Shown here: positions 1 to 64,000 of the stretch, in pieces
Layout of the letters: each line of letters opens with the position of its first letter
Numbering within the stretch: the stretch's first letter is position 1
From: Desulfococcaceae bacterium
GTDB lineage: Bacteria > Desulfobacterota > Desulfobacteria > Desulfobacterales > Desulfosalsimonadaceae
Direction of reading: 5' to 3'
Length of the DNA: 64,000 nt
Assembly (NCBI GenBank): GCA_030145385.1
Contig: JAQYVU010000011.1
Coordinates: forward strand, 1-64,000
Program-made: the position numbers and the translations under genes
The notes under the pieces: model-generated
What the model saw: only the letters and a program-made list of their open reading frames with translations
Told to the model about the DNA's origin: nothing
Databases searched by the model: none

Positions 1-1413
1 AACATGAGAATGACCTCCTTTTAATTTGAGGTATTCTATTCGATGTTCGGATAAAACGCCGAACAGGGAATTTGAAAACGCTTTAATGATCTCCACATCA
101 ACAGTTTGACCTTTTAATGAATCAATGTCAATCCCCCAGTCAGGGGAGCCGTCGAAATTGACAATCCTGTTTTCAGAAGTCCGTCCGGAAAGTTCAATTG
201 TTTCGGATGTGGATATATTTTTCAGCTGATTTTTACTTCCCCCCTCAATCAAAACGGAAAAAGTCTGACCAATCAGTGAATGATGTTTTTTTCTCGTGAT
301 TTCTTTCTGCAGTTTAAAAAGACGCTGGAGTCTGTGATGTTTAACCTCTGACTCTATTTTGTCTGAAAAACGGGCTGCCGGTGCTTCCGGACGATCAGAA
401 TATTCAAACGCAAAAACACTGTCAAATTGAACTGTTTCAATCAACCCGATAGTGTCATTAAAATCTTGTTCCGTCTCACCTGGAAATCCGACAATAAAAT
501 CCGTTGTAATCCCAATACCAGAAGAGACCGCACGGAGTTTCTCAATCTTTTCCAGGTAAGCTTCACGGGTATACTTGCGGTTCATTTTTTTCAGGATATG
601 GTTTGAGCCTGACTGAACCGGCAAATGAATGTGATTGCATACCTTATTCAGTTTACCAAACGATTCAATCAGCTGATCGGAAAGATCCTTGGGATGGGAT
701 GTAACAAACCGAATTCTTTCGAGTCCATCAATATCATTGACCATTGCCAGCAGTTCAGGAAACGATGTCAGCCCTTCCTTGACACCGTAGCTGTTCACAT
801 TCTGGCCCAGAAGCGTGATTTCCTTTACGCCGGATTGAACCAGCGCCTGAATCTCACGAATAATGGATTCCGGCTTGCGGCTGATTTCCCGGCCCCGGAC
901 ATATGGGACCACGCAGTAAGTACAATAGTTTTCACACCCCCGCATGATGGTGACAAAACCGTTCACTTCTTTTTTGGGGGACATATCAATGCCGGAAGGC
1001 GCGGTTTCATGAATTTTTTCCGACATTTTAATTTCAACAATAGATTGCGGGAATTCTTCTATCTTTTGCAGTAAATCAGGCAATTGATTGATGGCATGGG
1101 TTCCTAAAACAATATCGACCTGGGGAAACCGCTTAATCAGCTTTGCGCCCTGCTGCTGGGCAACGCATCCGGCGACAACCACTTTCAAACCGGTATTCTT
1201 CTTTTTCAAAGCACTCAGGCGGCCGAGAAAACTGTAGACTTTTTGAACCGCTTTCTCCCTGATCGCACAGGTGTTCACAATAATAAGGTCAGCATTTGTA
1301 TATGAATCGACCGACTCATAATTTTTCTGCTTTAAAACTCTGGCCATCTGGCCGGAATCATAAACATTCATCTGGCAGCCGATGGTATTGATATACACAT
1401 TTTTTGTTTTCAT
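1..1413 (-). CDS. miaB: tRNA-2-methylthio-N6-dimethylallyladenosine synthase MiaB (3' end off window)
   Basis: Radical SAM methylthiotransferase that converts i6A37 to ms2i6A37 in tRNAs reading UNN codons. The frame is open from the ATG at 1413 to the window edge, so 471 codons are visible without a stop; MiaB is usually about 440-470 residues, so only a few residues are missing. The N-terminal UPF0004 domain has Cys13 in NTIGCQMN, and the radical SAM motif CENYCTYC gives Cys160, Cys164 and Cys167, spaced as in E. coli MiaB. The start lies 9 bases after the stop of the upstream DUF4911 gene, so the two are probably cotranscribed. The motif set favours MiaB over RimO or MtaB; confidence is high. 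Confidence 0.95.
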   Translation of the reverse strand, partial: MKTKNVYINTIGCQMNVYDSGQMARVLKQKNYESVDSYTNADLIIVNTCAIREKAVQKVYSFLGRLSALKKKNTGLKVVVAGCVAQQQGAKLIKRFPQVDIVLGTHAINQLPDLLQKIEEFPQSIVEIKMSEKIHETAPSGIDMSPKKEVNGFVTIMRGCENYCTYCVVPYVRGREISRKPESIIREIQALVQSGVKEITLLGQNVNSYGVKEGLTSFPELLAMVNDIDGLERIRFVTSHPKDLSDQLIESFGKLNKVCNHIHLPVQSGSNHILKKMNRKYTREAYLEKIEKLRAVSSGIGITTDFIVGFPGETEQDFNDTIGLIETVQFDSVFAFEYSDRPEAPAARFSDKIESEVKHHRLQRLFKLQKEITRKKHHSLIGQTFSVLIEGGSKNQLKNISTSETIELSGRTSENRIVNFDGSPDWGIDIDSLKGQTVDVEIIKAFSNSLFGVLSEHRIEYLKLKGGHSHV

Positions 1414-1422
1414 ATTTTATTC

Positions 1423-1704
1423 TTAAAAATTTCCCGCCAACGAATCAGCAACGTCGTGGACAGGTTCAATTAATATTTCTTTTTTTAATTCATTGATCAC
1501 ATCATCGACATCGCCTTCACAACCGGGCGCGATATGCAGTTTAATTATAGACGCCTGCCGGTCAATGGTTTCAACCACTGCGATGCCGTCGTATGCTTCA
1601 AAAATGAATTTTACAAAACCGACTGATTTTTTCTCAATAGAGTATAATTTTCCAATTGTCTTCAAAAAATCTCCATATATAAATAATTTATCAAAACATA
1701 ACAT
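1423..1704 (-). CDS. DUF4911 domain protein
   Basis: Small protein (93 residues as drawn) whose region from about residue 20 onward (FVKFIFEAYDGIAVVETID, then IAPGCEGDVDDVI) matches the DUF4911 pattern of short deltaproteobacterial proteins of unknown function. It sits immediately upstream of miaB, 9 bases apart, and I infer cotranscription. The start is uncertain. The ATG at 1704 has only a weak ribosome site, while a TTG at 1665 is preceded by GGAG five bases away and would give an 80-residue protein closer to the usual size. No catalytic residues or membrane segments can be seen. Function unknown. Confidence 0.75.
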   Translation of the reverse strand: MLCFDKLFIYGDFLKTIGKLYSIEKKSVGFVKFIFEAYDGIAVVETIDRQASIIKLHIAPGCEGDVDDVINELKKEILIEPVHDVADSLAGNF

Positions 1705-1821
1705 CCCGGTTTTTACTTTGACAATAAAAATTCATGGAAACCCAAAAAGCACGGGACTGTTCATTGAACTTTTAACAAAATTTCATTGTTTCATAAAGCA
1801 GTATAAGTTATATGCCATTTT

Positions 1822-3552
1822 ATGAAAAAACAAATGGAAATTCTGAATCCTGATAAAACAACCGTCCGGAACATACAAAAACAAACTGGTTACCACCTGA
1901 TAACTGCTAAAATTCTGGCAAACCGGGGGATTTCCTCAAACCAATCAATTTCCGAGTTTTTCAACCCGTCGTTGCGGCATATCCAGTCATTTGAAACCTT
2001 GATTGACATGGACAAAGCTGTCGAGCGAATTACCCATGCCATTAATCAAAATGAAAAAATACTGGTATTTGGCGACTATGACGTGGACGGCATAACTTCC
2101 ACAGCTATTTTATATGAATTCCTGATAACGACAGGGGCTGATGTGACGTATTATATCCCCCATCGCATCGAAGAAGGATACGGGCTGAATCTCCACCAAA
2201 TCGAACATGTTGTCATACCCGGCGGATATAACCTGGTTATTACCATTGACTGCGGATCCACCAGTCATGATGCGATAGAACATGCCAATCAATCCGGAAT
2301 CGACATCGTTGTCACCGATCATCATACCATTGCAGAGTCTCTGCCGAAGGCACTGGCTGTTGTCAACCCGAGAAGACATGACTGCCCTTCTAAGGCATCC
2401 TATCTAGCCGGTGTCGGGGTTGCCTTCTGCCTGCTGATAAGGCTGCGCAAGCATCTCAGAGAAAATAATTTCTGGGAAAACCGACCCGGGGGAAATATAC
2501 CGGAACCGAATTTAAAGGCGCTGTGTGATTTGGTTGCGTTAGGTACGGTTGCAGATGTCGTACCGCTGATCAATGAAAACCGGATTTTGACCAAAGCAGG
2601 ACTGGAAGTCATCAATACCTGCCCGAGACCGGGACTTGATGCATTAATCAAGCTCAGCGGCATCAATAAATCAACGATTGATGCGGAAGACATTGCATTT
2701 AGACTAAGCCCCCGGCTAAATGCTTCCGGTCGCATGAATCATGCGCGGCTGGCTGTCCAGCTTTTAACTACAAAAGACATTGATGAAGCATTTACGTTAG
2801 CCAATACCTTGAATACTTTGAACACGCAACGTCAGGAAATTGAACAGAAAATTTTTCATCACATCCTGATGTATTTTAATGAAGAACCGGAATTGATCAA
2901 CAAAAATGCTGTCATTCTCGGGAAACAGGAGTGGCATCAAGGCGTTCTTGGTATTGTCGCATCCAAACTGGTGGACAAGTACTATCGGCCGGTTATTTTA
3001 ATCTCTTTTAAAGAAAATATCGGAAAAGGTTCCGCCCGCAGTATCCCCGGGATAGATCTATATAATGCTTTAAGCCAATGCTCGGAATACTTAGAGGGCT
3101 TTGGCGGACATCCAATGGCAGCAGGTTTGAGCATTAAAAGAGAAAATTTAAAGCAGTTTCAAAACCAGTTTGAAAAAACCGTTGCAGCCATGACAGCCGG
3201 TCAGGAGATAATCCCCAGCATACGAATCGATTGCCGGCTGGATTTTGATATAATATCTGAACGTTTAATTAATGAAATTTCCTCATTACAGCCGTTTGGC
3301 CAGGACAATCCGGAACCTTTGTTTTGCACTGAGAAAGTGGATGTAACATTTTCTAAAATCATCGGAAAAAATCACCGACGACTTACTTTAAAACAACGCA
3401 ATTCCAAATCCAACAATACAGTCAATGCCATCTGGTTCAATGTTGAAGGCGAAAATCTGAATAAAAAACATTTTGATACCATCGTCTTTAAACTGCGCTG
3501 GAATCACTGGAATGGCAAAAAGAGCATTCAGGCGGTTGTGGAATACGGGTAA
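1822..3552 (+). CDS. recJ: Single-stranded-DNA-specific 5'-3' exonuclease RecJ
   Basis: RecJ degrades single-stranded DNA 5'-3' in recombination and mismatch/base-excision repair. The 576-residue length is normal. The DHH phosphoesterase domain shows DYDVDG (Asp85, Asp87, Asp89 region) and the signature VTDHH with Asp166-His167-His168. The DHHA1 domain carries GFGGHPMAAG near residue 430, and the last 100 residues fit the OB-fold. There is no strong ribosome site before the ATG at 1822; an in-frame ATG lies four codons downstream. The gene stands alone on the plus strand between the DUF4911/miaB pair and a two-gene unit. Identity is secure, the exact start less so. Confidence 0.95.
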   Translation: MKKQMEILNPDKTTVRNIQKQTGYHLITAKILANRGISSNQSISEFFNPSLRHIQSFETLIDMDKAVERITHAINQNEKILVFGDYDVDGITSTAILYEFLITTGADVTYYIPHRIEEGYGLNLHQIEHVVIPGGYNLVITIDCGSTSHDAIEHANQSGIDIVVTDHHTIAESLPKALAVVNPRRHDCPSKASYLAGVGVAFCLLIRLRKHLRENNFWENRPGGNIPEPNLKALCDLVALGTVADVVPLINENRILTKAGLEVINTCPRPGLDALIKLSGINKSTIDAEDIAFRLSPRLNASGRMNHARLAVQLLTTKDIDEAFTLANTLNTLNTQRQEIEQKIFHHILMYFNEEPELINKNAVILGKQEWHQGVLGIVASKLVDKYYRPVILISFKENIGKGSARSIPGIDLYNALSQCSEYLEGFGGHPMAAGLSIKRENLKQFQNQFEKTVAAMTAGQEIIPSIRIDCRLDFDIISERLINEISSLQPFGQDNPEPLFCTEKVDVTFSKIIGKNHRRLTLKQRNSKSNNTVNAIWFNVEGENLNKKHFDTIVFKLRWNHWNGKKSIQAVVEYG

Positions 3553-3567
3553 ATAGAAATGCCATAA

Positions 3568-3645
3568 TTTTTTACTTAAAATCCCATGACTTTTTACTTG
3601 AAATCATGCATTGTTGAGATTATTATTTTTTAACTTAAAAACATA
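3568..3645. repeat. Three imperfect copies of an AT-rich 20-bp motif
   Basis: Between recJ and the next gene the motif TTTTTACTT(A/G)AAATC..ATG occurs at about 3568-3588 and 3590-3608, with a weaker third copy at 3626-3645. The first two copies are adjacent. This may be a leftover of slippage or a binding site array; nothing in the sequence decides between these. Confidence 0.4.
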
Positions 3646-3678
3646 TAGCTTTTATCGCATTTAAAAGGGAAACTCCCC

Positions 3679-4104
3679 ATGTCAAAAAAATTTCGCCCCA
3701 GCAATCTTGGTGAATCCAAAATTATCTCCAAAATTGCGTCATCAAAAGAATATGAGCGTAGAAAATCAATTAATGCCGTTGCTGAAAAGCCGGAGGAATT
3801 AAGCAATTATATTGCAATGAAACTGGTTGAAAGTGCTCTCGTGGAAACCACCAATAAAAATTCCATGGAAGAACAGATCGCCAACTGCCTTGAAAAACTG
3901 ATTCACGCAGATGACTTTGATGTTGATTATCAAATCGCACCTTATCGGAATCTTGTCTCAAACCCGAATATTATCAGTATTTATGTAACTTCTTTTGTTA
4001 TTGAAACACTGATTAACCACAAAGACACTGTTGATATTTACGGAGCTGATGAGGAAATCTACGCCTGCATTCATAAACAGGTGGAAAAATTTCTTTCCAA
4101 ATAA
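3679..4104 (+). CDS. Conserved-looking hypothetical protein, 141 aa
   Basis: I do not recognise this protein. It is 141 residues, soluble, with a basic first 30 residues (KKFRPS, SKEYERRKS) followed by a mostly helical, mixed-charge body; no signal peptide, membrane segment or metal motif is visible. The start ATG is preceded by AAAAGGGA at a suitable distance. Its TAA stop overlaps the ATG of the RNase Z-like gene (TAATG), so the two are very probably translationally coupled and form one operon. The coupling suggests a role linked to the hydrolase, but that is inference only. Confidence 0.7.
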   Translation: MSKKFRPSNLGESKIISKIASSKEYERRKSINAVAEKPEELSNYIAMKLVESALVETTNKNSMEEQIANCLEKLIHADDFDVDYQIAPYRNLVSNPNIISIYVTSFVIETLINHKDTVDIYGADEEIYACIHKQVEKFLSK

Positions 4105-5141
4105 TGCCGCCTTCATTTAAGCCCTGTTTGATAAATGATTCTTCAGGTGACCCTGGACTATTTGTATCTTTTTCATTTCATAACCGGGCAATCGTTTTTG
4201 ACCTGGGAGACATTTACAATCTGTCTTCCAGGGAAATTCTCAAGATCAGCCATATTTTTATTTCCCATACCCACATGGATCATTTTGCCGGATTTGACCG
4301 CCTGCTGCGGATTATACTCGGCCGGGAAAAAACACTCCATCTTTATGGTCCTGAGGGATTTTTGGGGAATATTGAAGGCAAGCTGTCCGGTTATTCCTGG
4401 AACCTTGTAAAAAAATTTTCCAATCAATTAGTTATTCATGCCACTGAAATTTCTGAAAACAGTCTGATTTCCCAGAAATATATATGTCAAAACGGGTTTA
4501 AAACCACCAGCGAACCATTACAACGGCCGTTTTGCGACCATATAATATATGACGAATCATCGCTTAAAATACACGCTTCAATTTTAGACCATGGAATTCC
4601 AAGCCTTGGTTTTGCTCTTAAGGAAAAATTTCGGATTAATATCCGAAAAGAAGCTTTAGAAGAGCTCGGACTGATTCCCGGACAATGGCTTTATCGGTTT
4701 AAGCAGGCAGTGTTTGAAAAATGTGATCCCGAATCAATCCTTAAAGTACCATGCAAGGAAAACTCGGGAACCACTCTAAAAAATTATAAATTCAAAGATC
4801 TTGTTGATCGGCTTACTATTATAACGGAAGGACAGAAAATCGCTTATGTGGCGGATGTGGCCTATACCCCGTTCAATGTAGAAAAGATTATCAAATTGGC
4901 CGAAGGCGCAGACCACCTGTTTATTGAATCCGCTTTTCTGGAAAAAGATATTGGCCATGCCATGGCAAAACGTCATTTAACCGCTCGTCAGGCTGGGGAA
5001 ATTGCAGGGTTGGCAGGTGCCAAACGGTTTACCCTGTTTCATTTCTCACCCCGCTATAAAGACGCAGAACAACTGTTCTGCAATGAAGCCCTTGAAGCCT
5101 ATCAAAAAGAAACTTATCAGGAAAATAAACGCCTGGATTGA
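4104..5141 (+). CDS. Metallo-beta-lactamase fold hydrolase, ribonuclease Z-like
   Basis: Zinc-dependent hydrolase of the RNase Z (COG1234) type, which in the family matures tRNA 3' ends. The signature SHTHMDH gives His55, His57, Asp59 and His60; the later motifs around VADVAYT (Asp ligand) and LFHFSPRY (His ligand) fit the remaining zinc ligands. Length is 345 residues, about 40 more than the 305 of E. coli RNase Z, with an extra segment around residues 120-170. The tRNA-Phe in this window encodes its own CCA, so its 3' processing may not need RNase Z; this protein may act on other substrates. The start overlaps the preceding stop as TAATG. Confidence 0.85.
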   Translation: MPPSFKPCLINDSSGDPGLFVSFSFHNRAIVFDLGDIYNLSSREILKISHIFISHTHMDHFAGFDRLLRIILGREKTLHLYGPEGFLGNIEGKLSGYSWNLVKKFSNQLVIHATEISENSLISQKYICQNGFKTTSEPLQRPFCDHIIYDESSLKIHASILDHGIPSLGFALKEKFRINIRKEALEELGLIPGQWLYRFKQAVFEKCDPESILKVPCKENSGTTLKNYKFKDLVDRLTIITEGQKIAYVADVAYTPFNVEKIIKLAEGADHLFIESAFLEKDIGHAMAKRHLTARQAGEIAGLAGAKRFTLFHFSPRYKDAEQLFCNEALEAYQKETYQENKRLD

Positions 5142-5151
5142 AAAATTTAGC

Positions 5152-5781
5152 TTACGCGCGTTCAAGCGCTTCTAATGAGCCCTGGCGCATGATAATAAGC
5201 GCAAGTTTATGGATCGCTTTTCTTTTTTCTTCAGCTGTTCGCCCGGGATAATTGCGGAATGTCAATACAACACCGGCCAGGGACGCAAAAAAAGCCTGGG
5301 TATTTAAACGCAGATTACCGGCATCATCGGTATGCTTAACAACATTATCAAACATGTTAAGAAAATACCGCTGCACTCCGTTGAATTTCTTTAATGCCTG
5401 CGGATTCAATTCGCCCCGAATCATGAAATGACACATCATCTGGAAAGTCGCTTCATTGTCAACCATATAGTCAACGACAGCCAGGGTGATGGTTTCCATA
5501 TTGTCGCCACTTTTAACCCGCAGTTGTAATAATTTTTCTATGGTATTGATGTCCTGAATCAGCGCTTCAACAAAAAGATCATCCCTGCTGGGAAAATATC
5601 TATAGATGGATGCGGCTGAAACACCGGCTTTGACGGCAATATCACGCATACCGATTTCATGAAACGATTTTTCCTCAAAAAGCTCCATGGCCGCCTTGAT
5701 TATCAACTGTTTTCGGACTTCACGCTCATCTTCTCTTAATTGTTTGAATGTGGACTTTTCCTGCAATCTCCTATCCTCCAA
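5152..5781 (-). CDS. TetR/AcrR family transcriptional regulator
   Basis: A 209-residue TetR-type repressor. Residues 20-70 hold the helix-turn-helix: KQLIIKAAMELFEEKSF, then RDIAVKAGVSAASIYRYF, the usual recognition-helix pattern. The C-terminal ligand-binding part is helical and gives no ligand clue. It converges on the RNase Z-like gene (10-base gap) and its 5' side faces a 281-base non-coding stretch shared with the end of the HD-GYP gene. That stretch holds short A/T-rich inverted and direct repeats near 5806-5870 that could be an autoregulatory operator, but no clean palindrome stands out. Target genes cannot be named. Confidence 0.9.
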   Translation of the reverse strand: MEDRRLQEKSTFKQLREDEREVRKQLIIKAAMELFEEKSFHEIGMRDIAVKAGVSAASIYRYFPSRDDLFVEALIQDINTIEKLLQLRVKSGDNMETITLAVVDYMVDNEATFQMMCHFMIRGELNPQALKKFNGVQRYFLNMFDNVVKHTDDAGNLRLNTQAFFASLAGVVLTFRNYPGRTAEEKRKAIHKLALIIMRQGSLEALERA

Positions 5782-6009
5782 ATACTTTAATCAGAAACTT
5801 GATTATTGCTATACAAAATTTATTCTATACGTTTAATTGGTTTAAGTTATCATGGTTTAGTAGAATAAACAATGTTTTTTTATTCAATACCACTCAATCG
5901 TTGTGCACAAATAAGTAATCAAAAATTTACGGTATGGGAAAAAGGCCAGACAACGGGAAATGACAACAATAGTTTGAATTAAACAATTGTTTCATGTAAA
6001 GCAACATTA

Positions 6010-6051
6010 AATTGAGAATTTAATGCCCGAAATTGAAAATTTAAGCCCGGA
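6010..6051. repeat. Two tandem 21-bp repeats
   Basis: Positions 6010-6030 and 6031-6051 are near-identical head-to-tail copies (AATTGAGAATTTAATGCCCG against AATTGAAAATTTAAGCCCGG). They lie just beyond the 3' end of the HD-GYP response regulator gene, between it and the TetR gene. Role unknown. Confidence 0.55.
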
Positions 6052-6062
6052 CAGCGTATCTC

Positions 6063-7631
6063 TTATTCCGGGTAACGGTTATTAATTTCAACAAACTCAT
6101 CAATATTTTCAAGAAATATGTCCACTATGTTCGGATCAAAGCGTGAACCCCTCTGGTCTTTAATTAATTTAAGAACCCGGGTAATCCCCCACTTTTCTTT
6201 ATAAATCCGCCAATGGGTCAGCGAGTCAAACACATCCGCCAGCCCGGTAATTCTACCGAAGATATGGATTTCTTCTCCTTTGAGTCCCTGCGGATATCCG
6301 CCCCCATCCCAGTGTTCATGATGCTGCTGGGCAACAATAGCGGCTGCCTGCATGATTCGACGGTTTGAATTTTTAAAAATATCATATCCAATGGAGGTGT
6401 GGGGTTTAATTTGTTCAAACTCTTCAGGGGTGAGCTTGGCGGGTTTAAATAAAATAGAATCCGGGATGGCAACTTTTCCGACATCATGAATCGGTGACAC
6501 CAGCCTTAATAGATCTGCTTCTTCCTGGCTTAAACCGGCCTTTAGCGCAAGAAGGTGGCAAAATAATGAAACGCGGTGCGCGTGCTTGCCGACATCAGTG
6601 GATCTGTTTTCAATGACTTCACCCAAAGTCATCAGCATTTCTTTGTGTGTATCGACTATCTCCTTGTTCAAAAGAATATTTTCAAATGCCACGGCAACAT
6701 TGTTTGAAAAGATCCGGATCAAATCACGGTCAAGCTTGCTTAAATGACTGCAGCTTTTTAAAAATAATACATTCTTCATACCGCTTTTGGTGGCCAGGTA
6801 TCCCACATAGAGATCGTCGATAAACAGACTTTTTTCGTTATCCACCGCCTGCCGCAAATATCGTATGACATCATCGTTAAATATTGTGGATACATATTGA
6901 TCCACAGATTTTTCATACTTGCCGGTCGCAGCAAGTACAATAAAATCGTCTTTTTCTTTAAAGGCGCTGAAACCGGAAAGCTGAAGATAAACTGAACTTT
7001 CATCTAATTTCAGTATGGAAACCAGCTGGGTCAATACCCCTTTTGCAAATTCTTTTAAAGACTGATGTTCAAACAGATGGGCAGACGCCTTGATGATCTG
7101 TTCAAGCCCGTACCGATTTTTCTCTATAATCCGCAAATCCCGGTAGGAACGCAGGGCTGACGTTATCGTGGTAAAAAGTTTCTGGACAGTGAGTTCTGTT
7201 TTTTCCTTGTATTCATTAATGTCATAATCAATGATCACATCCCTTTCCGGTGCTTTGCCGGGTTGTCCGGTCCGCAGAATAATCCGAACAAAGGAATTTT
7301 TAAGATCCTGACGAATAAATCTGGCCAGCTTGAGACCGGCATCATCCGTCTCCATCACTACATCCAGGAGTATAATGGCCGTATCAGAATTGGCAGCGAT
7401 GAGTTGTTTTGTTTCTTCCCCGGAATAAGCGCTTAAAAATTCAAGGGACCGTCCTTCAAAAACATAGTCATTCAAAACCATCTTTGTGACGTTGTGAACT
7501 TCCACTTCATCATCGGCAATAATAATTTTCCAGGGTTTTTTCGGCTTTAAATCATTGGCTGCGCCGGCGGCGCTTTTTTTGAAAAGACTTTTTGTGCTTG
7601 AAACTCCATTCGAATCCTGCACCTTGGCCAT
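6063..7631 (-). CDS. Response regulator: REC-DUF3369-HD-GYP cyclic-di-GMP phosphodiesterase
   Basis: RpfG-like two-component output protein that would hydrolyse cyclic di-GMP. Residues about 33-150 form the receiver domain (IIADDE acidic pocket, phospho-acceptor in ILLDVVM). Residues about 165-320 match DUF3369, a GAF-like sensor insert. The HD-GYP domain follows with His382-Asp383 in HDVGK and GYP at 445-447 in GGGYPQG; all the catalytic residues are present. No histidine kinase is adjacent, so its phosphodonor is elsewhere. With the GGDEF regulator at 31.3 kb this window contributes both making and breaking of cyclic di-GMP. The gene stands as a single unit after a 179-base gap. Confidence 0.93.
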   Translation of the reverse strand: MAKVQDSNGVSSTKSLFKKSAAGAANDLKPKKPWKIIIADDEVEVHNVTKMVLNDYVFEGRSLEFLSAYSGEETKQLIAANSDTAIILLDVVMETDDAGLKLARFIRQDLKNSFVRIILRTGQPGKAPERDVIIDYDINEYKEKTELTVQKLFTTITSALRSYRDLRIIEKNRYGLEQIIKASAHLFEHQSLKEFAKGVLTQLVSILKLDESSVYLQLSGFSAFKEKDDFIVLAATGKYEKSVDQYVSTIFNDDVIRYLRQAVDNEKSLFIDDLYVGYLATKSGMKNVLFLKSCSHLSKLDRDLIRIFSNNVAVAFENILLNKEIVDTHKEMLMTLGEVIENRSTDVGKHAHRVSLFCHLLALKAGLSQEEADLLRLVSPIHDVGKVAIPDSILFKPAKLTPEEFEQIKPHTSIGYDIFKNSNRRIMQAAAIVAQQHHEHWDGGGYPQGLKGEEIHIFGRITGLADVFDSLTHWRIYKEKWGITRVLKLIKDQRGSRFDPNIVDIFLENIDEFVEINNRYPE

Positions 7632-7810
7632 ATGTCCATCTCCAGAATCTAAATTATTTTACGATTTTTTAAATATAACATTGCCAACAATATTTTGGCA
7701 AGGACTCTCTCCGTTATTACGCGGCAAGCCATAATAACAGAGTATCATGTCGTTTAAAAAAGAGTTTACCGTTTCTCTGATATTTAAAAAAAATGAGAAT
7801 TATGCCGATT

Positions 7811-10732
7811 TCACCAGTTGACCGGGACTCTGACCGCCTGGCCCGCCTTGTTATTAAACAGAAGATAACCGTTTTCCTGACCCAGCAAAAAAATATCCCT
7901 GGTTATTTCCACGTCTTTTTTGCAGTATTGTGCAATCTCCCGGATCCGGCCCTGTTTCCACCACCGTAAAGCCTGCAGTCCGTCAGCCGATTTTTCTGTG
8001 CCGATATTCACATTTGCCAGGTTATTTAAGGATATTCGATATCCCAAGTGATGATGAATCGATTCCAGCAGGTCCAGGGTCGGCAATGATAAAAAATCAA
8101 AGTCGGAATATCCGCTTAACACCATATAATCAAAGCGTTTGATGTTAAATCCGATCACAAGATCCAGCTGCTTCAGGTGCTCGATCATATTCAAGATATC
8201 ATCTTCAAAATATTCAAAATATTTATCCTGTTTCGAATCATACACCACGGCGCAGCTGATTTTCATTCGATCCGCATGGTGCCATCCCCCAACCTCCTGT
8301 GCGGATTTCTGGGTTTCAATATCGAAAACGCCATAGTGATCTGATTTTGGAATGAGTGCGGCAGATTCATTTTTTATCGTTTGTTTATCAATCAGCGTTT
8401 TGTTATTTGCGCTGACCGCAGCATTCGGATCAATGAGTTTTTCAAGAATATATAACGCAGATGATTTATCAATTGGTCGGTTGCCGGAACCACACTTCGG
8501 GGAATGCACACAGGATGGACACCCTGTCTCACACGGACAGGATTTTATCGCCTTTATCGTCTGAAGCAGCATTTTTTCCGCATGAACATACGCCTCCCGG
8601 CAAAGCCCGATACCTCCGGGAAAGGCATCATAGACAAAAACAGCCGCGCTTTGCACCTGATGATGAAACGGTATGGAAATACCGCCAAAATCATTTCTGT
8701 CGGTTAACACCAGCAAAGGACAAATTCCGATGATTGCATGTTCAACAGCATGAATGCCTCCCATAAAATGCAGCTGTTGCCTTTCCACAGATGCTTGAAT
8801 CGATTGCGGAATTTCAATCCATATGCCGTCGGTTTCAAAAATCTGGGGCGGCAGGTCCAAAGGGATAATATTGATTCGTTTTTTTCCATGAATGTGTATT
8901 TTCTCATATCCGGAGACCTGATCGGTTACTTTTAAGCGGCCGAACTTAATCCAGATGGAAAATATTCTTTTTTGTTCATAAATATCTAAAATTTCAGTTT
9001 GCTTGTCTGCCCTGACACGCGTGTAATAAACCGGGTTTGCCTGTCTAACCGTCACCATTTGGGCGCCCGGATCAAATTTGTCAACACAGAAGGTTTTTCC
9101 TTTATGCAGATAGACTGCGCCCGGATGGGTTTCCCGAAACGCCCGGAATCCATCCACCTCGCCCATATTATCTCCGGAATCATGATTAATAATATTGAAA
9201 CGACTGCCGCTGCCCCGTAAATCAATATCCCGATGAGGCAATTTTCTTGCCGCATACAGCATGGAACCGTCGCCGCTTCGGAGCAGTTCTCCGGAAGATT
9301 CAAGCACTTTTAAACAGTCTTTTACCGAAGGATCTTTTGCAAATGATTCGTCAAACTCCAGGGGGAGTTCGGCGGCTGCACATACCAGGTGTTTTTTTAA
9401 GATATCCGGGTTATCCGGATTGATCACCGCAGCTTCGGGACCTTTACTGAAAAACTCCTCCGGATGTCTCATAAAGTATTGATCCAGCGCATCTTCACCG
9501 GCGATCAGAATAATTGCTGAGTCATGTCCGCTGCGCCCGACCCTTCCGCCTCTCTGCCAGGCTGACATGACCGTGCCCGGGTATCCGACCAGCAGACACA
9601 AATCCAGATCTCCGATATCAATACCCAGCTCCAGGGCACTGGTGGATATAACGGCAAGCAGTTCGCCGGATACTAATTTATTTTCTATTTCGCGGCGTTC
9701 TGCCGGAAGAAAACCGGAGCGGTAAGCGCTGATTTTACCCGCATATTTTCCGCTCTGGCTGACTGCCCAGATTGAAATCAGTTCGGTGAGTTTTCGTGAC
9801 TGGGTGTAAACAATAGTCCGCAGGCCCCGGTGTAACGCGGCTTTAAGCAGTAAAATAGCGGTATGAGACGGACTGTCGGCAGGATCGATAAAGACAAAAT
9901 GGCGTTTGCCCGAAGGCGCGCCGCTTTTTGTTACCGCTTTAACCGGACAGCCGATCAAATCTTCGGACAACTGGGCAGGATTAGCAATCGTTGCCGAGCT
10001 TAAAACAAACCGGGGACGACTGCCGTACGTTTCACAAATTCTGTGAAACCGCCGGAATATCTGAGCCATATGGGAACCCAGCACTCCCCGATAGGTGTGG
10101 ACTTCGTCCACAACGACCATTTCCAGGTTTTCAAACAGATTTCGCCATTTATCATGATACGGCAGAAACGACAGGTGAAGCATTTCCGGGTTTGTTAAAA
10201 TGGCATTGGGAAGCGTTTGCCTGATTTTTTTGCGGTGCCAGGCCGTGGTGTCGCCATCATAAACTGCAGCAGTCGCATTCACGGAATGTAAATGTACAGC
10301 CATATTCTGAAATGACTTCAGCTGATCCTGGGCAAGCGCTTTGAGCGGAAACAGATAAATGGCCCGGGCATCCGGGCGTTTGATAACTTTTTCCAAAAAA
10401 GGGATATTGTAAATAATTGTTTTACCGCTGGCAGTGGGCGTTGCGGCAACAACATGATTGCCTTTTCGAATCGCCTTTATCGCCGTGTATTGATGCGAAT
10501 ATAAATTATCAATACCGGAACATGACAAAATTGTTTTAACCGGATCTGAGAAAAAATTATCCAGCGGGCGTATGGATTGCGGCTTTGATTTAATTTCTTT
10601 TCGGAATACCACCTGGGAACCCAGGCGCTTGGATGCACAAAGGGAGTTTATATATTCATTAATATCTTTATTAAAATTCATACAAACCGGGTTTTGAAAA
10701 ATAAAATTTCGACACGGCAGGTCTTCGGGCAT
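7811..10732 (-). CDS. DEAD/DEAH helicase (MrfA/COG1205 type) fused to a DEDD RNase H-like nuclease (MrfB/YprB type)
   Basis: A 973-residue protein with two enzymes in one chain. The helicase half has a Walker A-like TPTASGKT near residue 100, VVDEVHTYRG for the DExH box, a C-terminal helicase motif GRVGRSGHDS, and a DUF1998-type cysteine cluster CPCETGCPSCVHSPKCG, as in B. subtilis MrfA (YprA) and Hrq1-like helicases. From about residue 800 a DEDD exonuclease-like domain follows: Asp804 and Glu806 in FDIET, an Asp in GFNIKRFD, and an Asp in YCKKDVEIT. In B. subtilis MrfA and MrfB are separate proteins repairing mitomycin C damage. The start is uncertain: neither the ATG at 10732 nor the one at 10681 has a clear ribosome site. 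Confidence 0.9.
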   Translation of the reverse strand: MPEDLPCRNFIFQNPVCMNFNKDINEYINSLCASKRLGSQVVFRKEIKSKPQSIRPLDNFFSDPVKTILSCSGIDNLYSHQYTAIKAIRKGNHVVAATPTASGKTIIYNIPFLEKVIKRPDARAIYLFPLKALAQDQLKSFQNMAVHLHSVNATAAVYDGDTTAWHRKKIRQTLPNAILTNPEMLHLSFLPYHDKWRNLFENLEMVVVDEVHTYRGVLGSHMAQIFRRFHRICETYGSRPRFVLSSATIANPAQLSEDLIGCPVKAVTKSGAPSGKRHFVFIDPADSPSHTAILLLKAALHRGLRTIVYTQSRKLTELISIWAVSQSGKYAGKISAYRSGFLPAERREIENKLVSGELLAVISTSALELGIDIGDLDLCLLVGYPGTVMSAWQRGGRVGRSGHDSAIILIAGEDALDQYFMRHPEEFFSKGPEAAVINPDNPDILKKHLVCAAAELPLEFDESFAKDPSVKDCLKVLESSGELLRSGDGSMLYAARKLPHRDIDLRGSGSRFNIINHDSGDNMGEVDGFRAFRETHPGAVYLHKGKTFCVDKFDPGAQMVTVRQANPVYYTRVRADKQTEILDIYEQKRIFSIWIKFGRLKVTDQVSGYEKIHIHGKKRINIIPLDLPPQIFETDGIWIEIPQSIQASVERQQLHFMGGIHAVEHAIIGICPLLVLTDRNDFGGISIPFHHQVQSAAVFVYDAFPGGIGLCREAYVHAEKMLLQTIKAIKSCPCETGCPSCVHSPKCGSGNRPIDKSSALYILEKLIDPNAAVSANNKTLIDKQTIKNESAALIPKSDHYGVFDIETQKSAQEVGGWHHADRMKISCAVVYDSKQDKYFEYFEDDILNMIEHLKQLDLVIGFNIKRFDYMVLSGYSDFDFLSLPTLDLLESIHHHLGYRISLNNLANVNIGTEKSADGLQALRWWKQGRIREIAQYCKKDVEITRDIFLLGQENGYLLFNNKAGQAVRVPVNW

Positions 10733-10812
10733 GACAATGGTTTTAATTACATGGGCCGGTAAAAAAATTTAATGGCTGAAAAATTTCATAGCAAAAAAAT
10801 ATCAACACCCTG

Positions 10813-12303
10813 TCATTTCCCCTGATTCCCTGTGCCGCAGATTTTAAAAACAACTTGTTCAAGTACTGCTGCCGGAGCCTGGCCGGTTGTTTTCAGTTTA
10901 ACATCAGCATGACTTAATGCTTCAAATGCAGAATACAATTCTTCTTTTGTATATCTCTGGGATCGCAGAAACTGTTGAAATATCGGATAAGGATTATTCG
11001 GATTTTTGGCAACAAACAGGTCTGTAGACGGTTTTTTTTTCTTTTTTAAATCCTGTGGTTCAAATTTGCCTTTTACGGCATTCTGGTGATAGTCGACCTT
11101 TTCGATTAATTCTTCATCGTATTTGACAATTAATGGAATAATCATTTTTTTGAACTGATCATACCCTATTCCCGGATGCCAGTTGCTGCCGTATCTGCTT
11201 TCTATAAAACCCTTTATCACCAGCAATTTCCGAATCTGGTTGGTCATTGCCGTCAGGATCTGCAAATAATGGAATCCGGAATAAAGCAGCGAGGACATAT
11301 AATGAAGTGTTTTTAATGTGTCTCTTTCTGATATCGCGCCGGTTAATTCATAAATCGGGTCCTGCCGTGTCCTGATTAATACCGCATGCACGTCATCAGC
11401 TGTAATCAGGTCACGGTCTTTGGCATAATCAATCAGCTTCTCAAGGTTGGCGGTAAATGCCCGCAGATCAAAACCGGTCATTTTGAAAATCAGTTCAAAT
11501 GACTTGGAATCAATCTGTTTATTATATTTTTTCAAAAGCCGGCGCATCTGCTGCTGCAGAAATCTTCGCTGCGTATCAACATCCGCCTTCCGGTTACCCT
11601 TAGGAATTGAGCAGTCGATAATTGTTCCGAGTTTTTTGATTGTTTTATACAGCGCTTTGCGTTTGTCAATCGTATCGGTGGTGATAAAGAGAAAATTATT
11701 CTTTGGGAATCCGTGTTCAACGGCATTTTTCAGGCGTTGGGCGTCATCGCCGGTTTCAGGGACTAAAAGTTTGCGTTCCAGGCAATATGCACAAAGCTTC
11801 TTAATCCAGTCAATCTCATTTGCCTGCTCTTCGCTGATATTAAATCTATCCGCAATTGTTTCATCTGAAATAACCGTCGAATTATCTGATGAAAGATCTG
11901 ACAGACGGATCTGAAGCCGACTCAGCAGACTTAAAAATTTTTTGGCGGCTTTTTCAAAGTCATTTTTTTCATATAGCTGCTTGACCTTCTGTAACACACT
12001 GCCCTGATTGTGATTGGCAACAAACACAGTGGCGTCCCGCAGTTCCATAACCTTTTTTTCGGAAAAAAAAGAATATGTATTCATCCGCTCAATCACATCG
12101 GCAAGCTGGCCTTCATCTTTATGATTGACCACTTCATAATTGTGCTTCTGACTGGCCGGATCCGGAATAATGGCATTTAACAGATCCCGGGTGACCTGCT
12201 GATATAAAAACTCTTCCCCGAATATCAGGTAAACAGAATCAAATGATGAGTTTAAACGTTCGCGGATATACTCTTTGATTGACTGATAATTGGTTTCTGA
12301 CAT
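10813..12303 (-). CDS. holA: DNA polymerase III delta subunit
   Basis: Clamp-loader subunit that opens the sliding clamp. The N-terminal pattern (VYLIFGEEFLYQQ, then ATVF), the RAFTANLEKLIDYA segment and the C-terminal helical collar residues fit HolA. At 496 residues it is about 150 longer than the E. coli protein (343). The extra length is a charged, helical insert at about residues 98-175, which breaks the usual path from strand to NNFLFITTD, and a Lys-rich loop around residues 415-430 (DLKKKKKPSTD). It begins 4 bases after the lgt stop, so it belongs to the ileS-lspA-lgt-holA operon. Confidence 0.87.
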   Translation of the reverse strand: MSETNYQSIKEYIRERLNSSFDSVYLIFGEEFLYQQVTRDLLNAIIPDPASQKHNYEVVNHKDEGQLADVIERMNTYSFFSEKKVMELRDATVFVANHNQGSVLQKVKQLYEKNDFEKAAKKFLSLLSRLQIRLSDLSSDNSTVISDETIADRFNISEEQANEIDWIKKLCAYCLERKLLVPETGDDAQRLKNAVEHGFPKNNFLFITTDTIDKRKALYKTIKKLGTIIDCSIPKGNRKADVDTQRRFLQQQMRRLLKKYNKQIDSKSFELIFKMTGFDLRAFTANLEKLIDYAKDRDLITADDVHAVLIRTRQDPIYELTGAISERDTLKTLHYMSSLLYSGFHYLQILTAMTNQIRKLLVIKGFIESRYGSNWHPGIGYDQFKKMIIPLIVKYDEELIEKVDYHQNAVKGKFEPQDLKKKKKPSTDLFVAKNPNNPYPIFQQFLRSQRYTKEELYSAFEALSHADVKLKTTGQAPAAVLEQVVFKICGTGNQGK

Positions 12304-12307
12304 TTTT

Positions 12308-13078
12308 TTATGATGTGGAATTTTTTCGGCCGAGGATAATCAGCATAATGACGGCAATGAGAGCTGAAGTTAAGCCGATGGTCTGTGATATCGAAAATGT
12401 ATTAAATACCGTCCCCCCCCTGAAATCACCACGAAAAACCTCGATGATGGACCGGTTAATCCCGTAAAATGCAATATATATCCAGAATAATTGACCATCA
12501 TATTTTTTAAAACGGCGAAAAGTAAAAATAAGTAGAAATATCAAAAAATTAGATGCCGAAGAATAAAGCTGAGTCGGATGCAGCTGGACAAACAAAGGTG
12601 CTAAAGAATCCGCATTCCGGAATGTGATCGCCCATGGCTGATGGCATAGTTTTCCGTAACAGCATCCGGCAAAAAAGCATCCGATTCGTCCCAGCGTGTG
12701 CCCTAAAGGCAGCGCAAGTGCGGCAATATCCGCCATTTTGCCTAGCGGCAGGTGATAAATTTTCAAATATGCAATCAACGTCACAGCTGAACCGATAAAT
12801 CCGCCGTAAAAAACCAGGCCGCCATTCCATATTTTAAACACGTCCAACGGTGCAGCCATAAAAAATTCAAGGTTAGTTAAAACATATAACAACCGGGATC
12901 CGACAATTGCCGCAATCACAACATAAAAGCAGGCATCAACCACTTTGTCCGGATCGATCCCGAGCCGTTTGGCTTCATACCGGGAGACAAACATACCTGC
13001 CAGTACGGCCAGGGCAATAAAAAAACCATAAGTATGAATAGTGATTAATCCGCCGAATTTCAAAAGAACAGGGTGCAT
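12308..13078 (-). CDS. lgt: Prolipoprotein diacylglyceryl transferase
   Basis: Integral inner-membrane enzyme that transfers diacylglycerol from phosphatidylglycerol to the lipobox cysteine of prolipoproteins. The 256-residue protein has about seven hydrophobic segments and the Lgt signature LGRIGCFFAGCCYG, with further conserved residues in HPTQLYSS. It is directly downstream of lspA, so the first two steps of lipoprotein maturation are encoded together; the Blc lipocalin at 53.5 kb, with its LPGC lipobox, is one client in this window. Confidence 0.95.
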   Translation of the reverse strand: MHPVLLKFGGLITIHTYGFFIALAVLAGMFVSRYEAKRLGIDPDKVVDACFYVVIAAIVGSRLLYVLTNLEFFMAAPLDVFKIWNGGLVFYGGFIGSAVTLIAYLKIYHLPLGKMADIAALALPLGHTLGRIGCFFAGCCYGKLCHQPWAITFRNADSLAPLFVQLHPTQLYSSASNFLIFLLIFTFRRFKKYDGQLFWIYIAFYGINRSIIEVFRGDFRGGTVFNTFSISQTIGLTSALIAVIMLIILGRKNSTS

Positions 13079-13137
13079 ATGCTGCCTTAAATTTTTAAAT
13101 AGTCCGTGTTAGCATTATCATTGCATTATCGGAGACG

Positions 13138-13629
13138 TTATAACGGGATTTTACGGAATAAAATGTAAAACCCGAAAATCACCATGCCGATGGAGATTGC
13201 GCTGTCAGCAATGTTAAATGCCGGCCAGTGCAGGTGGGCAATATACAAATCGATAAAATCAATAACTTTGCCAAGACGGATCCGATCGATCATGTTTCCC
13301 AAAGCACCCCCGAAAATTAATGCAAACCCAACGGAAAGAACCGGATATTCAGAAGGCGTGTTTTTGTATAAATACAGCACCAGTCCCATGGCCGCAACGG
13401 CGATTAAAATAAACAGCATGCTTTGCAGAGTGCCCTGATTTCTGGCAAAAATACCGAATGCGCCGCCGGGGTTATGGATGTATATCAGATTAAAAAATCC
13501 CGGTATCACTTTTACTTGTTCATAATATGATAATGAACTGGTTATCAGCCATTTGGTTACCTGATCCGATACAACCACGAGACCGGCAATGCTGATCAGC
13601 ATTATAAATTTATTTCTCATAACATTCAT
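13138..13629 (-). CDS. lspA: Lipoprotein signal peptidase (signal peptidase II)
   Basis: Aspartyl protease of the inner membrane that removes signal peptides from lipidated prolipoproteins. The catalytic aspartates lie in [17 protein letters not shown] and in FNIADSAIS; four transmembrane segments are evident. I chose the ATG at 13629 because it overlaps the ileS stop as ATGA, giving 163 residues, the normal size. An ATG at 13665 inside ileS would add 12 hydrophilic residues unlike the family, and an ATG at 13620 is also possible. Coupled translation after ileS is the common arrangement in many bacteria. Confidence 0.93.
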
Positions 13630-16442
13630 TTCGGGTGATCCATGCTGTCCAGCTCGGCCTGGCAACGACTGCAGATCGAATCATTTTCAGGGTGTTCACC
13701 GACACTCGGATCATAAATCCAGCATCGCTGGCATTTTTTTCCGGCAGCCCCTCCGACTTTAATAGTCAATCCATCGATCTCTGTTGGGACAAACGCTTCG
13801 TCTGGTGTGTCAGCGTCGTCCGGATTGATCAACGTTAATTCTGATACTATAAAAATGGATCTTAAATCATTTTCATAACGTACCAGAAGGTCATACAATT
13901 CTTTGGATGTGTTCAGGGTTACAGATGCATCCAGAGAGTGGCCAATTACTTTTTCAACCCGGGCATTTTCAAGAACTTTTGTGACTTCGCCGCGCACGTC
14001 GATAATCATCCCCCACTGCTTTGCCAACTCAGGATTTTTGAAATTTTCATCAGATGCAGGAAATTCTGCCAGATGAATACTGCCAGAGCGGTTTGCCGTA
14101 ACTGGCATAAAGCTCCATATTTCTTCTGAAGTAAACGGTAAAATGGGGGCCATTAATTTTGAAATGGCATCCACAATATGAAACATCACTGTCTGGGCAC
14201 TTCGCCGCTTGACGGATTCCGGATTGGATGTATACAGCCGGTCTTTTAAAATATCCAGATAAAATGACGACAACCCGACCGTGCAGTAATTATAAAGCGA
14301 ATGGTAAATGACATGAAAATCAAAACTGTCATATGCATTGATGCTCCGTTCAATGAGTTCCTGGAGCGAGTGTAATGCAAATTTATCCAGGTCCGTCATT
14401 TCATCATAGGCGACGGCATGTTTTTCCGGTTCAAAATCCGACAAATTGCCGAGAATAAAACGACACGTATTACGAATTCGGCGATAGGCATCACTTAACT
14501 GTTTTAAGATTGTTTCAGAAATCCGGATATCATCCTTGTAATCCGACGCCGACACCCATAGTCTCAGGATTTCAGCGCCGTACTGGTCAATCACTTTTTT
14601 CGGTGCAACGACATTACCGATGGATTTGGACATCTTTTTCCCTTTACTATCCACCACAAAGCCATGGGTCAGAACGGTTTTATACGGTGCACTGCCCTTT
14701 GAACCGATTGCCGTAAGCAGTGAACTGTGAAACCACCCTCTATGCTGATCACTGCCTTCAAGATAAAGATCTGCCGGCCACCCCAGACTGGGCCTTTCTT
14801 CTAAAACAGCCGCATGGCTGACGCCCGAGTCAAACCAGACATCTAAAATATCCGTTTCCTTGCCAAAGTCCTTGCTTCCGCAGGATTTACATGTGGTGCC
14901 CTCAGGAATAAAGTAAGACGCATCTTTTTCAAACCAGATATCAGCCCCGTTTTCAGAAAATTCTGAAAATATCCGGTCAACAATTTCCTGGTTAATTAAC
15001 AGTTCATTGCAGTCTTTGCAGTAAAACACGGTAATTGGAACGCCCCAGGACCGCTGCCTTGAAACACACCAGTCCGGACGTTTTTCGATCATTCCGTAAA
15101 TACGGTCCCTGCCCCATGACGGAATCCATGAAACCGTATCAATTGCCTCTAAAGCCTTTTTCCGTATATCGGTTTTATCCATGGAGATAAACCACTGAGG
15201 GGTCGCACGAAAAATAACCGGTTTTTTGCAGCGCCAGCAATGAGGATAGGAGTGTTTAATCTTGCCGGATGCCAGTAGGTTTTTGTCAGCATCAAGCTTT
15301 TCAATAATCTCCGAATCTGCTTTAAAAACAAATTTTCCGCCAAAAGAACCCACATCATCTGTAAAACATCCATTATCCTTGACCGGAGAATATGCATCCA
15401 GGCCGTATTTATTTCCCACCTCAAAATCTTCACGACCATGGCCCGGTGCTGTATGCACACACCCGGTACCGGTTTCTAAAGTCACATGATCGCCCATAAC
15501 GATCAAAGATGTCTGGTCATACAAAGGATGCTGACAATGTTTATTCTCAAGATCCATTGGATTAACTGATGCCAGCACGGAATAATTTTCAATCTCAAAT
15601 GTTTTCATGCAGTCTTTTACAAGATCAGTGGCAAGAATATAGACTTCACCATTTTCCGCCTCAACCGCTGAATAATTAAACTCCGGGTGTAAGGCAACCC
15701 CCAAGTTTGCGGGCAATGTCCACGGGGTAGTAGTCCAGATGACAACAAACACTTTTTTGCCAGACAGTTCAGAAACGTTATCACTGATATCTTCTTTTAA
15801 TGCGAATTTAACAAATATTGATGGGGAAGATTCGTCAGCGTATTCAATTTCCGCCTCAGCCAGAGCTGTCTTGCAGCTGCAGCACCAGTGAATCGGTTTT
15901 TTACTGTGAATCAAGCTTCCGTCAAGAGCGAATTCAGCACATTTTTTGGCAGTAATCGCTTCGTATTTATAAGCCATGGTCAGGTAGGGATCTTCCCACT
16001 TGCCCATGCCGCCAAGACGTTTGAATTCCTCTCTCTGAATATCAACAAACTTTTCAGCATAAGTGCGGCATTCCTGGCGGATTTGAACTTTGCTCATGTC
16101 TTTCTTTTTTGAACCCAATTTTTTATCCACGTTGTGCTCGATGGGCAGGCCATGGCAATCCCAACCGGGAATATAATCGGCATCAAAGCCGTTCATCTGG
16201 CGCGACCGAATTATGATGTCCTTTAGAATTTTATTCAAAGCCGTGCCGATATGTATATTGCCATTGGCATATGGAGGACCATCATGAAGAATAAACCGCT
16301 GTCGGCCTTCAGAAGCGTTGCGAATCTGCTCATAGAGTCCGTCTTCTTCCCATTTTTTTAATTGTGCCGGTTCACGATTGGCAAGATTTGCTTTCATGGG
16401 AAACTTGGTATTCGGCAAATTGAGTGTTTTTTTATAGTCCAT
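13626..16442 (-). CDS. ileS: Isoleucine-tRNA ligase
   Basis: Class I aminoacyl-tRNA synthetase charging tRNA-Ile. The 938-residue chain shows the HIGH motif as [10 protein letters not shown] near residue 65, the KMSKS loop as [11 protein letters not shown] near residue 600, the editing domain between them, and a C-terminal zinc finger CQRCW...CSRC typical of the bacterial long form. The start at 16442 is fixed by AAGGA eight bases upstream; that sequence is itself part of a tandem duplication of the ribosome site and start codon (separate entry). It heads the ileS-lspA-lgt-holA operon. Confidence 0.97.
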
Positions 16443-16458
16443 TAATAAATTCCTTCAT
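16432..16458 (-). promoter_or_regulatory. Duplicated ribosome site and 8-codon leader ORF overlapping the ileS start
   Basis: The 16-base unit GGAATTTATTAATGAA is repeated almost twice in tandem just before ileS. The upstream copy forms a better ribosome site (GGAGG at 16472-16468, nine bases from its ATG at 16458) than the copy serving ileS. From the upstream ATG the frame reads MKEFINGL and stops at 16432, ten bases inside ileS in another frame. Ribosomes loading here would terminate over the ileS start, which suggests translational coupling or attenuation. The repeat and ORF are seen directly; the regulatory role is inferred. Confidence 0.6.
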
Positions 16459-16629
16459 TAATAAATTCCTCCGGGGACGAATATATTTTTATATTTAAAA
16501 TAATTATATTTAATATTGATGTACAAAATCTTTTTAAATTAAGCTACAAAAGTCTTATGTGTCAAGGAAATAAGCCTCAATCCGGCGTCAATTCCTTCTT
16601 ATGTGCTTAGCAAACTTTTGCAGATCCAC

Positions 16630-16658
16630 TTGACAGACAAACACTGCTGCCGTTAAAT
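16630..16658 (+). promoter_or_regulatory. Sigma-70 type promoter for dtd
   Basis: TTGACA at 16630-16635, a 17-base spacer and TTAAAT at 16653-16658, about 80 bases upstream of the dtd start and pointing toward it. The -35 is a perfect match and the -10 matches four of six positions. Confidence 0.5.
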
Positions 16659-16739
16659 TTATTAAAGTAACTTTCAACATGTTTGCAATTTCACAATACC
16701 TGAAAATCACAATCAACTTGATATGGGCGGAAAACGTTA

Positions 16740-17180
16740 ATGAGAGCTGTCATTCAAAGAATAAAATCCGGGTCTGTTACAGTAGATAAAAAACAGATCA
16801 GTAAAATCGGCCCCGGACTTCTGGTTTTTTTAGGGGTATCTCATTCGGATACAACGTCAGATGCCGAATATCTTGCCGATAAAGTGGCAAACTTAAGAAT
16901 ATTTGAAGATCAGGACGCGAAAATGAATCGATCGCTGATAGATGCCGGCGGTGAATTATTAGTGGTCTCGCAATTCACGCTGTACGGTGACTGCCGTAAA
17001 GGAAGACGTCCCTCATTTATTAATGCGGCGCCGCCTGAAAAAGCTGAAAAACTTTACGAGTACTTTACCGAACAGATTAAAAAAAAAGGAATCCCGGCCC
17101 AATCCGGCCAATTCAGGGCTATGATGGATGTCTCACTGGTTAATGACGGGCCGGTGACACTCATACTTGAAAGCAAATAA
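16740..17180 (+). CDS. dtd: D-aminoacyl-tRNA deacylase
   Basis: Removes D-amino acids (and glycine from tRNA-Ala) mischarged onto tRNAs. The 146-residue protein begins MRAVIQR and carries both family signatures, SQFTLYGD and, near the C-terminus, LVNDGPVT, which form the chirality-checking active site across the dimer. Length is typical. A sigma-70-like promoter lies about 80 bases upstream. It is followed after 96 bases by dacB on the same strand, which probably has its own promoter. Confidence 0.96.
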
Positions 17181-17276
17181 TACGGCACTATGCAATTTCC
17201 GATTTCCCTGTATTTGCGGCAAACTTGAAAATCGCTTAACATAGATGACATCAAACAATTAACCTCGGGCTTTTAC

Positions 17277-18503
17277 ATGAATTTGAATTATACTTTTAAA
17301 ACTGCCGGCCGATTTTTTAAAACAATGTGTGCGTGTTTATCGTTTATTTTTTTTTTATTTCCGAACGCCTTTGCTTCAGACCCCTTACATAAAATCAAAA
17401 ATTTCATCACCTCCCAGGATGCTGTTCTTTTAACATCGCCGGGCGGAGATATTATCTTCAGCATGAATGCGGATAAAAAATTAATCCCGGCCTCCACTTT
17501 AAAGGTGCTGACATCCCTTGTCGCTATCCATTATTTAAATAAAGACTACCGATTTCCGACGGATTTTTATACTGATGAACAATCAAACCTTATTATTAAA
17601 GGTTACGGAGATCCGTTGCTCGTATCCGAAGAAGTCCAAAAAATTGCTGCCGCAATCAAACCGCATATAGCTAAAATCAATCATATTGTTTTAGATGATA
17701 CTTTTTTTGAAAAACCGTTAAACATACCCGGGACTATAAAAGGTTCGCTGCAGCCCTATGATGCGCCGAACGGCGCTTTATGTGTCAATTTCAATACCGT
17801 AAATTTTAAAATTGAAAATAAAACGATTATCAGCGCCGAACCCCAGACCCCCATTGTTCCTATTGCCCGGGAAAAAAGTATATCTTCAAATTTAAAGTCC
17901 GGGAGAATTCTGCTGACCAACAACGGCGATGAAATCTCACGATACGCCGGACAGATCTTTAAGTATTTTTTACAAAGTAAAGGAATAGAGGTCAGAGGAG
18001 ATATTCAACTCGGCAAGGCCAACCAGCACGACGACAAACTCATTTACCACTATGTTTCGCAATATGACCTGACCGAAATCATCGCCCGGCTGCTTGAATA
18101 TTCCAACAATTTTATCGCCAATCAGATCCTGCTGACAACCGGCGCCAGGGTATTTGGCCCCCCGGCTTCCATGGAAAAAGGCGTTAAAGCGGCAAAAAAA
18201 TACCTGGCCCAACGATTTGATTTAACGGAAATGTCTGTCGTTGAGGGATCCGGAATATCCAGAAACAACCGTTTGACGGCGCAGATATTTATTGAAATCC
18301 TGTCTGAATTCAAACCATACCATGGGCTGATGCAGCATAAAAACAATGAATATTATAAAACCGGTACATTAAACGGCATCAATACTCGGGCAGGATATAT
18401 CGTATCTCAGAAGGGAGAGATGTATCCTTTTGTTGTTTTCATCAATACGCCGGGAAAAACCACTGCACCGGTGATGAAACAGTTAAAAAAGCTGATTCAT
18501 TAA
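17277..18503 (+). CDS. dacB: D-alanyl-D-alanine carboxypeptidase/endopeptidase, PBP4 (S13) family
   Basis: Periplasmic penicillin-binding protein that trims or cleaves peptidoglycan peptides. A signal peptide occupies about residues 1-33 (basic start, hydrophobic CACLSFIFFLF core, cleavage after AFA). The three catalytic motifs are present: SxxK as Ser73-Lys76 in PASTLK, SxN in EYSNNF, and KTG in YYKTGTLNG near the C-terminus. At 408 residues it is somewhat shorter than E. coli DacB (477), with a reduced inserted domain. It converges on folE2 with a 12-base gap. Confidence 0.92.
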   Translation: MNLNYTFKTAGRFFKTMCACLSFIFFLFPNAFASDPLHKIKNFITSQDAVLLTSPGGDIIFSMNADKKLIPASTLKVLTSLVAIHYLNKDYRFPTDFYTDEQSNLIIKGYGDPLLVSEEVQKIAAAIKPHIAKINHIVLDDTFFEKPLNIPGTIKGSLQPYDAPNGALCVNFNTVNFKIENKTIISAEPQTPIVPIAREKSISSNLKSGRILLTNNGDEISRYAGQIFKYFLQSKGIEVRGDIQLGKANQHDDKLIYHYVSQYDLTEIIARLLEYSNNFIANQILLTTGARVFGPPASMEKGVKAAKKYLAQRFDLTEMSVVEGSGISRNNRLTAQIFIEILSEFKPYHGLMQHKNNEYYKTGTLNGINTRAGYIVSQKGEMYPFVVFINTPGKTTAPVMKQLKKLIH

Positions 18504-18515
18504 AATCAAATCAGA

Positions 18516-19316
18516 TTAAATTTTCGGCTGCTCACCACTGGTGATATAGGCATATGCATTGTGGTTGTGAATGGATTCAAAATTTTCCACCGCCACGGAA
18601 TACCAGGTAATATTTTTATCCGCTTTCAGCTCCACGGCAATATCCCGGACAATGTCTTCGACAAATTTCGGGTTGCCATAGCCCTTTTCCGTAATATATT
18701 TCTCATCAGATCGTTTTAAGACCGAATAAACTTCACAGGAAGCAGCCCTTTCGACCAGCTCAATCATATCCTCAATCCAGATAAATTTCTTGAACCGGGT
18801 CCTTAAATGGACCATCCCCCTCTGATTATGGGCACCATCCGTGCTGATTTCCTTAGAACAGGGACAGACTGAAGAAATCGGTACAATGACTTCTGAAACC
18901 AGATCCACCCGGCTGTCTGAATTAATCGACCCGTTCAAACGGCAGGTATAATCCATCAGGCCCGGGGACTGGGTCACCGGAGCTTTTTTTTCAATAAAAT
19001 ACGGAAAAGTCACTTCAATATGTGCGGATGCGGCATTCAAGTGTTCTTTCATCTGACCTAAAATTTCTGAAAATGTCTTCAGGGCAATATTGGGTCTGAA
19101 AAGATGAAGCATTTCAACAAATCGGCTCATATGCGTCCCCTTGCACTCATGGGGAAGATCCACATACATATTAATTGATGCAACGGTATGCTGTTTGCCC
19201 TGGTTTCGGTCCAGAACCGTAACCGGATATCTTATATCTTTGATACCGACCTTATTAATTGCAACATTTCGATAATCACGTTCGTTTTGTATATCTTTCA
19301 TAGCATTATGTTTCAA
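18516..19316 (-). CDS. folE2: GTP cyclohydrolase FolE2 (type IB)
   Basis: Makes 7,8-dihydroneopterin triphosphate from GTP, the first step of folate (and queuosine-type) pathways, without the zinc-only chemistry of FolE. The 266-residue protein holds the COG1469 landmarks: the N-terminal VGIKDIRYPV, the GTHMSRFVEML segment, and the active-site CPCSKEIS followed by GAHNQRG. No FolE is visible nearby. It is the last gene of the minus-strand run that includes pssA, leuB, greA, rpoZ and ttcA, though a 64-base gap separates it from ttcA. Confidence 0.93.
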   Translation of the reverse strand: MKHNAMKDIQNERDYRNVAINKVGIKDIRYPVTVLDRNQGKQHTVASINMYVDLPHECKGTHMSRFVEMLHLFRPNIALKTFSEILGQMKEHLNAASAHIEVTFPYFIEKKAPVTQSPGLMDYTCRLNGSINSDSRVDLVSEVIVPISSVCPCSKEISTDGAHNQRGMVHLRTRFKKFIWIEDMIELVERAASCEVYSVLKRSDEKYITEKGYGNPKFVEDIVRDIAVELKADKNITWYSVAVENFESIHNHNAYAYITSGEQPKI

Positions 19317-19380
19317 TGAACCGGTTCAGCTCCTTAAAGCTGCCGGTTTATATAATAAATCGAATTTTATAATTTTTAGT

Positions 19381-20103
19381 TTATAATAGATAATCAGGAT
19401 TAACGTTTCTCAAGGACCTGAAAATATTGCCTCTGATTTTTCTATTGGATTTATACAGTTGATTCAACAATTGTTTTATTTCTTTTCGCTTTGAAATATC
19501 CGCATACGGGCAGGAATTATGAAAAACCGGGAATTCCCAGTTTTTGGCAAGCCGCCTGGTTCTGTCTTCATCAACATAGGCCAACGGTCGAATAATAGAA
19601 ATTTTGCCTTTAAAAAACGATTGCACCGGCCGCATGGTGGAAATATTTCCGGCATAGCACATATTTAAGAAAAAGGTTTCAATAATATCATCCTTGTGAT
19701 GACCAAAGGCAACCTTTTTACAATCCAGTTCATCGGCAATTTCAAATATTCGTTTTCTGCGCAGACGGGCGCATAAAAAACAGGGATTTTCCAGGTTCGC
19801 TGCATTGTGCGCGACAATCCCATAATCCGTTTTCTCAACCCACAAGTCAAAGCCTATGCGCCTTGAATATTCACAAAGTTCATCAGCAAATCCATCAGGA
19901 AACCCGGGGTCAATATAAACAGGAAACAGTTTATATTCTATAGGGATTCTTGAAAGACGTTCATTTAAGATCCACAACAAAGTCAGGCTGTCTTTCCCGC
20001 CGGACACCCCGACAAGAATCCTGTCGCCATGAGATATCATGTCATAGTGATGAATCGCTTTTCCCACATCACGATTCACTGATTTTAAAAGAAATTGTGA
20101 CAT
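19381..20103 (-). CDS. ttcA: TtcA-type PP-loop ATPase, tRNA 2-thiocytidine synthase-like
   Basis: ATP-dependent tRNA thiolase family protein that in TtcA makes s2C32. The PP-loop is VGVSGGKDSLT near residue 35; the paired cysteines CFLC near residue 110, followed by ARLRRKR, bind the Fe-S cluster in this family; GHHKDDIIETFFLN is the second conserved block. The 240-residue length is a little short of E. coli TtcA (311). A TtcA-like protein with another thiolation target remains possible, so the symbol is provisional. Confidence 0.85.
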   Translation of the reverse strand: MSQFLLKSVNRDVGKAIHHYDMISHGDRILVGVSGGKDSLTLLWILNERLSRIPIEYKLFPVYIDPGFPDGFADELCEYSRRIGFDLWVEKTDYGIVAHNAANLENPCFLCARLRRKRIFEIADELDCKKVAFGHHKDDIIETFFLNMCYAGNISTMRPVQSFFKGKISIIRPLAYVDEDRTRRLAKNWEFPVFHNSCPYADISKRKEIKQLLNQLYKSNRKIRGNIFRSLRNVNPDYLL

Positions 20104-20129
20104 TTATCAGAATACTTGATCAATCACTG

Positions 20130-20333
20130 TTATTCAGTATTCTCCTGCTCTTCCTTAACAAACACCTTTCCGGCGGATATTTCGCGCAATGCGGTAACAA
20201 CATTTTCATTATTTGATTTAACAAGACGCGGACTGCCTTCCAAAAGCTGCCGGACGCGCTTTGTTGCCACATGGACTAACAAAAACCGGGTTGGTATTCG
20301 TTTTAAACAATCTTCAACGGTAACTCTGGCCAT
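20130..20333 (-). CDS. rpoZ: RNA polymerase omega subunit
   Basis: Small RNA polymerase subunit that helps fold and hold the beta-prime chain. The sequence [13 protein letters not shown] followed by RVRQLLEG and the NVVTALREI segment is characteristic. The start at 20333 is chosen because GGGAGAG precedes it by a suitable distance; an upstream in-frame ATG at 20348 would add only MGREK, which is that ribosome site read as codons. 67 residues. It lies between greA and ttcA on the same strand. Confidence 0.93.
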
Positions 20334-20384
20334 TTTTTCTCTCCCCAATGCTGATCCTGTAGCTAACAGACGATCAGGCTAATA

Positions 20385-20852
20385 TTAAAGAATTTCAATC
20401 AACTCATAACTGCGTTTACCGACAGGCGCTATTATTATTATTTCATCACCGATTTGTTTTCCAATAATTGCCTGGCCCAGCGGTGATGCCACTGAAATTC
20501 TTCCTTCATTAATATCGGACTCATCAGGTCCGACAAGCTGATATTTTACTTCATCACCCGTATCGATATTTTCCAACAGAACGGTGCATCCGAATCTTGC
20601 AAAATCCTTGCTTAACGTATCCGGATCAATCACATCCGCATTACCCAGTTTATATTGCAGCTCCATGATGCGGCCTTCAAGAAACGCCTGGCGTTCCTTG
20701 GCTGCATCAAACTCCGCATTTTCCGAGAGATCACCATGCGCCCTGGCTTCTTCAATCGCTTTAATATTTGAAGGCCTTTCAACCGATTTCAAATTCGCCA
20801 GCTCTTTTTTCAGCCGATCATAACCCTGCCTGGTGATGGGGACTTGTTTCAA
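20385..20852 (-). CDS. greA: Transcription elongation factor GreA
   Basis: Inserts its coiled coil into the RNA polymerase secondary channel to stimulate cleavage of backtracked RNA. The 155 residues include the start VPITRQGYDRLKKEL, the tip residues Asp-Leu-Ser-Glu-Asn in AHGDLSENAEFD, and the C-terminal SPLGQAIIGK globular signature. The start lies 2 bases after the leuB stop, so its ribosome site falls inside leuB, suggesting cotranscription. Confidence 0.96.
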   Translation of the reverse strand: MKQVPITRQGYDRLKKELANLKSVERPSNIKAIEEARAHGDLSENAEFDAAKERQAFLEGRIMELQYKLGNADVIDPDTLSKDFARFGCTVLLENIDTGDEVKYQLVGPDESDINEGRISVASPLGQAIIGKQIGDEIIIIAPVGKRSYELIEIL

Positions 20853-20854
20853 AA

Positions 20855-21931
20855 TTATTCTCCTACACCACTTTTAACATAATTAACAATAATATCACCT
20901 ACTTCACTGGTTGTATAACCCATTTTCCCTGCGGCAACATCCTTTAAATCATCACGCAATGTCTTTTTTACTGCGGATTCAACGCTAACGGCGGCGGCGG
21001 ATTCGCCGAGGGTTTCGAGTAATAACTGCACGGATGAAATCGCGGCGATCGGGTTAATAATCTGCAGGCCCGTATATTTAGGTGCAGATCCGCCGATGGG
21101 CTCAAACATGGAGACCCCTTCCGGATTAATATTACCGCCGGCGGCAATTCCCATTCCACCCTGAATCATCGCGCCCAGGTCGGTGATGATATCACCAAAC
21201 ATGTTGTCCGTTACAATCACATCAAACCATTCCGGATTTTTAACCATCCACATGCAAATGGCGTCAACATGGGCATAATCAGTTTCAATATCCGGATATT
21301 CCTTGGCTACTTCGTTAAATGTTCTTTCCCAGAGGTTAAATGCAAACGTAAGAACATTGGTTTTTCCGCACAAAGTCAGTTTTTTACCCTTATTACGCTT
21401 TCTGCAGTATTCAAAGGCATAACGGATACATCGTTCCACGCCTTTTCTTGTATTAATGGATTCCTGAATTGCGACTTCATCAGGGGTTCCTTTTTTCAGG
21501 CATCCGCCGGCACCGGCATAAAGGCCTTCACTGTTTTCCCTGACAACCACGAAATCGATGTCTTCAGGGGTTTTATCCTTTAATGGTGTTGCAACGCCTT
21601 CATAAAGCTTGACCGGTCTTAAATTTATGTATTGATCCAGTGCAAATCTCAGGCTTAACAATATCCCTTTTTCAAGTATCCCGGGTTTCACATCCGGATG
21701 GCCGATCGCGCCTAAAAAGATGGCATCCTTTTTTGAAAGCTCATCAACAATGTTCTCCGGTAATATTTCCCCGGTGCTGATATAATGATCACCGCCGATA
21801 TTAAAAGTTGAAAGATTCAACTCAAAATCATATTTTGCAGCAGCAGCCTCAAGAACCTTTAAACCTTCATCAACAACTTCTGGGCCGGTACCATCTCCCG
21901 GGAGTACAGCAATATCATATTTTTTCGTCAT
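20855..21931 (-). CDS. leuB: 3-isopropylmalate dehydrogenase
   Basis: NAD-dependent oxidative decarboxylase of leucine synthesis. The 358-residue chain shows [12 protein letters not shown] at the N-terminus, LRPVKLY with RENSEG for substrate binding, and the metal/substrate block [17 protein letters not shown]. The closely related isocitrate, tartrate and homoisocitrate dehydrogenases share most of these motifs, so substrate assignment rests on overall fit. No other leucine gene is in the window. It follows pssA after a 100-base gap. Confidence 0.9.
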
Positions 21932-22031
21932 TTTAGAAAACTCCTTATTAGAAAAATTTTCCGCTACACACAGAATACGCTATGAGCAGCAAATTTATTT
22001 AATTTAAAAAAACTGATCTTATCCTCAGATA

Positions 22032-22778
22032 TTAAATTTTCTTTCTGATCGTATTTCGAGAATGCCACAGGAGAAATTTGACAGGACCGGAGGCGATATA
22101 TCCCAAAGCGATTACATATAATGTAATAGATGGTTTTGATGCAATCAAAATTAATATTAGCATCATTGAAACAAGCACATTAAAATTCATTGATCTAAAT
22201 AAATCAACTTTTTTAAAACTGTAATACTTGATACTGCTGACCATTAAAAACGAAAGCATATAAGTTAAAAATAATATCGGGAAACGAGTAACTTCTGGAT
22301 TCAGTCCAAGGTCCAATACGAAGAAAACCGTCACCGCAATCATTGCCGCAGCTGCCGGAATCGGAAGTCCTGAAAAATTTCCATCACCAGGCTGATCCAG
22401 ACTGGTATTAAAACGTGCCAGCCGGAGTGCGCCGCAGGCCATGAACAAAAAAGCCGCCAGCCAGCCAAATCTTCCCAAAGGTTGTAATATCCATAAATAC
22501 AACATCAAACCAGGTGCCATACCGAATGAAACCAGATCCGCTAAAGAGTCAAATTCCGCTCCAAAACGGCTGGTCGTATGGGTGGCCCGGGCGATTTTAC
22601 CATCTAAAAGATCAAAAACAGCGGCAAGCAGAATCGCGATGGCCGCAGTGCTGAAATTTGCCTCAACCGAACAGATAACGGAATAAAAACCAAAAAATAA
22701 ATTCATTAAAGTAAAAAAATTAGGCAGGATGTAGATGCCTTTCTTTATTTTTTCTTTTTCAATGGATTTAAATTTCAT
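22032..22778 (-). CDS. pssA: CDP-diacylglycerol-serine O-phosphatidyltransferase
   Basis: Membrane enzyme making phosphatidylserine. The CDP-alcohol phosphotransferase signature DG..AR........G...D...D is complete in the segment beginning DGKIARATHT and ending DSLAD, near residues 68-90. About eight hydrophobic segments are visible in 248 residues. Its ATG overlaps the stop of the psd remnant (ATGA), the normal psd-pssA arrangement, although the neighbouring psd is no longer intact. Without Psd, phosphatidylserine could not be turned into phosphatidylethanolamine unless another copy exists. Confidence 0.94.
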   Translation of the reverse strand: MKFKSIEKEKIKKGIYILPNFFTLMNLFFGFYSVICSVEANFSTAAIAILLAAVFDLLDGKIARATHTTSRFGAEFDSLADLVSFGMAPGLMLYLWILQPLGRFGWLAAFLFMACGALRLARFNTSLDQPGDGNFSGLPIPAAAAMIAVTVFFVLDLGLNPEVTRFPILFLTYMLSFLMVSSIKYYSFKKVDLFRSMNFNVLVSMMLILILIASKPSITLYVIALGYIASGPVKFLLWHSRNTIRKKI

Positions 22779-23038
22779 TTTAAATATCCTAAAATTGAAG
22801 TGCCTGCTTTTACTTTATCAACCTTGGCGGCAGTCAGTGTTGCCTCTGCCGGCAAATACACATCAACACGGGATCCGAAACAAATCAATCCGAACCGCTG
22901 CCCGCAGATAACGTTTTCTTCTTCCTGAACATGACAGATAATCCGTCGTGCGACCTAACCGGCGATTTGAACAAAGCATATATTCTGCTGTTTATCGGTC
23001 TCCAGAATCAAGGCGTTATGTTCATTATCATTATTTAT
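22775..23038 (-). pseudogene. psd: Phosphatidylserine decarboxylase remnant, 5' part missing and in-frame TAG
   Basis: Reading the minus strand from 23038, the frame encodes NEHNALILET, then FVQIAG, a TAG stop at 22957-22955, then VARRII, and later FGLICFGSRVDVYLP and KVKAGTSILGYLK. This is the C-terminal third of the short (about 215-residue) Psd family, including the Gly-Ser autocleavage site. The family usually has an Arg or Lys where this copy has Cys in FGLICFGS. An in-frame TGA at 23041-23039 closes the frame upstream, and no Psd-like sequence is found beyond it. The stop still overlaps the pssA start. The gene is clearly broken; when and how cannot be told. Confidence 0.85.
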
Positions 23039-23103
23039 TCAGGATAATCGTAAAGAAATAAATGAATATATTCATTGTGTCAATAAAAACAGCAATGACA
23101 AGA

Positions 23104-23805
23104 TTATATTGAAATAGAAGGATTTGTCTTTAAATTTTTTTCCGCATCGGATTTTCGGATATAAAATGGCTCAATCAAACTTGCATCATCTGAATCATTG
23201 GACTTAAAACGCTGCATGGCGATTTCGCCGACAATAGAAGCCCGGATGGTGTGGCGGGCAAAATTTGCAAAAACAGCCATCGGCCCCAGCGTACTTTTGA
23301 TCAAATCCTGATACACCACAGCCCCGTCCCCGACCAGAATACACGGCTCATTGATCTTTTCAATGGCTTTCTCAGGACTTACAACCACAGGCAATTGTCC
23401 GCTTTCAATTTTTTGATCTGTAAATCGGTACCGGGCGCTGTATACTTCTTTTCTTCTGGCATCCATCATGGGGCAGATAAGCTTATCCGAGTCAGAGAAT
23501 TGATATGCCAGGGCTTCAAGAGAAGATACACCGACAACGGGTTTGCCGGTGGCTAATGCAAGTCCTTTAATTGCACTTAATCCGATCCGCAGCCCGGTGA
23601 AACTTCCCGGACCGATGGTTACGGCAAAACCGTCAATATCTTTCACTGTTAAGTGACCGATATCAAGAATGTCACGGATCATCCCCATTAAAAATCTGGA
23701 ATGCGTATCGTCATGATTGACAGTATATTCCGAGATTACGGATTTTTTATCTATAACAGCCACACTGCAGGATTTCGTCGCTGTGTCCACCGCAAGTATT
23801 TTCAT
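23104..23805 (-). CDS. tsaB: tRNA threonylcarbamoyladenosine biosynthesis protein TsaB
   Basis: ASKHA-fold partner of TsaD in t6A37 synthesis on ANN-decoding tRNAs. The 233-residue protein begins [17 protein letters not shown] and carries the family block [21 protein letters not shown], with SSLEALA following. It lacks the metal-binding histidines of TsaD, as expected for TsaB. It starts 25 bases after the lon stop and was probably transcribed with lon. Confidence 0.94.
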
Positions 23806-23830
23806 AAACAGCCTTTAAAATCCATTCGTT

Positions 23831-26281
23831 TTATTTGCTTTTATTGGCCTTTGAGGTTTTTGGAGCCTTTATGGTTTTCTTGGTTTTCAAAGGAGCCGGT
23901 GCTTTTATTTTATCACCCAGTGCAATGGCAATCACTTCATCAATCGTAGAAACCGGGAAAAATTTAATTTTCCGTTTAACATTTTTGGGAATTTCCGACA
24001 GTTCATTACGGTTCTTTTCAGGAATAATAATCTTCTTGATACCTGCCCGAAGAGCCCCTAATGATTTTTCCCTTAAACCGCCGATGGGCAGCACCCGGCC
24101 CCGCAGGGTAATTTCTCCGGTCATAGCGACCTCCGTATCAACCGGACGGTTGGTAATCGCGGATATAAGGGCGGTTGCCATGGAAATTCCTGCAGAAGGA
24201 CCATCTTTAGGTATCGCACCGGCAGGAACATGGATATGAATATCCAGGTTTTCAAAAAAATCTTTTTTAATGCCAAAATCTTTACGATGGGCACGGGCAT
24301 AAGTAACTGCCGCACGCGCGGATTCCTGCATAACTTCGCCAATCTGACCGGTGATGATCAGGTCCCCCTTGCCTTCCAGTAAAGTGGCTTCAATGTATAG
24401 CACCTCCCCGCCAACGGATGTCCATGCCAGTCCGGTGGATAAACCGACCTGACTTTCCTCCTGATCCATTTCAGGAAGATATTTCGACGGACCGAGAAAT
24501 TTTGGAAGATTCGTTTTCGTAATCTGAAACGGACCTTTTTCTTTTTCAGCAATTCTGCGTGCCAGTTTCCGACAAATTGTCCCAAGCTCTCTTTCAAGGT
24601 TTCTTAAGCCTGACTCGCATGTATGCTCTTCGATAATCTGCTGCAATGCCCCCTGGCTGATGGATATGTTTTTCTTATTTAAACCATTTTCCTTAATCTG
24701 CCTGGGCAGCAGAAACGTTTCTGCGATGGCATATTTTTCTTCAAGCGTATAACCCGAAAGATGTATCACTTCCATTCGATCCAACAGCGCCGAAGGTATT
24801 GTGTCAATCATATTGGCGGTCAGAATAAACATGACATTCGATAAATCATACGACAAATTCAAATAATGATCGCTAAAATTCGTATTCTGCTCCGGATCAA
24901 GGGCTTCTAAAAGAGCCGACGACGGATCGCCACGAAAATCAGAACCGATTTTATCAATTTCATCCATCATAAAAACAGGATTACTGCTGCCGCATTGCTT
25001 CAACCCCTGCAGGATCCGACCGGGCATGGCACCGATGTATGTTCTGCGATGTCCTCTGATTTCCGCCTCATCCCGTATACCGCCTAAAGAAACCCTGAAA
25101 AACTTTCGATTCATTGCTTTGGCAATGGCCTGACCGAGAGACGTTTTCCCGACCCCCGGAGGGCCAGCAAAGCAAAGTATCTGACCTTTTTTATTGGGAT
25201 TCAGCTTCCGGACACTCAGATACTCAAGGATGCGGTCCTTGATCTTTTCAAGCCCGTAATGATGTTTATCCAGGGTTTTTTGGGCTCCCTGGATATCAAT
25301 TTTATCTTTAGTCAACTTACTCCACGGCAATTCCAGAATCCAATCCAGGTATGTTCGGATCACAGAGGCTTCGGATGAGTCCGGATGCATCTGCTCTAAA
25401 CGGCGCAGCTGCTTGTCAGCTTCGGTGGCCGCTTCTTTCGGAAGTTTGGCTTTTTTGATGAGCTTTTTATATTCACCGACCTCTTCTCCCTTATCATCAA
25501 ATTCACCCAACTCCTTATTAATTGCCCGAAGCTGCTCACGCAGAAAATAATCCCGCTGGCTTTTTGAAATTTCATCTCTCACATTGGATTGAATTTTTGC
25601 CTGCATCATTGAAAGCTCAACTTCACGGGTCAGGTAATCATTGACTTTATGCAGCCGCTGGACAGGGTCTGCAATTTCAAGCAGTCCCTGAGCTTCATCA
25701 ATTTTTAACTTCAGGTTTGAAGATACCAGATCCGCCAGCTTTCCCGGATGTTCGATTTCATCTAAGAGAATACCGATTTCACTTGAATATTCGCCGCGTA
25801 TTGTCAAAATTTTTTCACAATTTTCCCGAATATTGCGCATCAGTGCCTGATGTTCCAATTCGATATTTTCAAAAGGGGCATCCTTGAACGCTTCGACTTT
25901 GACATTATAAAAAAACTTCTTGGCCGTATATCGTTTGATGCGGCCTTTTTCCAGGCCCTGGACAAGCACTTTAAAATGACCGTCCGGAAGTTTTAATATC
26001 CTCAGAATACGACATATAGTCCCCACCCGGTAAATATCATCAGGCTTAGGGTCTTCAATGGAAGGATCTTTTTGAGTAGATAGAAATAGCAGACGGTCCC
26101 CTCCCATTGATTTATCAACCGCTTTGACTGATCTTTCACGACCGATAAACAAAGGAAGCACCATGTCGGTAAAAATCACAACATCCCTTACCGGAAGTAA
26201 AGGCATGATTTCCGGAATATCAATTTTACCGTCAGTATCTTCCAAAAGGCTTACAAGATCGTCTTTATCCGTTTCTGCCAT
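23831..26281 (-). CDS. lon: ATP-dependent Lon protease
   Basis: Cytoplasmic AAA+ serine protease for damaged and regulatory proteins. The 816 residues hold the N-terminal substrate domain (LPLLPVRDVVIF), Walker A GPPGVGKTS near residue 370, Walker B FMMDEIDKIG, and the protease core with catalytic Ser in PKDGPSAG and the partner Lys in GLREKSLGALRAGI. The last 20 residues are a Lys/Thr/Ala-rich tail not needed for the fold. It heads a lon-tsaB pair and is preceded by a 441-base intergenic region with a palindromic element. Confidence 0.97.
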   Translation of the reverse strand: MAETDKDDLVSLLEDTDGKIDIPEIMPLLPVRDVVIFTDMVLPLFIGRERSVKAVDKSMGGDRLLFLSTQKDPSIEDPKPDDIYRVGTICRILRILKLPDGHFKVLVQGLEKGRIKRYTAKKFFYNVKVEAFKDAPFENIELEHQALMRNIRENCEKILTIRGEYSSEIGILLDEIEHPGKLADLVSSNLKLKIDEAQGLLEIADPVQRLHKVNDYLTREVELSMMQAKIQSNVRDEISKSQRDYFLREQLRAINKELGEFDDKGEEVGEYKKLIKKAKLPKEAATEADKQLRRLEQMHPDSSEASVIRTYLDWILELPWSKLTKDKIDIQGAQKTLDKHHYGLEKIKDRILEYLSVRKLNPNKKGQILCFAGPPGVGKTSLGQAIAKAMNRKFFRVSLGGIRDEAEIRGHRRTYIGAMPGRILQGLKQCGSSNPVFMMDEIDKIGSDFRGDPSSALLEALDPEQNTNFSDHYLNLSYDLSNVMFILTANMIDTIPSALLDRMEVIHLSGYTLEEKYAIAETFLLPRQIKENGLNKKNISISQGALQQIIEEHTCESGLRNLERELGTICRKLARRIAEKEKGPFQITKTNLPKFLGPSKYLPEMDQEESQVGLSTGLAWTSVGGEVLYIEATLLEGKGDLIITGQIGEVMQESARAAVTYARAHRKDFGIKKDFFENLDIHIHVPAGAIPKDGPSAGISMATALISAITNRPVDTEVAMTGEITLRGRVLPIGGLREKSLGALRAGIKKIIIPEKNRNELSEIPKNVKRKIKFFPVSTIDEVIAIALGDKIKAPAPLKTKKTIKAPKTSKANKSK

Positions 26282-26373
26282 ATTATTGCACCTGTATAAT
26301 GTAAAGTGTTTTATAGAGTTAAATTAAAGCATAACCGAAAATTTTCAACCTGAGGGATCACTCAAAAAACAAC

Positions 26374-26490
26374 TTCACAGTTTGGAAGCCGATGCATCCC
26401 GCCTGGCTGTCTTGCTCATCGGTTGAATACGTAAAGTATTCGCCATCCTCGCGCCTTGCCAGCCGGGCCCGCAACGCCCAAAATTGTGAA
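26374..26490. repeat. 117-bp palindromic intergenic element (REP/MITE-like)
   Basis: A GC-richer block in the gap between lon and pilD. Its ends are near-inverted (TTCACAGTTTGG at 26374 and CCAAAATTGTGAA at 26478-26490), an inner pair CCCGCCTGGC/GCCAGCCGGG also matches, and the centre is a perfect GAATAC-gtaaa-GTATTC. The whole could fold as one long interrupted stem. I infer a mobile or repeat-family element; copy number cannot be judged from this window. Confidence 0.5.
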
Positions 26491-26722
26491 CTGATTGTTT
26501 CGTGACCCCTTACTAAAAAACAAAAAAGTCATTTGTAAAGTTAAAAAATTTATCTATTATTTTTATTCGCTAATATCAATTTAAATTTTCAATAATCCGA
26601 ATTAAGCATTGATTTTAAAAAACCCATTAAATATTATTCAAAATCAACAATTCTTATGATTTAAAAATAGTTCTGACATAAAATCCGTCAACCGCAGTTA
26701 AATTCTTTACAAAGGTAACAAT

Positions 26723-27499
26723 ATGCCATCAATGATAATTCCGACCGCTACCTTTATTATGGGAGCATGCATCGGCAGCTTTTTAAATGTCTGCATCTTC
26801 CGAATTCCTGAATCCAAGTCTGTTGTTTCTCCAGGTTCTGCATGCCCCCGATGCAACACTTTCCTGAAATTCTATGATAATATTCCCATTATCAGCTACC
26901 TCTTTCTTATGGGTAAATGCCGGACCTGTTCTGCTCCGATTTCAATCCGATATCCAATGGTGGAATTACTGACCGGTTTGCTGGCGCTTGCTGCGGTAAT
27001 CAAATACGGCATTTCCATTGATTTTTTTATTTATTTTATCTTTATCAGCACCCTTGTTGTTATTACGTTTATCGATCTTGACCATCAAATAATCCCTGAT
27101 GTTATTTCTCTTCCCGGCATCCCCATCGGTTTATTGTCATCCGTTTTCCTGGCATCCGTGTACTTCAAAGATGCCCTGATCGGTGCTTTGGTAGGCGGGG
27201 GCAGCCTTTTTCTGGTCGCCTGGGGATATCAATTAATAACCGGCAAAGAAGGAATGGGCGGCGGCGACATCAAGCTGCTTGCCATGATCGGAGCCTTTAT
27301 CGGATGGCAGGGTGTTTTTTTTACAATTTTTGTCGCATCTGCGTCCGGATCACTAATTGGTGCTGTTCTGATGCTCTTTGCTCAAAAAGACCTTAAATTT
27401 GCCGTTCCTTTTGGCCCGTTTCTCTCTCTGGGAGCTATCGCATACATTTTTTTTGGACAGGAACTGATCTTCTGGTATTATCATATTGCCTTCAGATAA
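26723..27499 (+). CDS. pilD: Type IV prepilin peptidase/N-methyltransferase
   Basis: Inner-membrane aspartyl protease that cleaves and methylates type IV pilins and type II secretion pseudopilins. The N-terminal methyltransferase part has the zinc cysteines CPRC and CRTC. The two catalytic aspartates lie in FIDLDHQIIPD and in the GMGGGDIKLLAMIG loop. About eight hydrophobic segments; 258 residues, the normal size. No pilin or secretion genes are near, so it may serve several systems. The gene is alone; the A-rich upstream region shows no certain promoter. Confidence 0.95.
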   Translation: MPSMIIPTATFIMGACIGSFLNVCIFRIPESKSVVSPGSACPRCNTFLKFYDNIPIISYLFLMGKCRTCSAPISIRYPMVELLTGLLALAAVIKYGISIDFFIYFIFISTLVVITFIDLDHQIIPDVISLPGIPIGLLSSVFLASVYFKDALIGALVGGGSLFLVAWGYQLITGKEGMGGGDIKLLAMIGAFIGWQGVFFTIFVASASGSLIGAVLMLFAQKDLKFAVPFGPFLSLGAIAYIFFGQELIFWYYHIAFR

Positions 27500-27508
27500 A
27501 AATAAAAG

Positions 27509-27527
27509 GGCTGATTGACTATCAGCC
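27509..27527 (+). terminator. Hairpin after pilD
   Basis: GGCTGAT-tgact-ATCAGCC forms a perfect 7-bp stem 10 bases after the pilD stop. No T-run follows, so it is a weak or factor-assisted terminator at best. Confidence 0.4.
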
Positions 27528-27593
27528 TGTTAGATCTAATCAAAAAGGGCTCAGCCCATACCAGGGAAAATATAAAATATTACAAAAAAGAAA

Positions 27594-27621
27594 AAGGCAA
27601 CACCCCGAAAGATGTTGCCTT
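27594..27621 (-). terminator. Rho-independent terminator of the HesB selenoprotein gene
   Basis: AAGGCAACA and TGTTGCCTT form a 9-bp stem around a 10-base loop. On the minus strand it is followed by TTTCTTTTTT, a good U-tract, 22 bases after the stop codon. Confidence 0.8.
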
Positions 27622-27643
27622 GTAAACCTTTAATTTATATATC

Positions 27644-27958
27644 TTACCCGCAGGAACCGGAAGTGCCGCAGCTCGAACAGCCGCCACCCTCCATTTGCAG
27701 GTTTGAGTCAATCTGAAAACCGACACCTTTGAAATCTACCGTTATCGGTTGGGCCTGAGCAAGCAGATCCTTGTTGGCAATAAATTTAAATCCGTTAAAT
27801 TCAAACGCTTCATCCATATCATTCGGTTCATCCAGAACCAGTGCCAAAGAAGGGCCGCCTCAGCCGCTTTGGTTCAGGAAAAGCCGTATGGGCTTTACCT
27901 CTTTTTCTTTAAAAAACTCCGCAATCTGCTGTTGCGCCGTTTCAGTTACATTTAACAT
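27644..27958 (-). CDS. HesB/IscA-like selenoprotein (in-frame TGA read as selenocysteine)
   Basis: The gene starts at the ATG at 27958, which has GGAGG six bases upstream, and runs 104 residues to TAA at 27644 through one in-frame TGA at 27862-27860 (codon 33). The sequence around it reads IRLFLNQSG-U-GGPSLALVLDEP, the hallmark GUGGP site of the HesB-like selenoprotein family, where other members have Cys. The tail GGGCSSCGTSGSCG supplies further cysteines, as in A-type Fe-S carriers. Gene callers would report only the 67-residue part after the TGA. Frame conservation on both sides and the ribosome site argue for recoding, not decay. Probable role: Fe-S or redox carrier; true function of the family is unsettled. 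Confidence 0.9.
27825..27839 (-). promoter_or_regulatory. Candidate bacterial SECIS hairpin
   Basis: GGUUC-UGGAU-GAACC forms a perfect 5-bp stem with a 5-base loop, beginning 20 bases after the UGA. Distance, small loop and a G at the second loop position fit the loose bacterial SECIS rules. Extension of the stem downward is poor, so other foldings are possible. Confidence 0.45.
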
Positions 27959-28019
27959 GAGAACCTCCAGGGTATTTAAAATTAAAAATCAATGTTCTTA
28001 CAAAAGTAAATTTTAACGA

Positions 28020-28048
28020 AAACTAATCATCACCCCAAAAGTTGTCAA
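28020..28048 (-). promoter_or_regulatory. Possible promoter for the HesB selenoprotein gene
   Basis: On the minus strand TTGACA at 28048-28043 is followed after 17 bases by TAGTTT at 28025-28020, about 60 bases before the start codon. The -35 is perfect, the -10 weak. Confidence 0.3.
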
Positions 28049-28079
28049 CACAATTTTTTTTCAATCCAACTGTAATAGG

Positions 28080-28601
28080 TCAAATGGATTGAAGAAAATC
28101 TTTATAAATTCCAAGGTCTGATGCAGAAAAAAGAACAAAAAAAACTTTGAGTTTTCGCCCTGACTGTTTTAAAAAATCAGCGGTTACTGTTACCGCGATT
28201 TCACATGCTTTGTTCATCGGGTATCCGTAAACCCCGCAACTGATTGCAGGAAAAGCAATCGACGATAAATTGTTTTCATCGGCAAGGCTTAAACTGTTCC
28301 GGTAACAATTGGCCAGTAAAATCCTGTCTTCAGGACGTCCGCGGTATACCGGTCCAACGACGTGAATAACATACTTTGCCGGCAGATTGTACCCCTTGGT
28401 TATTTTCGCCTCTCCTGTTTGACATCCGTTAAGCCCCCGGCATTCTTCAAGCAACAGGGGACCTGCCGCACGATGTATAGCGCCGTCAACGCCCCCGCCT
28501 CCCAATAAAGTTTTATTGGCGGCATTTACAATCACATCCACATCCAACTGGGTAATGTCGCCGGCAATAGCTGCCATTGCATTCATTTGGTCAATTTTCA
28601 T
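28080..28601 (-). CDS. Macro domain protein, O-acetyl-ADP-ribose deacetylase-like
   Basis: Single macro domain of 173 residues that binds and probably hydrolyses ADP-ribose derivatives. The ligand-site motifs are [23 protein letters not shown] near residues 20-42, the Gly-rich turn that contacts the ribose, and [11 protein letters not shown] near residue 125. This is the MacroD/YmdB type. It lies upstream of the selenoprotein gene on the same strand, but the 121-base gap with its own promoter-like sequence suggests separate transcription. Confidence 0.93.
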
Positions 28602-28828
28602 AGCCCTGCCCCCCAGATTATGTTTGAATAATTTATCGCTTTATTGCTGTTATGGAATTAATACCCTATTAAAAAATTATTTAACAGACTCACCGGATGC
28701 TTCATTATCTTTTTATAAATCCCGCCCGTTTCTAAAATTCTAACCCTGAAATGCAACATCCCTTGACTTGAATATCGCCTTCTGATATTTCCCACAAAAA
28801 ACATTCAATTAGAAAGGTATTCGCAAAG

Positions 28829-29248
28829 ATGGAAAGAACATTATCAATTATCAAACCCGATGGGGTTAGCCGCGGATTAATCGGTGACGTAATTAAACGT
28901 TTTGAAAAAAACGGCATTAAAATTATTGCAATGAAAATGGTTCACCTGACTGCCGAGGATGCAGAAAAATTTTATGCTGTTCATAAAGAACGGCCTTTTT
29001 TTGCCAGCCTGACTGAATTTATGACATCCGGACCGATTGTTCCAATGATCCTTGAAGGTGAAAACGTTATCGAACAAAACAGAACCCTGATGGGGGCGAC
29101 CAATTTCAAAGAAGCTGCCGAAGGAACCATTCGCCGGGATTTTGCAACCGATATTGAAAAAAATGTTGTTCATGGCTCGGATTCACCCGAAACCGCAGCT
29201 GATGAAATTTCATTTTTCTTCAATCAGTTTGAAATGAATGACCGATAG
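28829..29248 (+). CDS. ndk: Nucleoside diphosphate kinase
   Basis: Transfers the gamma phosphate between nucleoside triphosphates and diphosphates through a phosphohistidine. The 139 residues start with [13 protein letters not shown] and contain the catalytic His in [10 protein letters not shown], which is invariant in the family, plus the ALMGATN-type nucleotide site (RTLMGATN). Preceded by GAAAGG-type ribosome site (AGAAAGG). A TTGACT at 28763 may be its -35 element. It converges on lepA, with a shared hairpin between. Confidence 0.97.
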
Positions 29249-29260
29249 AGAATGCATAAG

Positions 29261-29296
29261 GATTAATTCGCTGAAAAGTATTTCAGCGAATTAATC
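29261..29296. terminator. Bidirectional terminator hairpin between ndk and lepA
   Basis: GATTAATTCGCTGAAA and TTTCAGCGAATTAATC form a perfect 16-bp stem with a 4-base loop between the convergent genes. The lepA stop codon (29291-29293) is inside the stem, so the hairpin begins within the lepA reading frame. T-runs on either side are short. Confidence 0.65.
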
Positions 29297-31084
29297 TTTA
29301 CTCTTCAAGACCGCTAAAAACGCAGACTGCGGAATCATGACCTCTCCAACCATCTTCATGCGCTTTTTACCTTTTTTCTGCTTTTCAAGCAATTTTCGCT
29401 TTCTGGATATATCACCGCCATAACACTTTGCCGTAACATCTTTGCGATAGGCATTGATGGTTTTTCGTGAGATAATCTGAGCACCGATCGCCCCCTGCAG
29501 CGCAATCTTGAACATCTGGCGCGGAATCTCATCTTTTAATTTTTCGCAGGCAAACTTAGCCCGCTGTACGGCTTTTTCTTTATGAACCAGTTGAGAAAGG
29601 GCATCCACACGGTCTCCATTAACCAGGATATCCACCCGGACCAGGTCTGAATCCCGGTAATCAAGCATATCATAATCAAAAGAGCCATAACCCTGAGTAA
29701 CGGTTTTCAGTTTATCATAAAAATCGTAAACCACTTCAGCCAGGGGCAGCTCAAAAATCATTTCCATGCGATTGCTGGAAAAATATTGGTAATCCGTATT
29801 AATGCCGCGTCGTTCGAGCGCCAGACTCATCACATGCCCCATGTACCTGTCGGGTATAATGATCGACGCTTTGATATACGGCTCCTTTGTATTGGCAATT
29901 TTGGTCGGCTCAGGATAAAGCGCCGGATTGTCAATCATCATGCGGGAGCCGTCGTTCATTTCAATTTCATACTCAACAGACGGAGCGGTAATGATCAAAG
30001 ACAGACCGTACTCTCTTTCCAGACGCTCCTGAACCACTTCCAGATGCAACAAACCTAAAAAACCGCAACGGAATCCAAACCCGAGGGCAGCGGAGGAATC
30101 TTTCTGAAAGACCAGAGACGCGTCATTGAGTTTCAGCTTTTCCATGGCCAATACCAGTTCCGGATAATCATCCGATGAAACCGGATAGATGGAAGAAAAC
30201 ACAACCGGCTGCGTCTCTTTAAAACCAGGCAGCTGTTTAGCGCATGGATTATTTTTCAATGTGATGGTGTCACCGCATTTGGTGTCGCTGACTGTTTTAA
30301 TCCCGGCAATCAAATAACCGACCTCACCGGCTGAAAGCGCCTTTTGAGGTACGCGAACAATCTGAAAAATCCCCAGCTCTTCCACAGTGTAGCGGGCCTT
30401 ATTTGACATGAACATGATTTCATCGCCGGTCCGGATGGTTCCCTGCACAACACGGAAATGAATGATGGTGCCGCGATACGGATCATAATGGGAATCAAAA
30501 ATCAAAGCTTCAAGCGGCGCGTCCGGATCTCCTTGTGGCGCAGGAAGATGTTTTACAACTGCTTCTAAGATTTCTTCAATGCCGATGCCTTCTTTTGCTG
30601 AACACAGAATCGCTGTTTCAGAATCAAGCCCTAAGTCTTCATCAATTTGCTCACGGACCATTTGAATTTCAGCGGAAGGCAGGTCAATTTTATTGATAAC
30701 CGGAATAATTTCCAAATCATGGTCAACAGCCAGGTAAAGATTTGCAATGGTCTGCGCTTCCACCCCCTGGCTTGCGTCAACAAGCAGCAGCGCACCTTCA
30801 CAGGACGCCAGCGCTCTTGACACCTCATAACTAAAATCCACATGTCCGGGGGTATCGATCAGGTTTAAAGTGTAGAGCTTTCCATCATCGGCTTTATAAG
30901 GCAGACACACGGTCTGGCTCTTAATGGTGATCCCTCTTTCCCGTTCAATATCCATCGTATCGAGCATCTGGTTCTTAAAATCCCGGTCAGACACCAAATC
31001 CGTGGTCTGGATCAACCGGTCGGCAAGAGTTGATTTGCCATGATCAATATGCGCGATAATACTGAAATTTCGAATATTTCTCAT
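29291..31084 (-). CDS. lepA: Elongation factor 4 (LepA), ribosomal back-translocase GTPase
   Basis: Translational GTPase that remodels stalled or initiating ribosomes. The 597 residues hold the G1 loop AHIDHGKSTLADRL, DTPGHVDF as G3, NKIDLP as G4, and the LepA-specific C-terminal domain (KMFKIALQGAIGAQII, then DVTAKCYGGDISRKRKLLEKQKKGKKRMK). The size and the C-terminal Lys-rich block separate it from EF-G. The ATG is at 31084; the 214-base gap upstream is shared with a divergent response regulator. Confidence 0.97.
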   Translation of the reverse strand: MRNIRNFSIIAHIDHGKSTLADRLIQTTDLVSDRDFKNQMLDTMDIERERGITIKSQTVCLPYKADDGKLYTLNLIDTPGHVDFSYEVSRALASCEGALLLVDASQGVEAQTIANLYLAVDHDLEIIPVINKIDLPSAEIQMVREQIDEDLGLDSETAILCSAKEGIGIEEILEAVVKHLPAPQGDPDAPLEALIFDSHYDPYRGTIIHFRVVQGTIRTGDEIMFMSNKARYTVEELGIFQIVRVPQKALSAGEVGYLIAGIKTVSDTKCGDTITLKNNPCAKQLPGFKETQPVVFSSIYPVSSDDYPELVLAMEKLKLNDASLVFQKDSSAALGFGFRCGFLGLLHLEVVQERLEREYGLSLIITAPSVEYEIEMNDGSRMMIDNPALYPEPTKIANTKEPYIKASIIIPDRYMGHVMSLALERRGINTDYQYFSSNRMEMIFELPLAEVVYDFYDKLKTVTQGYGSFDYDMLDYRDSDLVRVDILVNGDRVDALSQLVHKEKAVQRAKFACEKLKDEIPRQMFKIALQGAIGAQIISRKTINAYRKDVTAKCYGGDISRKRKLLEKQKKGKKRMKMVGEVMIPQSAFLAVLKSKD

Positions 31085-31298
31085 ACTATTTTATTTAACT
31101 CATAAACTTTAATTGATATTTTTTTGTGGATGAAACAGGATAAAAATAACGATAACAAAAGTAATTTGACATATTTAAATTTTTTATGTTATTTAAATTA
31201 TATAAATTTATAAAAACAGTGTTCTTTATCAAGCCTTAAAACACATGTCAATAACTGTCATATAATCTCAAACCCTAAAATTTCACTTCTAAAAGAAA

Positions 31299-32195
31299 AT
31301 GACCGCCAGAATTTTAATAGTTGATGACGATCATGCGATTAGAAATTCCATACAGGAATTTCTGACTATTCTGGATTTTAAGACATATACCGCTGAAAGT
31401 GCTGAAAAAGCCTTGTCATTTCTCAAAACCTATCATGTGGATGTAATAATCACCGATATTATTATGAACGGCATGGATGGCCTGGAAATGACAAGAGTCA
31501 TCAAGGAAAACTATGATACGGATATCATAGTTATTACCGGTTATACAGGCGATTATTCCTATGAAGAGGCAATCAGCAAAGGGGCTGATGATTTTATTTT
31601 CAAACCCGTAAGATTTGAGGAACTTCTGCTTCGTTTGAAAAGGGTATTACGGGAACGTGCCCTGACCCAGGAACGCACACAGATGCTCGAAAGGCTCAAG
31701 GAGCTTGCGATCACGGACGATTTAACGAAACTTTATAATTCCCGGCATTTCTACCATCAGCTGGAAAATGAAATTAACCGATACAACCGCTACCAGCGCC
31801 CGCTTTCCCTTCTCCTGATCGATGTGGACCACTTCAAGGAATTTAACGATAACTATGGTCACCTTGAGGGCGATAGGGTACTTTATCAAATTGCCAAACT
31901 GATTACATCCTGCCTGCGAACAATGGATACCGCCTATCGGTATGGCGGGGAAGAGTTTACGGTTATTTTGCCTGAAACAACCTGTGATGCCGCAATGGCT
32001 GTTTCAGAACGTATCAACGAAGTCGTTAAAAACGAACTTTTTATTGAAGATGATAAAAAAGACATGTCCGTCAGTGTCGGCGTAACGGAATACCTGCCCG
32101 GCGAACTCGTGACCGAATTTGTCCGTCGGGCTGACAAGGCCATGTATATGGCAAAAGAAGGCGGACGAAACAGGACCTCGCTTCTACTCCCTTAA
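31299..32195 (+). CDS. Response regulator with GGDEF (diguanylate cyclase) output
   Basis: PleD-like regulator predicted to make cyclic di-GMP when phosphorylated. Residues 1-120 are the receiver domain (Asp9-Asp10-Asp11 pocket region, phospho-acceptor Asp53, Lys in FKPV). A short coiled linker (residues 120-140) leads to the GGDEF domain with the active signature GGEEF at 216-220. The inhibitory I-site RxxD is present at Arg207-Asp210, five residues before it, so product inhibition is expected. No partner kinase is adjacent. A TTGACA at 31166 with an AT-rich -10 region may be its promoter. It ends 4 bases from the convergent rhomboid gene. Confidence 0.95.
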   Translation: MTARILIVDDDHAIRNSIQEFLTILDFKTYTAESAEKALSFLKTYHVDVIITDIIMNGMDGLEMTRVIKENYDTDIIVITGYTGDYSYEEAISKGADDFIFKPVRFEELLLRLKRVLRERALTQERTQMLERLKELAITDDLTKLYNSRHFYHQLENEINRYNRYQRPLSLLLIDVDHFKEFNDNYGHLEGDRVLYQIAKLITSCLRTMDTAYRYGGEEFTVILPETTCDAAMAVSERINEVVKNELFIEDDKKDMSVSVGVTEYLPGELVTEFVRRADKAMYMAKEGGRNRTSLLLP

Positions 32196-32199
32196 TTTT

Positions 32200-33180
32200 C
32201 TACCAAGGCTGCTGAAGCCTGACTTTTAATAATAAATCACCCTTCTGACCGTCTGGCATCTGCTTCCCGATCCCCTTTAACCGGAGGATCATTCCGTCCC
32301 TCGTACCGGCTGGAATCGTCACGTTATAAAACCGGTTATAAAATCCCCAGGGGATATTGATCGTTTTTTTAGCACCGGCAGCTGCCTCATACGGCGTAAT
32401 GTTTATTTCCTCGTAAAGATCCCGGTCCTGCCTCAAATTCGCCCCCTTTAAAACCTGAAAGCGCGGGGATGTTTTCTTTTTAAATGAAGCGGATTTAAAA
32501 CTACCCCAAATGCTGGCTTCCGGCAGCACATTAAAAAACTTCAAACTCACAACACCAAAAACGAATCCGCCGACATGGGCCCACCAGGCAATTCCGCTGG
32601 CCATCGCGCTGCTGAAAGCTGCATTGAACAACTGCATGACAAACCAGAAACCCAGGAAAAAAACCGCAGGGATTTCCACAAACCAAGGGAAAATGACAAT
32701 CGGAATCAGGGTTAAAATTTTTGAATTGGGATAAAGAATAAAGTACGCCCCCATGACACCGGCAATCGCACCGCTGGCACCGATGGTCGGGACGGTGGAA
32801 TGGTAATTGAGAATCAAATGAAAAAGACCGGAAATTAATCCGCAAAGCAGGTAAAACACCAGATAATAAAACGAGCCCAGCCGATCCTCGACATTATCGC
32901 CAAAAATATACAATGTCCACAGATTCCCCAGGATATGCATGAATCCACCATGCAGAAACATGAATGATATCAGAGAAAAAAGCTGCTGAGTTAATGTAAA
33001 ATGTGAAGAAATATAAGGTATTGAAAAACGGGCCGGAACCAGACCGTATGTATAGATAAACCGTTCCAACCCGATGCCCTGGGACATCTGAATTAAAAAT
33101 ACGACAATATTGACCCCGATCAGGGTTGTGTTAACCACCGGATAATTCTTTGACGGGATTGTATCTCGAATAGGTATCAT
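32200..33180 (-). CDS. Rhomboid intramembrane serine protease with C-terminal DnaJ-substrate-domain-like module
   Basis: Residues 1-225 form a rhomboid protease of six to seven membrane helices: HGGFMHILGN in the L1/TM2 region, catalytic Ser in GASGAIAG, and catalytic His in WWAHVGGFVFG. After a basic linker (SFKSASFKKKT), residues about 258-326 resemble the C-terminal beta domain of DnaJ/CbpA: LYEEINITPYEAAAGAKK, then VTIPAGTRDGMILRLKGIGK and GDLLLKVRL. There is no J domain or zinc finger. The tail would lie on the side of the membrane where the C-terminus ends and could present substrates. The domain assignment of the tail is by motif resemblance only. Confidence 0.85.
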   Translation of the reverse strand: MIPIRDTIPSKNYPVVNTTLIGVNIVVFLIQMSQGIGLERFIYTYGLVPARFSIPYISSHFTLTQQLFSLISFMFLHGGFMHILGNLWTLYIFGDNVEDRLGSFYYLVFYLLCGLISGLFHLILNYHSTVPTIGASGAIAGVMGAYFILYPNSKILTLIPIVIFPWFVEIPAVFFLGFWFVMQLFNAAFSSAMASGIAWWAHVGGFVFGVVSLKFFNVLPEASIWGSFKSASFKKKTSPRFQVLKGANLRQDRDLYEEINITPYEAAAGAKKTINIPWGFYNRFYNVTIPAGTRDGMILRLKGIGKQMPDGQKGDLLLKVRLQQPW

Positions 33181-33239
33181 TTATTTAAGACCTAAATTGA
33201 GCTCAACTTAGGTAAAAAGAAGGCATTTCTTTTGCGTTT

Positions 33240-34103
33240 TCAGGACGAATAGGACTTAATTCGCATGCTGATATCAACAAAAACCGCACCATGAATAAGC
33301 GCCCCCACGGAAACAATATCAACACCGGTTTTTGCCAGACCCTTTAAATCGCCTTTGCTAACTCGACCGGATACTTCAACAACAGCCCGGCCATTTATTA
33401 AATCAACCGCAGACGAGATCTCTTCAAGGTCCATATTATCCAGCATGATTACATCGGCACCCGCATCAAGCGCCTGATTTACTTCATTTAAATCAGACGT
33501 TTCAATTTCAATTTTTATCAGGTGAGACACCTGTTTCCGAATATATTCAACCGCACTTGCAATACCGCCAAAAGCCTCGATATGGTTGTCTTTTATCAGA
33601 ACGCCGTCGTACAACCCCATTCGGTGGTTGTACGCCCCGCCAATCCGGACCGCGTATTTATCCAGAACCCGCCATCCGGGGACGGTCTTGCGGGTATCCA
33701 CCAGCCGGATCTTCGCATCTTTGAGTTCTTCAACATAACTTCTCACATTGGTTGCAATACCGGATAAGCGCTGGAGAAAATTTAATGCCGTGCGCTCGCC
33801 GGTCAGAAGCATCCCCATTGATCCGGAAATCTCAGCAACCACCTCTTTTGCATCAACGGCATCACCGTCTTTGTAATTTGACTTAAAATCAACATCCGGT
33901 TCAAATTTTTCAAAAACCCGTTTAGCAATTTCAAGTCCGGCGATAACGACCGGTTCTTTGGCAACAATCTCTCCTCTGCCCTGAGCTGATGGATCCGGCA
34001 GATGATTGGTCGTAATATCACCGGAGCCGACATCTTCTGCAATGGCAAGATCAATCAGATGATCCGTATGACCTGAATTTAAACTGCTATCAAATATTTT
34101 CAT
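33240..34103 (-). CDS. nadC: Nicotinate-nucleotide pyrophosphorylase (quinolinate phosphoribosyltransferase)
   Basis: Converts quinolinate and PRPP to nicotinate mononucleotide in NAD synthesis. The 287 residues show the family blocks AEDVGSGDITT, VDTRKTVPGWRVLDKYAVRIGG (cut here), HRMGLYDGVLIKDNH, and IEIETSDLNE with IMLDNM. Length is standard. It begins 3 bases after the valS stop, so the two genes are almost certainly cotranscribed. Confidence 0.96.
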   Translation of the reverse strand: MKIFDSSLNSGHTDHLIDLAIAEDVGSGDITTNHLPDPSAQGRGEIVAKEPVVIAGLEIAKRVFEKFEPDVDFKSNYKDGDAVDAKEVVAEISGSMGMLLTGERTALNFLQRLSGIATNVRSYVEELKDAKIRLVDTRKTVPGWRVLDKYAVRIGGAYNHRMGLYDGVLIKDNHIEAFGGIASAVEYIRKQVSHLIKIEIETSDLNEVNQALDAGADVIMLDNMDLEEISSAVDLINGRAVVEVSGRVSKGDLKGLAKTGVDIVSVGALIHGAVFVDISMRIKSYSS

Positions 34104-34106
34104 ATG

Positions 34107-36770
34107 CTACTCGGACTGAAGGGATTGAATTTTTTCAAGATTAACAGTCAATTTTTCCTTTTTCTCTACATATTCAAGATATTGTGTTTTGACTTTATCA
34201 ACCACCGCTTCCGGGGCCTTATTGACAAATCCCGGATTATTCAGCTTCTTATTTAATTTTTCAACTTCCGAATCAATTTTTGCAATTTCTTTGTCAAGAC
34301 GCGCGACTTCTTTTCCAAAATCAATAATACCTTCCAGATATACGGAAATTATTGCCTGGTCAACGATGGCCGTTGCAGTGCCTTTTGGTTTTTCACCCAT
34401 GGATTCAACAGTAAAATTGGTGAGCCTGGCCAGATTGATTACAAACTCCCGGTTCTGTTCCAGCAGAGTTTTTGTTTTTTCATCAGATGTCTGAACAAGT
34501 ACTTCCAGGGACTGGGACGGGGATATATTCATCTCCCCCCGGATATTGCGAATACCGTTTATTATGGCCATAATAAGTTCCATTTCGGAAACCGCATCCG
34601 GATCAAAGGGAATCGCCCCAAACACCTTTTCTTCCGTGGGAAACGTCGCTTTCATAATCGAACCTTCGGTTCCCGGCAATATATGCCATATTTCCTCGGT
34701 GACAAACGGAGTGATGGGGTGAAGCAGAATCAACGTGTCATGAAGAACGCGCCACAGGACTTTTTTGGATGATTGTTCTTCCGTTTCGCCTTTGTTGCCG
34801 TAGAGCGCCGGCTTAATAAATTCAAGATACCAGTCACAGAATTCATGCCAGACAAATTGATACAGTTCATTGGCCGCATCATTAAACCGGTAGGCATCCA
34901 AGGCATCGGCCATATTTTTTGAAACGGTTTTCAGCCGATCCAGGATCCATCGATCCGGCAGGGAAAGACCAGAAAAATCATCTGATGCATGATTTTCCTT
35001 GATGTGCATAAATGAAAAACGTGCGGCATTCCATAATTTATTTATAAAATTACGATACCCTTCAATACGCTTTTCAGACAGCTTAATGTCCCTTCCCTGG
35101 GCGGCAAATGCCGTCAGTGTAAACCGCAGCGAATCAGTACCGAATTTGTCTATGATTGAAAGGGGATCGATGACATTACCCGTGGATTTGCTCATCTTCT
35201 TGCCTTTTTCATCCCGAACCAGGGCATGAATATAGACATCATCAAACGGAACATCATCCATAAAATGAATCCCCATCATCATCATTCGCGCCACCCAGAA
35301 AAAGAGAATATCAAATCCGGTCACCAGAACCGACGTGGGGTAAAATGATTTCAGCAGCTGAGTTTCATCCGGCCACCCCATGGTTGAAAACGGCCACAGT
35401 GCTGAACTGAACCAGGTATCCAGTACATCCGGATCCTGGACAAGGTCGGCACTTTGACACGCGGGGCAATGATCAGGCGTTTGAACGGCAACAATTGTTT
35501 CATTGCATTGGCCGCAGGTCCAGACCGGAATCTGGTGTCCCCACCAGATCTGACGGGATATACACCAGTCCCGGATATTTTCCAGCCATTTATAATAATC
35601 GTTTTCCCATTTTTCAGGCACGATTTTTGTCCGGCCGTCCTTGACGGCTGCCAATGCTTTTTCAGCAAGGGGTTTCGCTTTTACGAACCATTGCTTTGAA
35701 AGATTCGGTTCAACGACTGTATTGCAACGATAGCAATGACCGACACTGTGATTATGCGATTCGACTTTTACAAGAAGCCCTTGTTCCTCAAGGTCCCTTA
35801 GCACGGCCTTACGACATTCAAACCGGTCAAGACCTTCATACTTACCGGCATCCGGCGTCATCAGACCGTCATCACCAATGACCTTGATACTCGGAAGATC
35901 ATGAATACGGCCCACTTCAAAGTCATTCGGGTCGTGCGCCGGTGTTATCTTTAAGGCACCGGTGCCGAATTCCATTTCCACATATTTATCAAAAATAACC
36001 GGAATCCGTCTGCCGGTCAGCGGCAGTTCCACTTCTTTGCCGGCCAGGTATTCATACCGACTGTCTTCCGGATGCACCGCCACTGCGGTATCTCCGAGCA
36101 TGGTTTCCGGCCGGGTGGTTGCAACCACAGGACCCTTTGTACCGTCGGCAACAGGATAATGAATGTGATAGAGATGACCGTCATGCTCCTCATGTTCAAC
36201 TTCCAGATCCGCCAAAGCGGTCATGCATCGAGGACACCAGTTAATGATATAATTACCTCTGTATATCAGCCCTTCTTCATAGAGCTGGACAAAAACCTTT
36301 TTAACCGCCTTAGACAGGCCGTCATCCATTGTAAACCGCTCGCGCTGCCAGTCACATGAAGCGCCAAGCTTTTTCAACTGGTTAATGATAGCGCTCCCGT
36401 AAGTCTTGCGCCACTCCCAGACCTTTTCTACAAATTTTTCCCGCCCCAGCTGATGCCGGTCAATTCCATTAGCTGTCAGATCCCTTTCAACGACATTCTG
36501 GGTGGCGATTCCGGCATGGTCAGTTCCCGGCATCCACAACACATTATCACCGCACAATCTTCGATAACGGCACAAAATATCCTGCAATGTAATATTAAGA
36601 GAATGCCCCATATGCAAAACACCAGTCACATTCGGCGGCGGAATCACTATGGAATAGCACGGCCCGTCACCATTGTCAGATGCAGCAAACAGACCATTGG
36701 TTTCCCAGTATGTATACCATTTCTTCTCAACCTCATGTGGTTCATAACCTTTAGTTAACGTCGAATCCAT
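34107..36770 (-). CDS. valS: Valine-tRNA ligase
   Basis: Class I synthetase charging tRNA-Val. The 887 residues carry [15 protein letters not shown] (HIGH motif) near residue 45, the editing domain, [16 protein letters not shown] (KMSKS) near residue 530, and the C-terminal valine-specific coiled coil ([20 protein letters not shown]), which distinguishes it from IleS and LeuS. A short GC-rich inverted repeat (GGGG..ACCCC near 36822-36842) precedes it. Confidence 0.97.
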
Positions 36771-36892
36771 TCTTTTATCCTGTGAAACTTGATCACTTGA
36801 TCTCTAAAAATTAAATAAAAAGGGGATTAAAAATTAACCCCCTGTTATTGCCATCATTGCTTTAAATATAACCTGATAAACAGGCCTGCCCG

Positions 36893-37573
36893 TTACTTTT
36901 TAACGGGAATTCCGAGCAGATAGTCCTTTAACTGGCTGATTTCTTCAGATACAGTTCTTTCGATAATTTCGTCAAGTATTCTGTTGATTTTTTCAGCAAA
37001 CATTTTTCTGATGACCCGTTCAAGTGCATCATCTAACTGCCGGGCAGAGATACTGATGTCATCCATTTGAAGGTTTTTTTCATCAATCGCCTGAGCCCCG
37101 GACGCGACTTCAGCTTGAAACGCCTGCTTGGGCGTGTCAATTAAGGTTGTTTCTTCGATTACGGGGGCATCATCTTCTGTTCCGAAATAATTATCAAGCT
37201 CTTGAGTGATATCCTCTTCAAGATTATCATCATCCATATCAACAGCGCCGGAAATATCATCAGGTTCAAGGCCGTCAGAAAGCGTGTCGGAATATGTATC
37301 ATCATCAGATGCTTCAATACCCGAAAGGGTTTCAGAAAGATCAAGCCTCCTTTCGTCCTCATGAATAACTTCACTGGTCGCACCGGCAAAACCGACAAAA
37401 GCTTCGCCAATCAGTTCTTCCGTCAGCTCCACGATCGCATCATCTTCCGGGGTGATGCCGATGGCTATATCTGAAAGTTCAATAATGCCTGAATCCTTTT
37501 CAAAACTCTCCTTTTCATCTTCAGCTGGAATTCGCTTGTCACTATCATGATCGTTTTGATGATTTTCAGTCAT
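36893..37573 (-). CDS. Acidic hypothetical protein with helical C-terminus
   Basis: Unrecognised 226-residue protein. The first 160 residues are very rich in Asp and Glu, low in hydrophobics and probably disordered. The last 60 residues form an amphipathic helical region (ARQLDDALERVIRKMFAEKI, then IERTVSEEISQLKDYLL). The layout, an acidic disordered arm plus a short helical multimerising tail, recalls polar scaffold proteins such as PopZ and some FrzS-like proteins, but no specific motif supports that. It is upstream of valS on the same strand with a 122-base gap. A perfect inverted repeat lies just before its start. Confidence 0.7.
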   Translation of the reverse strand: MTENHQNDHDSDKRIPAEDEKESFEKDSGIIELSDIAIGITPEDDAIVELTEELIGEAFVGFAGATSEVIHEDERRLDLSETLSGIEASDDDTYSDTLSDGLEPDDISGAVDMDDDNLEEDITQELDNYFGTEDDAPVIEETTLIDTPKQAFQAEVASGAQAIDEKNLQMDDISISARQLDDALERVIRKMFAEKINRILDEIIERTVSEEISQLKDYLLGIPVKK

Positions 37574-37925
37574 TATGCCCCCTATATCGCCTAATCCGAA
37601 ACCGGATTAATGATTACAAATATTCTATATTAACCAAATTATACGCCATTTAAGTACCATAAGGAACAATTTAGTGTCAAGGGATTTGCTTGCCTGCAAA
37701 GCATTACAAAACCGGCAAATAGAAGGATTTTAAATGACATTGAAAAGCACATCAACTGCTATGCACAATAATAATTTACAAAATTACCATTTGATATATT
37801 ATAGTTCCATCTTCACTTAACTTTATTGTTTGGAACATTCAAAGCAGACAAATTAAAAGAATCACTTTTTATAAAATAAAAAAACCGATTTTAATCAAAT
37901 AAAAATCCAGGCATAAAAACAAACA
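37574..37925. other. AT-rich divergent intergenic region with a small inverted repeat
   Basis: A 352-base gap between the divergent acidic-protein gene and rsmE. It contains TAATCCG-aaac-CGGATTA at 37592-37609, 19 bases upstream of the acidic protein start, a possible operator. No ORF with a ribosome site and no convincing promoter pair could be fixed. Confidence 0.4.
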
Positions 37926-38666
37926 ATGAAAAGATTTTTTATTGAGCGTTCTCAAATTATTAAGACATCTCCGGTTATTGATGGCCAGGACGCCCATCAT
38001 ATTACAAAGGTTTTTCGATTAAAGCCAAAAGATCGTATTATACTCATAGACGGCTCAGGCATGGAATATGAAGCCCAAATCACAGGCTTTTCAAAAAACA
38101 AGGTATTCGTCTCAATTATCCGAAAATATTCACCAGACACCGAACCCCCAGTGCAAATAACGGTCGGCCAGGGCTATTTAAAAGACAAAAAAATGGATAT
38201 GCTGATCCGTCACCTGACTGAAATTGGTATTACCCAATGGATACCGCTGACCAGTGAATATTCTGTTCCAAAACCTGATACAAAAAGAATAAATTCGAAA
38301 ATACAGCGATGGGAGATGATTGCAAAAGAAGCCGTGAAACAATGCCGAAGAACCCGGGTGCCTGAAATTTTGTCCCCGGTAACTTTTCAAGAGGCTGTTG
38401 AAGAAAATAGCGGTGCGGATTTAAAAATTATTTTTTATGAAAACGAAACCGTTTCATTGACTGAGACCCTGCGTTCTTTGAATCAAGATCTATTAACTAT
38501 TTTTGTCCTTCTCGGTCCTGAAGGCGGATTTTCCAATAAAGAGATAGAGTTGGCCAAATCCAACGGATTTATTGTCGCCTCTTTAGGTCCCAGAATTTTA
38601 CGGGCGGAAACTGCGTCTCTTTCAGCCTGTACAATAATTCAACATCTATTTGGCGATATGTGTTAA
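37926..38666 (+). CDS. rsmE: 16S rRNA (uracil1498-N3)-methyltransferase
   Basis: SPOUT-fold methyltransferase that modifies U1498 of 16S rRNA. The 246 residues show the RsmE order: N-terminal PUA-like part (MKRFFIE, HHITKVFRLK), then KDKKMDMLIRHLTEIG, EAVKQCRRTRVPEI, and the trefoil-knot SAM site LLGPEGGFSNKEIE with LGPRILRAETA. All are conserved. It is followed within ten bases by a promoter for the tRNA-Phe gene. Confidence 0.96.
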   Translation: MKRFFIERSQIIKTSPVIDGQDAHHITKVFRLKPKDRIILIDGSGMEYEAQITGFSKNKVFVSIIRKYSPDTEPPVQITVGQGYLKDKKMDMLIRHLTEIGITQWIPLTSEYSVPKPDTKRINSKIQRWEMIAKEAVKQCRRTRVPEILSPVTFQEAVEENSGADLKIIFYENETVSLTETLRSLNQDLLTIFVLLGPEGGFSNKEIELAKSNGFIVASLGPRILRAETASLSACTIIQHLFGDMC

Positions 38667-38674
38667 AAAAACCC

Positions 38675-38703
38675 TTGACAGGGTCACCTGTTTTGAATAA
38701 TAC
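38675..38703 (+). promoter_or_regulatory. Promoter of tRNA-Phe
   Basis: TTGACA at 38675-38680, 17-base spacer, TAATAC at 38698-38703. Transcription would begin around 38710, ten bases before the mature tRNA 5' end. Confidence 0.6.
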
Positions 38704-38719
38704 AACAAATACTTTTCGT

Positions 38720-38795
38720 GCCGAGGTAGCTCAGTCGGTAGAGCAGGTGACTGAAAATCCCCGTGTCGGCAGTTCGATTCTGTCCCTCGGCACCA
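38720..38795 (+). tRNA. tRNA-Phe (GAA) with encoded CCA
   Basis: A 76-base cloverleaf: acceptor GCCGAGG pairing with CCTCGGC, D arm GCTC/GAGC, anticodon loop CTGAAAA giving anticodon GAA, T arm GGCAG-TTCGATT-CTGTC, then A and CCA. The anticodon stem reads GGTGA against TCCCC, leaving U29 opposite C41; the usual bacterial tRNA-Phe has GGGGA here. All other stems are sound, so identity is secure and the mismatch stands out. Confidence 0.95.
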
Positions 38796-38798
38796 CTC

Positions 38799-38841
38799 AA
38801 AAAAAGCCCTTTCAATCCCTTGGGATTTGAAGGGCTTTTTT
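38799..38841 (+). terminator. Rho-independent terminator of tRNA-Phe
   Basis: AAAAAAGCCCTTTCAATCCC, TT, GGGATTTGAAGGGCTTTTTT forms a nearly perfect long stem ending in a T-run, four bases after the CCA. It works in both directions by sequence. Confidence 0.9.
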
Positions 38842-39094
38842 GGTTGGATGTATTCGGCACATTTCGCATGCAATGAATGTCTTTTCCAATTCCATCAAAT
38901 GATTTGGGAAAAAACCAGATCATGAAACCCTTCGCCCAAGTCATAAATCTGACGATCTGAATCATCAGGACGTATCTGCCGGAATTCTTGATTAACCCGC
39001 TATTCCACACACAAAATAGAATCTATGGTTTTCAAACTAATTTAATTCATTTATACTTTTCAACATAACCCAAAGAGATTTACGATCTTAAAGA

Positions 39095-40351
39095 ATGAAT
39101 GCATCCATAAAACAAAAAAAAACGAATCAATCACACCCATCGGTGGTTATTGTCGGTGCTAATTTTGCCGGTTTAAAAGCCGCTGTATTGCTGCCGAAAA
39201 AATTCCGCGTAACAGTGGTTGACCCCTTGCCCTGGTTCGAATTTTCACCCAATATTCACGAACTGATATCCGGCTTTAAAACACCGGACGCGCTAAGATT
39301 CTCAAAAGAAACCGCCATCAGCCGCGCAGAGCATTCTTTTATTCCTGATACCGCTGAAACCATTCTGCCTGAAAAACAAACAATCATAACACGTTCCGGC
39401 AGAGTCCTGCCCTTTGATTACTGCATCCTTGCTGTCGGCGGTCAAGCCAATATGTTTAACATTAAAGGTGCGAATATTCATGCTATGCCTTTTAAAAGTG
39501 TGGATCAATGCCGGGTCATCGCACAACGTCTGGAAGAATTGAAAAAGAAAAAAAAATCATTTTCAATCGTAATTGCCGGCGGCGGCTTTGAAGGCATTGA
39601 AGCGCTGGGAGAAATCCTTCGACGATATAAAAATGTAAAAGGGATCAAAATTCATATTGTCGAAAAACAGAATCGGCTGATGATGGACGCTTCCGCTGAT
39701 ATAGACGGTGAACTGCGGCGAATTTGCGCCCCCTACCCGGTTGAATTTCACACCGGCAGCGCCATCGCCCGGGTATGGAAACATTCCATTGATTTATCCG
39801 ACAAAACCAAGCTCCCTGCTCAGCTTACCATCTGGACCGGCGGGGCGAAACCGCCTGAAATTTTATTTAATTCAAACCTTTCCAGTTCACCGGATCAATG
39901 GGTGAACGTCAATGCTGCCCTTCAGCATATCTCTTATCCGAATATTTTCGCGGCCGGAGATGCTGCCGGGCTGCATATGCCATTGAAAAAACAGGCCTAC
40001 CATGCACTGGATATGGGAAAAACAGCTGCTGAAAACATTATTCGCCAGCATGCCGGCAAACCGCTGAAGAATTTTAAACCATCTGCCAAACCCATGCTGG
40101 TTTCCTTTGGTGACCTGGAAGCGTTTCTTATCGATCCAAGAATTGTGGTTGCCGGACCAGCCATCGGCTTACTTAAAGAAGCAGTTTTCCAGCTTGTTAT
40201 GACGGAACTGGATCCGTCAGGTTTATTCTCAAAAGCGATTCATTCCACCGAGCGAGTCAGCAACGCAACCCTGAAACTGGCATCTGCCACGTCTGTTTCG
40301 CCGGTTTCACTGGCGAAACTTGGTAAGGTACGTATTATTCAAAAAGCTTGA
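39095..40351 (+). CDS. FAD-dependent pyridine nucleotide oxidoreductase, NDH-2-like
   Basis: A 418-residue two-dinucleotide-domain flavoprotein. The FAD site is VVIVGANFAGLKAAVLL near residue 14, the NAD(P) site IVIAGGGFEGIEALGEIL near residue 155, and the second FAD contact IFAAGDAAG near residue 290. This order matches type II NADH dehydrogenases and sulfide:quinone reductase relatives. The redox-active cysteines of sulfide:quinone reductases are not apparent, so NDH-2 or a related quinone reductase is more likely. No transmembrane segment is evident, as usual. No clear ribosome site precedes the ATG. It is followed after 29 bases by the DUF523 gene and the photolyase. Confidence 0.85.
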   Translation: MNASIKQKKTNQSHPSVVIVGANFAGLKAAVLLPKKFRVTVVDPLPWFEFSPNIHELISGFKTPDALRFSKETAISRAEHSFIPDTAETILPEKQTIITRSGRVLPFDYCILAVGGQANMFNIKGANIHAMPFKSVDQCRVIAQRLEELKKKKKSFSIVIAGGGFEGIEALGEILRRYKNVKGIKIHIVEKQNRLMMDASADIDGELRRICAPYPVEFHTGSAIARVWKHSIDLSDKTKLPAQLTIWTGGAKPPEILFNSNLSSSPDQWVNVNAALQHISYPNIFAAGDAAGLHMPLKKQAYHALDMGKTAAENIIRQHAGKPLKNFKPSAKPMLVSFGDLEAFLIDPRIVVAGPAIGLLKEAVFQLVMTELDPSGLFSKAIHSTERVSNATLKLASATSVSPVSLAKLGKVRIIQKA

Positions 40352-40380
40352 AGGACAACTTATAATTCAGGAGGTAAGCG

Positions 40381-41331
40381 ATGGATGAAAAAATCAAACT
40401 CGGGATCAGCGCCTGTCTGCTGGGAGAAAATGTCCGCTATAACGGCGGCCATGCCCATGATCATTATTTAACCCAGACGTTAGGCCGATTGGTTGAATAT
40501 ATCCCGGTTTGCCCGGAAGTTGAATGCGGTCTTCCGGTGCCCCGTGAAACTATGCGACTGGTGGGGAACTTTGAAAACCCGGTGCTGATGACCAATAAAA
40601 CAAAAAAAGACATGACTGCGCAGATGAAATCATGGGCAGAAAAACGTGTCTGTGATCTGGAAAAAGAAAACCTGTGCGGATTTATTTTTAAAAGCAAATC
40701 GCCTTCCAGCGGGCTTTATCGGGTAAAAGTCTACACAGAACAGGGAATGCCTTCCAACCGAGGAGTCGGCATCTGGGCACGCAAGTTTACCGAACACTTT
40801 CCGCTGCTGCCTGTGGAGGAAGAAGGCAGGCTCCATGATCCGGGTTTACGGGAGAACTTTATCCAGCGCATCTTTGTGTTTAAACGATGGCAGGAAGTAT
40901 TGAAAAAAGGAAAAACCCGTGGCAATTTGGTTGATTTTCACACCCGACACAAACTTTTGCTTTTATCACATAACCAGAAAAATTACCGAGAAATGGGAAA
41001 ACTCGTTGCCTCACCCAAAGAAGTGACACCAACAGAACTGTATGATCGATATGTTCTAATATTACAAGAGACCATGTCGTTGAAAACCACACGACCCAAA
41101 AATGTCAATGTACTGATTCATATTTTGGGATATTTTAAAAAAATGCTGACTTCTGATGAGAAACAGGAATTGCTTGAAATAATTGATCAGTACAAAAAAA
41201 GCTACTTGCCGTTGATTGTCCCGGTATCGATTCTCAACCATTATGTGAGAAAATACGATGTTTCGTATCTGGCCTCCCAGGTTTATTTGAATCCGCATCC
41301 GATAGAGCTGGGGCTGCGAAACCAGGCATAG
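40381..41331 (+). CDS. DUF523-DUF1722 protein (thiouracil-desulfurase-like domain plus YbgA domain)
   Basis: Residues 1-150 are DUF523, the family of the [4Fe-4S] thiouracil desulfurase TudS; residues about 185-305 are DUF1722 (YbgA). Such fusions are often encoded beside photolyases, as here. Cysteines seen in DUF523 are Cys12 (SACLLG), Cys44 (VCPEV) and Cys49. The family motif SPSCG appears as SPSSG: residue 110, normally the cysteine that helps hold the cluster, is serine (codon AGC at 40708). If real, this would weaken or abolish cluster binding. A strong AGGAGG site precedes the ATG. The photolyase starts 7 bases downstream. Confidence 0.9.
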   Translation: MDEKIKLGISACLLGENVRYNGGHAHDHYLTQTLGRLVEYIPVCPEVECGLPVPRETMRLVGNFENPVLMTNKTKKDMTAQMKSWAEKRVCDLEKENLCGFIFKSKSPSSGLYRVKVYTEQGMPSNRGVGIWARKFTEHFPLLPVEEEGRLHDPGLRENFIQRIFVFKRWQEVLKKGKTRGNLVDFHTRHKLLLLSHNQKNYREMGKLVASPKEVTPTELYDRYVLILQETMSLKTTRPKNVNVLIHILGYFKKMLTSDEKQELLEIIDQYKKSYLPLIVPVSILNHYVRKYDVSYLASQVYLNPHPIELGLRNQA

Positions 41332-41338
41332 AGGTCAC

Positions 41339-42775
41339 ATGATATTTCACATTGAACCGGACCGAATCCATCGGCTGAATGATAATATGCCTCAAAAGGG
41401 AAAATTTGTCCTTTACTGGATGCAGCAGTCCCAGCGGGCACACTGGAACCACGCCCTTGAATATGCCATCGACCGGGCCAACCAAAGAAAAAAAACGCTG
41501 ATTGTTCTCTTTGGCCTCACTGCCGGCTATCCGGAAGCCAACCTCCGCCACTATTTCTTTATGCTGCAGGGCCTTTTTGATACCATGGGTGCATTAAAAT
41601 CCCGGGGCATCCGGATGATCATCCTGGGTAATGATCCTGCCAGGGCAGCACTTGCAGCGGGCAGACATGCGTCGGAAATCATCTGTGACCGGGGATATAC
41701 CCGCATCCAGAAACACTGGCAATCCGTTGTTGCCGCCGAATCAACCTGCCCCCTCACCCGGATTGAAAGCGACGTCGTGGTACCGGTTGAAACGGTTTCT
41801 GAAAAAGCGGAGTATGCCGCACGCACCATCCGCCCGAAAATTTTAAAACACCTGTCCCGTTTTCTTGTACCTGTCAAAAAAATTTCACTGCAAAGCCCCT
41901 CTCTTTCTTATAATGTTTCCGAACTGAACATAAAAAACATTCTGGCAGATAACTCGCAGCCTGTTGAATATCATCAAATCGATACGATTCTCGGCACGCT
42001 TGACATTGACACATCCGCATCACCGGTCTCCCGATTTTTTCACGGCGGCGGTTCGCATGCCAGAAAACGTTTTGATATTTTTTTAAAAGACAATCTTAAA
42101 AACTATTCACAAAACAGCAACCAGCCGCAAACAGATGACACGTCCGGCATGAGTCCGTACCTGCATTTCGGACACATATCCCCACTTTACCTTGCGATTA
42201 AGACACAAAAACAACAAATCCCGGATAAAGCCATCGAACAAACCGTAAAAGACGATTTTTTAGAAGAGCTGATTGTGCGCCGGGAACTTGCTGTCAACTT
42301 TATCAATTTCACACTGGATTACGACGAATATTCCTGCCTGCCGGATTGGGCCCGAAAAACATTGAAAGACCATGAAAAAGATCACCGGCCCCAAGCCTAT
42401 ACCATTAATGATCTGGAACAGGCTCAAACGCATGACCCATACTGGAACGCTGCCATGGACGAAATGAAAACAACCGGATTCATGCACAACTACATGCGCA
42501 TGTACTGGGGGAAAAAAATTCTAGAGTGGTCCCCCTCCCCGCAGAATGCTTTTCAAAACACCCTGACACTGAACAACAAGTATTTTTTAGACGGTCGTGA
42601 TGCAAACTCTTTTGCCGGTGTTGCCTGGATATTCGGCGTTCATGACCGAGCGTGGAAAGAACGGGATATCTTCGGAAAGGTCCGGTATATGAATGCTGCC
42701 GGACTTGAGAGAAAATGCGACATCAACGGATATGTTCTAAAAATAAAGCGATTTAAATCTTTAGCTCAAGTATAA
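41339..42775 (+). CDS. phr: Class II CPD deoxyribodipyrimidine photolyase
   Basis: FAD-dependent enzyme that uses light to split cyclobutane pyrimidine dimers. The N-terminal alpha/beta domain reads VLYWMQQSQRAHWNHALEYA and LRHYFFMLQGL, both class II landmarks, and the C-terminal FAD domain has LHFGHISPLY, ELIVRRELAVNF, TGFMHNYMRMYWGKKILEW (shortened here) and DGRDANSFAGVAWIFG with HDRAW. 478 residues, normal. A GAGG site precedes the ATG; the gene is coupled to DUF523-DUF1722. A photolyase in a presumed anaerobe implies life at least at times in lit surface layers. Confidence 0.95.
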   Translation: MIFHIEPDRIHRLNDNMPQKGKFVLYWMQQSQRAHWNHALEYAIDRANQRKKTLIVLFGLTAGYPEANLRHYFFMLQGLFDTMGALKSRGIRMIILGNDPARAALAAGRHASEIICDRGYTRIQKHWQSVVAAESTCPLTRIESDVVVPVETVSEKAEYAARTIRPKILKHLSRFLVPVKKISLQSPSLSYNVSELNIKNILADNSQPVEYHQIDTILGTLDIDTSASPVSRFFHGGGSHARKRFDIFLKDNLKNYSQNSNQPQTDDTSGMSPYLHFGHISPLYLAIKTQKQQIPDKAIEQTVKDDFLEELIVRRELAVNFINFTLDYDEYSCLPDWARKTLKDHEKDHRPQAYTINDLEQAQTHDPYWNAAMDEMKTTGFMHNYMRMYWGKKILEWSPSPQNAFQNTLTLNNKYFLDGRDANSFAGVAWIFGVHDRAWKERDIFGKVRYMNAAGLERKCDINGYVLKIKRFKSLAQV

Positions 42776-43267
42776 GCAAATCCTCGGAAAAGCTTCCGGT
42801 GATGTTTTGTTCAGGCCAATTACAGCAGAGAAGAAAAACGCCCTGTCCCACTGTCTTCAAATGAAATGATCTTAAAACGAAGTCAATTTACTTCCGATAC
42901 GATTGCCCCGCAGTTTGGACGTTTTTATCCAGGGGGATGGCCCCGGCCGGAATCAGATAAATATTATCCGGATTCATTCATATCAGACCCGGTTTATGCG
43001 GTTTGGGGAAAAACAGTTGCCTGACAAAAGGAGTTAAACCGCTGTTGCGTGAAGCATAATCCCTTACGTTCGACTGCTTAATAAAATTATAATTTTTCAC
43101 AATCTATGGTTTTAAATCACTAATCGACTAGACCTATGGACATTCTGTCCATGAATCAATCACAGGCAGGGTGTCCTTTTTTAATTTTTTCAAAAAAATA
43201 CCGAACAGTAATTTAAAAATGGAAAAATCAAAAAATCAGTTTCTTAATTAAAATCTAACAATTTTCA
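42776..43267 (+). other. Gene-poor gap with a 17-bp palindrome and an unassigned open stretch
   Basis: A 492-base region after phr. A frame is open from 42803 to the TGA at 43022-43024; its only ATG with room (42866) would give 52 residues, including FGRFYPGGWPRPES, with no ribosome site, and I do not recognise it. It may be a gene remnant. At 43136-43152 lies a perfect palindrome ATGGACA-ttc-TGTCCAT, which looks like a regulator site or an element end. Confidence 0.4.
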
Positions 43268-43555
43268 TTGATAGAGTCAGACGGATTTAATATTATATCA
43301 GCTCCATCAATCTTTTTTTATCGGATGATTACGATGATCATTGAAAAAGATCCCCTAGCGAATGAACCCTATTTATATCAATATTTCATTAAAATATGCC
43401 ATCGACTGGGCATTTCTCTGATCTCATGCATGGAAATCCAGAGGATGCTCCTGGCCAGCGATTCATATATCCGGCAATTGATTCATATTGCGGTGTTGTC
43501 CGGCTATGTGGGAATCAATTTAAAAGCATTGCAAATGCTGCGTCCAAACTGTTGA
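43268..43555 (+). CDS. Doubtful small ORF before the radical SAM gene
   Basis: A 95-codon frame opening with TTG, or from an ATG at 43322 (77 residues). It has no ribosome site at either start. The sequence is hydrophobic and helical (LYQYFIKICHRLGISLI, then IRQLIHIAVLSGYVGI) and is not recognised. A second frame runs over its 3' half to 43593. It could be a decayed gene or chance; I list it only so the stretch is accounted for. Confidence 0.25.
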   Translation: MIESDGFNIISAPSIFFYRMITMIIEKDPLANEPYLYQYFIKICHRLGISLISCMEIQRMLLASDSYIRQLIHIAVLSGYVGINLKALQMLRPNC

Positions 43556-43668
43556 ATCAAGAATTGATTCCCTTTGAAAAACTCAAAAAATGAAATTCAG
43601 TTGAATCATTACCTGATGAAAAAATGCAGCCGGAAAGAAATGACAATTCCTGAATTATTGGGGGCAAA

Positions 43669-44487
43669 ATGATAAAGCCGTCCCGTCATCGCAATATTAC
43701 CTCAAAACGACTAATTCTGGATTTCTATCAATTTATCCGCTCACAATCATTGTTGGTCAAAGTTTTCGGCCGGCAATTCTCGCCCGGGCGGGAATTTGCA
43801 GAAATTGATATTACCTACAAATGCAATTTAAAATGCATCAACTGCAATCGTTCGTGCACCCAGGCACCCGGCAATACGGAAATGGCGGTATCAATGATTG
43901 AATCGTTTATACGCCAGAGCATTGATCAGCAAATACAATGGAAACGGATCCGAATTCTGGGTGGCGAACCCACGCTTCACAGCCGTATTTTTGATATTAT
44001 TGATCTGCTGCTTGATTATCAGTCAGTTCACAATCCAAACGTCCGGTTGGTGCTCGGGACCAATTATTTCGGCAAAACCGTTCATCAGGTTATCGAGAAA
44101 CTCCCTGCCAATATCATCATTAAAAGCACACTCAAAACTTCACGCGTAAACCTTTTTAAGCCTTTTAATGTGGCACCGCAAGATACACGATTTAACAAAT
44201 TCTCTGATTATTCATGTGGTTGTCGTATCATCGAGGACTGCGGCCTGGGACTGACATCTTCCGGATATTATATGTGTGCGGTTGCCGGCGGCATCGACCG
44301 GATATTTCAGTATCATCTGGGAAGAGATACACTCCCGGAGAAATCCGACACCCTGGCGGACCAGATGTCCGCTTTCTGCTGTTTGTGCGGTCATTTCGGT
44401 TTTCAATGGCCGGTTAAAAAGGAAAAAATATCTCCGACCTGGCAAATGGCGTATGCGAATTTTTCTAAACCACAGCCGCCACTATGA
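43669..44487 (+). CDS. Radical SAM protein with C-terminal cysteine cluster
   Basis: A 272-residue radical SAM enzyme. The cluster motif CNLKCINC gives Cys52, Cys56 and Cys59, followed by the GGEPTLH turn near residue 107 that binds SAM. The C-terminal part has extra cysteines in YSCGCRIIEDCG, YYMCAVAGG and FCCLCGHFG, a layout like SPASM or twitch domains that hold a second Fe-S cluster. Substrate unknown. The start ATG follows GGGGG. It is followed at 98 bases by a small protein with a strong ribosome site; whether that is its peptide substrate is an open question. Confidence 0.85.
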   Translation: MIKPSRHRNITSKRLILDFYQFIRSQSLLVKVFGRQFSPGREFAEIDITYKCNLKCINCNRSCTQAPGNTEMAVSMIESFIRQSIDQQIQWKRIRILGGEPTLHSRIFDIIDLLLDYQSVHNPNVRLVLGTNYFGKTVHQVIEKLPANIIIKSTLKTSRVNLFKPFNVAPQDTRFNKFSDYSCGCRIIEDCGLGLTSSGYYMCAVAGGIDRIFQYHLGRDTLPEKSDTLADQMSAFCCLCGHFGFQWPVKKEKISPTWQMAYANFSKPQPPL

Positions 44488-44584
44488 TGGATGCGTTGAC
44501 ATTTCATGACTGTGCCCTACATTATAATTGAAACAAAACGCCTGCCAGGCTTTTATATATTTTTTTAAAATAGGAGGAACGGAT

Positions 44585-44920
44585 ATGAACAAAAATCTAT
44601 ATAATGTGCTGAACAGTATTGCAGACGAATATAGAAATGATATTTTTAACGGAGCACGGAATTACGTTGAAATTGATATTGGAAAACGCGCGGAAGCACT
44701 TGGATACCCGGAATTGAAGAAAAGGTACAATAATGTCAACGCGGTAGTACCGATTAGACAGCCGGAACAAGGCATGAAAGTCAGAATTGACGGCAGAACA
44801 TTCGTAAACTATGCCCGGTATGACGCAGGTATTGCAGTACCCGGTTATGTTGTTAAAGATGCCGGCATGCCGCATGAGACGTTTATCCCAAACGAACACA
44901 TGATCCTTAATTTTGCATAA
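44585..44920 (+). CDS. Small hypothetical protein, 111 aa
   Basis: Not recognised. The start at 44585 is set by AGGAGG eight bases upstream; an in-frame ATG at 44528 has none. The 111-residue protein is soluble, mixed alpha/beta, with no cysteines, no signal and no membrane segment. The middle (VEIDIGKRAEALGYPELKKR) is charged and the end (HETFIPNEHMILNFA) polar. It lies between the radical SAM gene and a strong bidirectional terminator, and the good ribosome site suggests it is well expressed. Confidence 0.7.
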   Translation: MNKNLYNVLNSIADEYRNDIFNGARNYVEIDIGKRAEALGYPELKKRYNNVNAVVPIRQPEQGMKVRIDGRTFVNYARYDAGIAVPGYVVKDAGMPHETFIPNEHMILNFA

Positions 44921-44981
44921 AATCAGCAGCCTGCCTTTGATTCAGCAGATTACTGCCCGTTTACAGTTTCTGAGCAACTTT

Positions 44982-45024
44982 AAAAAATGCATGTTATGAG
45001 GTAAACTCATAACATGCATTTTTT
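44982..45024. terminator. Strong bidirectional terminator
   Basis: AAAAAATGCATGTTATGAG, loop gtaaa, CTCATAACATGCATTTTTT: a perfect 19-bp stem with A- and T-runs at its ends, placed between two convergent small genes. Confidence 0.9.
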
Positions 45025-45051
45025 AAATTAAAATAACAGAACCGGTCCTGA

Positions 45052-45237
45052 TTATTTGTCATTTTCAACTTCAATATTGCCTGCATAACGTCCTACAGTC
45101 GCATCATCTACGCAGTTCGTCAATTCATCATCTGTGGCATGCTTGATATCTTTTAAGGCATCAAGGGTGCAGATAAATTCATTTCCTTTTGCATCTTTAA
45201 CCCGAACATAGGTCTCTTTTTTTTCTTTATCCGTCAT
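45052..45237 (-). CDS. Small acidic hypothetical protein, 61 aa
   Basis: Start at 45237 chosen for GGAGG six bases upstream; an in-frame ATG at 45273 lacks one. The 61 residues begin MTDKEKKETYVRVKDAKGNE and contain two cysteines (FICTLDALKD, ELTNCVDDA). The pattern of a short beta-hairpin followed by DALKD-type helix resembles small unnamed deltaproteobacterial proteins, but I cannot name the family. It has its own terminator and appears monocistronic. Confidence 0.65.
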   Translation of the reverse strand: MTDKEKKETYVRVKDAKGNEFICTLDALKDIKHATDDELTNCVDDATVGRYAGNIEVENDK

Positions 45238-45470
45238 AATGGCCTCCAGATTATTAAATTGTTGATATTGCATTGTTAATAAAAGCAGTTCAACGATCTT
45301 ATCGAGAGCTACTTAATATTAATACATAATTGACCATTCTGCATTGAAAATTTTATAAAATTAATGCTCTATGTTTGCAATATATCATTAATTAAGATAA
45401 ATTGTTAAAAAACAAAGTTTAAAATCAATTAATTTAAATCGGTATAACAATAACTGTTGATCATCATACT

Positions 45471-46469
45471 ATGACACCCGATACACGACAAACTCCCAAA
45501 CGGATATTAGTTACCGGGCCCACCGGATTTATCGGCAAACGCCTGCTATACAAGCTTGATGAAAAAGGATATCAGGTTCGGTGCCTGGTCCGACCGCCGG
45601 AGTCCCTGGTTCTGGAAATCCCCCTGACTCATGAACCGGAAATCGTTTACGGTGACCTGCTGGATCCGGATTCGCTGAATGCGGCATTAGTGGGTATGGA
45701 TACCGCCTATTACCTGGTTCATTCCATGGGCGGACGAAGCATTCGGCAAACCCTGGCTTTTGAAGAAAAAGACCGTCGAGCTGCTGAAAATTTTCTGCGT
45801 GCTGCTGATTCAAACGGCCTGAAGCGGATAATTTACCTTGGCGGGCTGGGAGATATATCAGATAACCTGTCTCACCATTTGGCCAGTCGTCAGGAAATCG
45901 GAAGAATACTGCAGTCCGGAAAAGTTCAGACAACTATTCTCAGAGCAGCTGTCATCGTCGGTGCCGGCGGTGCGGCGTTTGAAATTGTGCGCTATCTGGT
46001 AGAGCGTCTGCCAATACTGATGTGCCCGAAATGGGTGTACACACAATCGCAGCCGATTGCCATTGACAATGTGCTTTCCTATCTGGCCGGATGCCTGGAA
46101 ACGCCCGAGACCGCCGGCAGGTCCTTTGATATCGGCGGGCCTCAAATTGTTAGTTACGCCGACCTGATGCGAATGTACGCACGGGTCAGAGGGCTTAAAC
46201 GATATATTGTCGGTATGCCCATGGTACCGTTCAAACTTTCCGCTTACTGGGTCAATCTGATAACACCGGTACCGGCGGGCGTTGTGCTGCCGCTTGCCGA
46301 AGGTCTTCGCAATGAAGCCGTCTGCCGTGAAAACGATATCCGCAAGATGTTACCCGTTCAACTGCTGAGTATGGAACAGGCGATATGTAATGCTTTGGCT
46401 GAAGAATCAGAAGGGCCTGGCAAGCTTTTATCGCAGCAGGCATGTTTTCTGCCAGAGGATTTACAATGA
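45471..46469 (+). CDS. NmrA/SDR-type NAD(P)-binding protein (YbjT-like, without DUF2867)
   Basis: A 332-residue atypical short-chain dehydrogenase. The cofactor loop is VTGPTGFIGKRLL near residue 15, with DLLDPDSL and YLVHSMGG following, and the YbjT-type C-terminal block RGLKRYIVGMP...TPVPAGVVLPL. E. coli YbjT carries a DUF2867 domain after this part; here the protein ends, and the next gene is a separate SRPBCC protein overlapping as ATGA. DUF2867 and SRPBCC are both lipid- or hydrophobe-binding folds, so a split of one function is possible. Substrate unknown. Confidence 0.82.
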   Translation: MTPDTRQTPKRILVTGPTGFIGKRLLYKLDEKGYQVRCLVRPPESLVLEIPLTHEPEIVYGDLLDPDSLNAALVGMDTAYYLVHSMGGRSIRQTLAFEEKDRRAAENFLRAADSNGLKRIIYLGGLGDISDNLSHHLASRQEIGRILQSGKVQTTILRAAVIVGAGGAAFEIVRYLVERLPILMCPKWVYTQSQPIAIDNVLSYLAGCLETPETAGRSFDIGGPQIVSYADLMRMYARVRGLKRYIVGMPMVPFKLSAYWVNLITPVPAGVVLPLAEGLRNEAVCRENDIRKMLPVQLLSMEQAICNALAEESEGPGKLLSQQACFLPEDLQ

Positions 46470-46903
46470 TTATTAAAGCGGTCATTCAAATCGACGCCCA
46501 GCTGCAAAGGGTCTGGGATGTTTTTTCTGATATTTCCAACTGGGATGAGTGGAACCCGGTGTGCCGGGAATGCCGGTTTGAAACGGGCGAATCTTTGGTC
46601 AAAGGGTCTTGTATCTCATTTGAACTCACGCCGGTTGTTTTGCCTATTCGTATCGCACCTGCGGTGGAACATTGTGAACCTGGTAAGAAAGTGGTGTGGA
46701 GCGGTTCCAAAATGGGCATTCATGCGGAACATGAATTTTTCTTTGAAGAAAACGACAGCGGTGTTGAACTAACCAGTATCGAACATTTTAAAGGACCCAT
46801 GCTCTTTTTTGCAAAAATGATGTTTCTGCCCTCCCGTCTGCATAGTTTGACGATCCGGCTCCTGGACGCCATTAAAGAAAAGGCTGAAGAAACAGCAGCG
46901 TAA
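46466..46903 (+). CDS. SRPBCC (START/Bet v1-like) family protein
   Basis: A 145-residue helix-grip protein likely to bind a hydrophobic ligand. The pattern IIKAVIQIDAQLQRVWDVFSDISNWDEWNP is the N-terminal strand, helix and the NWxxWNP signature. The start at 46466 overlaps the SDR stop (ATGA), indicating coupled translation; an in-frame ATG at 46442 lies inside the SDR gene and has no ribosome site. A second SRPBCC gene is at 55.6 kb. Confidence 0.85.
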   Translation: MIIKAVIQIDAQLQRVWDVFSDISNWDEWNPVCRECRFETGESLVKGSCISFELTPVVLPIRIAPAVEHCEPGKKVVWSGSKMGIHAEHEFFFEENDSGVELTSIEHFKGPMLFFAKMMFLPSRLHSLTIRLLDAIKEKAEETAA

Positions 46904-46990
46904 GCGCATTTAAAATATTTTACGATACGGAAACCCATATTGATGTTTTAACTTTTTATTTCAACCCAAAACCAAAAATCTGCAATAATA

Positions 46991-48271
46991 ATGAGATTAA
47001 CCATGTCAGGAATACTTCAAAAAGTCTTCGAGTCAACTTTTGGAAAATCATCTGTTTCTATTGAAGTTAATTTCTTGGACGGCTCAACCTATCGTAACTC
47101 AAATATCCTGCCGGAACTGAAAATCACATATAAATCAAGGTGGGCTCAGCTCAATTCCATTATCAACCATGGATGGGGGCTGATCGAATCTTATATCTCC
47201 CAGTCAGTCGATATTGAAGGCGACCTGAAACTAATCATCAAAGCGGATTCGGAATCCGGCCCTTCCCTGGTTGACAACCTTCGTCTGACACGAATTCCGC
47301 ACCCGATCATCCGGCTCCGGAACTTTTGGCATGAAGTGCGGTTTGGCAACCGGAAAATCTCCCATTCAGTGAACAATGCCCTTCATCACTATAACCGGGG
47401 CAATGAAATATTCTGGCAATACCTTGACCCTTCCATGACCTATACCTGTGCCTACTGGAAAAACGGTACGCAATCCCTTGCTGAAGCGCAGCAAAACAAA
47501 CTGGACCATGTTTGCCGGAAGCTGATGTTAAAACCCGGCGATCATCTGGTGGATGTAGGCGGCGGATGGGGGTCTCTTTTATTTCATGCCTGTGAAAATT
47601 ACGGCGTGAAAGGAACAAATGTGAGCCCCACGATAGACCAGAACCAGTGGCTGACAAAAAAAGCACGGGAAAAAGGTCTGGGAAAAAAAATTTCCATCCA
47701 GGAAAAGGATTTCCGGCAGATAACCGGAACATATGACAAATATGCGTCTCTCGGGGTCTTTGAACACGCCGGCAAGGGCCAGCTCCGTGACTGGATCCGG
47801 TCCATGGCAGGATGTCTGAAAGACGGCGGCATTGGCCTGCTGCACTTTATTGGGCACGACCGGCCCATGGAAACGGACTTTTTTATCCGAAAACACATTT
47901 TTCCCGGCGGGTATTTACCGGGGCTCAGTGAAACCATCAACATCATGGCGGAATATGGTCTTGAAATTTTAGATATTGAAAACCTGCGCCGCCATTATGC
48001 GCTGACTTTAGACGTCTGGGCAAAAAACTTTGAACACAACTGGGAAGGAATCGCCTGCAGTGATTCCGATCATTTCAATGAACGGTTTCGCCGCACCTGG
48101 AAAGTGTATCTGAATTTCTGCGCGGAATATTTCCGAACAGAAAATTCTGTATTGCGGCTTTATCAGATCACTTTTTCAAAGGGAAATACAACATCCTATC
48201 CCATGGACCGTAAATTTTTGTACCAGGATGAAACCGAATCGTGCGATCATCCTGAATCGTTAAAAAACTGA
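46991..48271 (+). CDS. cfa: Cyclopropane-fatty-acyl-phospholipid synthase family methyltransferase
   Basis: SAM-dependent methyltransferase acting on unsaturated acyl chains of membrane phospholipids. The 426 residues show HHYNRGNEIFWQYLDPSMTY, AYWKNGTQSLAEAQQNKLD, the SAM loop VDVGGGWGSL near residue 195, and the C-terminal VWAKNFEHNW block. In the furan fatty acid pathway a member of this family (UfaM type) adds a methyl to a double bond made by a partner flavoprotein, and a COG2907 flavoprotein follows here directly. Which reaction this copy performs cannot be read from the sequence. The symbol marks the family. Start 46991 or 47003. Confidence 0.9.
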   Translation: MRLTMSGILQKVFESTFGKSSVSIEVNFLDGSTYRNSNILPELKITYKSRWAQLNSIINHGWGLIESYISQSVDIEGDLKLIIKADSESGPSLVDNLRLTRIPHPIIRLRNFWHEVRFGNRKISHSVNNALHHYNRGNEIFWQYLDPSMTYTCAYWKNGTQSLAEAQQNKLDHVCRKLMLKPGDHLVDVGGGWGSLLFHACENYGVKGTNVSPTIDQNQWLTKKAREKGLGKKISIQEKDFRQITGTYDKYASLGVFEHAGKGQLRDWIRSMAGCLKDGGIGLLHFIGHDRPMETDFFIRKHIFPGGYLPGLSETINIMAEYGLEILDIENLRRHYALTLDVWAKNFEHNWEGIACSDSDHFNERFRRTWKVYLNFCAEYFRTENSVLRLYQITFSKGNTTSYPMDRKFLYQDETESCDHPESLKN

Positions 48272-48280
48272 GGTTTGGAC

Positions 48281-49543
48281 ATGGAGCAGTCAAGCAGTAA
48301 AAACATTGCAGTTGTCGGTTCAGGCGTTGCCGGCATTGTGGCTGCGTATCTTCTGCAGCGAAAACACCAGGTGACTGTTTTTGAAAAAAACGATTATGTG
48401 GGCGGCCATACCCATACCGTTGTCCTTGACGACGGCCCGGATGCGGGTACGCCCATAGACACCGGGTTTATAGTTCATAATGATCGCACCTATCCCAACT
48501 TCATCAAATTCATCAGCCAGCTGGGCGTGGAGCGTGTCAAATGCCCCATGTCCTTTTCCTATTATGAACGCAACAGCGGTTTTACGTTTGCCAGTGCCGC
48601 ACCGTTTGCTGATCCTAAAAATAATTTTCGCGTCTCATACTGGAAATTTCTATACGACATCCTCCGGTTTAACCGTATGACCTTAGAATGCATTAAGAAA
48701 AACAAATTTCAAAACCTGAGCCTCGGCCAATTTCTCAACAAAAATCGATTCAGCAAAACATTCATCCGACAGTATATTATTCCCATGGGCGCTGCCATCT
48801 GGTCGACTCCGGATGACCAGATGATGAATTTTCCCGCTGAAACATTTGCCCGGTTCTTTGAAAATCACGGCCTGCTTTCGGTAAAGGATCAGCCCCAGTG
48901 GTATTCGATTAAAGGCGGCAGTCATGAATATGTGAAGGCCTTCATAAAAAAATTTATCGGTCAAATCCATACCGCATCCCCGGTTCGCACAATCAAACGC
49001 GAAAACGGAAAGGTGACCTTGACGGTTGATGGGTCGGAAACCGTATTTGACGCCGTGGTGCTTGCCGCTCACGCGGATGAAACATTTAAAATGCTGAATG
49101 ATCCTTCTGCCGAAGAAATCCGACTTCTGTCGCCGTGGGCTTATACTGCCAACCAGACCATTCTCCACACGGACCGTTCATTTCTGCCGCCGCTGGCAAA
49201 AGCCCGTTCGTCATGGAATTATCTGCGGGAGACCAAAACCGCAGACCACATGCCCATGTCCATGACATACGACATGAACATGCTGCACAACCTGCAAACG
49301 GATAATGATTACTGCGTAACGTTAAATCCTCAGACCAAAATACCAGAGACACTGAAAATCGCAGAATTTATGTACACGCACCCGCAGTATACGCCAGAAT
49401 CCGTTGCCGCCCAGAAGGAACTGGAGAGCTTAAACGGACAGCAGAATACCTGGTTCTGCGGCAGCTACTTCCGGTACGGTTTTCATGAAGATGCGGTTTT
49501 GTCAGGCGTCAATGTTGCCGAAAAATTCGGAATATTATTATGA
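48281..49543 (+). CDS. FAD-dependent amine-oxidase-like protein (COG2907)
   Basis: Flavoprotein of the NAD/FAD-binding COG2907 family. The dinucleotide loop AVVGSGVAGIVAAYLL is at the N-terminus, with FEKNDYVGGHTHTV following, then GGSHEYVKAF and the C-terminal WFCGSYFRYGFHEDAVLSG FAD contact. The start is set at the ATG at 48281, eight bases after GAGG; a TTG at 48275 is less likely. It sits between cfa (9-base gap) and DUF1365 (ATGA overlap), the usual three-gene unit in light- and singlet-oxygen-responsive clusters of Proteobacteria. Probable substrate is a fatty acyl chain, by that context. Confidence 0.88.
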   Translation: MEQSSSKNIAVVGSGVAGIVAAYLLQRKHQVTVFEKNDYVGGHTHTVVLDDGPDAGTPIDTGFIVHNDRTYPNFIKFISQLGVERVKCPMSFSYYERNSGFTFASAAPFADPKNNFRVSYWKFLYDILRFNRMTLECIKKNKFQNLSLGQFLNKNRFSKTFIRQYIIPMGAAIWSTPDDQMMNFPAETFARFFENHGLLSVKDQPQWYSIKGGSHEYVKAFIKKFIGQIHTASPVRTIKRENGKVTLTVDGSETVFDAVVLAAHADETFKMLNDPSAEEIRLLSPWAYTANQTILHTDRSFLPPLAKARSSWNYLRETKTADHMPMSMTYDMNMLHNLQTDNDYCVTLNPQTKIPETLKIAEFMYTHPQYTPESVAAQKELESLNGQQNTWFCGSYFRYGFHEDAVLSGVNVAEKFGILL

Positions 49544-50358
49544 AATCAAAAATCTATTCCGGTTTTATCGAACACACCCGTTTTCATCCGGTCTTGCACA
49601 CATTTAACTACCCGATTTACTTTTACGGCTTAGACCTTGATGAACTGGAACAACTGGACCGGGAATTTTTTTTCTTTGGCTACAACCGCCTGCGCCCGGC
49701 TTCCATCCATGATTCAGATTATTTAGATGACACTCCTGGTTCCATTAAAGACAAATTGCTGCTTATGTTGCAGGAAAAAGATCCGTCCATTAATATTTCT
49801 TCGATTTTTATGATCACGAGTGTGCGGTATTTAAACTATGCTTTCAACCCGGTCAGCTTTTATTATTGTTTTGATGGCAATGATCAGATTGCAGCGATGG
49901 TTGTGGAAGTCAATAATACTTTTGGCGAACGCCATATCTACATACCCCAAAAAACAAGCCGTGATAGCGAATCCGGAGAAAACATAATATACGCTGCCCA
50001 AAAAGCCTTTCATGTATCCCCGTTTAACAACATGGAAGGCGAATATAAATTTTCCTTCCCGACCCCAAAGAATAAACCGGAAAATGAACCGGAAAATAAG
50101 ATTGATATCCGCATTGATCTGATCCGGAATAAAGACAAAGTATTTTCTGCAAATCTTTGGGGGAAGCCCCATGAACTGACATCATTCAACTTATTGAAAA
50201 TGATGATCCGTCATCCCATTGTTCCGCATCTGACCAAGCCCAGAATTTTTATGGAGGCTGCCCGGCTCTATTTCTCAAAAAAACTGAAATATCATGACAA
50301 GCCTGAACCTGTCAGTCCGATGACCATTAAACGAATACCTAAAAAAAAAGAATTGTGA
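49540..50358 (+). CDS. DUF1365 family protein
   Basis: A 272-residue COG3496 protein of unknown activity that nearly always accompanies COG2907 flavoproteins and cyclopropane-synthase-like methyltransferases. Family landmarks are IYSGFIEHTRFHPVLHTF at the N-terminus, LNYAFNPVSFYYCF, VVEVNNTFGERH and, near the end, HPIVPHLTKPRIF. Its ATG overlaps the stop of the preceding gene, so the three products are made together. The tail is basic (KRIPKKKEL). Confidence 0.93.
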   Translation: MKSKIYSGFIEHTRFHPVLHTFNYPIYFYGLDLDELEQLDREFFFFGYNRLRPASIHDSDYLDDTPGSIKDKLLLMLQEKDPSINISSIFMITSVRYLNYAFNPVSFYYCFDGNDQIAAMVVEVNNTFGERHIYIPQKTSRDSESGENIIYAAQKAFHVSPFNNMEGEYKFSFPTPKNKPENEPENKIDIRIDLIRNKDKVFSANLWGKPHELTSFNLLKMMIRHPIVPHLTKPRIFMEAARLYFSKKLKYHDKPEPVSPMTIKRIPKKKEL

Positions 50359-51202
50359 GATGAAAAAAAAAGCCGCCCGAACCGGATATTCTGATTTTGG
50401 CGTCAACCGGAAACGGGTCGAGAATATCCGGGAAAAATTTCAGTTTCTCCTTCAGCAGTGATAAGTGAATTCGGGACACTGCTTAAATTCAGCATATCGA
50501 GCTTGAATAAATCTAAAAATGACAGAACGTGTCCACGAATCTATCCTTTTTCGTTAGATTCTAGCGGTGAATAATGGCGGCAATTGTGTTATTTACGACT
50601 TGTACTTCTATGATTGTCACTTGTATGCAAAATGGCAGGTAGACAACAAATATTCAATTCATCACCAAATCAAAAATTGCAAATTCCTATTCATTAAAAT
50701 GGGACACAATCATCATGAAACCTGATTTAAACCTAGTATAATATTGTATGGGAAAAATGCCCCCGGAGTGCAATGGATTAATATTAAAAAGCTTTTCATG
50801 GTGACGGTTCACCATCGTATCAGCAAATAAACATTATCGATCATTTCCAAAGATCATGGATATGTTTATTCGGAAGTATCTTCCTGTTAATTGAAACCGG
50901 ATGGGCGCCTTAAGCAATAAACTTCAATCGTATGGATTGGCACAATAAAGGTTTTATTAAAAAATTATTGCCCAATATTATCAAAATAATTATGCTTTAC
51001 ATGATTTTAAATAAATATTGATTGTTCCGGGCAGAAACTGCATCGACAAATCTAATATTCCAGTGCGTTAAATCATTTCTCCAATCGTTTTCCCATTGTT
51101 CCCATCACCTGACAAAATATATTTTTCGGATCAATGCCATTTTTAAGATCTGCTTTTAAAAGAGCTTGTGAATATATCGGATATCAACAATGCGAGGCAG
51201 CA
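50359..51202. other. Long gene-poor region after DUF1365
   Basis: An 844-base stretch without a supportable gene. Directly after DUF1365 a 33-codon frame (50360-50461, MKKKAARTGYSDF...) ends in TGA and may be the stub of a truncated gene. Another short frame (GTG near 50567, 49 codons) is not recognisable. The sequence TGTCCACGAATC at 50532 partly echoes TGTCCATGAATC at 43146, hinting at a shared element or insertion relic. No promoter or RNA gene could be identified. Confidence 0.4.
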
Positions 51203-51574
51203 ATGAAATATAAAATCGTTTACGACGAAGATAAAGACATTATCACAGGTCATATTTATGGCAAATTCGATACGGATCTCGTTAAAAAGATGGCATCGGA
51301 ATTTGCTCAAATGGTTCAGCAGTATAGTTGCCATCGATTGTTAAATGACCTGCGGGATGCCGAGATGTTCGCTCCGATGCTTGATATATATGACATGCCA
51401 AGAATCGCGGATAAGTCAGGCGTGCCGACTTCCTGTAAGCGGGCTCTCGTTGTAAGGCATTCATCGCCAGATTTTAAATTTCTTGAAAGGACAGCAAAAA
51501 ACATTGGTCATGACGTTAAAGTATTTACCGATATGGATTCAGCAATCAATTGGCTGAAAGGCATTACGGATTAA
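51203..51574 (+). CDS. STAS/SpoIIAA-like domain protein
   Basis: A 123-residue protein with a SpoIIAA-like pattern: a first strand ITGHIYGKF, the central LLNDLRDAEMF loop where anti-sigma-antagonists carry their regulated residue, and a C-terminal strand-helix VFTDMDSAINWL. The start at 51203 has GAGG five bases upstream; an in-frame ATG at 51134 would add 23 residues with no ribosome site. Proteins of this type are common near sensors in deltaproteobacteria. It precedes the sulfite-reductase-like gene by 40 bases. No partner kinase or sigma factor is adjacent. Confidence 0.7.
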   Translation: MKYKIVYDEDKDIITGHIYGKFDTDLVKKMASEFAQMVQQYSCHRLLNDLRDAEMFAPMLDIYDMPRIADKSGVPTSCKRALVVRHSSPDFKFLERTAKNIGHDVKVFTDMDSAINWLKGITD

Positions 51575-51614
51575 ATAGTGTTTGTCGGGCACTAAATACA
51601 AAGGAGAAAAAACC

Positions 51615-52424
51615 ATGGATACCTCAGCACCTTTGGACAAAAAATTGAGAGACGCCACGATCAATCGCAAGAAACGCCCCGGCTTTCGATGTCTTGGCAA
51701 ACAACGGGACGGAAACTACGCGATTATGATCGGGGCTGTCACCGGGACCGTGAACGGCGATCAATTGATGAAACTGGCCGACATCGTAATAAAATACGCA
51801 GCCGGCGGCCATTTCACAACCGCCCAGAGCATGGTCATCGTGGGCATCAAAGAAGAGAATTTCAACGATGCCCAGCAGGCGATTGTTAAAGCGGGTTTTG
51901 ACATCCGATCCATTGGACGGGATGTTCGGCAGGTTAAATGCTGTGCCGGGGCCAACCTTTCGCCGTTTGGTTTGCAAAAGACCCCTCCCCTGGGCCAGGA
52001 ACTTGAGGCGATGTTCCGCGGACTGCCAATGCCCATGAAATTTAAAATCAGTGTTTCTGGCTGCCCGAATTGCTGCGCAAATACCATGCTCAACGATTTT
52101 GGCGTCCACGGAGTGATGAACGGCTGGAAAGTTTTTATTGGCGGCAAAATGGGGACAAAGCCTGCCATTGCCCAGGAACTTGCAAAGCTGGTGATAACCG
52201 ATGACGTTCCCAGGTACCTGGCGGCAGTGCTGCGGGTATATCGAGAACATGCCGAACCAAATGAACGTTTGTCAAAAACCCTGTCCCGGATCGGTTTGGA
52301 AGCTTTTAAAAGTGAAGTGACGGCCCATCTTGATACTCCTTTTGACGACTTCATCAAAGAAGCAGAAAACGCCCGAGAGACTGCGAAGAAAGCCACATGC
52401 ATTGAACATATTAAGTTACAGTAA
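51615..52424 (+). CDS. Small nitrite/sulfite reductase-like siroheme-[4Fe-4S] protein
   Basis: A 269-residue protein with one ferredoxin-like half-domain (IMIGAVTGTVNGDQLMKLADI) and a siroheme/[4Fe-4S] domain, resembling the small assimilatory-type sulfite reductases of anaerobes. The cluster motif of the family is C-X5-C-Xn-C-X3-C. Here the positions are Cys110, Ser116, Cys150 and Cys154 (CCAGANLSPFG and SGCPNCC), so the second ligand is serine (codon TCG at 51960). The neighbouring Cys109 or Cys153 might substitute. The start is set by AAGGAG ten bases upstream. A broken ferredoxin gene follows, which may have been its electron donor. Confidence 0.8.
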   Translation: MDTSAPLDKKLRDATINRKKRPGFRCLGKQRDGNYAIMIGAVTGTVNGDQLMKLADIVIKYAAGGHFTTAQSMVIVGIKEENFNDAQQAIVKAGFDIRSIGRDVRQVKCCAGANLSPFGLQKTPPLGQELEAMFRGLPMPMKFKISVSGCPNCCANTMLNDFGVHGVMNGWKVFIGGKMGTKPAIAQELAKLVITDDVPRYLAAVLRVYREHAEPNERLSKTLSRIGLEAFKSEVTAHLDTPFDDFIKEAENARETAKKATCIEHIKLQ

Positions 52425-52511
52425 TAACAAGGTAACAAAAAACAGAAGATACGCGGAGGTTCATATGAGTTATCAATCCAGCACAATAAACGGCTAAAAG
52501 GAGGCAATCAA

Positions 52512-52607
52512 ATGAGAGCAGAAGTTATGATTGATACGGATGAGTGCATCGGCTGTGAGAATTGTGTTGAGAAGCGTATTTTAATTACGTGTCAACGAAA
52601 TGATTAA
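52512..52607 (+). pseudogene. Truncated 4Fe-4S ferredoxin
   Basis: After a perfect AAAGGAGG site the frame reads MRAEVMIDTDECIGCENCVE, the usual start of a small ferredoxin, with Cys12, Cys15 and Cys18. Then the expected LCP... is replaced by KRILITCQRND and a stop, so the fourth ligand of the first cluster and all of the second are lost. No continuation of a ferredoxin is found in other frames downstream. Just upstream, at 52465-52497, is a 10-codon ORF (MSYQSSTING) with its own GGAGG site. Confidence 0.7.
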
Positions 52608-52815
52608 TACGGATATTCAGAAAGCCCCTTTTTACACTCAAACATTTCTCACCCCTGGATAAGCAGTCATTAAACATAGAATAGGGAGTATATTGTGCGA
52701 TTTATGACTTAAACGTCTATGGTCTCCGGGTTTGAAAATGAAGTGGGAATGATTCATTCGATTGCTGATTCTTTTAATGCGTTTGGTATTAAAAAACTAT
52801 AAAGGAGTTCCTATT
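52608..52815 (+). other. Gap with a possible gene tail
   Basis: Between the broken ferredoxin and the hemerythrin gene, 52719-52802 is a 27-codon frame (MVSGFENEVG...FGIKKL) that looks like a protein C-terminus but has no ribosome site. It may be the end of whatever was deleted from the ferredoxin region. Confidence 0.3.
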
Positions 52816-53346
52816 ATGAAACCGCGAGGACCTTTAATGATTGAACACCGATTAATCGAAAAAATGCTTAAAGTCGTTCAACATCAAATATCCGTCATTG
52901 AACAACAAAAACGCGTGGACCCCTTTTTTATCGACACAGTCATTGATTTTGTGAAAATCTATGCCGACCGGACGCACCACGGCAAAGAAGAAGACATTTT
53001 ATTTAAGGATCTTTCAACGAAACGCATGCAACCAGAAGACGAGAAAATAATGGCCGAACTGATTGAAGAACACAAATTCGGTCGTCAGATCACCGCAGAT
53101 CTGCTGCAGGCAGGAAAAGAATATCGCAACGACCGGGTGGAAGCTTTACAGATCATCATTGAAAAGCTGCGTGTTCTGGTGGAATTCTATCCGAAACACA
53201 TCACCAAGGAGGATAAAGTATTTTTCCCAAATACAGAAAATTACTTCAGCCGGAAAGAGCTGGAAAACATGCTTGCAGATTTTTGGGAGTTTGACAGAAA
53301 AATGATACACGAAAAATACAAATCCGTACTTGAAAGCCTGAATTAA
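52816..53346 (+). CDS. Hemerythrin HHE-domain protein
   Basis: A 176-residue di-iron four-helix protein likely to bind oxygen or nitric oxide or to act in their detoxification. The iron ligands follow the HHE pattern: His11 (IEHRLI), His54-His55 with Glu58/59 (DRTHHGKEED), His86 (EEHKFGR) and His128 with Glu132 (YPKHITKEDKVFFP). The start at 52816 has AAAGGAG eight bases upstream; an in-frame ATG at 52762 does not. It is a stand-alone HHE protein, not fused to a sensor. It fits the oxidative-stress theme of the surrounding genes. Confidence 0.9.
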   Translation: MKPRGPLMIEHRLIEKMLKVVQHQISVIEQQKRVDPFFIDTVIDFVKIYADRTHHGKEEDILFKDLSTKRMQPEDEKIMAELIEEHKFGRQITADLLQAGKEYRNDRVEALQIIIEKLRVLVEFYPKHITKEDKVFFPNTENYFSRKELENMLADFWEFDRKMIHEKYKSVLESLN

Positions 53347-53477
53347 GGTGACGGTTCCCAATATATATTTGAGTGAACTCACTGGGAAAATAACGGCATA
53401 CGGACATCATATCTGTTTATTGAAATTTATCCAGCAACCCATTGCTGCATGGTAGTTAAGGGCCATAAATAAGAGCT

Positions 53478-54005
53478 TCAGTTTTGCATCTGTTCATGCT
53501 TCACATAAATCAGCTTATCCGTTTCGAATCCAAGCCCCTTTGCCTGGCTCACCAATTCGGATAATAGCAAGGGATTCATTTCCGGCGTTCGGGATAAAAT
53601 CCACAAATAGGATTTGTCCGGTCCGCACACAATGGAATAGGAATATCCGGCCTGGTCCAGCGCGATAATATTATACCCGCCGTAAAACGGACCGAAAAAA
53701 GAAACTTTCAGCTGCCCGGCACTTGAATCCTTAACGAAATAGGCTTTTCCCTTAGCCTCTTTCCATTCTTTTCCATCCGGATTATATCCCCGGTTAACCA
53801 CATCTATTCCCCCGTCATCCCGCAGGCTGTAATCCGCACTTACATTTTCAAGCCCCCGTTCAAATGAATGATCCAGGCGGGCAATTTCATACCACCTGCC
53901 CAGATAACGATTGATGTCAAAACCGGTGACCGGAATTATCCCCTCCGGAACACCGACACAACCGGGCAGCAAGAGCATTATAAAAGCAAAACATTTTTTG
54001 AACAT
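53478..54005 (-). CDS. blc: Bacterial lipocalin (Blc-type lipoprotein)
   Basis: Outer-membrane-type lipoprotein that binds fatty acids or lysophospholipids. The signal peptide ends in the lipobox LLPGC (Cys16), to be processed by Lgt and LspA. The lipocalin signature DINRYLGRWYEIARLDHSFE (20 residues) is at the N-terminus of the barrel, with FFGPFYGGYNIIALD and the final LWILSRTPEM. 175 residues, standard. It is the last gene of a five-gene minus-strand run and is a regular member of singlet-oxygen/lipid clusters in other Proteobacteria. Confidence 0.95.
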   Translation of the reverse strand: MFKKCFAFIMLLLPGCVGVPEGIIPVTGFDINRYLGRWYEIARLDHSFERGLENVSADYSLRDDGGIDVVNRGYNPDGKEWKEAKGKAYFVKDSSAGQLKVSFFGPFYGGYNIIALDQAGYSYSIVCGPDKSYLWILSRTPEMNPLLLSELVSQAKGLGFETDKLIYVKHEQMQN

Positions 54006-54028
54006 CAGAAGGTCCTTTTTAGATAGAA

Positions 54029-55552
54029 TTATTTTTTGTATGGGTTAAATTCATCAGGATAAAGTTTTTCCGCGCAATCCGGACAGATGCCATGGGAAAA
54101 TTCCGCATCCGAATGAATGCTGATGTAATATTCGATTTGATTCCAATATCCTGTATCATCCCTGATTTTCTTACACGAAGAACAAATCGGCAGAATTCCC
54201 CGAAGGGTGTTAATTTCATTTAATGCTTTTTTCAACTGTTCGATCAGCCGCTCCCGCTCTTCCTCATTTTGCCGGATTTCCGTGATGTTATCAAAAGCAA
54301 CCGCCAGCTTGTTTCCCGGCAGTTTAAACGCATGAATTTTAAAGGCCCCTTCCAGGCGCTCATCTTTATACACCTTATTTTCCGTGCGATAGGTTTTACC
54401 GTTTTTTACGACTTCCAGAAAAGCGGCCGCCAATCCATCTTTTTTCGCATTCGGCCAGATATCATTAAATTCCAAGCCTTTCCATTCCATGATATTGATG
54501 CCGGACAAAATTTCACCTGACCGGTTCCCATCGAGTAAAATCAATTTGTCCGGCACAATATACTGATAGGTGAAAAGTCCTGAAGGAATTTCGCGGACAA
54601 TATCCGCAGATGTCTGCAAAGATTTTTCCAGTAATTTTTTTGTCCTGGATTTTTCCGTGATGTCATTAAACGTAACAACCGCCCCGATCACTTCATCATT
54701 TTTTAAAATCGGGTGCGACCGGTATTCCACCTTAATTTTTCTATGATCCAGCCACCAAAAAATATCATTCTCGCAATAAACGCCCTGACCGATTCTAAAT
54801 GTCGAAAAAATTCTGCATTCCTCTAACGGACAAACAGAGCCGTCCGCACGGGTATGGTGAATCAATTCATGAATATTCTGAGCAAGAATATCCTTTTCAG
54901 TTTCATATCCAAGAATATTGACACAGGCGGAATTACAAAATGTACACCGGCCATTCGTGTCCATTCCAAATATTCCTTCAGCTGTAGAATTCAGCAGCAA
55001 CTTGATTTTTGCTTCACTTTCACGAAGCTGATCCTCGGCCAGGCGGCAGGAATCGATTTCTTCGTTTAATTTTTTGTTTGCTTGTTCAAGTGCTGAAATC
55101 TGCTGACGGGCATGTTCATCTGATATTGATCCATCTCCATCTCCCGGCTGATTTTGTTTCAACTTTTCGGACTTATTGATGTTCCTGTGAATCCCGATAA
55201 AACGTGTTGGAATCCCCCTTTTGTCCGTTTCGATCCACCGACCGATGGTTTGCATCCAGATCCAATCATCTAATTCTGTTTTTATCCGGTAAAAAATTTT
55301 AAAATGCTTATTTTTGCCGCTCAAACAGGATTTCAGGGTTGTATTAAATTCTGGCTGGTGTTCAGGATGAATTTTATTCTGCCACCAGTCAAATTTATAC
55401 GTATTTTCGGATGTTTTATATCCCAATTTCTTCAGATAGTTTTCGTCAAAAAACATCTCGCCTGAAACCACATCCCATTGCCAGATGAATTCATCTTCAG
55501 ATTCAATGAGCAGGTTTAAAAATTCCTTTTTCGGCCACTTTGTTGATTGCAT
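54029..55552 (-). CDS. Multi-PAS signalling protein with C-terminal CxxC ribbon, no kinase
   Basis: A 507-residue cytoplasmic sensor with three PAS domains, at about 10-125 (WQWDVVSGEMFFDENYLKKLGY), 175-300 (STAEGIFGMDTNGRCTFCNSA) and 310-440. The end carries LPICSSCKKIRDDTGYW and HGICPDCAEKLYP, two CxxC pairs forming the zinc-ribbon-like tail common in deltaproteobacterial PAS proteins. There is no histidine kinase, GGDEF or EAL domain, so the output is probably protein contact. It lies in an operon between an SRPBCC gene (42 bases) and blc (23 bases). Confidence 0.87.
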   Translation of the reverse strand: MQSTKWPKKEFLNLLIESEDEFIWQWDVVSGEMFFDENYLKKLGYKTSENTYKFDWWQNKIHPEHQPEFNTTLKSCLSGKNKHFKIFYRIKTELDDWIWMQTIGRWIETDKRGIPTRFIGIHRNINKSEKLKQNQPGDGDGSISDEHARQQISALEQANKKLNEEIDSCRLAEDQLRESEAKIKLLLNSTAEGIFGMDTNGRCTFCNSACVNILGYETEKDILAQNIHELIHHTRADGSVCPLEECRIFSTFRIGQGVYCENDIFWWLDHRKIKVEYRSHPILKNDEVIGAVVTFNDITEKSRTKKLLEKSLQTSADIVREIPSGLFTYQYIVPDKLILLDGNRSGEILSGINIMEWKGLEFNDIWPNAKKDGLAAAFLEVVKNGKTYRTENKVYKDERLEGAFKIHAFKLPGNKLAVAFDNITEIRQNEEERERLIEQLKKALNEINTLRGILPICSSCKKIRDDTGYWNQIEYYISIHSDAEFSHGICPDCAEKLYPDEFNPYKK

Positions 55553-55594
55553 TGAATTCTCTTTCTTTTTATTGGAGAATCTTAAAAAAACAAT

Positions 55595-55969
55595 TCATCG
55601 CTGTTCAGCGATCTGTCGTATCCGTCGGGCGGCAATGGCGCAGACAAACCAATAAGGTGCCATAAAAACGGGTACTTCAAAGATCAGGCGGCATTTATGC
55701 TGTGAAATCAGTTCCACACAATGCCCGGTAGCAGGAATCCGACAAACCCGCCAGCTCCATTTTTTTGCATAAACAAACCGCGTGACTTTAAAGGGCAGCC
55801 AAAGTCCGAAGATTGTCCGGACATAACCTGTGGAACCGGATTGAATGAATCGATCATCGCAGCGGACATCCGACACCGACGGTCCCCATTCCGGCCATTG
55901 TTCTGTGTCCGTGAGGATCTGCCAAACGATCTCAGCCGGAGCCTTTATGATCACATTAATTTCAATCAA
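55595..55969 (-). CDS. SRPBCC family protein (second copy)
   Basis: A 124-residue START-like protein: MIEINVIIKAPAEIVWQILT then WPEWGPS, the NWxxWNP-like signature, and a C-terminal helix rich in Ala, Ile and Arg. It is shorter than the 46.5 kb copy and not closely similar. It starts 11 bases after the PPDK-like gene and is thus part of the same operon. Likely a carrier or sensor of a hydrophobic molecule. Confidence 0.85.
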   Translation of the reverse strand: MIEINVIIKAPAEIVWQILTDTEQWPEWGPSVSDVRCDDRFIQSGSTGYVRTIFGLWLPFKVTRFVYAKKWSWRVCRIPATGHCVELISQHKCRLIFEVPVFMAPYWFVCAIAARRIRQIAEQR

Positions 55970-55980
55970 CTTTTAGACAT

Positions 55981-58158
55981 TTACCTTATGATGGTCACAA
56001 TACCGAGAAATCCGTCAACTGTCAGCTGATCTCCGCTGTTAATTGCGGCCGTGGCATCAGGAACCCCGGTAATACAGGGAATTCCGTATTCACGGGCTAT
56101 GATGGCCCCATGAATGAGCATTCCGCCTCTTCGTTCAACAATTGCAGCGGCCATGGGAACGATCAGGGTCATGTTTGGATCAATGGCATCACAGACCAGG
56201 ATTTCACCATGACAAAAAAGGCCAAGATCTTCCCGGGTATTTATCACCCGGGCAATTCCGGTTCCAATTCCTTGTCCGGCCGGCTGACCGATAAGCTGAC
56301 GTGCCTGAACGTCAAATCCCTTTACTTTTTCCGCTGCTTTTTTTTTAAATACCGGCTGATAATCAGAATCCCGCAGGGAACTGGCAATCTCATCAAACAT
56401 TTCCGGAGACTCCGGGCGGGGAATATTTATGCCAAGCCTTTGCTTTCCGGCAGCACCTGCCCGTTTCATTTCCCTTTCAATCCGGCCGAGAAACATATTG
56501 TCATCATCACGCATCCGGTAGCTTGCCCGGGCAAGATCAAGCAATTCTTCATTATGAACCCGGGATTTCTCATCAAACATGTTCAGAAAATTTGTTTCCA
56601 GTTCCTTATGTGATTTTTCAGAATATTTTTTTTGTTTTATGCCTCCTTCTGCCATCTCCAAAAGAATGGAAACAAGGATTTCCGACAATCCGTCCGGGCT
56701 ATCCACCTCAATATGAGAAGCATCCATATACTCATGAAAAAAATGTCTGGCGTTACCATAAAAATCCGGATCAATTAATTCCGTTTGTCCGCTTTTAAGG
56801 TGGTTCCATAATTTTTGATCGTGGCGAACGCTTTCGGCCAGTTGTTCAAGTTTTCGATTTCTTTCAATACTTTTTAAATCAGATGTTTCCAGCAGACTGA
56901 CAAATTCAAACGGATCATCCGGCTTTATGGTATCATTGTAAACCTGGCCGAACATTCTCATGCCATGGGCAAACGGGATAAAATCCGCCCAGTAAATTTT
57001 TTCCCAGTCCTGATAGATTTTTGAGCGACGATCAATCTCTGCAGCCAGGTCATGATCCGACAGGTTATCAATATCCATAGCTGCGAGCAGATCAGCATCT
57101 TCGATCATTTTAACAATCAAATCCTTCTCAATACGAACGCGCAGGGCCTTAAGACTTTCAAGACTTCGGCGCAGGCTGAGGTACCACCCACGATCATCAG
57201 TGCCTTGATTGTCAATCCCTGTAGAAATTGGTCTGGATTGAAGCACATACATTTGCCTGTTTTTAAATGTCCACTCCATATCCTGCGGATAATCAAACAA
57301 CTTTTCAGATGCCATGGCCTGCTTGAAAACCGTCCGGATATCATCACTATCAATGGAAGGAATCCCGGATTTTTGAACCGGCAGGTCATCTACAACTGCC
57401 CCGCCAGGTCCGGCGATCATCCATTTTTCGCGCACTGCCGGCTGATGGGACAAAATATTTCCGGATTCTATATCAAGCGTCCAGCGATCCGGCTCAATAA
57501 TACCATCCACCAGTCCCTGATTCAGTCCATGAACCGATTCAATGACACTTTCATGCTTATTTGCGGGATTGCGTGTAAAAATAACACCTGACCGGTCACC
57601 GTCGATCATCTCCTGGATTATAACTGCCATTTTACTCTGGTTCACATCCAGGCCGATCTCTTTTCTGTAAAGCATGGCCGCATCCGACCAGAGAGACGCC
57701 CAGACCAGGCGCACATGATCAATGATAGATTCCAGTCCGCGGATATTGACAAACGATTCATGAAGACCGGCAAATGATGAACCCGACGCATCCTCACCAG
57801 GGGCAGAAGATCGGACAGCAACAACGGCATTTTCAAATAATGGTTTTAAAACACGAGTAAGATTCTCATTCAATTCAGGCGGTATCGGGGCTTTTAAAAA
57901 AAAGCTGCGGATCCGAAGTGCCGCATCCCAGATCTCCTCCCAACGCATTTGCGAAAAATCCTTGCGATTTATTTCCATCTGAATTCGGGTATGAAGCCCG
58001 GTAGCAGCAATAAATGTCTCATACACATGGGTTGTCAGGCAAACCGCTTTTGGAACCGGAAACCCGTTTTGATACAAATGGGCCAGGGCCAGACTTTTTC
58101 CCCCGACAAGATGTTGATCGGATGTTTGAATTTGATCCAGACTTTTAATCAAAATCAT
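55981..58158 (-). CDS. PEP synthase / pyruvate phosphate dikinase-like enzyme
   Basis: A 725-residue phosphotransfer enzyme. The N-terminal ATP-grasp domain begins LVGGKSLALAHLYQNGFPVP and contains VAVRSSAPGEDASGSSFAGLHE and DRSGVIFTRNP; the C-terminal swivelling domain has RRGGMLIHGAIIAREYGIPCITG with the phosphohistidine. The PEP-binding TIM barrel of true PEP synthase is absent, and the middle (residues about 320-620) is helical and unlike it, so the layout matches rifampin-phosphotransferase-like proteins that phosphorylate small molecules. I set the start at 58158, which overlaps the stop of the upstream gene as ATGA. Substrate unknown. Confidence 0.85.
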   Translation of the reverse strand: MILIKSLDQIQTSDQHLVGGKSLALAHLYQNGFPVPKAVCLTTHVYETFIAATGLHTRIQMEINRKDFSQMRWEEIWDAALRIRSFFLKAPIPPELNENLTRVLKPLFENAVVAVRSSAPGEDASGSSFAGLHESFVNIRGLESIIDHVRLVWASLWSDAAMLYRKEIGLDVNQSKMAVIIQEMIDGDRSGVIFTRNPANKHESVIESVHGLNQGLVDGIIEPDRWTLDIESGNILSHQPAVREKWMIAGPGGAVVDDLPVQKSGIPSIDSDDIRTVFKQAMASEKLFDYPQDMEWTFKNRQMYVLQSRPISTGIDNQGTDDRGWYLSLRRSLESLKALRVRIEKDLIVKMIEDADLLAAMDIDNLSDHDLAAEIDRRSKIYQDWEKIYWADFIPFAHGMRMFGQVYNDTIKPDDPFEFVSLLETSDLKSIERNRKLEQLAESVRHDQKLWNHLKSGQTELIDPDFYGNARHFFHEYMDASHIEVDSPDGLSEILVSILLEMAEGGIKQKKYSEKSHKELETNFLNMFDEKSRVHNEELLDLARASYRMRDDDNMFLGRIEREMKRAGAAGKQRLGINIPRPESPEMFDEIASSLRDSDYQPVFKKKAAEKVKGFDVQARQLIGQPAGQGIGTGIARVINTREDLGLFCHGEILVCDAIDPNMTLIVPMAAAIVERRGGMLIHGAIIAREYGIPCITGVPDATAAINSGDQLTVDGFLGIVTIIR

Positions 58159-58616
58159 TTCCTCATATGCAGTTCCACCACGTTCTGAAACCGGTTGACA
58201 ACGTAATAACATGATACATTCAAACGGATCAGCCGCGTGGAGGGGGATTTTACAAATTCGGCAAGATGGGGATGTTTTTGCAGATAAATATCCTGAAGTT
58301 CAATCAATTCAATTCCGCTAACAATGTCCACGGAACCGGTGGCAGTGGCCGCCATTGCATCGGCAATGTCGGATGGGGCATTGGATCGGTTATCAATCAT
58401 CATGGAAGCCCGGGGATCATTGGTGACATTTACATATTTTCGCGTGGCCTGTCCGGTGACAAAATAGAGTGCTTTCAAGTCTTCAGAGCCGGCAAACGCC
58501 ACCAGACTGGTATACGGTTGTCCCTGATTATGGGTTGCCAGAACAGCAAGGCTCTGTGAACCCATTAAACGGGTTAATGCATCCCAATATTCATTTTGAT
58601 GCGATTTATCTTTCAT
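58155..58616 (-). CDS. Pyridoxamine 5'-phosphate oxidase-like FMN-binding protein
   Basis: A 153-residue split-barrel flavoprotein. SLAVLATHNQGQPYTSLVAF is the first barrel segment, followed by YFVTGQATRKYVNVTNDPRASMM, the FMN phosphate-binding turn. The start at 58616 follows GGTGG; an in-frame ATG at 58628 is less favoured. It is first in a tight operon: its stop overlaps the PPDK-like gene. Members of this superfamily reduce or bind quinones, F420 or heme; nothing here selects one. Confidence 0.82.
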   Translation of the reverse strand: MKDKSHQNEYWDALTRLMGSQSLAVLATHNQGQPYTSLVAFAGSEDLKALYFVTGQATRKYVNVTNDPRASMMIDNRSNAPSDIADAMAATATGSVDIVSGIELIELQDIYLQKHPHLAEFVKSPSTRLIRLNVSCYYVVNRFQNVVELHMRK

Positions 58617-58708
58617 GATTCCACCCATTGGGTATTCAGGTTGATTTGTTTTTATTCGCCGATGGCGTAAAATCAGTCATGAAATAAGCGATCCAATAAA
58701 ACAAGTCA

Positions 58709-58977
58709 TTATTTATCGGTATTGTTCTTCATTGCACCTAAACAAAAAATCAGGGGCAGAAAATGTTCAGCAGGAAACGGGTGACGCTGTTCCGGGTCAG
58801 GCGCGAATTTTTTATAAGCGATCAATTGTGTGATCTGAATTCCCAATGGGCGGATATACAGACGATCAATTCGGGCTGGGGAAATTGACCGCCCAGTTGT
58901 TTCAGAAAGGAACGAACCGGCGTATCTGTCAGCAAAATCGCCGGCGGACCATGAGAAATAAATAATACGGGCATCAT
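58709..58977 (-). pseudogene. DODA/LigB-type extradiol dioxygenase remnant with internal deletion
   Basis: On the minus strand from 58977 the frame reads MMPVLFISHGPPAILLTDTP and ends ...ISAHWEFRSHN with a TGA at 58824-58822. These are the first 50 residues of the 4,5-DOPA-dioxygenase-like family, including the metal histidines in SHG and SAHWE. In another frame, shortly after, AYKKFAPDPEQRHPFPAEHF and LPLIFCLGAM give the C-terminal part (APDPEQRHPFPAEHFLPL), ending at 58709. About 150 middle residues of a roughly 260-residue enzyme are missing, with a frameshift at the join. This explains most of the 476-base gap between the FMN-binding protein and DUF2177. Confidence 0.8.
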
Positions 58978-59092
58978 CGGCGTTACCAGCCTTCTTGGTT
59001 CAAGAATTTTTTATAGGTTATATGCAGGATGCCGGAAATTCATTCATTTTCGGACTTTACAACACCTGATATTCAAGCTTTTTACCTGGCGG

Positions 59093-59527
59093 TTATGATG
59101 AAAAATAGCGGGTCAGGTAAAACACATAAAATCCGGCAAACACTCCCTGGGCCGTTCCCCACGCAATATCAATAATTGTGATGGGTACCGGATAATTCCG
59201 GACAAACGAGAGGTTGGTCAAGTCATAGGTACAGTACATCACAAATCCGGCAAATGCCCCAACACCAATTGATGTCACAAGGGTGTTTTCAACCAGTAGG
59301 CCCAAAGAGACAAACACCACCAGCCCAAAAGCGATAATCGCCTGAACCGACAGCCCGACAGGCAGATTAAATACGATCCGGCCATTTTCAATCACCGCCA
59401 GATAACTCATCTGCTTGAAGTAAATTGTTCGTGCAACGGCTGAAAGCCAGAGAAGATCAAGAACAATAAAAACAATGACGGATAAACCGGCAACTTTAAA
59501 GAATGTTGAGGAAAGGAAATAATTCAT
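59093..59527 (-). CDS. DUF2177 family membrane protein
   Basis: A 144-residue inner-membrane protein with four hydrophobic helices. Family landmarks are VLDLLWLSAVARTIYFKQMSY near residue 25, the acidic-polar YDLTNLSFVRNYPV near residue 105 and DIAWGTAQGVFAG in the last helix. Function is unknown, but DUF2177 is regularly found in the same neighbourhoods as DUF1365, COG2907, photolyase and lipocalin genes. Probably transcribed alone here, as the dioxygenase downstream is broken. Confidence 0.92.
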   Translation of the reverse strand: MNYFLSSTFFKVAGLSVIVFIVLDLLWLSAVARTIYFKQMSYLAVIENGRIVFNLPVGLSVQAIIAFGLVVFVSLGLLVENTLVTSIGVGAFAGFVMYCTYDLTNLSFVRNYPVPITIIDIAWGTAQGVFAGFYVFYLTRYFSS

Positions 59528-59626
59528 GCTCAGATCCTTTGATATCAGTTAAAAATTACGAAATACTGCTGTTTCCCATTTTTCATTGTTTAATCAATAC
59601 GATCCATCCTGTTACAAATAAAATCA

Positions 59627-60043
59627 CTATGCTTTATGACTATCAAGAACAGATAAAATAATCCTGTAAATGGTATCCAGATCCTTTCCGGTTTTAAATC
59701 CCCCTTGCTGGCAGAATCTTTCCATGAAGGTATTGTCATCAATTTTAAGGTCAGCACAGATAGCCCTTGCCTGGTGCCAGGACGGCAGCCAGACCAATTG
59801 TTCAACCATATTATCACGTGTGTGAAAAATATCCAGAAACCGGTTAATGTTGAGAATAAAATAGATCCGGCCGGGAAAAGGAGACGGGTAATTAATCACT
59901 GCCCCCCGGTCCCAGACAAAATCCCCGACTCGGGGGGTCCAGACCAGCCCGGCGTCTTTTAATTCAGCGGCCAGGTTACAGAGGGGTTCATCAAACGGGT
60001 GGGACGGTGGTAAATGATTCCAGGCAATCGTTTTTTTTGTCAT
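59627..60043 (-). CDS. Hypothetical protein, 138 aa
   Basis: Not recognised. A soluble 138-residue protein with several tryptophans, no signal and no membrane segment. Readable features are WNHLPPSHPFDEPLCNLA, VWTPRVGDFVWDRG, RIYFILNINRFLDIF and WLPSWHQARAI. The pattern of strands separated by charged loops, with the WxP and FxWD pieces, looks like a small ligand-binding fold. The starting ATG has a modest ribosome site. It lies upstream of the DUF2177 gene by 99 bases on the same strand. Confidence 0.7.
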   Translation of the reverse strand: MTKKTIAWNHLPPSHPFDEPLCNLAAELKDAGLVWTPRVGDFVWDRGAVINYPSPFPGRIYFILNINRFLDIFHTRDNMVEQLVWLPSWHQARAICADLKIDDNTFMERFCQQGGFKTGKDLDTIYRIILSVLDSHKA

Positions 60044-60114
60044 AACAAGATCCCGAATATTTTTTATGACTGAACATTCAAAAAATAATGTTTATCAGCA
60101 TGTTATGATACTGC

Positions 60115-60148
60115 AAAAAACCGCACACTCATGGTGTGCGGCTTTTTT
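60115..60148 (-). terminator. Rho-independent terminator after the 60.2-kb small gene
   Basis: CCGCACAC-tcatg-GTGTGCGG stem flanked by AAAAAA and TTTTTT. On the minus strand it lies about 95 bases after the stop of the small gene at 60244. Confidence 0.8.
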
Positions 60149-60243
60149 AAAACCGTAATGCATAATTAAATATTCACATAAAGCTCATTAAAAAACAATA
60201 TATTATGCGAATTGAATATACTTAAGGCGGCAACTCGCGTTTT

Positions 60244-60555
60244 CTAGCCAGGAACGGAAACCGGGGCTGCCTTGCCAATGGCTGCCATCGCCTCGTCGTA
60301 TTTTGAGCGCATATCAATATGCGCATCATCGATTTCTTTCTTCTGTGGCGACCATTCGGTGGGGCACTCGGTTTTAAGGGAGCCGATCCGGTCTTCCAGT
60401 TCCGTCACAATATTGTGCAGATCCCCAATATTGCCGAGCATTTTTTCCTTTTCTCCCGATGAAAGTCCGTCAATTTTACGTATCATATCATACAGCTTTG
60501 CTTTCCATGCAGTCAGTTCGATCCCTACATTGTTGCAATAATCCATGACATCCAT
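60244..60555 (-). CDS. Small helical CPxWSP protein, copy 1
   Basis: A 103-residue, cysteine-containing helical protein. It is clearly related to the next gene upstream (60926-61234): both have DYC near the N-terminus, a KA.LYD segment, a middle helix with L....I..L, and the block CP.(D/E)WSP.KKE(I/L)DD. The two cysteines (DYC and CP) are shared and may pair or bind metal. No family name is known to me. A strong AAGGAGG precedes the ATG, so it is probably well translated. Monocistronic, with its own terminator. Confidence 0.75.
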   Translation of the reverse strand: MDVMDYCNNVGIELTAWKAKLYDMIRKIDGLSSGEKEKMLGNIGDLHNIVTELEDRIGSLKTECPTEWSPQKKEIDDAHIDMRSKYDEAMAAIGKAAPVSVPG

Positions 60556-60793
60556 AACACCCTCCTTGGTTAAACAATAAAATGTTAAAAAAAATCCATT
60601 ATTCTATTTGCTGATCCGGCAGCTGTCGGGTACATAAAAAACATTTTCTCTGGTCATTTAAATAACCGAACAGAAAACCGAATAAAGCCGAAAAGAAGAG
60701 CAGCCGCACCGGAACATTGATCTTTGACCTTCTGCGGTCGGCTGAAGTAAAACTTACGTCACTCAGGTAAAACCGGGGATTGCATTAACAGTT

Positions 60794-60920
60794 TGTTGAA
60801 AAACGTTATGAGCGCTGAGAAAACAAGGAAAATTCGACGAAAAAGCTGAGTTTATTCTTATAAATTAATATTTTGAATCGATTTTAACGCCGTATGATCA
60901 AGCGCAATCATTTTTCATCA
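60794..60920. repeat. About 127-bp palindromic intergenic element
   Basis: Ends TGTTGAAAAACG and TTTTTCATCA are near-inverted, and inner segments AAAATTCGA and CGATTTT also match in inverted order around an AT-rich centre. It lies between the two paralogous small genes. It resembles in size and layout, not in sequence, the element at 26374. Likely a repeat-family (REP/MITE-like) sequence. Confidence 0.45.
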
Positions 60921-60925
60921 GCCGG

Positions 60926-61234
60926 TTAAACCCATGCCGTTGTATCCGGTATGCTCACCCCAACATGATCCCCCATTTCAGCGAGCGTTTCAGACAATCT
61001 GGCGATGTTGTCATCGAGTTCTTTCTTGTTGGGCGACCAGTCCGATGGGCATTGGTTATTTAATTCACTTAAACCGGCTTCAATATCGGCGACCAGGGAC
61101 CTCAACTTTTTTGCCGCATCGGAATGAACCGAATCTGAGACAGATTCCGTCTTGGTCATCACATCATACAAGCCCGCTTTTAAACCGACCAGTCGCTTAT
61201 ACGTTTTTTCACAGTAGTCCTTTGCATCACTCAT
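60926..61234 (-). CDS. Small helical CPxWSP protein, copy 2
   Basis: A 102-residue paralogue of the gene at 60244. Shared positions include KDYC, L.GLKAGLYD, CPSDWSPNKKELDD and the C-terminal VSIP; outside these the two differ considerably, so the duplication is old. It is helical and acidic, without signal or membrane segment. AGGAGG lies eight bases before the ATG. The copies are separated by 370 bases that include a palindromic element, and no terminator is obvious between them. Confidence 0.75.
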   Translation of the reverse strand: MSDAKDYCEKTYKRLVGLKAGLYDVMTKTESVSDSVHSDAAKKLRSLVADIEAGLSELNNQCPSDWSPNKKELDDNIARLSETLAEMGDHVGVSIPDTTAWV

Positions 61235-61582
61235 TTTTCCGCCTCCTTCACAATTATATACTCACAAAAAGACCTTTGAAAATATTAAACGATCACAAGC
61301 TGTGTATGAATTTAATGATATAATGAAAAAATTATTAAACGTAATAACTACAAAAAAAGCAGGCGCATCAAGATTATATGGAGGTTACGTACAGTTGGAA
61401 GTGACTTGAAAGAAAAAGTGGAAGTCGTTTGAATTATCTAAAATCTTAATCTCATGAATAAGATTAGTCAAGCAAGTAAATTAAATTTTGATTCCTGTTT
61501 TATTTAATCTTGGCATATTAACAATGAACCGGTATAAATATATGAGGTTTTTTTCAATTATCCTTATTAGAGGATTTGAAAC
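61235..61582. other. Divergent intergenic region with short repeats
   Basis: A 348-base gap between CPxWSP copy 2 and the chalcone-isomerase-like gene. It holds TGGAAGT..CTTGAA at 61395 repeated as TGGAAGT..TTTGAA at 61419, and the inverted pair AATCTTA/TAAGATT at 61442-61465. These could be regulator sites for the lipid genes to the right. No gene was found in it. Confidence 0.35.
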
Positions 61583-62161
61583 ATGAAGACAAAACTTCAA
61601 ACAATCATTTGCTTCATCGTCTGTTTTATATTCTTTTCTGCAATTCCATTGAATCCTGCTTACGGTGCAGTTATCGAAGGTGTTCACTTTGATAAAAGCG
61701 TCATCATTAATCAACAAAATGCAACTTTGCGCGGAGTCGCCCTTCTGCGATACATGATATTCATCAAGGCATATGTCAGCGCTTTTTATCTGAATGAAAA
61801 TTTTTCAGAAAAAGATGCGCGGGGAAATGTTGAGCGACGTCTGGTACTCCATTATTTTCATGCGATTTCAGCAGAAGATTTTGCCGAAGCCACCACGGAA
61901 ATGATTGAAAAAAATGTATCCCCCGATCGATTCAGAGCCTTGCAGCTGCCAATCCGTCAACTGAACGATTTATACAAGGATGTAAAACCCGGAGATGAAT
62001 ATACAGCAACATATATCCCCGGGATAGGCACAGAACTGGCGTTAAACGGTAAGACTCTTGGCGTGGTTCCGGGCGAAGAATATTCTGCTGCATTTTTTTC
62101 CATCTGGATCGGAGAAAATCCAATTGACAAAGGTTTTCGCAACAAACTGCTTGGCAAATAA
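61583..62161 (+). CDS. Secreted chalcone-isomerase-like domain protein
   Basis: A 192-residue exported protein: signal peptide in residues 1-29 (KTKLQTIICFIVCFIFFSA, cleavage near YGA), then a chalcone-isomerase-like fold with VIEGVHFDKSV, RYMIFIKAYVSAFYL and FFSIWIGENPIDKGFRNKLLG. In bacteria this fold does not isomerise chalcones but is thought to bind fatty acids; such proteins recur in lipid and photooxidative clusters. It starts a plus-strand unit with the MFS transporter (41-base gap) and DUF1295. Confidence 0.9.
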   Translation: MKTKLQTIICFIVCFIFFSAIPLNPAYGAVIEGVHFDKSVIINQQNATLRGVALLRYMIFIKAYVSAFYLNENFSEKDARGNVERRLVLHYFHAISAEDFAEATTEMIEKNVSPDRFRALQLPIRQLNDLYKDVKPGDEYTATYIPGIGTELALNGKTLGVVPGEEYSAAFFSIWIGENPIDKGFRNKLLGK

Positions 62162-62202
62162 ATAACACTTCTAAAAAAACTATACATCCGAGAGCCTTAA
62201 CA

Positions 62203-63579
62203 GTGAAAACTCTTTCCTTTACAAAAAAACTGGCTTATGCGGCACCGGCATTTGCGCTGGCCGTTGTCGGCATTCCTGTTTATGTCTATATCCCGAAATT
62301 CTATACAGATGTTGTCGGCGTCCACATTTCCGCCCTGGGGATCATCCTTCTGATCGTTCGTCTGTTTGACGCGGTGACCGACCCGGCCATCGGCCTGATA
62401 TCCGACCGTCTTAAAACCCCTTTTGGCCGACGCCGCCCTTTGATTGCCGTCGGTTCCCTGTTTACCGCCGCCGCCATCCTGCTTTTATTCAACCCCCCGA
62501 AAATGGGTGAAGATGCGGCCACTCTCTGGTTCATGAGCTTGATATTTCTATTGTTTCTGTTCTGGACGGTGGTGATTGTTCCCTATGAATCTTTAGGTCC
62601 GGAACTGACCTTTGATTATGATGAACGGACCACCCTTTTCAGCATCCGGGATGGCGCACTGATTGCCGGGACCCTTGCAGCGGCGGCATCTCCGGCAGCT
62701 GTTAAATGGCTGTTCAGCATTCCGGATACTCCTGACGGTGAACGAACCACTTTTTTTGTTCTATCCGTTGTCTATACGCCGCTCATCCTTGCCGCCACCC
62801 TTTGGTGCGTAATGTCCTTTCGTGAAAAAGCAGTACAATTGGCCGAACGCACCGAGAGCTTTGTAACCCTGATCATGTCCAGCTTAAAAAACCGGCCGTT
62901 CCGGATCCTGCTCATCTCCTACACCATCAGCGCGATCGGCAATAACCTGCCGGCAACGCTCATCCTCTATTATGTGGAATATGTGCTCCATTCCCCCCGC
63001 GCGGACCTGTTTCTGCTGCTTTATTTTGCAACAGGAATCCTGTTTCTGCCTTTGTGGGTCTATGGATCGGGGAAAGTCGGGAAAAAAAACGTATGGCTGG
63101 CATCCATGGCGCTTAACACAGGGGCCTTTTTCGGCGTTTTTTTTCTCGGCCCCGGAGATGAATTCATCTACGGCGTACTGGTGTTTTTATCCGGTATCGG
63201 TTTCGGCGCCACACTGGCGATTCCATCCGCCATTCAGGCGGATGTGATTGACTATGATGAACTGATTTCCGGCGAACGGCGGGAAGGACTTTATATCGGA
63301 CTCTGGTCGATTGCCAAGAAACTGGCGGCAGCCTTCGGTGTCGGTGCCGGACTGGCTTTACTCGGGACTGCAGGATACGTTCCCAATATCAGGCAACCCG
63401 AATCCGTGGTGATGACCCTGCGGATCCTTTACGCCATGGTTCCGTGCCTGTGCAATACCGCCGGTTTTTTGATTGCCCTGTCCTATCCGCTCAGCGGCGG
63501 CATTCACCGGGAAATACGTCAGGCCATTGAACGCCGGTCCCAGGGAAAATCTTTTCATGACCCGCTGGCTGTAAAATAA
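62203..63579 (+). CDS. MFS/GPH-type transporter
   Basis: A 458-residue membrane protein of about twelve hydrophobic helices, in the glycoside-pentoside-hexuronide:cation symporter branch. The signature DAVTDPAIGLISDRLKTPFGRRRPLI is in the first cytoplasmic loop. The substrate is unknown; in stress clusters with cfa and DUF1365 the cargo may be a lipid-linked compound and not a sugar. Start is a GTG at 62203 preceded by GAGAG. The next gene follows after 18 bases. Confidence 0.88.
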   Translation: MKTLSFTKKLAYAAPAFALAVVGIPVYVYIPKFYTDVVGVHISALGIILLIVRLFDAVTDPAIGLISDRLKTPFGRRRPLIAVGSLFTAAAILLLFNPPKMGEDAATLWFMSLIFLLFLFWTVVIVPYESLGPELTFDYDERTTLFSIRDGALIAGTLAAAASPAAVKWLFSIPDTPDGERTTFFVLSVVYTPLILAATLWCVMSFREKAVQLAERTESFVTLIMSSLKNRPFRILLISYTISAIGNNLPATLILYYVEYVLHSPRADLFLLLYFATGILFLPLWVYGSGKVGKKNVWLASMALNTGAFFGVFFLGPGDEFIYGVLVFLSGIGFGATLAIPSAIQADVIDYDELISGERREGLYIGLWSIAKKLAAAFGVGAGLALLGTAGYVPNIRQPESVVMTLRILYAMVPCLCNTAGFLIALSYPLSGGIHREIRQAIERRSQGKSFHDPLAVK

Positions 63580-63597
63580 ATATCCGGGAGAAAATCA

Positions 63598-64000
63598 ATG
63601 GAGAACTATCTTTCACTTTTTTTTATAAATCTTGCGGCAGCCGCTGTTTTAATGACTGCCGGATGGGTGATCAGCCTGGCCCGCAGCAACGTGACCATTG
63701 CCGACAGTTTCTGGGGTCTCGGTTTTATCCTCATTGCCTGGCTGACCTTTTTTATCACTGACGGATTTATTGTCCGGAAAATAATTCTTACGCTGCTGGT
63801 CACCTTCTGGGGTCTGCGGCTGTTTATCCACCTGAGCCGCCGTAACCGCGGAAAAGATGAAGATCCCCGTTATGCCGTGTGGCGCAAAAAACACGGACCG
63901 AACTTTTGGATTATCAGCCTGTTTAAAGTGTTTCTAATTCAGGCATTATTTCAGTGGTCCATTGCACTTGGCGTGCAGTTTGGGCAGATTTCCGCTATCC
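63598..64000 (+). CDS. DUF1295 membrane protein (runs off the window)
   Basis: The first 134 residues of a COG3752-type membrane protein. Visible parts are four hydrophobic helices, ADSFWGLGFILIAW, WGLRLFIHLSRRNRGKDEDPRY (shortened: WGLRLFIHLSRRN) and the charged VWRKKHG. DUF1295 relates to steroid 5-alpha reductases and isoprenylcysteine methyltransferases; members occur in clusters with DUF1365 and cfa. A GGGAGA ribosome site precedes the ATG at 63598. Cut by the window edge; about half is missing. Confidence 0.9.
   Translation, partial: MENYLSLFFINLAAAAVLMTAGWVISLARSNVTIADSFWGLGFILIAWLTFFITDGFIVRKIILTLLVTFWGLRLFIHLSRRNRGKDEDPRYAVWRKKHGPNFWIISLFKVFLIQALFQWSIALGVQFGQISAI

Follow-up and report, generated by a model that had tools for sequence, protein, structure and literature searches.

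The minus strand of the 64,000-nucleotide stretch analysed here (the window) very probably carries, between positions 27958 and 27644, a selenoprotein gene of the IscA/HesB-Se family (NF038090); we put at about 96% the probability that SelB, Sec-tRNA-Sec and a hairpin in the message insert selenocysteine at codon 33, so that the product is an A-type protein of 104 residues. Selenoproteins of this family have been described before, and the gene adds a well-supported member to it without being new in kind. Its reading frame, the conservation of that frame, covariation in a SECIS hairpin and the presence of selA, selC and selD in the genome can be read from the sequence, from which we also infer that selenocysteine is actually inserted at codon 33.

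A HesB-like reading frame containing TGA

The features of the locus are as follows.

27644..27958, minus strand: HesB/IscA-like gene, predicted selenoprotein of 104 residues with Sec at codon 33 (translation with TGA as U)
27860..27862, minus strand: UGA codon 33, putatively Sec
27825..27839, minus strand: core of the candidate SECIS hairpin, GGUUC-UGGAU-GAACC, with its loop at 27834-27830
27963..27968, minus strand: Shine-Dalgarno sequence GGAGGT, 4 nt before the ATG (read directly)
27594..27621, minus strand: intrinsic terminator, 22 nt after the stop codon (12 bp stem and T-tract; folding z -5.3)

The frame runs from ATG to TAA with a single internal TGA, that of codon 33, and when this is translated as U the encoded protein begins MLNVTETAQQQIAEFFKEKEVKPIRLFLNQSGUGGPSLALVLDEPND...GGGCSSCGTSGSCG, the context of the codon being FLNQSGUGGPSLALVLDEP. 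Gene calling with table 11 recovers only a 67-residue fragment with a TTG start (27847-27644); an ordinary gene finder breaks the gene at codon 33, since the UGA there would be read as selenocysteine. Such a truncated call was anticipated by the original prediction, as were a good ribosome site upstream in the same frame, found as GGAGGT, membership of the HesB/IscA family and the placing of the TGA, within GUGGP, at a position where homologues have Cys or Sec; all four are borne out. Shine-Dalgarno-like sites also precede nearly all the orthologues.

Family membership is indicated by scores of 115 bits against the NCBIfam model NF038090 (IscA_HesB_Se; cut-off 85) and 35.1 bits against Pfam PF01521 (Fe-S_biosyn; gathering cut-off 26.3), and no other match to PF01521 was found in the 5.24 Mb source genome, which is 97% complete. 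The domain is related to that of TIGR01911 (HesB_rel_seleno), yet at 34.7 bits the protein lies under the cut-off of 66.35, and it scores far below the cut-offs of the IscA equivalog TIGR02011 (28.6 against 150.6 bits) and the SufA equivalog. The solved structures matched are those of Aquifex AQ_1857 (1nwb) and, weakly, Escherichia coli IscA (yfhF, 1r94). Codon 33 aligns with C35 of the latter, an established metal- or cluster-binding cysteine of IscA, and is TGT or TGC in the Cys homologues. The domain, the Cys-rich C-terminus (GGGCSSCG...CG) and the correspondence of position 33 to IscA C35 are thus shared with the A-type carriers IscA, SufA and ErpA, as represented by E. coli IscA and Aquifex 1nwb, whereas the protein would have Sec where these have Cys, and its gene lies outside any isc or suf operon. 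HesB-like selenoproteins were listed in 2006 for several Deltaproteobacteria, including Desulfovibrio, Syntrophobacter, Geobacter, Desulfuromonas and others (Zhang et al. 2006, PMC1794560). The present protein does not differ in kind from these or from NF038090, consisting of the same small IscA-type domain with a predicted Sec at the first conserved Cys.

The gene order lon, prepilin peptidase, hesB, macro domain, ndk is common to most congeners. The macro-domain (ADP-ribose-type) gene, at positions 28080-28601 of the window, lies on the same strand as hesB and 121 bp upstream of it, a place it keeps in most congeners, and the strong terminator at 27594-27621 sits between hesB and the convergent prepilin peptidase gene. 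When the whole window was scanned for codon bias, no further convincing gene with an in-frame TGA emerged.

Conservation of the frame and of a SECIS-like hairpin

Sixty related genomes, the source genome among them, were searched for hesB; a match was found in 55, and in 52 of the genomes there was a copy whose frame is interrupted by one TGA and no more. As the same codon is also TGA in 27/27 aligned UGA orthologues, its presence in the frame is not attributable to chance. A frame-breaking change in close relatives on either side of the TGA, named beforehand as evidence that would count against the reading, was looked for in the genus: nine of the ten genus mates carry a UGA hesB and the frame is intact in all nine, the tenth, whose genome is 84% complete, having no match. 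Between close pairs, dN/dS is about 0.03-0.16 upstream of the TGA and 0.04-0.15 downstream, indicating strong purifying selection on both sides.

The hairpin begins 20 nt after the UGA. Four codons, +8 to +11 after the UGA (GTT CTG GAT GAA), make up its stem-loop and are invariant in 11 orthologues from the genus and family, even though synonymous change would be free. Across 48 UGA genes, 239 of 240 stem cells are paired; sliding the partners by 1-3 nt as a control leaves at most 125/240 paired, and the six Cys homologues, in which the hairpin is absent, pair in 10/30. The stem is preserved through coordinated codon pairs, namely Val GTT with Glu GAA, Ala GCT with Glu GAG and Gly GGT with Asp GAC. 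Its central pair is UA in 29 of the 48 genes, CG in 18 and GC in one, a split between UA and CG that largely follows kinship and therefore represents a few covariation events, not dozens.

Bacterial SECIS elements have been modelled as having a loop of 3-9 nt, a stem of 4-16 bp, a G in the first two loop positions, a spacing of 16-37 nt between UGA and loop and a minimum free energy of at most -7.5 kcal/mol (PMC13188914). With a 5 nt loop (UGGAU), a stem of 5-6 bp, G in second position and a spacing of 25 nt, the hesB hairpin is within all of the structural limits; the energy is -7.1 kcal/mol for the 21 nt hairpin alone, just short of the threshold, and -10.0 for the UGA with the following 45 nt. 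The hairpin thus fits most of the model. Folding stronger than that of shuffled sequences is limited to the short hairpin (z -4.1), the 48 nt segment formed by the UGA and the next 45 nt folding no better than dinucleotide shuffles (z -0.2) or synonymous-codon shuffles.

Selenocysteine machinery and other readings of the UGA

The expectation that the genome would encode selenocysteine machinery outside the window held for three of the genes: selA lies on contig C93 (611 bits); selC, the only one over the cut-off, on contig C31 (75 bits), with a UCA anticodon and the canonical G1:C72 and G73; and selD (318 bits) is split over two overlapping contigs, lying at the end of C68 and the start of C112. 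This selD is itself a selenoprotein gene, with an in-frame UGA in VRAAGUAAKLSPG (a GUAAK N-terminus). For selB, the 209-contig assembly contained no match over the cut-off to the full model and no SelB-wing_3 winged-helix domain, nor does the gene follow selA on contig C93. The matches returned by the search, which were rejected, were to EF-Tu, IF-2, TypA, LepA and other GTPases only.

Absence of selB or selC from the genome had been proposed as grounds for refutation; selC is present, and a gap in the assembly is the best explanation for the apparent absence of selB. This reading is favoured because nine of the ten congeners carry selB and because the position expected for it is bracketed by the ends of two contigs. 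In the relative G004, selB lies between tRNA-Arg/tRNA-His and a putative hemW-like gene (named from sequence resemblance), with one further gene in between; in the source genome contig C85 ends just beyond the matching tRNA-Arg, contig C33 ends within the hemW-like gene, and the assembly lacks the approximately 4.3 kb that holds selB between the equivalent points in G004. The right flank of the putative gap is a strong match to G004 (1.6 kb at 84%), the left only 206 bp containing the tRNA-Arg.

A tRNA-Cys of the selC* type, bearing a UCA anticodon and working with a SelB paralogue, could instead decode the UGA as cysteine, a reading to which we give very little credence. Mukai, in 2017, is said to have first described selC*/selB*. 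Such tRNA-Cys systems have been reported for Desulfobacterales (reviewed in PMC7609411), and comparable pairs are present in three genus mates (G008, contig C28; G001, contig C150; G007, contig C108), where both an additional selB (250-280 bits) and another tRNA-Sec-like gene with a UCA anticodon stand beside a Cys-coding hesB. The second-system tRNAs end in ...GCCCUCU-CCA, giving an apparent discriminator U73 as in tRNA-Cys, a match to the published systems. The Cys-coding hesB is damaged or truncated in one of the three genomes; rhodanese-like genes flank the pair in two, the third having one further off, and neither a UGA target gene nor a cysS* copy was evident nearby in the stretches read. 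This second pair was dropped as the decoder of the hesB UGA because it was not found in the source genome, its tRNA reads as U73 and the hesB next to it has TGC, not TGA. Against cysteine decoding there are, in addition, the canonical form of the source genome's selC, the lack of any match to selB* in that genome, and the occurrence of UGA hesB in many genomes where no selB* was found.

Less probable still is that the TGA is a true stop, produced by a nonsense mutation in a pseudogene or by a sequencing error: the missing selB would fit with this, but the TGA is identical in all UGA orthologues, selection is purifying downstream of it and the SECIS stem covaries. That UGA has been reassigned throughout the genome, for example to Trp, is the least credible reading, as UGA is an ordinary stop elsewhere (of 35 long ORFs in the window it terminates 11), and the aligned homologues carry Cys at this codon, never Trp.

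Proposed function and significance

In the favoured selenocysteine reading, SelB carrying Sec-tRNA-Sec would bind the hairpin downstream of the UGA and place selenocysteine at codon 33 of the A-type protein. IscA-type proteins bind iron or an Fe-S cluster through a set of cysteines; Sec33 would stand in for the first of these, with the C-terminal cysteines supplying the remaining ligands. For the selenolate of HesB-like selenoproteins we provisionally favour, by homology, an iron- or cluster-related role or a redox one. More tentatively, and with the odds somewhat against it, the Sec33 selenolate may directly coordinate iron or an Fe-S cluster, and this in the one IscA-type protein detected in the genome.

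Standard annotation loses or truncates the gene and would therefore miss the one A-type protein detected in the genome. The strict conservation of the SECIS element makes it a clean target for testing selenocysteine insertion in this group. If the selenolate does prove to be a ligand, these anaerobes would have selenium in place of sulfur at the centre of their A-type carrier.
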